Shown here: piece by piece, positions 1 through 10,871 of the stretch | Position numbering within the stretch: position 1 is the first letter of the stretch | Layout: each line of letters starts with the position of its first letter | Notes under the pieces: model-generated | Told to the model about the DNA's origin: nothing | Seen by the model: the letters and a program-made list of their open reading frames with translations, nothing else | The model's database searches: none | Assembly: GCA_946613955.1 (NCBI GenBank) | Contig: CAMOGC010000035.1 | Span: 1 to 10,871 of the forward strand | Direction: 5' to 3' | DNA: 10,871 bases | DNA from: an uncultured Clostridia bacterium | Lineage (GTDB): Bacteria > Bacillota_A > Clostridia > Christensenellales > Aristaeellaceae | Program-made: the position numbers and the translations under genes

Positions 1-16
1 GGCGGGCCTCAGAACC

Positions 17-3000
17 TCAGGACCGGATCAGCCGGGCCAGGGTTTCGTAGAGCCGCTCCGGCTCCACAGGCTTGGAAAGATGGGCGTTCATGCCGGCCTG
101 AAGGGAACGCTCCACGTCCTCGTCAAAAACGTTGGCGGTCATGGCGATGATGGGAATCTCCCGGGCATCGGGCCGCTCCAGCGCGCGAATGGCGGCAGCG
201 GCGGTCAGCCCGTCCATCACCGGCATCCGGACGTCCATCAGGATGGCGTCATAATACCCGGCGGGATGCCCGGAGAACATGTCCACCGCTTCCTGCCCGT
301 TGGCGGCCCGCTCGGCGGAAACGTCCTCCAGCTCCAGCAAATCCATGAGGATTTCCGCGTTCTGTTCCACGTCCTCCGCCATGAGCACGCGCCGGCCGGC
401 CAGCACCTTGTCCGGCGATTCCTCAGGGGCAGCGGAGGCCGCCTGGCCGGAACGGGCAAGGAGCACCCCGTGGATACAGCGCAGGAGGCTGTCGGCAAAG
501 AGAGGCTTGGCGATGATGCTGTCCACGCCCTGGGATCGGGCCTCCTCATCGATAATGTCCCAGTTATAGCCCGTCAGCATGATGACGGCGGTGTCGTCCC
601 CCTCCTGGGAGCGAACCGCCCGGGTCAGCTCCAGACCGTTCATCTCCGGCATCTTATAATCCGTCAGGAGCAGAGCGTAGGGCCGGCCCTCCTGCCGCGC
701 GGCGCGCATGCGCTCCGGCGCCAGGGGAGCACGGGTTTCCGTATCCGCTTCGATGCCCATGGCCTGCAGCACGACCTGGGCGTGCTCGCAGGCGATTTCA
801 TCGTCATCCACCACCAGGGCGCGCAGGTTCTCCGGCAGGGACAGGCCCTGCTCCGGCAGCGCCTTCCGGGGGGAGGCGAGCAGGGGAATCGTAACGGTAA
901 AGACGGTTCCCACGCCTTTTTCGCTGTCCACCTGGATGGTTCCCTGCATCATTTCCACGAAGTTTTTCGTGATGGCCATGCCCAGGCCGCTGCCGCCGTA
1001 GCGGTTGGTGGCGGTGGCGTCCTCCTGGGAGAAGGCCTCGAAGATTTTGGGAAGAAAGGCTTTGTCCATCCCCACGCCGGTATCCCGGATGGTAAAGCGG
1101 AGCTGGCAGCGGTTCTCTTCACGGGAAAACTGCTCCGCGGTCAGGCTGACTTCGCCGGGGGACTCGGTAAACTTGACGGCGTTGCCCAGGATGTTGATCA
1201 GCACCTGCTTGAGCTTCATGTCGTCGCCGACATAATAGTCCTCCGCCTGCCCGACGATGCCGCATTCATACCGCAGCCCCTTGTCGTCGCACTGGCCGCC
1301 CGCGATGATGTTGATCTGATCCAGGAATTCCCGGAAGGAAAACTCCTCGTTTTTGAGCACCATGCGGCCGGACTCGATACGGCTCATATCCAGAATATCG
1401 TTGATCAGGCCGAGCAGATGCCGGGCGCTGGCCCCGATTTTCTCCAGATGCTCCCGGGTTTTGGGGGACAGATCGGGGCTGCGCAGGGCGATGTTGTCCA
1501 GACCGATGATGGCGTTCATGGGCGTCCGGATCTCGTGGCTCATGTTGGAGAGAAAGCTGGTTTTGGCCCGGCTGGCCTCCTCGGCCAGCGCCTTCTCCAC
1601 CTCGCTCTGGCGCTCCCGCTTCTGGATGCCGTGATAGATTTCGAAAAGCACGAACAGCGCGACGATGATCAGGATGATCTGGGTGATTTCGCTGACCGAA
1701 TAGGCGGATTTTACGCCTTCCATCTGCCCGCGCAGGAAGGCCTCATCCTCCGGCGCGTCGGCCTCCAGGCCCGCCTCCCGCATCCGCTGGGCGTAATGAT
1801 CCCGGATCGGAACCACGGAGCGGTCCAGGGCGTCCTCGGTTTCCTGGGAAACCCAGATGGTGGAGGCGTAGAGGATCAGCGCGAAGAGCACCACCCAGAC
1901 CACCACCGTGCGGCCGAAGCGCTTTTCCCGATCCCTCCGGAAAACCCGGCGGAAATAGAACAGCCCCAGGATGCTCCAGGCGGCCAGGATGAAATAGGAC
2001 TCCATGGACAGGGTCTTCACATCCGTCAGGTTGGGTACCAGGAACACCAGGGCGTAGAGGAGGGAAACCGCCATGCCCGCGGCGCCGAAGAAGACGAAAC
2101 GACGGCTGCCCTCCCGCCGGGCGGTTTTGAAGGCCGAGGCGGAGGCGTAGGCGTAGGCGACGGAGGCGCCGACGGTGGTCACATCCACGATCCAGCTGAT
2201 GGCCGTTCTCCCCAGGAAGGGCAGGACGACGGAAACCAGGGAGATGGCCAGAATGGCGTTTTTCGGAACGGCGTGGGCGTCCAGCTTTCCGAACCAGCCC
2301 CGGAGCATGCCGTCGCCGGACATGGCCCGGATCAGGCGGCTGAGGGCGATATAATTGCCGATGAGCCCGGTAAAGATGGCGCAGAGGGCGGCAGCGCCCA
2401 GCAGGACGGAGCCGAAGGAACCGAGGGCATTCTGGGCGGCGAAAAAGGCAGGCTGGGAGGCGAGACCGTCATAGCGGCCCAGGTTCGCCACATAGTCCAC
2501 CCACGAGGCGCAGCCCTCCGGCAGCGCCGTGACGGCCAGCAGCGCCAGCAGGATATAGGCCGCGGCCGCGGCGACCACCGCGAGAGCGAGAATCAGGAAG
2601 GATTTTTTCAGGGGGAAGCGGGCTTCCTCCGCGGAATGGGAGATGGACTCGAACCCTACGAAGGCCCAGGGCGTCAGAGCGAAGATGGTCAGCACCCCGC
2701 CCACCTCGCTGTTGTTGGGCGAGAAGGCGGGCGCGAAGCTCGAGCTTCCGCTTCCCGCGGCCGCGGCAAAGCAAACGACCACGCCCCCGAAGAGGAGAAC
2801 GGCCATGAGAATCTGGACGCCCTCGGCCCTTTTGCGGCGCAGGCACAGCAGGGCCGCCACGGCCAGGGCCGCCACGGCCAGCAGGATTTCGCCCATATAA
2901 ACGTCATACCCGGCGACGACATAATGGAAGCCGAACTGGAACAGGGAGCCGAAAAGGGTGCGCGCGATCAGGGGCAGCGCCGAGGCGTTGGCCCAGATGA

Positions 3001-3325
3001 TGGCAATATAGGTCAGAATCAGGAACCAGGCGCTGACAAATCCGTGATCATGGCCGAAGCATTCGCTGGCATAGGCATAGACGCCGCCGCAGCCGGAGAA
3101 GCGGTTCATCAGAAAATGATAGTTGGCCGCCAGAATCAGCATGATCAGCGCGCCGATGCCGATGCCCAGGGCGGTTCCCAACGGGCCGGCCACGGGCAGG
3201 AAGGTGGTTCCCGGCATGACAAAAGCGCCCCAGCCCACGCTGCACCCGAAGGCCAGCGCCCAGGCACCCGGGGCGGAAAGATAGGGGGAAAACCCGCGCT
3301 TTTCGCGGGGAGCGGGATTGCTCAC
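17..3325 (-). CDS. APC-family amino-acid permease fused to a hybrid histidine kinase with two receiver domains
   Basis: This is a probable transporter-type sensor kinase. Residues 1-460 form a complete APC permease with about 12 membrane segments. TM1 has [11 protein letters not shown]6 is followed by [15 protein letters not shown], and the cytoplasmic TM8-TM9 loop (about 329-356) has the family's [12 protein letters not shown] and VPKN. Basic residues (RRKR 163-166, FRRVFRRDR 458-466) fit the positive-inside rule. TM13 (about 470-492), an acidic external loop of about 54 residues and TM14 (about 546-566) lead to the kinase. HisKA has H597 in [10 protein letters not shown]. The HATPase has N715, DTGVGM (D748) and [11 protein letters not shown]1 (about 834-957) has D889 and K940. 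REC2 (about 978-1100) has D1031 and K1085. All key residues are intact. The GTG start follows AAGGGAG. The plain permease family transports amino acids, so amino acids are a reasonable but unproven ligand. Whether it still transports is unknown. The design recalls CbrA, where an SLC5-type transporter is fused to a kinase. It is the last gene of the operon in view; the 16 bp after its stop show no terminator. Confidence 0.93.
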
Positions 3326-3334
3326 ATTCTTCAG

Positions 3335-3341
3335 CTCCCTT
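3335..3341 (-). promoter_or_regulatory. Ribosome binding site for the GTG start of the permease-kinase, with an overlapping ATG-TGA
   Basis: AAGGGAG ends 9 nt before the GTG at 3325. The bases at the start read AATGTGAGC. An ATG at 3327 sits at better spacing (7 nt) but is followed at once by TGA, while the shifted GTG opens the 1102-codon frame. No in-frame ATG exists before the first membrane segment, so GTG is the real start. The overlapping start-stop pair may lower translation. Confidence 0.6.
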
Positions 3342-3345
3342 CCAT

Positions 3346-3364
3346 CGCCGGTTTATTCCCGGCG
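3346..3364 (-). other. Small intergenic hairpin between Hpt and permease-kinase genes
   Basis: A 6-bp stem (CGCCGG with CCGGCG) around a 7-nt AT-rich loop lies in the 51-bp gap. There is no T-tract, so it is not a terminator. It could stabilise or process the message, or simply be chance in GC-rich DNA. It leaves the downstream ribosome site free. Confidence 0.35.
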
Positions 3365-3376
3365 GAACGGCTGACT

Positions 3377-3745
3377 TTACGCTTCCTCGTAGCGGCGGAT
3401 GCCGTCGGCGGCGGCCTGATACAGCGTCTCCACCCGGCCCAGAAGTTCCTTTACCTGGGCGTCGGTCAGGCTCCGGGGATGGCCGGGACGATATTCCTCC
3501 GTGATTTCGGAGGCGACGTCCGCCAGGGAGGTCAGCCCCAGATTGGCGCAGACGCCCTTGACGGCGTGCGCGGTTTCAAAGAGACCGGTCGGATCCATGG
3601 AGCGCCCGGCAGCCAGCAGGGCGTCGATCACGCCGTTGTGGGTAAACTTGCGGATATGCTTGTCGATCAGTTTGTCCATCCGAAGCACCCGCAGGGCCTG
3701 CTGATAGTCCCCGCCCATTTCCCGATACAGTTCCTCAAGCGTCAT
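3377..3745 (-). CDS. Stand-alone Hpt (histidine phosphotransfer) protein
   Basis: This is a small cytosolic carrier that moves phosphate between receiver domains in a multistep phosphorelay. The 122 residues are the normal size for a free Hpt helical bundle. The phospho-accepting histidine is H60 in ETAHAVKGVCANLG, which fits the family's HxxKG core followed by small and Asn/Leu residues. No kinase domain is attached. The ATG overlaps the stop of the REC-GGDEF-EAL gene (ATGA, 3742-3745), so translation is probably coupled. The permease-kinase starts 51 bp after the TAA. Because both neighbouring kinases are hybrids ending in receivers and neither has its own Hpt domain, this protein is the obvious shuttle from their receivers to the receiver of the EAL protein. 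That route is inferred from context. Confidence 0.92.
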   Translation of the reverse strand: MTLEELYREMGGDYQQALRVLRMDKLIDKHIRKFTHNGVIDALLAAGRSMDPTGLFETAHAVKGVCANLGLTSLADVASEITEEYRPGHPRSLTDAQVKELLGRVETLYQAAADGIRRYEEA

Positions 3746-5439
3746 GGCTGTTTGTTCCTTTCCCTCTCCCGCTCCAGGCGCAGCAGGCGCTCAAATTCCT
3801 CCGGCGGCAGGGGACGGGAGAAATAGAATCCCTGCACCAGATCGCAGCCGCCCATTGTCAGAAGATCCAGCTGCCCCTTTGTTTCCACGCCCTCGGCTAC
3901 CACCCGCACCCGCAGGTAGCGGGCGATGTCCAGAATCAGGGAAACCAGGCGGCGGTCGGTTTCGCTGCTTTCGATGTTGCGGATAAACTTCATGTCCATT
4001 TTCAGGACGTCAATGGGCATTTCGGAGAGCATGTTCAGGGAGGAATAGCCGGAGCCGAAATCGTCCATCTCGATATGGAAGCCCGTCTCCCGCAGACGCC
4101 GAACCACCTCCGGCACGCTCTGGCCGTTATCTGTATAGGCGGATTCGGTAATTTCCAGCAGGATATCGTCAAACCCGAGCCCGTTGTCGGCCATGACCCC
4201 CACCAGCCGCTCTGTCAGAGCGGGCTCAAAGAGCTCGGCCCGGGAGAGGTTGACGGAGACGGGCAGCGTGACGCCGAACTGATCCCGCCAGCGGGCCACC
4301 TGGGCGGCGGCCTCCTGCCAGACGAAGCGATCCACGATCCCGATCATCCCGTTCCGCTCAAAAAGGGGGATGAATTCGCCGGGAGAAATCATGCCCAGCT
4401 CCGGATGGTTCCATCGGACCAGGGCCTCTGCGCTGGAAAGCCGGGGCGGGTTGAGACGAATGTCGTATTTGGGCTGATAGAAGACCCGGAACTGGGCCTC
4501 TTCCACGGCCCTGCGCAGATCGTTCAGCAGGCGCTGGTTCCGCAGCTCCCGGGCCCGTATGGCTTCGTCATAGATCATCAGGGAGGTTCGGTAGCTGCCG
4601 CGGATCATGTTGCAGGCGGTGCGGGCCAGGTCGAAGAGCGCCGCCGGCTCCATGCCCTCCTGCCAGGGCGTGACCCCCATCCGGAGGCTGATGTTGGCGC
4701 CGGGAAAGGCGCGGTTGATCTCCGACTGGAACCGGTTCAGCACGGCGGCGTAATCCGGCTGGGCCACGCAGTAAATCGCGAAGCGGTCGGACTCGTTGCG
4801 GGAGGCGATGCCTTCGGTTCCCGCAAGGAAGGCGCGGACGGCGTCGCCCAGGGTCCGGAGCACCTGATTGCCGAAGGCCCGGCCGTGCAGGGCGTTCACG
4901 GAATGAAACTGGTTGATGTTCATGACCACGGCGTCCATCCGCAGCTCCGGATGAAAATGGTACAGCCGGTTGGCATACTCGAAAAAGAAATTCCGGCTGT
5001 AGAGCCCGGTCAGCTCATCCCGCTCGGCGGCGGCGATGAGCTGGCGGCCTTCGCTTAGCTCGATGATGCGGCGGACGCGGGCCAGAATGACCTCCGGCAT
5101 ATCGAAGGGCTTGGTGATAAAATCCGCTGCCCCCAGATGAAGGGCCCGCAGCTCCGCGCTTTTATCCGCGGTCAGCACAAGCACAGGGATGGCGTGCAGC
5201 CGCTCTTCCCCGCGGACGGCCTCCAGCACCTCGTAACCGTTCATGACCGGCATCATCAGATCCAGCAGCACGGCGGAAAGGCTTCCCGCCCGGGCCCGCA
5301 TCATTTCCAGGGCTTCCTGCCCGTTTTCGGCAAAGCAGACCTCGTATTCATCTTCCAGGATGACCCCCAGGGCGTCCCGGTTGATTTCCTGATCGTCCAC
5401 CACAAGAATCTGGCGAAGGAACTGTCGGGAATGGATCAT
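3742..5439 (-). CDS. REC-GGDEF(degenerate)-EAL response regulator, probable c-di-GMP phosphodiesterase
   Basis: This response regulator is predicted to hydrolyse the second messenger c-di-GMP to pGpG under phosphorelay control. Of 565 residues, the receiver (about 9-128) has D15/D16, acceptor D60 in LLDLMMPVMNG, T90 and K110. A GGDEF-family domain follows (about 136-292), entered by RDELTGLYSR. Its signature is replaced by ESDRF (216-220) and the metal and substrate positions are altered (NINQF, NALHGRAFGN), so cyclase activity is very unlikely. The EAL domain (about 305-550) looks catalytic: E338 in EALVRW, N397 in NLSR, E429 in EITES, D459/D460 in DDFGSGYSS, K480, E516 in AEGVET and Q536. 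The start codon overlaps the upstream kinase stop (ATGA, 5436-5439) and is preceded by AAAGGAGG. The stop overlaps the Hpt start in the same way. It is the likely output of this system. The dead GGDEF domain may be a nucleotide-binding regulator of the EAL domain, as in known composite proteins. Confidence 0.94.
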   Translation of the reverse strand: MIHSRQFLRQILVVDDQEINRDALGVILEDEYEVCFAENGQEALEMMRARAGSLSAVLLDLMMPVMNGYEVLEAVRGEERLHAIPVLVLTADKSAELRALHLGAADFITKPFDMPEVILARVRRIIELSEGRQLIAAAERDELTGLYSRNFFFEYANRLYHFHPELRMDAVVMNINQFHSVNALHGRAFGNQVLRTLGDAVRAFLAGTEGIASRNESDRFAIYCVAQPDYAAVLNRFQSEINRAFPGANISLRMGVTPWQEGMEPAALFDLARTACNMIRGSYRTSLMIYDEAIRARELRNQRLLNDLRRAVEEAQFRVFYQPKYDIRLNPPRLSSAEALVRWNHPELGMISPGEFIPLFERNGMIGIVDRFVWQEAAAQVARWRDQFGVTLPVSVNLSRAELFEPALTERLVGVMADNGLGFDDILLEITESAYTDNGQSVPEVVRRLRETGFHIEMDDFGSGYSSLNMLSEMPIDVLKMDMKFIRNIESSETDRRLVSLILDIARYLRVRVVAEGVETKGQLDLLTMGGCDLVQGFYFSRPLPPEEFERLLRLERERERNKQP

Positions 5440-6932
5440 GGACCCTTCCCTCCTTTCGGGTTCGGATGATTCCGGAGCTGCTCCCGGAGGGTCCGGTAGA
5501 GCAGGTCCGCATCCGCTGGCTTGGCCAGATGGGCGTTCATGCCGGAGGCCAGGGACTGGCGGATATCACTTTCAAAGGCGTTGGCGCTCAGGGCGATGAT
5601 GGGAACCCCCCGGGCGTCGGGCCGGTTCATGGCCCGCATCCTTCGGGTCGCCTCCAGCCCGTCCATGACCGGCATGCGCAGATCCATCAGCACCGCGTCA
5701 TAATGCCAGGCGGGGAAGCGGCCGAAAAGATCCAGGGCCTCCCGCCCGTTCTCCGCGTGATCGCTTTCCACCCCTTCCAGCTCCAGAAGGTCCTGAACGA
5801 TCTCCGCGTTTTCCGGCACATCCTCCACGATCAGCACCCGCCGGCCGGAGAGGGAAGGCAGATCCTCCTCCGGAGGGGGCAGGGTGACTTCCTCGGCGGC
5901 GGGGGCCAGCGGCAGGGTCACCGTAAAGACGGAACCCCGCCCTTTTTCGCTCTGGACGGCGATCTCACCGCCCATGGCGTCCACGATCCGCTTCGTCAGA
6001 GCCAGGCCGAGCCCACCCCCGCCGTGGCGGGAGGTGGAGCCTTCGTCCTCCCGGGCAAAGGGATCGAAAACCCGGGGGAGAAAACCGGGGCTCATGCCGC
6101 AGCCCGTATCCGAAACGGTAAACCGAAAACGCCGGACGCCCTTTTCTTCCGGGAGGGACTCCACGGAAAAACGGACGTTTCCCGGCGGATCGGTAAATTT
6201 GACGGCGTTGTCCAGAAGGCTTTCCAGCACCTGGCGCAGGCGGGGACCGTCCCCCAGAACGCGGCCGGGGAGATCCGGCAGGGGATCGCACTCGCAGGTC
6301 AGCCCCTTTTCGGCGCACCTCTCCCGGGTCTCGGCGCTGACATCCTCCAGGAGGGGCCGGAGGGGGAAGGGTTCGCTCTGGAGGGCGAAGGTGCCCGCGG
6401 CCACGCTGTTGGAATCCAGCATATTGTTGACCAGGCGCAGCATCGTCTTCGCGCTCTGGCTGATTTTATCCAGCTTCTCCTTCGTTTCGGGGGACAGATC
6501 ACCGCTTTCCATGATGGCGCTGTCCATCCCGAGGATGACATTGAGCGGGGTTCGCATTTCGTGGCTGATGCTGGCCAGCAGGGCATCCCGGGTTCGGCTG
6601 GTCTCCTCGGAGGCGGTCAGGCGGGATTTCAGATGTTCGTTTTCCACGATTTCCCGGGTGATGCCCGAGAGCATCCGGTACATCACAAAGACAAAGACGC
6701 TGCCGCCGAAGAGGATTCCCGAGATCACCGGATCCGGCCGGCCGAAGAAGCCGACCGAAAGATAGCCCAGCAGGAAGAGCACCAGCAGGACGATGGGCAG
6801 CACCAGGGCGGAGCTGATGCTTTTTTTCGCGTTCAGGGTCCGGACATAACGGGCGAAGCGCACAAAGCCGACGATATTATAGACCATCAGCGCGCTTCCG
6901 AGAAAAACCAGCACCTGATTCAGCACATTCAT
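5436..6932 (-). CDS. Three-TM hybrid histidine kinase with C-terminal receiver domain
   Basis: This is a membrane sensor kinase that autophosphorylates on histidine and passes the phosphate to its own receiver. Of 498 residues, three hydrophobic segments (about 4-24, 41-63 and 68-88) form the N-terminus. The loops are too short for a ligand-binding domain, so sensing would be in or at the membrane, or through a partner. A short linker (89-115) leads to HisKA with H124 in SISHEMRTP. The HATPase domain follows, with the N-box N242 in DNAVKF, the G1 box DTGCGM (D275) and the G2 box HGGGGLGL (about 303-310). The receiver (about 364-487) has acidic residues E370/D371, phospho-acceptor D417 in LMDLRMPVMDG and K471, all intact. 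It is the first of four coupled signalling genes. Its last codons (encoding GGKGP) carry the ribosome site of the next gene, and its TGA overlaps the next ATG. The signal it detects is unknown. Confidence 0.93.
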   Translation of the reverse strand: MNVLNQVLVFLGSALMVYNIVGFVRFARYVRTLNAKKSISSALVLPIVLLVLFLLGYLSVGFFGRPDPVISGILFGGSVFVFVMYRMLSGITREIVENEHLKSRLTASEETSRTRDALLASISHEMRTPLNVILGMDSAIMESGDLSPETKEKLDKISQSAKTMLRLVNNMLDSNSVAAGTFALQSEPFPLRPLLEDVSAETRERCAEKGLTCECDPLPDLPGRVLGDGPRLRQVLESLLDNAVKFTDPPGNVRFSVESLPEEKGVRRFRFTVSDTGCGMSPGFLPRVFDPFAREDEGSTSRHGGGGLGLALTKRIVDAMGGEIAVQSEKGRGSVFTVTLPLAPAAEEVTLPPPEEDLPSLSGRRVLIVEDVPENAEIVQDLLELEGVESDHAENGREALDLFGRFPAWHYDAVLMDLRMPVMDGLEATRRMRAMNRPDARGVPIIALSANAFESDIRQSLASGMNAHLAKPADADLLYRTLREQLRNHPNPKGGKGP

Positions 6933-7050
6933 GCCTTCTCCCTCCCCCTCGCGTCGGGATCATCGCCGAAAAGGAACATCGCCTCTTCTCTCGTCCGCTG
7001 CATCGCCGCTTTCAGCCGCGAACGAACGGCAGGCGCCGCCGCGTCGCGCG
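6933..7050 (-). other. Intergenic gap between ppk1 and the kinase operon, no terminator seen
   Basis: These 118 bp have no T-tract hairpin and no recognisable -35/-10 pair, so transcription from ppk1 probably continues. The gap ends in a purine-rich ribosome site (GAGGGAGAAGG) just before the kinase ATG. A 24-codon frame with an ATG at 7003 runs to a TGA that overlaps the kinase ATG (6931-6929). It has no good ribosome site of its own, so it is not called as a gene. Confidence 0.5.
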
Positions 7051-9126
7051 TCAGACCCGCCCCACCGGCTTGCCCGCCTGGGCGTAGGCCTCGTCATAGA
7101 GAGCTTCCTGGGCGGAGAGGGACGCGAGCCCCTCGGGGAAGCGGCGGAGATAGCTTCCGTCGGGCAGCATGACCCGGGCCTGGAGATTGTCCGCCCAGAG
7201 GGTGTCGAAGATGTGCTCCAGGACGTGGGTTTCCTTTTTTCCGGGCACCTGAACCGCCACCTCCACCCGCCGGCTCATGTTGCGGGTCATCCAGTCGGCG
7301 CTGCCGATGTAGTACCGGGCGTCCTCGCCGTCGCCGAAAATGTAGATGCGGGAATGCTCCAGGAAGCGGCCGACGATGCTGATAACCTCGATGTTATCCG
7401 TTTTTCCGGGGACGCCGGCCTTCAGGCAGCAGATCCCGCGAACCACCATCTGGATCCGGACGCCGGCCTGGCTGGCTTCGATCAGCTTATCCATCAGGGC
7501 CCGGTCGGTCATGCTGTTCATTTTCAGCCGGATATGTCCCTGGCCGCCCAGCTGCTGGCGGTCGATTTCCGCCTGAACCAGATCGATCAGCGGCTTTTCC
7601 ATAAACCGGGGCGCCACCAGAAGCGCGGCGCTGCTTTCCAGCGTCTGGCCGATCATCAGGGCTTCGAAGACGGCCTCCGCGCTCCGGCAGACGGTTTCAT
7701 CCGCCGTCATATAGCTCAGATCCGTATAGAGGCGGCTGGTCTTTTCGTTATAATTCCCGGTGCCGATCTGGCAGACGTGGCGGATTTCGCCCTCGTGCCG
7801 GAAGGTAATGAGGCAGAGCTTGGAATGCACCTTCAGCTGGTCCAGGCCGTAGATCACGTGGCAGCCGGCCCGCTCCAGCTGGCGGCTCCATTCGATGTTG
7901 TTTTCCTCGTCGAAGCGGGCCTTCAGCTCCACCAGCACGTCCACCTGCTTGCCGTTTTCCGCGGCCTCCACCAGGCTTTCCACCACCTTGCTGTCCCGGG
8001 CCAGGCGATAGAGGGTCATCCGGATGGAAACCACCTCCGGATCCCGGGCGGCCTCGGAGAGCATCTGGAGGAAGGGACGGATGCTCTGGTAGGGATAATG
8101 AAGCAGCACGTCCTTCTCCATAATCTGGGGGATGATGGGGCTGCGCTCGTCCAGATCCGGGGAGGACTGGGGCACACGGGGCGGATAGAAGAGGGCCGGC
8201 CGGTTCCGCAGACGATCCCGGAAGAGGGAGAAAAAGTCGTAATCCAGGGGGCTGTTGCTGAAGAAAATCCGATCCTTATCCAGCTTCAGCTGGGTCCGCA
8301 GCTCCCGGAGGGCGGCATCGCTCATCTTCCGGCTCAGCTCCATCCGGACCGGGTTCAGGCGGCTGCGGCGCTTGACGACCTCGGCCATGTGCTCCCGGTA
8401 ATTCAGATCCTCATCGTAGATGGCGTCGGCGTCGATATCCGCGTTGCGGGTAATCCGGGCCAGGGTTTTGCCCACGATCCGGTATCCGGGGAAAAGCCGG
8501 GGCAGATAGTGCAGAATGATTTCCTCGGCGAGGATGAAGGCCCCGGGCTGCTTCGGAACGGCCACCACCCGGGGGAAGAGGGAGGTCACGATGGGCACGA
8601 TGCCGGTTTTGCGCTTGATCGCCTTCGGCGCCTTCTGCTCGAGCAGGGCCACGGCGTAAATCTGCTTGTTCTGGAGGAAGGGGAAGGTCTGCTTCCTGCT
8701 GACCATGAAGGCGGACAGGAGGGGCTGGAAGTCGTGATCAAACAGATCGGACAGGGCCTTTTCCGACTGCCGGGAGATCTGGCGGAAATTGACCATGGAG
8801 ATGCCCTGCTCGGACAGGGCGCCCAGGAGGGAATAATAGGCCAGATCCCGCCGCTGGCTCAGCTCCGCGATCCGCCCGAGGGCGGCGGTCAGCTGCTGCC
8901 GGGGGGTCTGGTTCGTCTTATTGTCCCGGCTGTCCCGGTTCAGGAGCATTTCGTCATGCAGGCTCCCGATCCGAACCATGAAAAACTCATCCAGATTGGT
9001 CTGGAAAATGGAAAGGAAGCTCAGCCGCTCGCAAAGGGGCACCCGGGCGTCCTCCGCCTCCTCCAGCACCCGCTCGTTAAATCGAAGCCAGCTGAGCTCC
9101 CGGTTTTCAAAACAATCCTGCGCCAT
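7051..9126 (-). CDS. ppk1: Polyphosphate kinase 1 (PPK1)
   Basis: PPK1 reversibly transfers the terminal phosphate of ATP onto inorganic polyphosphate, making the polymer used in stress survival, phosphate storage and virulence-related signalling. The predicted protein is 691 residues, the normal size. It starts with the conserved NRELSWLRFNERVL. The ATP-binding and catalytic core holds SIRMTLYRLARDS (about 367-379) and the autophosphorylated histidine H434 in KVHSKLCLI. The second conserved histidine is H591 in RFLEHSRIYIF, close to the two histidines of E. coli PPK. IGSADWMTRNMSRRVEV (about 607-623), another family hallmark, is intact, as is GTGNYNEKT (455-463). So N, H, C1 and C2 domains all appear present and active. 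It has its own promoter after the eno terminator. The next gene follows after 118 bp with no terminator, so read-through into the signalling genes is likely. No ppx or other polyphosphate gene is visible in the window. Confidence 0.97.
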   Translation of the reverse strand: MAQDCFENRELSWLRFNERVLEEAEDARVPLCERLSFLSIFQTNLDEFFMVRIGSLHDEMLLNRDSRDNKTNQTPRQQLTAALGRIAELSQRRDLAYYSLLGALSEQGISMVNFRQISRQSEKALSDLFDHDFQPLLSAFMVSRKQTFPFLQNKQIYAVALLEQKAPKAIKRKTGIVPIVTSLFPRVVAVPKQPGAFILAEEIILHYLPRLFPGYRIVGKTLARITRNADIDADAIYDEDLNYREHMAEVVKRRSRLNPVRMELSRKMSDAALRELRTQLKLDKDRIFFSNSPLDYDFFSLFRDRLRNRPALFYPPRVPQSSPDLDERSPIIPQIMEKDVLLHYPYQSIRPFLQMLSEAARDPEVVSIRMTLYRLARDSKVVESLVEAAENGKQVDVLVELKARFDEENNIEWSRQLERAGCHVIYGLDQLKVHSKLCLITFRHEGEIRHVCQIGTGNYNEKTSRLYTDLSYMTADETVCRSAEAVFEALMIGQTLESSAALLVAPRFMEKPLIDLVQAEIDRQQLGGQGHIRLKMNSMTDRALMDKLIEASQAGVRIQMVVRGICCLKAGVPGKTDNIEVISIVGRFLEHSRIYIFGDGEDARYYIGSADWMTRNMSRRVEVAVQVPGKKETHVLEHIFDTLWADNLQARVMLPDGSYLRRFPEGLASLSAQEALYDEAYAQAGKPVGRV

Positions 9127-9133
9127 GAGAATA

Positions 9134-9139
9134 ACCTCC
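9134..9139 (-). promoter_or_regulatory. Ribosome binding site that fixes the ppk1 start at 9126
   Basis: GGAGGT lies 7 nt upstream of the ATG at 9126. The reading frame is open further upstream to an ATG at 9264, but that codon falls at the predicted transcription start with no room for a ribosome site. The extra 46 residues are also unlike the start of any PPK1. The 9126 start directly precedes the family's conserved N-terminal segment (ENRELSWLRFNERVL). Confidence 0.85.
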
Positions 9140-9230
9140 GGGTCAAAAATCTTGGATTTCAGGGGACAGGAAGCACGCTCCCATCGGCGATCGGAAGAAC
9201 GATTCCCCCGGCCGACAGGCTTTTTCCCAC

Positions 9231-9243
9231 CCTGCCTGGCAGG
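9231..9243. promoter_or_regulatory. 13-bp perfect palindrome in the ppk1 leader
   Basis: CCTGCC and GGCAGG flank a single central base, about 25-35 bp downstream of the predicted ppk1 transcription start. The arms are too close for a full RNA hairpin; only the outer CCTG/CAGG could pair around a 5-nt loop. It therefore looks more like a protein-binding operator, where a bound repressor would block elongation. No matching regulator is encoded in the window. A chance origin in GC-rich DNA remains possible. Confidence 0.3.
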
Positions 9244-9272
9244 AGCGGAAAAGCACATTCCCACAGCCTTTC

Positions 9273-9301
9273 ATTATACAGAACCGTGCGCAAAAAGGCA
9301 A
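9273..9301 (-). promoter_or_regulatory. Sigma-A promoter of ppk1 (possibly of the whole signalling operon)
   Basis: The minus strand has a perfect -10 TATAAT (9273-9278) with a partial -35 TTGCCT (9296-9301, four of six consensus bases) at 17-bp spacing, immediately after the eno terminator. The predicted start is near 9267, giving a leader of about 140 nt before the chosen ppk1 ATG. The -10 region and the five bases after it (TATAATGAAAG) are identical to those of the eno promoter. No other promoter of similar quality was seen before the downstream kinase genes, so it may serve all five. Confidence 0.75.
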
Positions 9302-9309
9302 GCGGCGGA

Positions 9310-9352
9310 AAAAGGAAAAAGAAGAAGCCCCCTCCCGTTTCCGGGAAGGGGC
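9310..9352 (-). terminator. Intrinsic terminator of eno
   Basis: Eighteen bases after the enolase TAA, the minus strand reads an 11-bp GC-rich stem (9352-9342 with 9337-9327, including one T-G pair) capped by a GAAA tetraloop. A T-rich tract with scattered C residues follows (TTCTTCTTTTTCC). This is a typical Rho-independent terminator. It separates eno from the ppk1 transcription unit. Confidence 0.9.
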
Positions 9353-9370
9353 GGAGGTCGTTCATTGGGC

Positions 9371-10690
<1,320 letters not shown>

Positions 10691-10692
10691 TC

Positions 10693-10750
10693 AGCCCGAG
10701 GGCTATCGATGACAGTTGGCTTTCCTTTCGGCAAAGCCCCGGTTTTCCGG
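10693..10750 (-). promoter_or_regulatory. Structured 5' leader of eno with three tandem dyads
   Basis: Three inverted repeats follow each other in the predicted eno leader. In transcript order they are CCGG-AAAA-CCGG (10750-10739), GGCTTT with AAAGCC around a 9-nt loop (10738-10718), and AGCCC-TC-GGGCT (10704-10693). The first lies within about three bases of the predicted 5' end and the second abuts it. A 5'-terminal stem-loop is a known way of protecting an mRNA from decay. No known riboswitch class was recognised. In particular, I could not find the conserved core of the fluoride riboswitch, which is known to precede some eno genes. The third dyad has only a two-base loop, so it may be a DNA-level palindrome rather than an RNA hairpin. 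Confidence 0.45.
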
Positions 10751-10758
10751 CGTCTTTC

Positions 10759-10787
10759 ATTATAGGGTGAAAAAGGACGGTTGTCAA
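10759..10787 (-). promoter_or_regulatory. Consensus sigma-A promoter of eno
   Basis: On the minus strand there is a perfect -35 TTGACA (10782-10787), a 17-base spacer and a perfect -10 TATAAT (10759-10764). Transcription should start near 10753, giving a leader of about 84 nt. A full match to both hexamers with ideal spacing suggests very strong constitutive expression, as expected for a glycolytic gene. The start point is predicted, not measured. Confidence 0.9.
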
Positions 10788-10871
10788 CGAACATCGAAAA
10801 AGTCACCGCCCTTTCCGTCACCCCTGAACGAAGCGGATAAAGGCTTCCGTCGAATACCTCCTGGAAAAGAT
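10788..10871. other. Gene-free stretch upstream of the eno promoter
   Basis: No convincing gene is seen here. Two direct copies of GGTGAC on the minus strand (10817-10822 and 10802-10807) lie 15 bp apart just upstream of the eno -35 element and could be a regulator site, but the evidence is only their position. A minus-strand frame stays open from the window edge to a TGA at 10818-10820 (17 codons). It could be the tail of a neighbouring gene, but it is too short to judge. Confidence 0.3.

Follow-up and report, generated by a model that had tools for sequence, protein, structure and literature searches.

Membrane transceptors are held to be rare, and one report calls the S-component fold the first prokaryotic case (PMC11109136). 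Among the closest described systems is the histidine kinase CbrA, whose SLC5 domain transports histidine (PMC13022988). Ks-Amt5 is described as binding ammonium, having lost transport and driving its kinase (PMC5764959). For the yeast receptor Ssy1, published work records receptor-conserved residues and gain-of-function mutations in IL2-3 and at the cytosolic end of TM3, and proposes that a C-terminal latch binds IL2-3 (PMC12958826). The permease GkApcT serves as a structural reference: Met321Ser opens the site to arginine, Glu115 takes part in proton coupling, Asp237 is required for transport, and the Thr241-Arg327 pair helps close the cytosolic gate (PMC5803215).

Among the titles and abstract openings listed by searches of open-access literature, none describes the fusion of an APC permease to a histidine kinase or a GGDEF domain; in sequence databases such proteins already go by the name "amino acid permease" or are given both functions. 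A protein of this kind is encoded in the window, by which is meant the whole 10,871-nucleotide stretch analysed here (contig CAMOGC010000035.1, from an uncultured Clostridia bacterium). Its permease core is read below, with moderate confidence, as a repurposed ligand receptor, a nutrient receptor made from a transporter, that feeds a relay to c-di-GMP.

The permease-kinase and its operon

The window carries six genes, all on the minus strand: eno, ppk1, HK-REC, REC-GGDEF-EAL, HPt and the permease-kinase. The last (17-3325) is a single open reading frame of 1102 residues that runs from the permease through the second receiver (Table 1). A Pfam scan of the protein returned AA_permease_2 (70.5 bits against a gathering score of 27), AA_permease, HisKA, HATPase_c and, over two stretches, Response_reg, with no family besides; the phospho-acceptor histidine, HATPase_c domain and C-terminal receivers with aspartates that define a hybrid histidine kinase are present, and domains and catalytic motifs are complete by Pfam scan and motif check. 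Predicted models of the permease core adopt a LeuT/APC fold with broken TM1 and TM6, and in structural alignments it is 16-21% identical to AdiC, GkApcT and CAT permeases. The first-pass annotation, made from the letters alone, had proposed a double-receiver hybrid kinase that begins with a complete APC fold, joined to the kinase through two further TMs; Pfam domains and modelled fold agree on this fused architecture, the structure prediction suggested for the N-terminal part yielded the LeuT-type fold, and the models place a TM13-TM14 hairpin at residues 471-586. This linker was modelled as a TM hairpin in a region (residues 466-590) where the Pfam scan gave no family above cut-off. An open reading frame of 1274 aa (2-3826, plus strand) lies antisense to the permease-kinase, which has clear homologues, and is probably a by-product of high GC.

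Table 1. Features of the permease-kinase, its partner proteins and the receptor signature, with positions in the window
Feature	Position	Strand	Remarks
APC permease (LeuT-fold) sensor core, 12 TM	1916..3325	-	residues 1-470
TM13, extracytoplasmic helical hairpin, TM14 and coiled linker	1568..1915	-	residues 471-586, from structure models
HisKA, phospho-acceptor H597	1367..1567	-	residues 587-653, Pfam 4.5e-18, motif position
HATPase_c	881..1228	-	residues 700-815, Pfam 5.9e-28
REC1, Asp889	446..814	-	residues ~838-960, Response_reg match, limits set by motif positions
REC2, Asp1031	38..388	-	residues 980-1096, Response_reg match
HPt protein, 122 aa, His60	3377..3745	-	Pfam Hpt 1.1e-8
REC-GGDEF-EAL protein, 565 aa	3742..5439	-	degenerate GGDEF site RNESDRF, EAL motifs intact; Pfam
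Second hybrid kinase, HisKA-HATPase-REC, 498 aa	5436..6932	-	hydrophobic N-terminus; Pfam
D93, cytosolic end of TM3	3047..3049	-	Asp in 54/55 fused, 0/11 free-standing 70% representatives
W111-A112, TM3	2990..2995	-	kept in all 120 listed permease-search hits
E226-S-I-S-H230, TM6b	2636..2650	-	free-standing rows listed read D/G-T/S-I-P-Q
N324, TM8	2354..2356	-	aligns with GkApcT residue 321
T383-T384, TM10	2174..2179	-	T383 weaker in the wider set

Signalling genes overlap at 5436/5439 and 3742/3745, and a gap of 51 bases separates the HPt gene from the permease-kinase; such close packing of all four is consistent with one transcript. The second hybrid kinase stands first among them and probably shares the operon's HPt. 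Hybrid kinase, HPt and output receiver, the gene set of an HPt phosphorelay, are thus encoded together, and the operon appears to specify a phosphorelay to c-di-GMP breakdown. In the REC-GGDEF-EAL protein the GGDEF site is degenerate, reading Rx(E/D)xDxF in all 34 rows (33 orthologues and that of the window). The catalytic phosphodiesterase motifs EAL, VNLS, ITE/VTE, DDFG, LK, AEGVE and QG are kept with conservative variants across the same 34 aligned rows, one of which is gapped at AEGVET. The expected output of this protein is c-di-GMP hydrolysis set by its receiver.

The gene order recurs. By tblastn, the HPt gene lies just upstream in 40 of the 43 kinase fusions with at least 600 bases of upstream sequence (45 fusions in total), and was not found upstream of the other three (L012, L038 and L055). 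With at least 4.5 kb upstream, 34 kinase fusions can be scored by tblastn with distance limits: HPt was found in 31, REC-GGDEF-EAL in 26 and the second hybrid kinase in 29, a count that takes in L038 and L055, whose match may be another kinase. All three partners are upstream in 25/34, and at least one was not found in 9/34; L020, L022 and L040 have HPt only, no REC-GGDEF-EAL gene was found by tblastn upstream of L029 and L062, and the kinase match of L037 sits downstream rather than upstream. As functional partners, ppk1 and eno were ruled out, neither having a tblastn match in 64 loci.

Spread of the fusion and exchange of its outputs

A homologue search over lengths of 0.55-1.75 times that of the query returned 2092 proteins at E <=0.001 among 7993 scored candidates, and the 120 listed all carry the same five Pfam families, those of the architecture for which the first-pass annotation had proposed a domain search. 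A genome scan gave 64 loci with 56 permease-bearing open reading frames, 45 with a kinase motif, four with GGDEF-EAL, three with GGDEF and four unclassed (786 aa, 947 aa, and the frame-broken L043 and L057). Many locus record titles refer to the rumen or another part of the gut in cattle, goat, sheep, deer, yak or buffalo, or include RUG, a code for rumen genomes. Counted as open frames of at least 700 aa at E <=1e-60, the fusion is present in 5/291 genomes of the class and 20/300 genomes of the family of the L001 genome, one of the 20 having an internal TAG, and in 11/296 genomes of the class of the Coriobacteriaceae locus L062; these samples include the seed genomes, and the unfiltered tallies, in which free-standing or cut permeases are counted too, are 8, 28 and 13, respectively. 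Two to four matches occur in each of several genomes. A Treponema MAG (the L064 genome), which could be contaminated, has two, in frames of 1000 and 953 aa. An APC sensor had been called uncommon at first pass, which stands for the open-access literature searched but not for nature, where the architecture recurs in Clostridia, Coriobacteriia and the one Treponema MAG.

The same counts bear on the reality of the join near residue 465, where a frameshift or assembly error could have fused two genes. Locus L057 does change frame near residues 454-471 (L057:6103-9445), which splits the fusion there, and breaks further on occur in L043 (9983-13161, near residue 560) and L032 (4690-7981, inside the kinase). 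Since the nearest rows to L057 in the tree, L014 and L030, are intact, its split is read as an assembly error or local mutation. Set against the domain set common to the 120 listed homologues and the 45 kinase fusions in related genomes, an artefactual join is vanishingly improbable, and for the family it is ruled out by the intact fused homologues. A search with the permease only, whose length limit of about 822 aa left out complete kinase fusions, found 616 proteins; of the 120 listed, 41 end in GGDEF, 22 are incomplete kinases with HisKA, and the other 57 consist of the permease only or are incomplete in some other way. All of these 57 keep W111-A112, and several extend into the hairpin before they end. 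They are probably cut or frame-broken fusions and not free-standing permeases, and consistent splitting of homologues at the join was rejected on this reading.

Pfam scans of eight locus proteins divided them into APC-HK-REC (L020, L038, L055 and L062), APC-GGDEF (L003 and L012) and APC-GGDEF-REC-GGDEF-EAL (L001:13337-17677, 1447 aa, and L046:1171-5136, 1322 aa). The L001 and L046 proteins place cyclase and phosphodiesterase modules on one APC receptor, and an open reading frame of this size starts directly downstream of the permease-kinase in L001, L002 and L059. The L001 orthologue of the permease-kinase is 71% identical to the window protein. The GGDEF site is intact in 41/41 APC-GGDEF proteins, and the hairpin layout is common to the APC-HK and APC-GGDEF forms. 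Judged from these architectures, the permease with its hairpin is a portable sensor. A quick maximum-likelihood tree was built from 91 permease domains and rooted by choice on the free-standing rows. A branch with SH-aLRT 99 splits the 13 free-standing rows from the fused permeases, and four changes of output type are needed among those fused rows whose output is known; as some terminal branches are long, deep placements are unsure, that of L055 above all.

The kinase half is modular too. Near the permease-kinase operon, L014 (4-3282, minus strand) and L030 (2-3106, minus strand) encode proteins in which this module (64% and 61% identical, respectively) follows a start that by eye resembles a signal peptide and perhaps a sensor of the periplasmic binding-protein type. 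The double receiver noted at first pass is present in the window protein and in 29 of the 45 kinase fusions, but one receiver is dispensable: 13/45 have a single REC2-like domain, 43-83% identical to REC2 and closer to it than to REC1, and three are not judgeable (L028 and L061, at contig ends, and the frame-broken L032). REC2 is therefore kept in 42/42 judgeable fusions and REC1 is absent from the one-receiver relatives. As REC2 is both retained in the single-receiver fusions and better conserved than REC1 (0.86 against 0.71), it probably stands in the main relay.

Conservation and signature of the fused permeases

Conservation was scored over 69 homologues, namely the nearly identical P0001 and 68 others that are 59-70% identical over the aligned part. 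Mean top-residue frequency is 0.90 in TM1, 0.92 in TM3, 0.85 in TM6 and 0.90 in TM10, 0.77 in TM8, and 0.67 in both TM5 and TM11. The strong constraint on TM1, TM3, TM6 and TM10 (0.85-0.92), the best-conserved helices of the permease, agrees with the retention of substrate-site motifs noted at first pass, and because most substrate-lining helices are the constrained part, the pattern speaks for ligand binding in the permease core. The hairpin is shared by position. Mean identity to the window protein is 0.44 for TM13 and 0.33 for TM14 in the GGDEF set, 0.41 and 0.44 respectively in the partial HK set, and only 0.15 (41 APC-GGDEF proteins) and 0.19 (partial HK set) for the loop between them. 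With a top-residue frequency of 0.46 and 0/53 invariant positions, loop 496-548 is the least conserved part of the 69 homologues after the N-terminus.

These values bear on the proposal that the permease is a mere membrane anchor or assembly platform and that sensing falls to the extracytoplasmic TM13-TM14 hairpin, in the manner of classical two-TM kinases. The hairpin layout does resemble that of classical sensor kinases and is present in both HK and GGDEF forms. A sensor loop that varies so freely beside a strongly kept permease core, with identities of 0.15 and a mean of 0.52, respectively, in the 41 APC-GGDEF proteins, nevertheless makes this proposal improbable, and the receptor reading places the ligand in the permease itself.

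Further evidence comes from comparing 218 fused with 125 free-standing permeases over positions 15-465. The strongest differences fall at A112, W111, D93, T383, T384 and H230, with N324 further down. The controls were L097-L104 and relatives of L099, with P0250, P0260 and P0261 dropped for length. The free-standing set is biased, 117 of its 125 rows being proteins of 440-520 aa among the 120 listed for one query, and the fused set overlaps itself, since a locus ORF and a database entry may represent one and the same protein; clustering at 70%, which deals with the bias and the overlap, left 55 fused and 11 free-standing representatives, the fused pairs reaching down to 33% identity. After clustering, W111 and A112 are each found in 54 fused and no free-standing representatives, H230 in 54/55 against 0/11 (Gln in all 11), E226 in 54/55 against 1/11, and N324 in 49/55 against 0/11 (Phe in all 11). 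Before clustering, Phe324 and Gln230 occur in 125/125 free-standing permeases, Pro111 in 123/125 and Met/Leu112 in 124/125, and the Asp at position 93 of the fused proteins is mostly Lys, Arg or His in the free-standing kin.

The wider incomplete hits show no variation at W111-A112 and some elsewhere: among the 22 partial HK-type hits, position 230 is His in 16 (Gln in 2, Asn in 4), 324 is Asn in 17 and 383 is Thr in 13, and among the 57 permease-only or incomplete hits, position 230 is His in 47 (Gln in 6, Asn in 4). L055, a deep fusion, does not follow the signature at W111-A112, E226 and H230. As the fused permeases group together, the signature may in part reflect shared ancestry.

The nearest free-standing relatives found are about 32-46% identical in the permease, and those of the sister group, such as the 465-aa L099, end at TM12 with no hairpin. 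The highest identity found (about 46%) is that of L098 (L098:2420-9652), whose neighbours are an AMP-binding enzyme, a hexapeptide transferase and two sugar-transfer-associated ATP-grasp genes; L099 lies near genes of the ornithine-cyclodeaminase and glutamate-symporter families. Such neighbours are suggestive at most of a ligand class. P0260 and P0261 (about 703 aa, 63% identical to the free-standing permease) also carry NTP-transferase/MobA-like Pfam domains, and possibly represent a nucleotidyltransferase-permease fusion.

On a profile alignment the signature maps onto specificity, gate and acidic-pair residues of GkApcT: E226 corresponds to Asp237, H230 to Thr241, N324 to Met321, W220 to Phe231 and R330 to Arg327, the gate Arg being kept in 55/55 fused representatives. 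Because signature positions align with GkApcT residues of those roles, the alignment indicates that what sets the fused permeases apart from free-standing kin includes a specificity position and gate positions. The proton-coupling Glu115 and the TM5 Lys191 correspond to T105 and L178 in the window protein, and their equivalents are missing from fused and free-standing permeases alike. The missing residues were thus rejected as proof of lost transport, and transport competence cannot be read from the sequence, since the T105 and L178 departures occur in free-standing relatives too; they speak neither for nor against the link of flux to phosphorylation suggested at first pass.

The fused permease could accordingly be a true transceptor in the manner of CbrA, still carrying its substrate, with turnover or the transported substrate driving the kinase. 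Exchangers of the AdiC type function although they lack the coupling residues of GkApcT, and the full permease fold, the TM1 and TM6 motifs and R330 are all kept. The histidine transport of the CbrA SLC5 domain (PMC13022988) favours this explanation as well. It is nonetheless rather unlikely: the pocket and gate positions H230, N324 and W111-A112 are consistently unlike those of free-standing relatives, and Ks-Amt5 (PMC5764959) and Ssy1 (PMC12958826) are reported as permease-derived sensors that no longer transport. A receptor made from a transporter remains the preferred reading.

Proposed mechanism and comparison with known transporter-sensors

We infer the ligand class, the direction of the response, the order of the relay and signalling as the function selected over transport. 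In the proposed mechanism, a small molecule from outside the cell, probably an amino acid or an amine of similar kind, would bind in the LeuT-type site formed by TM1, TM3, TM6, TM8 and TM10, and closure of the permease around it would shift TM12 and the TM13-TM14 hairpin. The hairpin is modelled to run straight into the HisKA helix, and its movement would alter autophosphorylation of H597. The phosphoryl group would pass to Asp1031 of REC2, with REC1 acting as an accessory sink or branch, then to His60 of the separate HPt and on to the receiver of the REC-GGDEF-EAL protein, where it would set the activity of the c-di-GMP phosphodiesterase; the operon's other hybrid kinase would feed the same HPt. 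In the sister proteins, the same sensor would sit on an intact GGDEF domain and write directly to c-di-GMP. The loop after TM12 is basic among the rows listed, and by analogy with the Ssy1 latch, D93 might make a latch-like contact with the TM12-TM13 loop.

Taken further, these features suggest, tentatively and with a probability somewhat short of even, a bacterial class of APC receptors that arose by one loss of transport, with a remodelled pocket (E226, H230, N324 and W111-A112) and a latch-like contact of D93, and that then spread through Bacillota, Actinomycetota and Spirochaetota, where its kinase, cyclase and cyclase-phosphodiesterase outputs are interchangeable. If true, such a class would be a bacterial, covalently wired counterpart of Ssy1 that reports an amino-acid-like ligand to c-di-GMP. 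The fusions described here make up a large family in which one transporter fold senses for kinases and diguanylate cyclases, and they suggest that nutrients feed into c-di-GMP signalling in gut bacteria that have been little studied. The free-standing permeases serve as controls and, with the short list of residue swaps, make the changes from carrier to receptor directly testable.

In kind, such proteins are already known from the SLC5-STAC and Amt kinases; the variation here is the APC sensor with its swappable outputs. The SLC5-STAC kinases (CbrA, CrbS and RpuS) likewise join a complete N-terminal transporter to a histidine kinase, which in some of them ends in a receiver, but they use the SLC5 family and a STAC linker, whereas the window protein has AA_permease_2, a linker modelled as a two-TM hairpin, two receivers, and partner genes for an HPt and for a c-di-GMP phosphodiesterase as output. 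An SLC5 or Amt origin of the sensor was ruled out on the lack of such a Pfam match, and the scan of the window protein gave no SLC5 or PAS match. AdiC, GkApcT and the CAT permeases share the fold and the TM1 and TM6 motifs of the window protein, though not its signalling domains. Ks-Amt5, in which HisKA is joined without PAS, HAMP or STAC, resembles it as an uptake transporter turned sensor with a remodelled site; it belongs to the Amt/Rh family rather than to APC, its loss of transport is shown where that of the window protein is only suspected, and receivers are not described in the available part of its report, while the window protein has two. Ssy1, the yeast amino-acid receptor, is eukaryotic, has no built-in kinase and signals through the separate Ptr3 and Ssy5, and the likeness of the window protein to it would be convergent.
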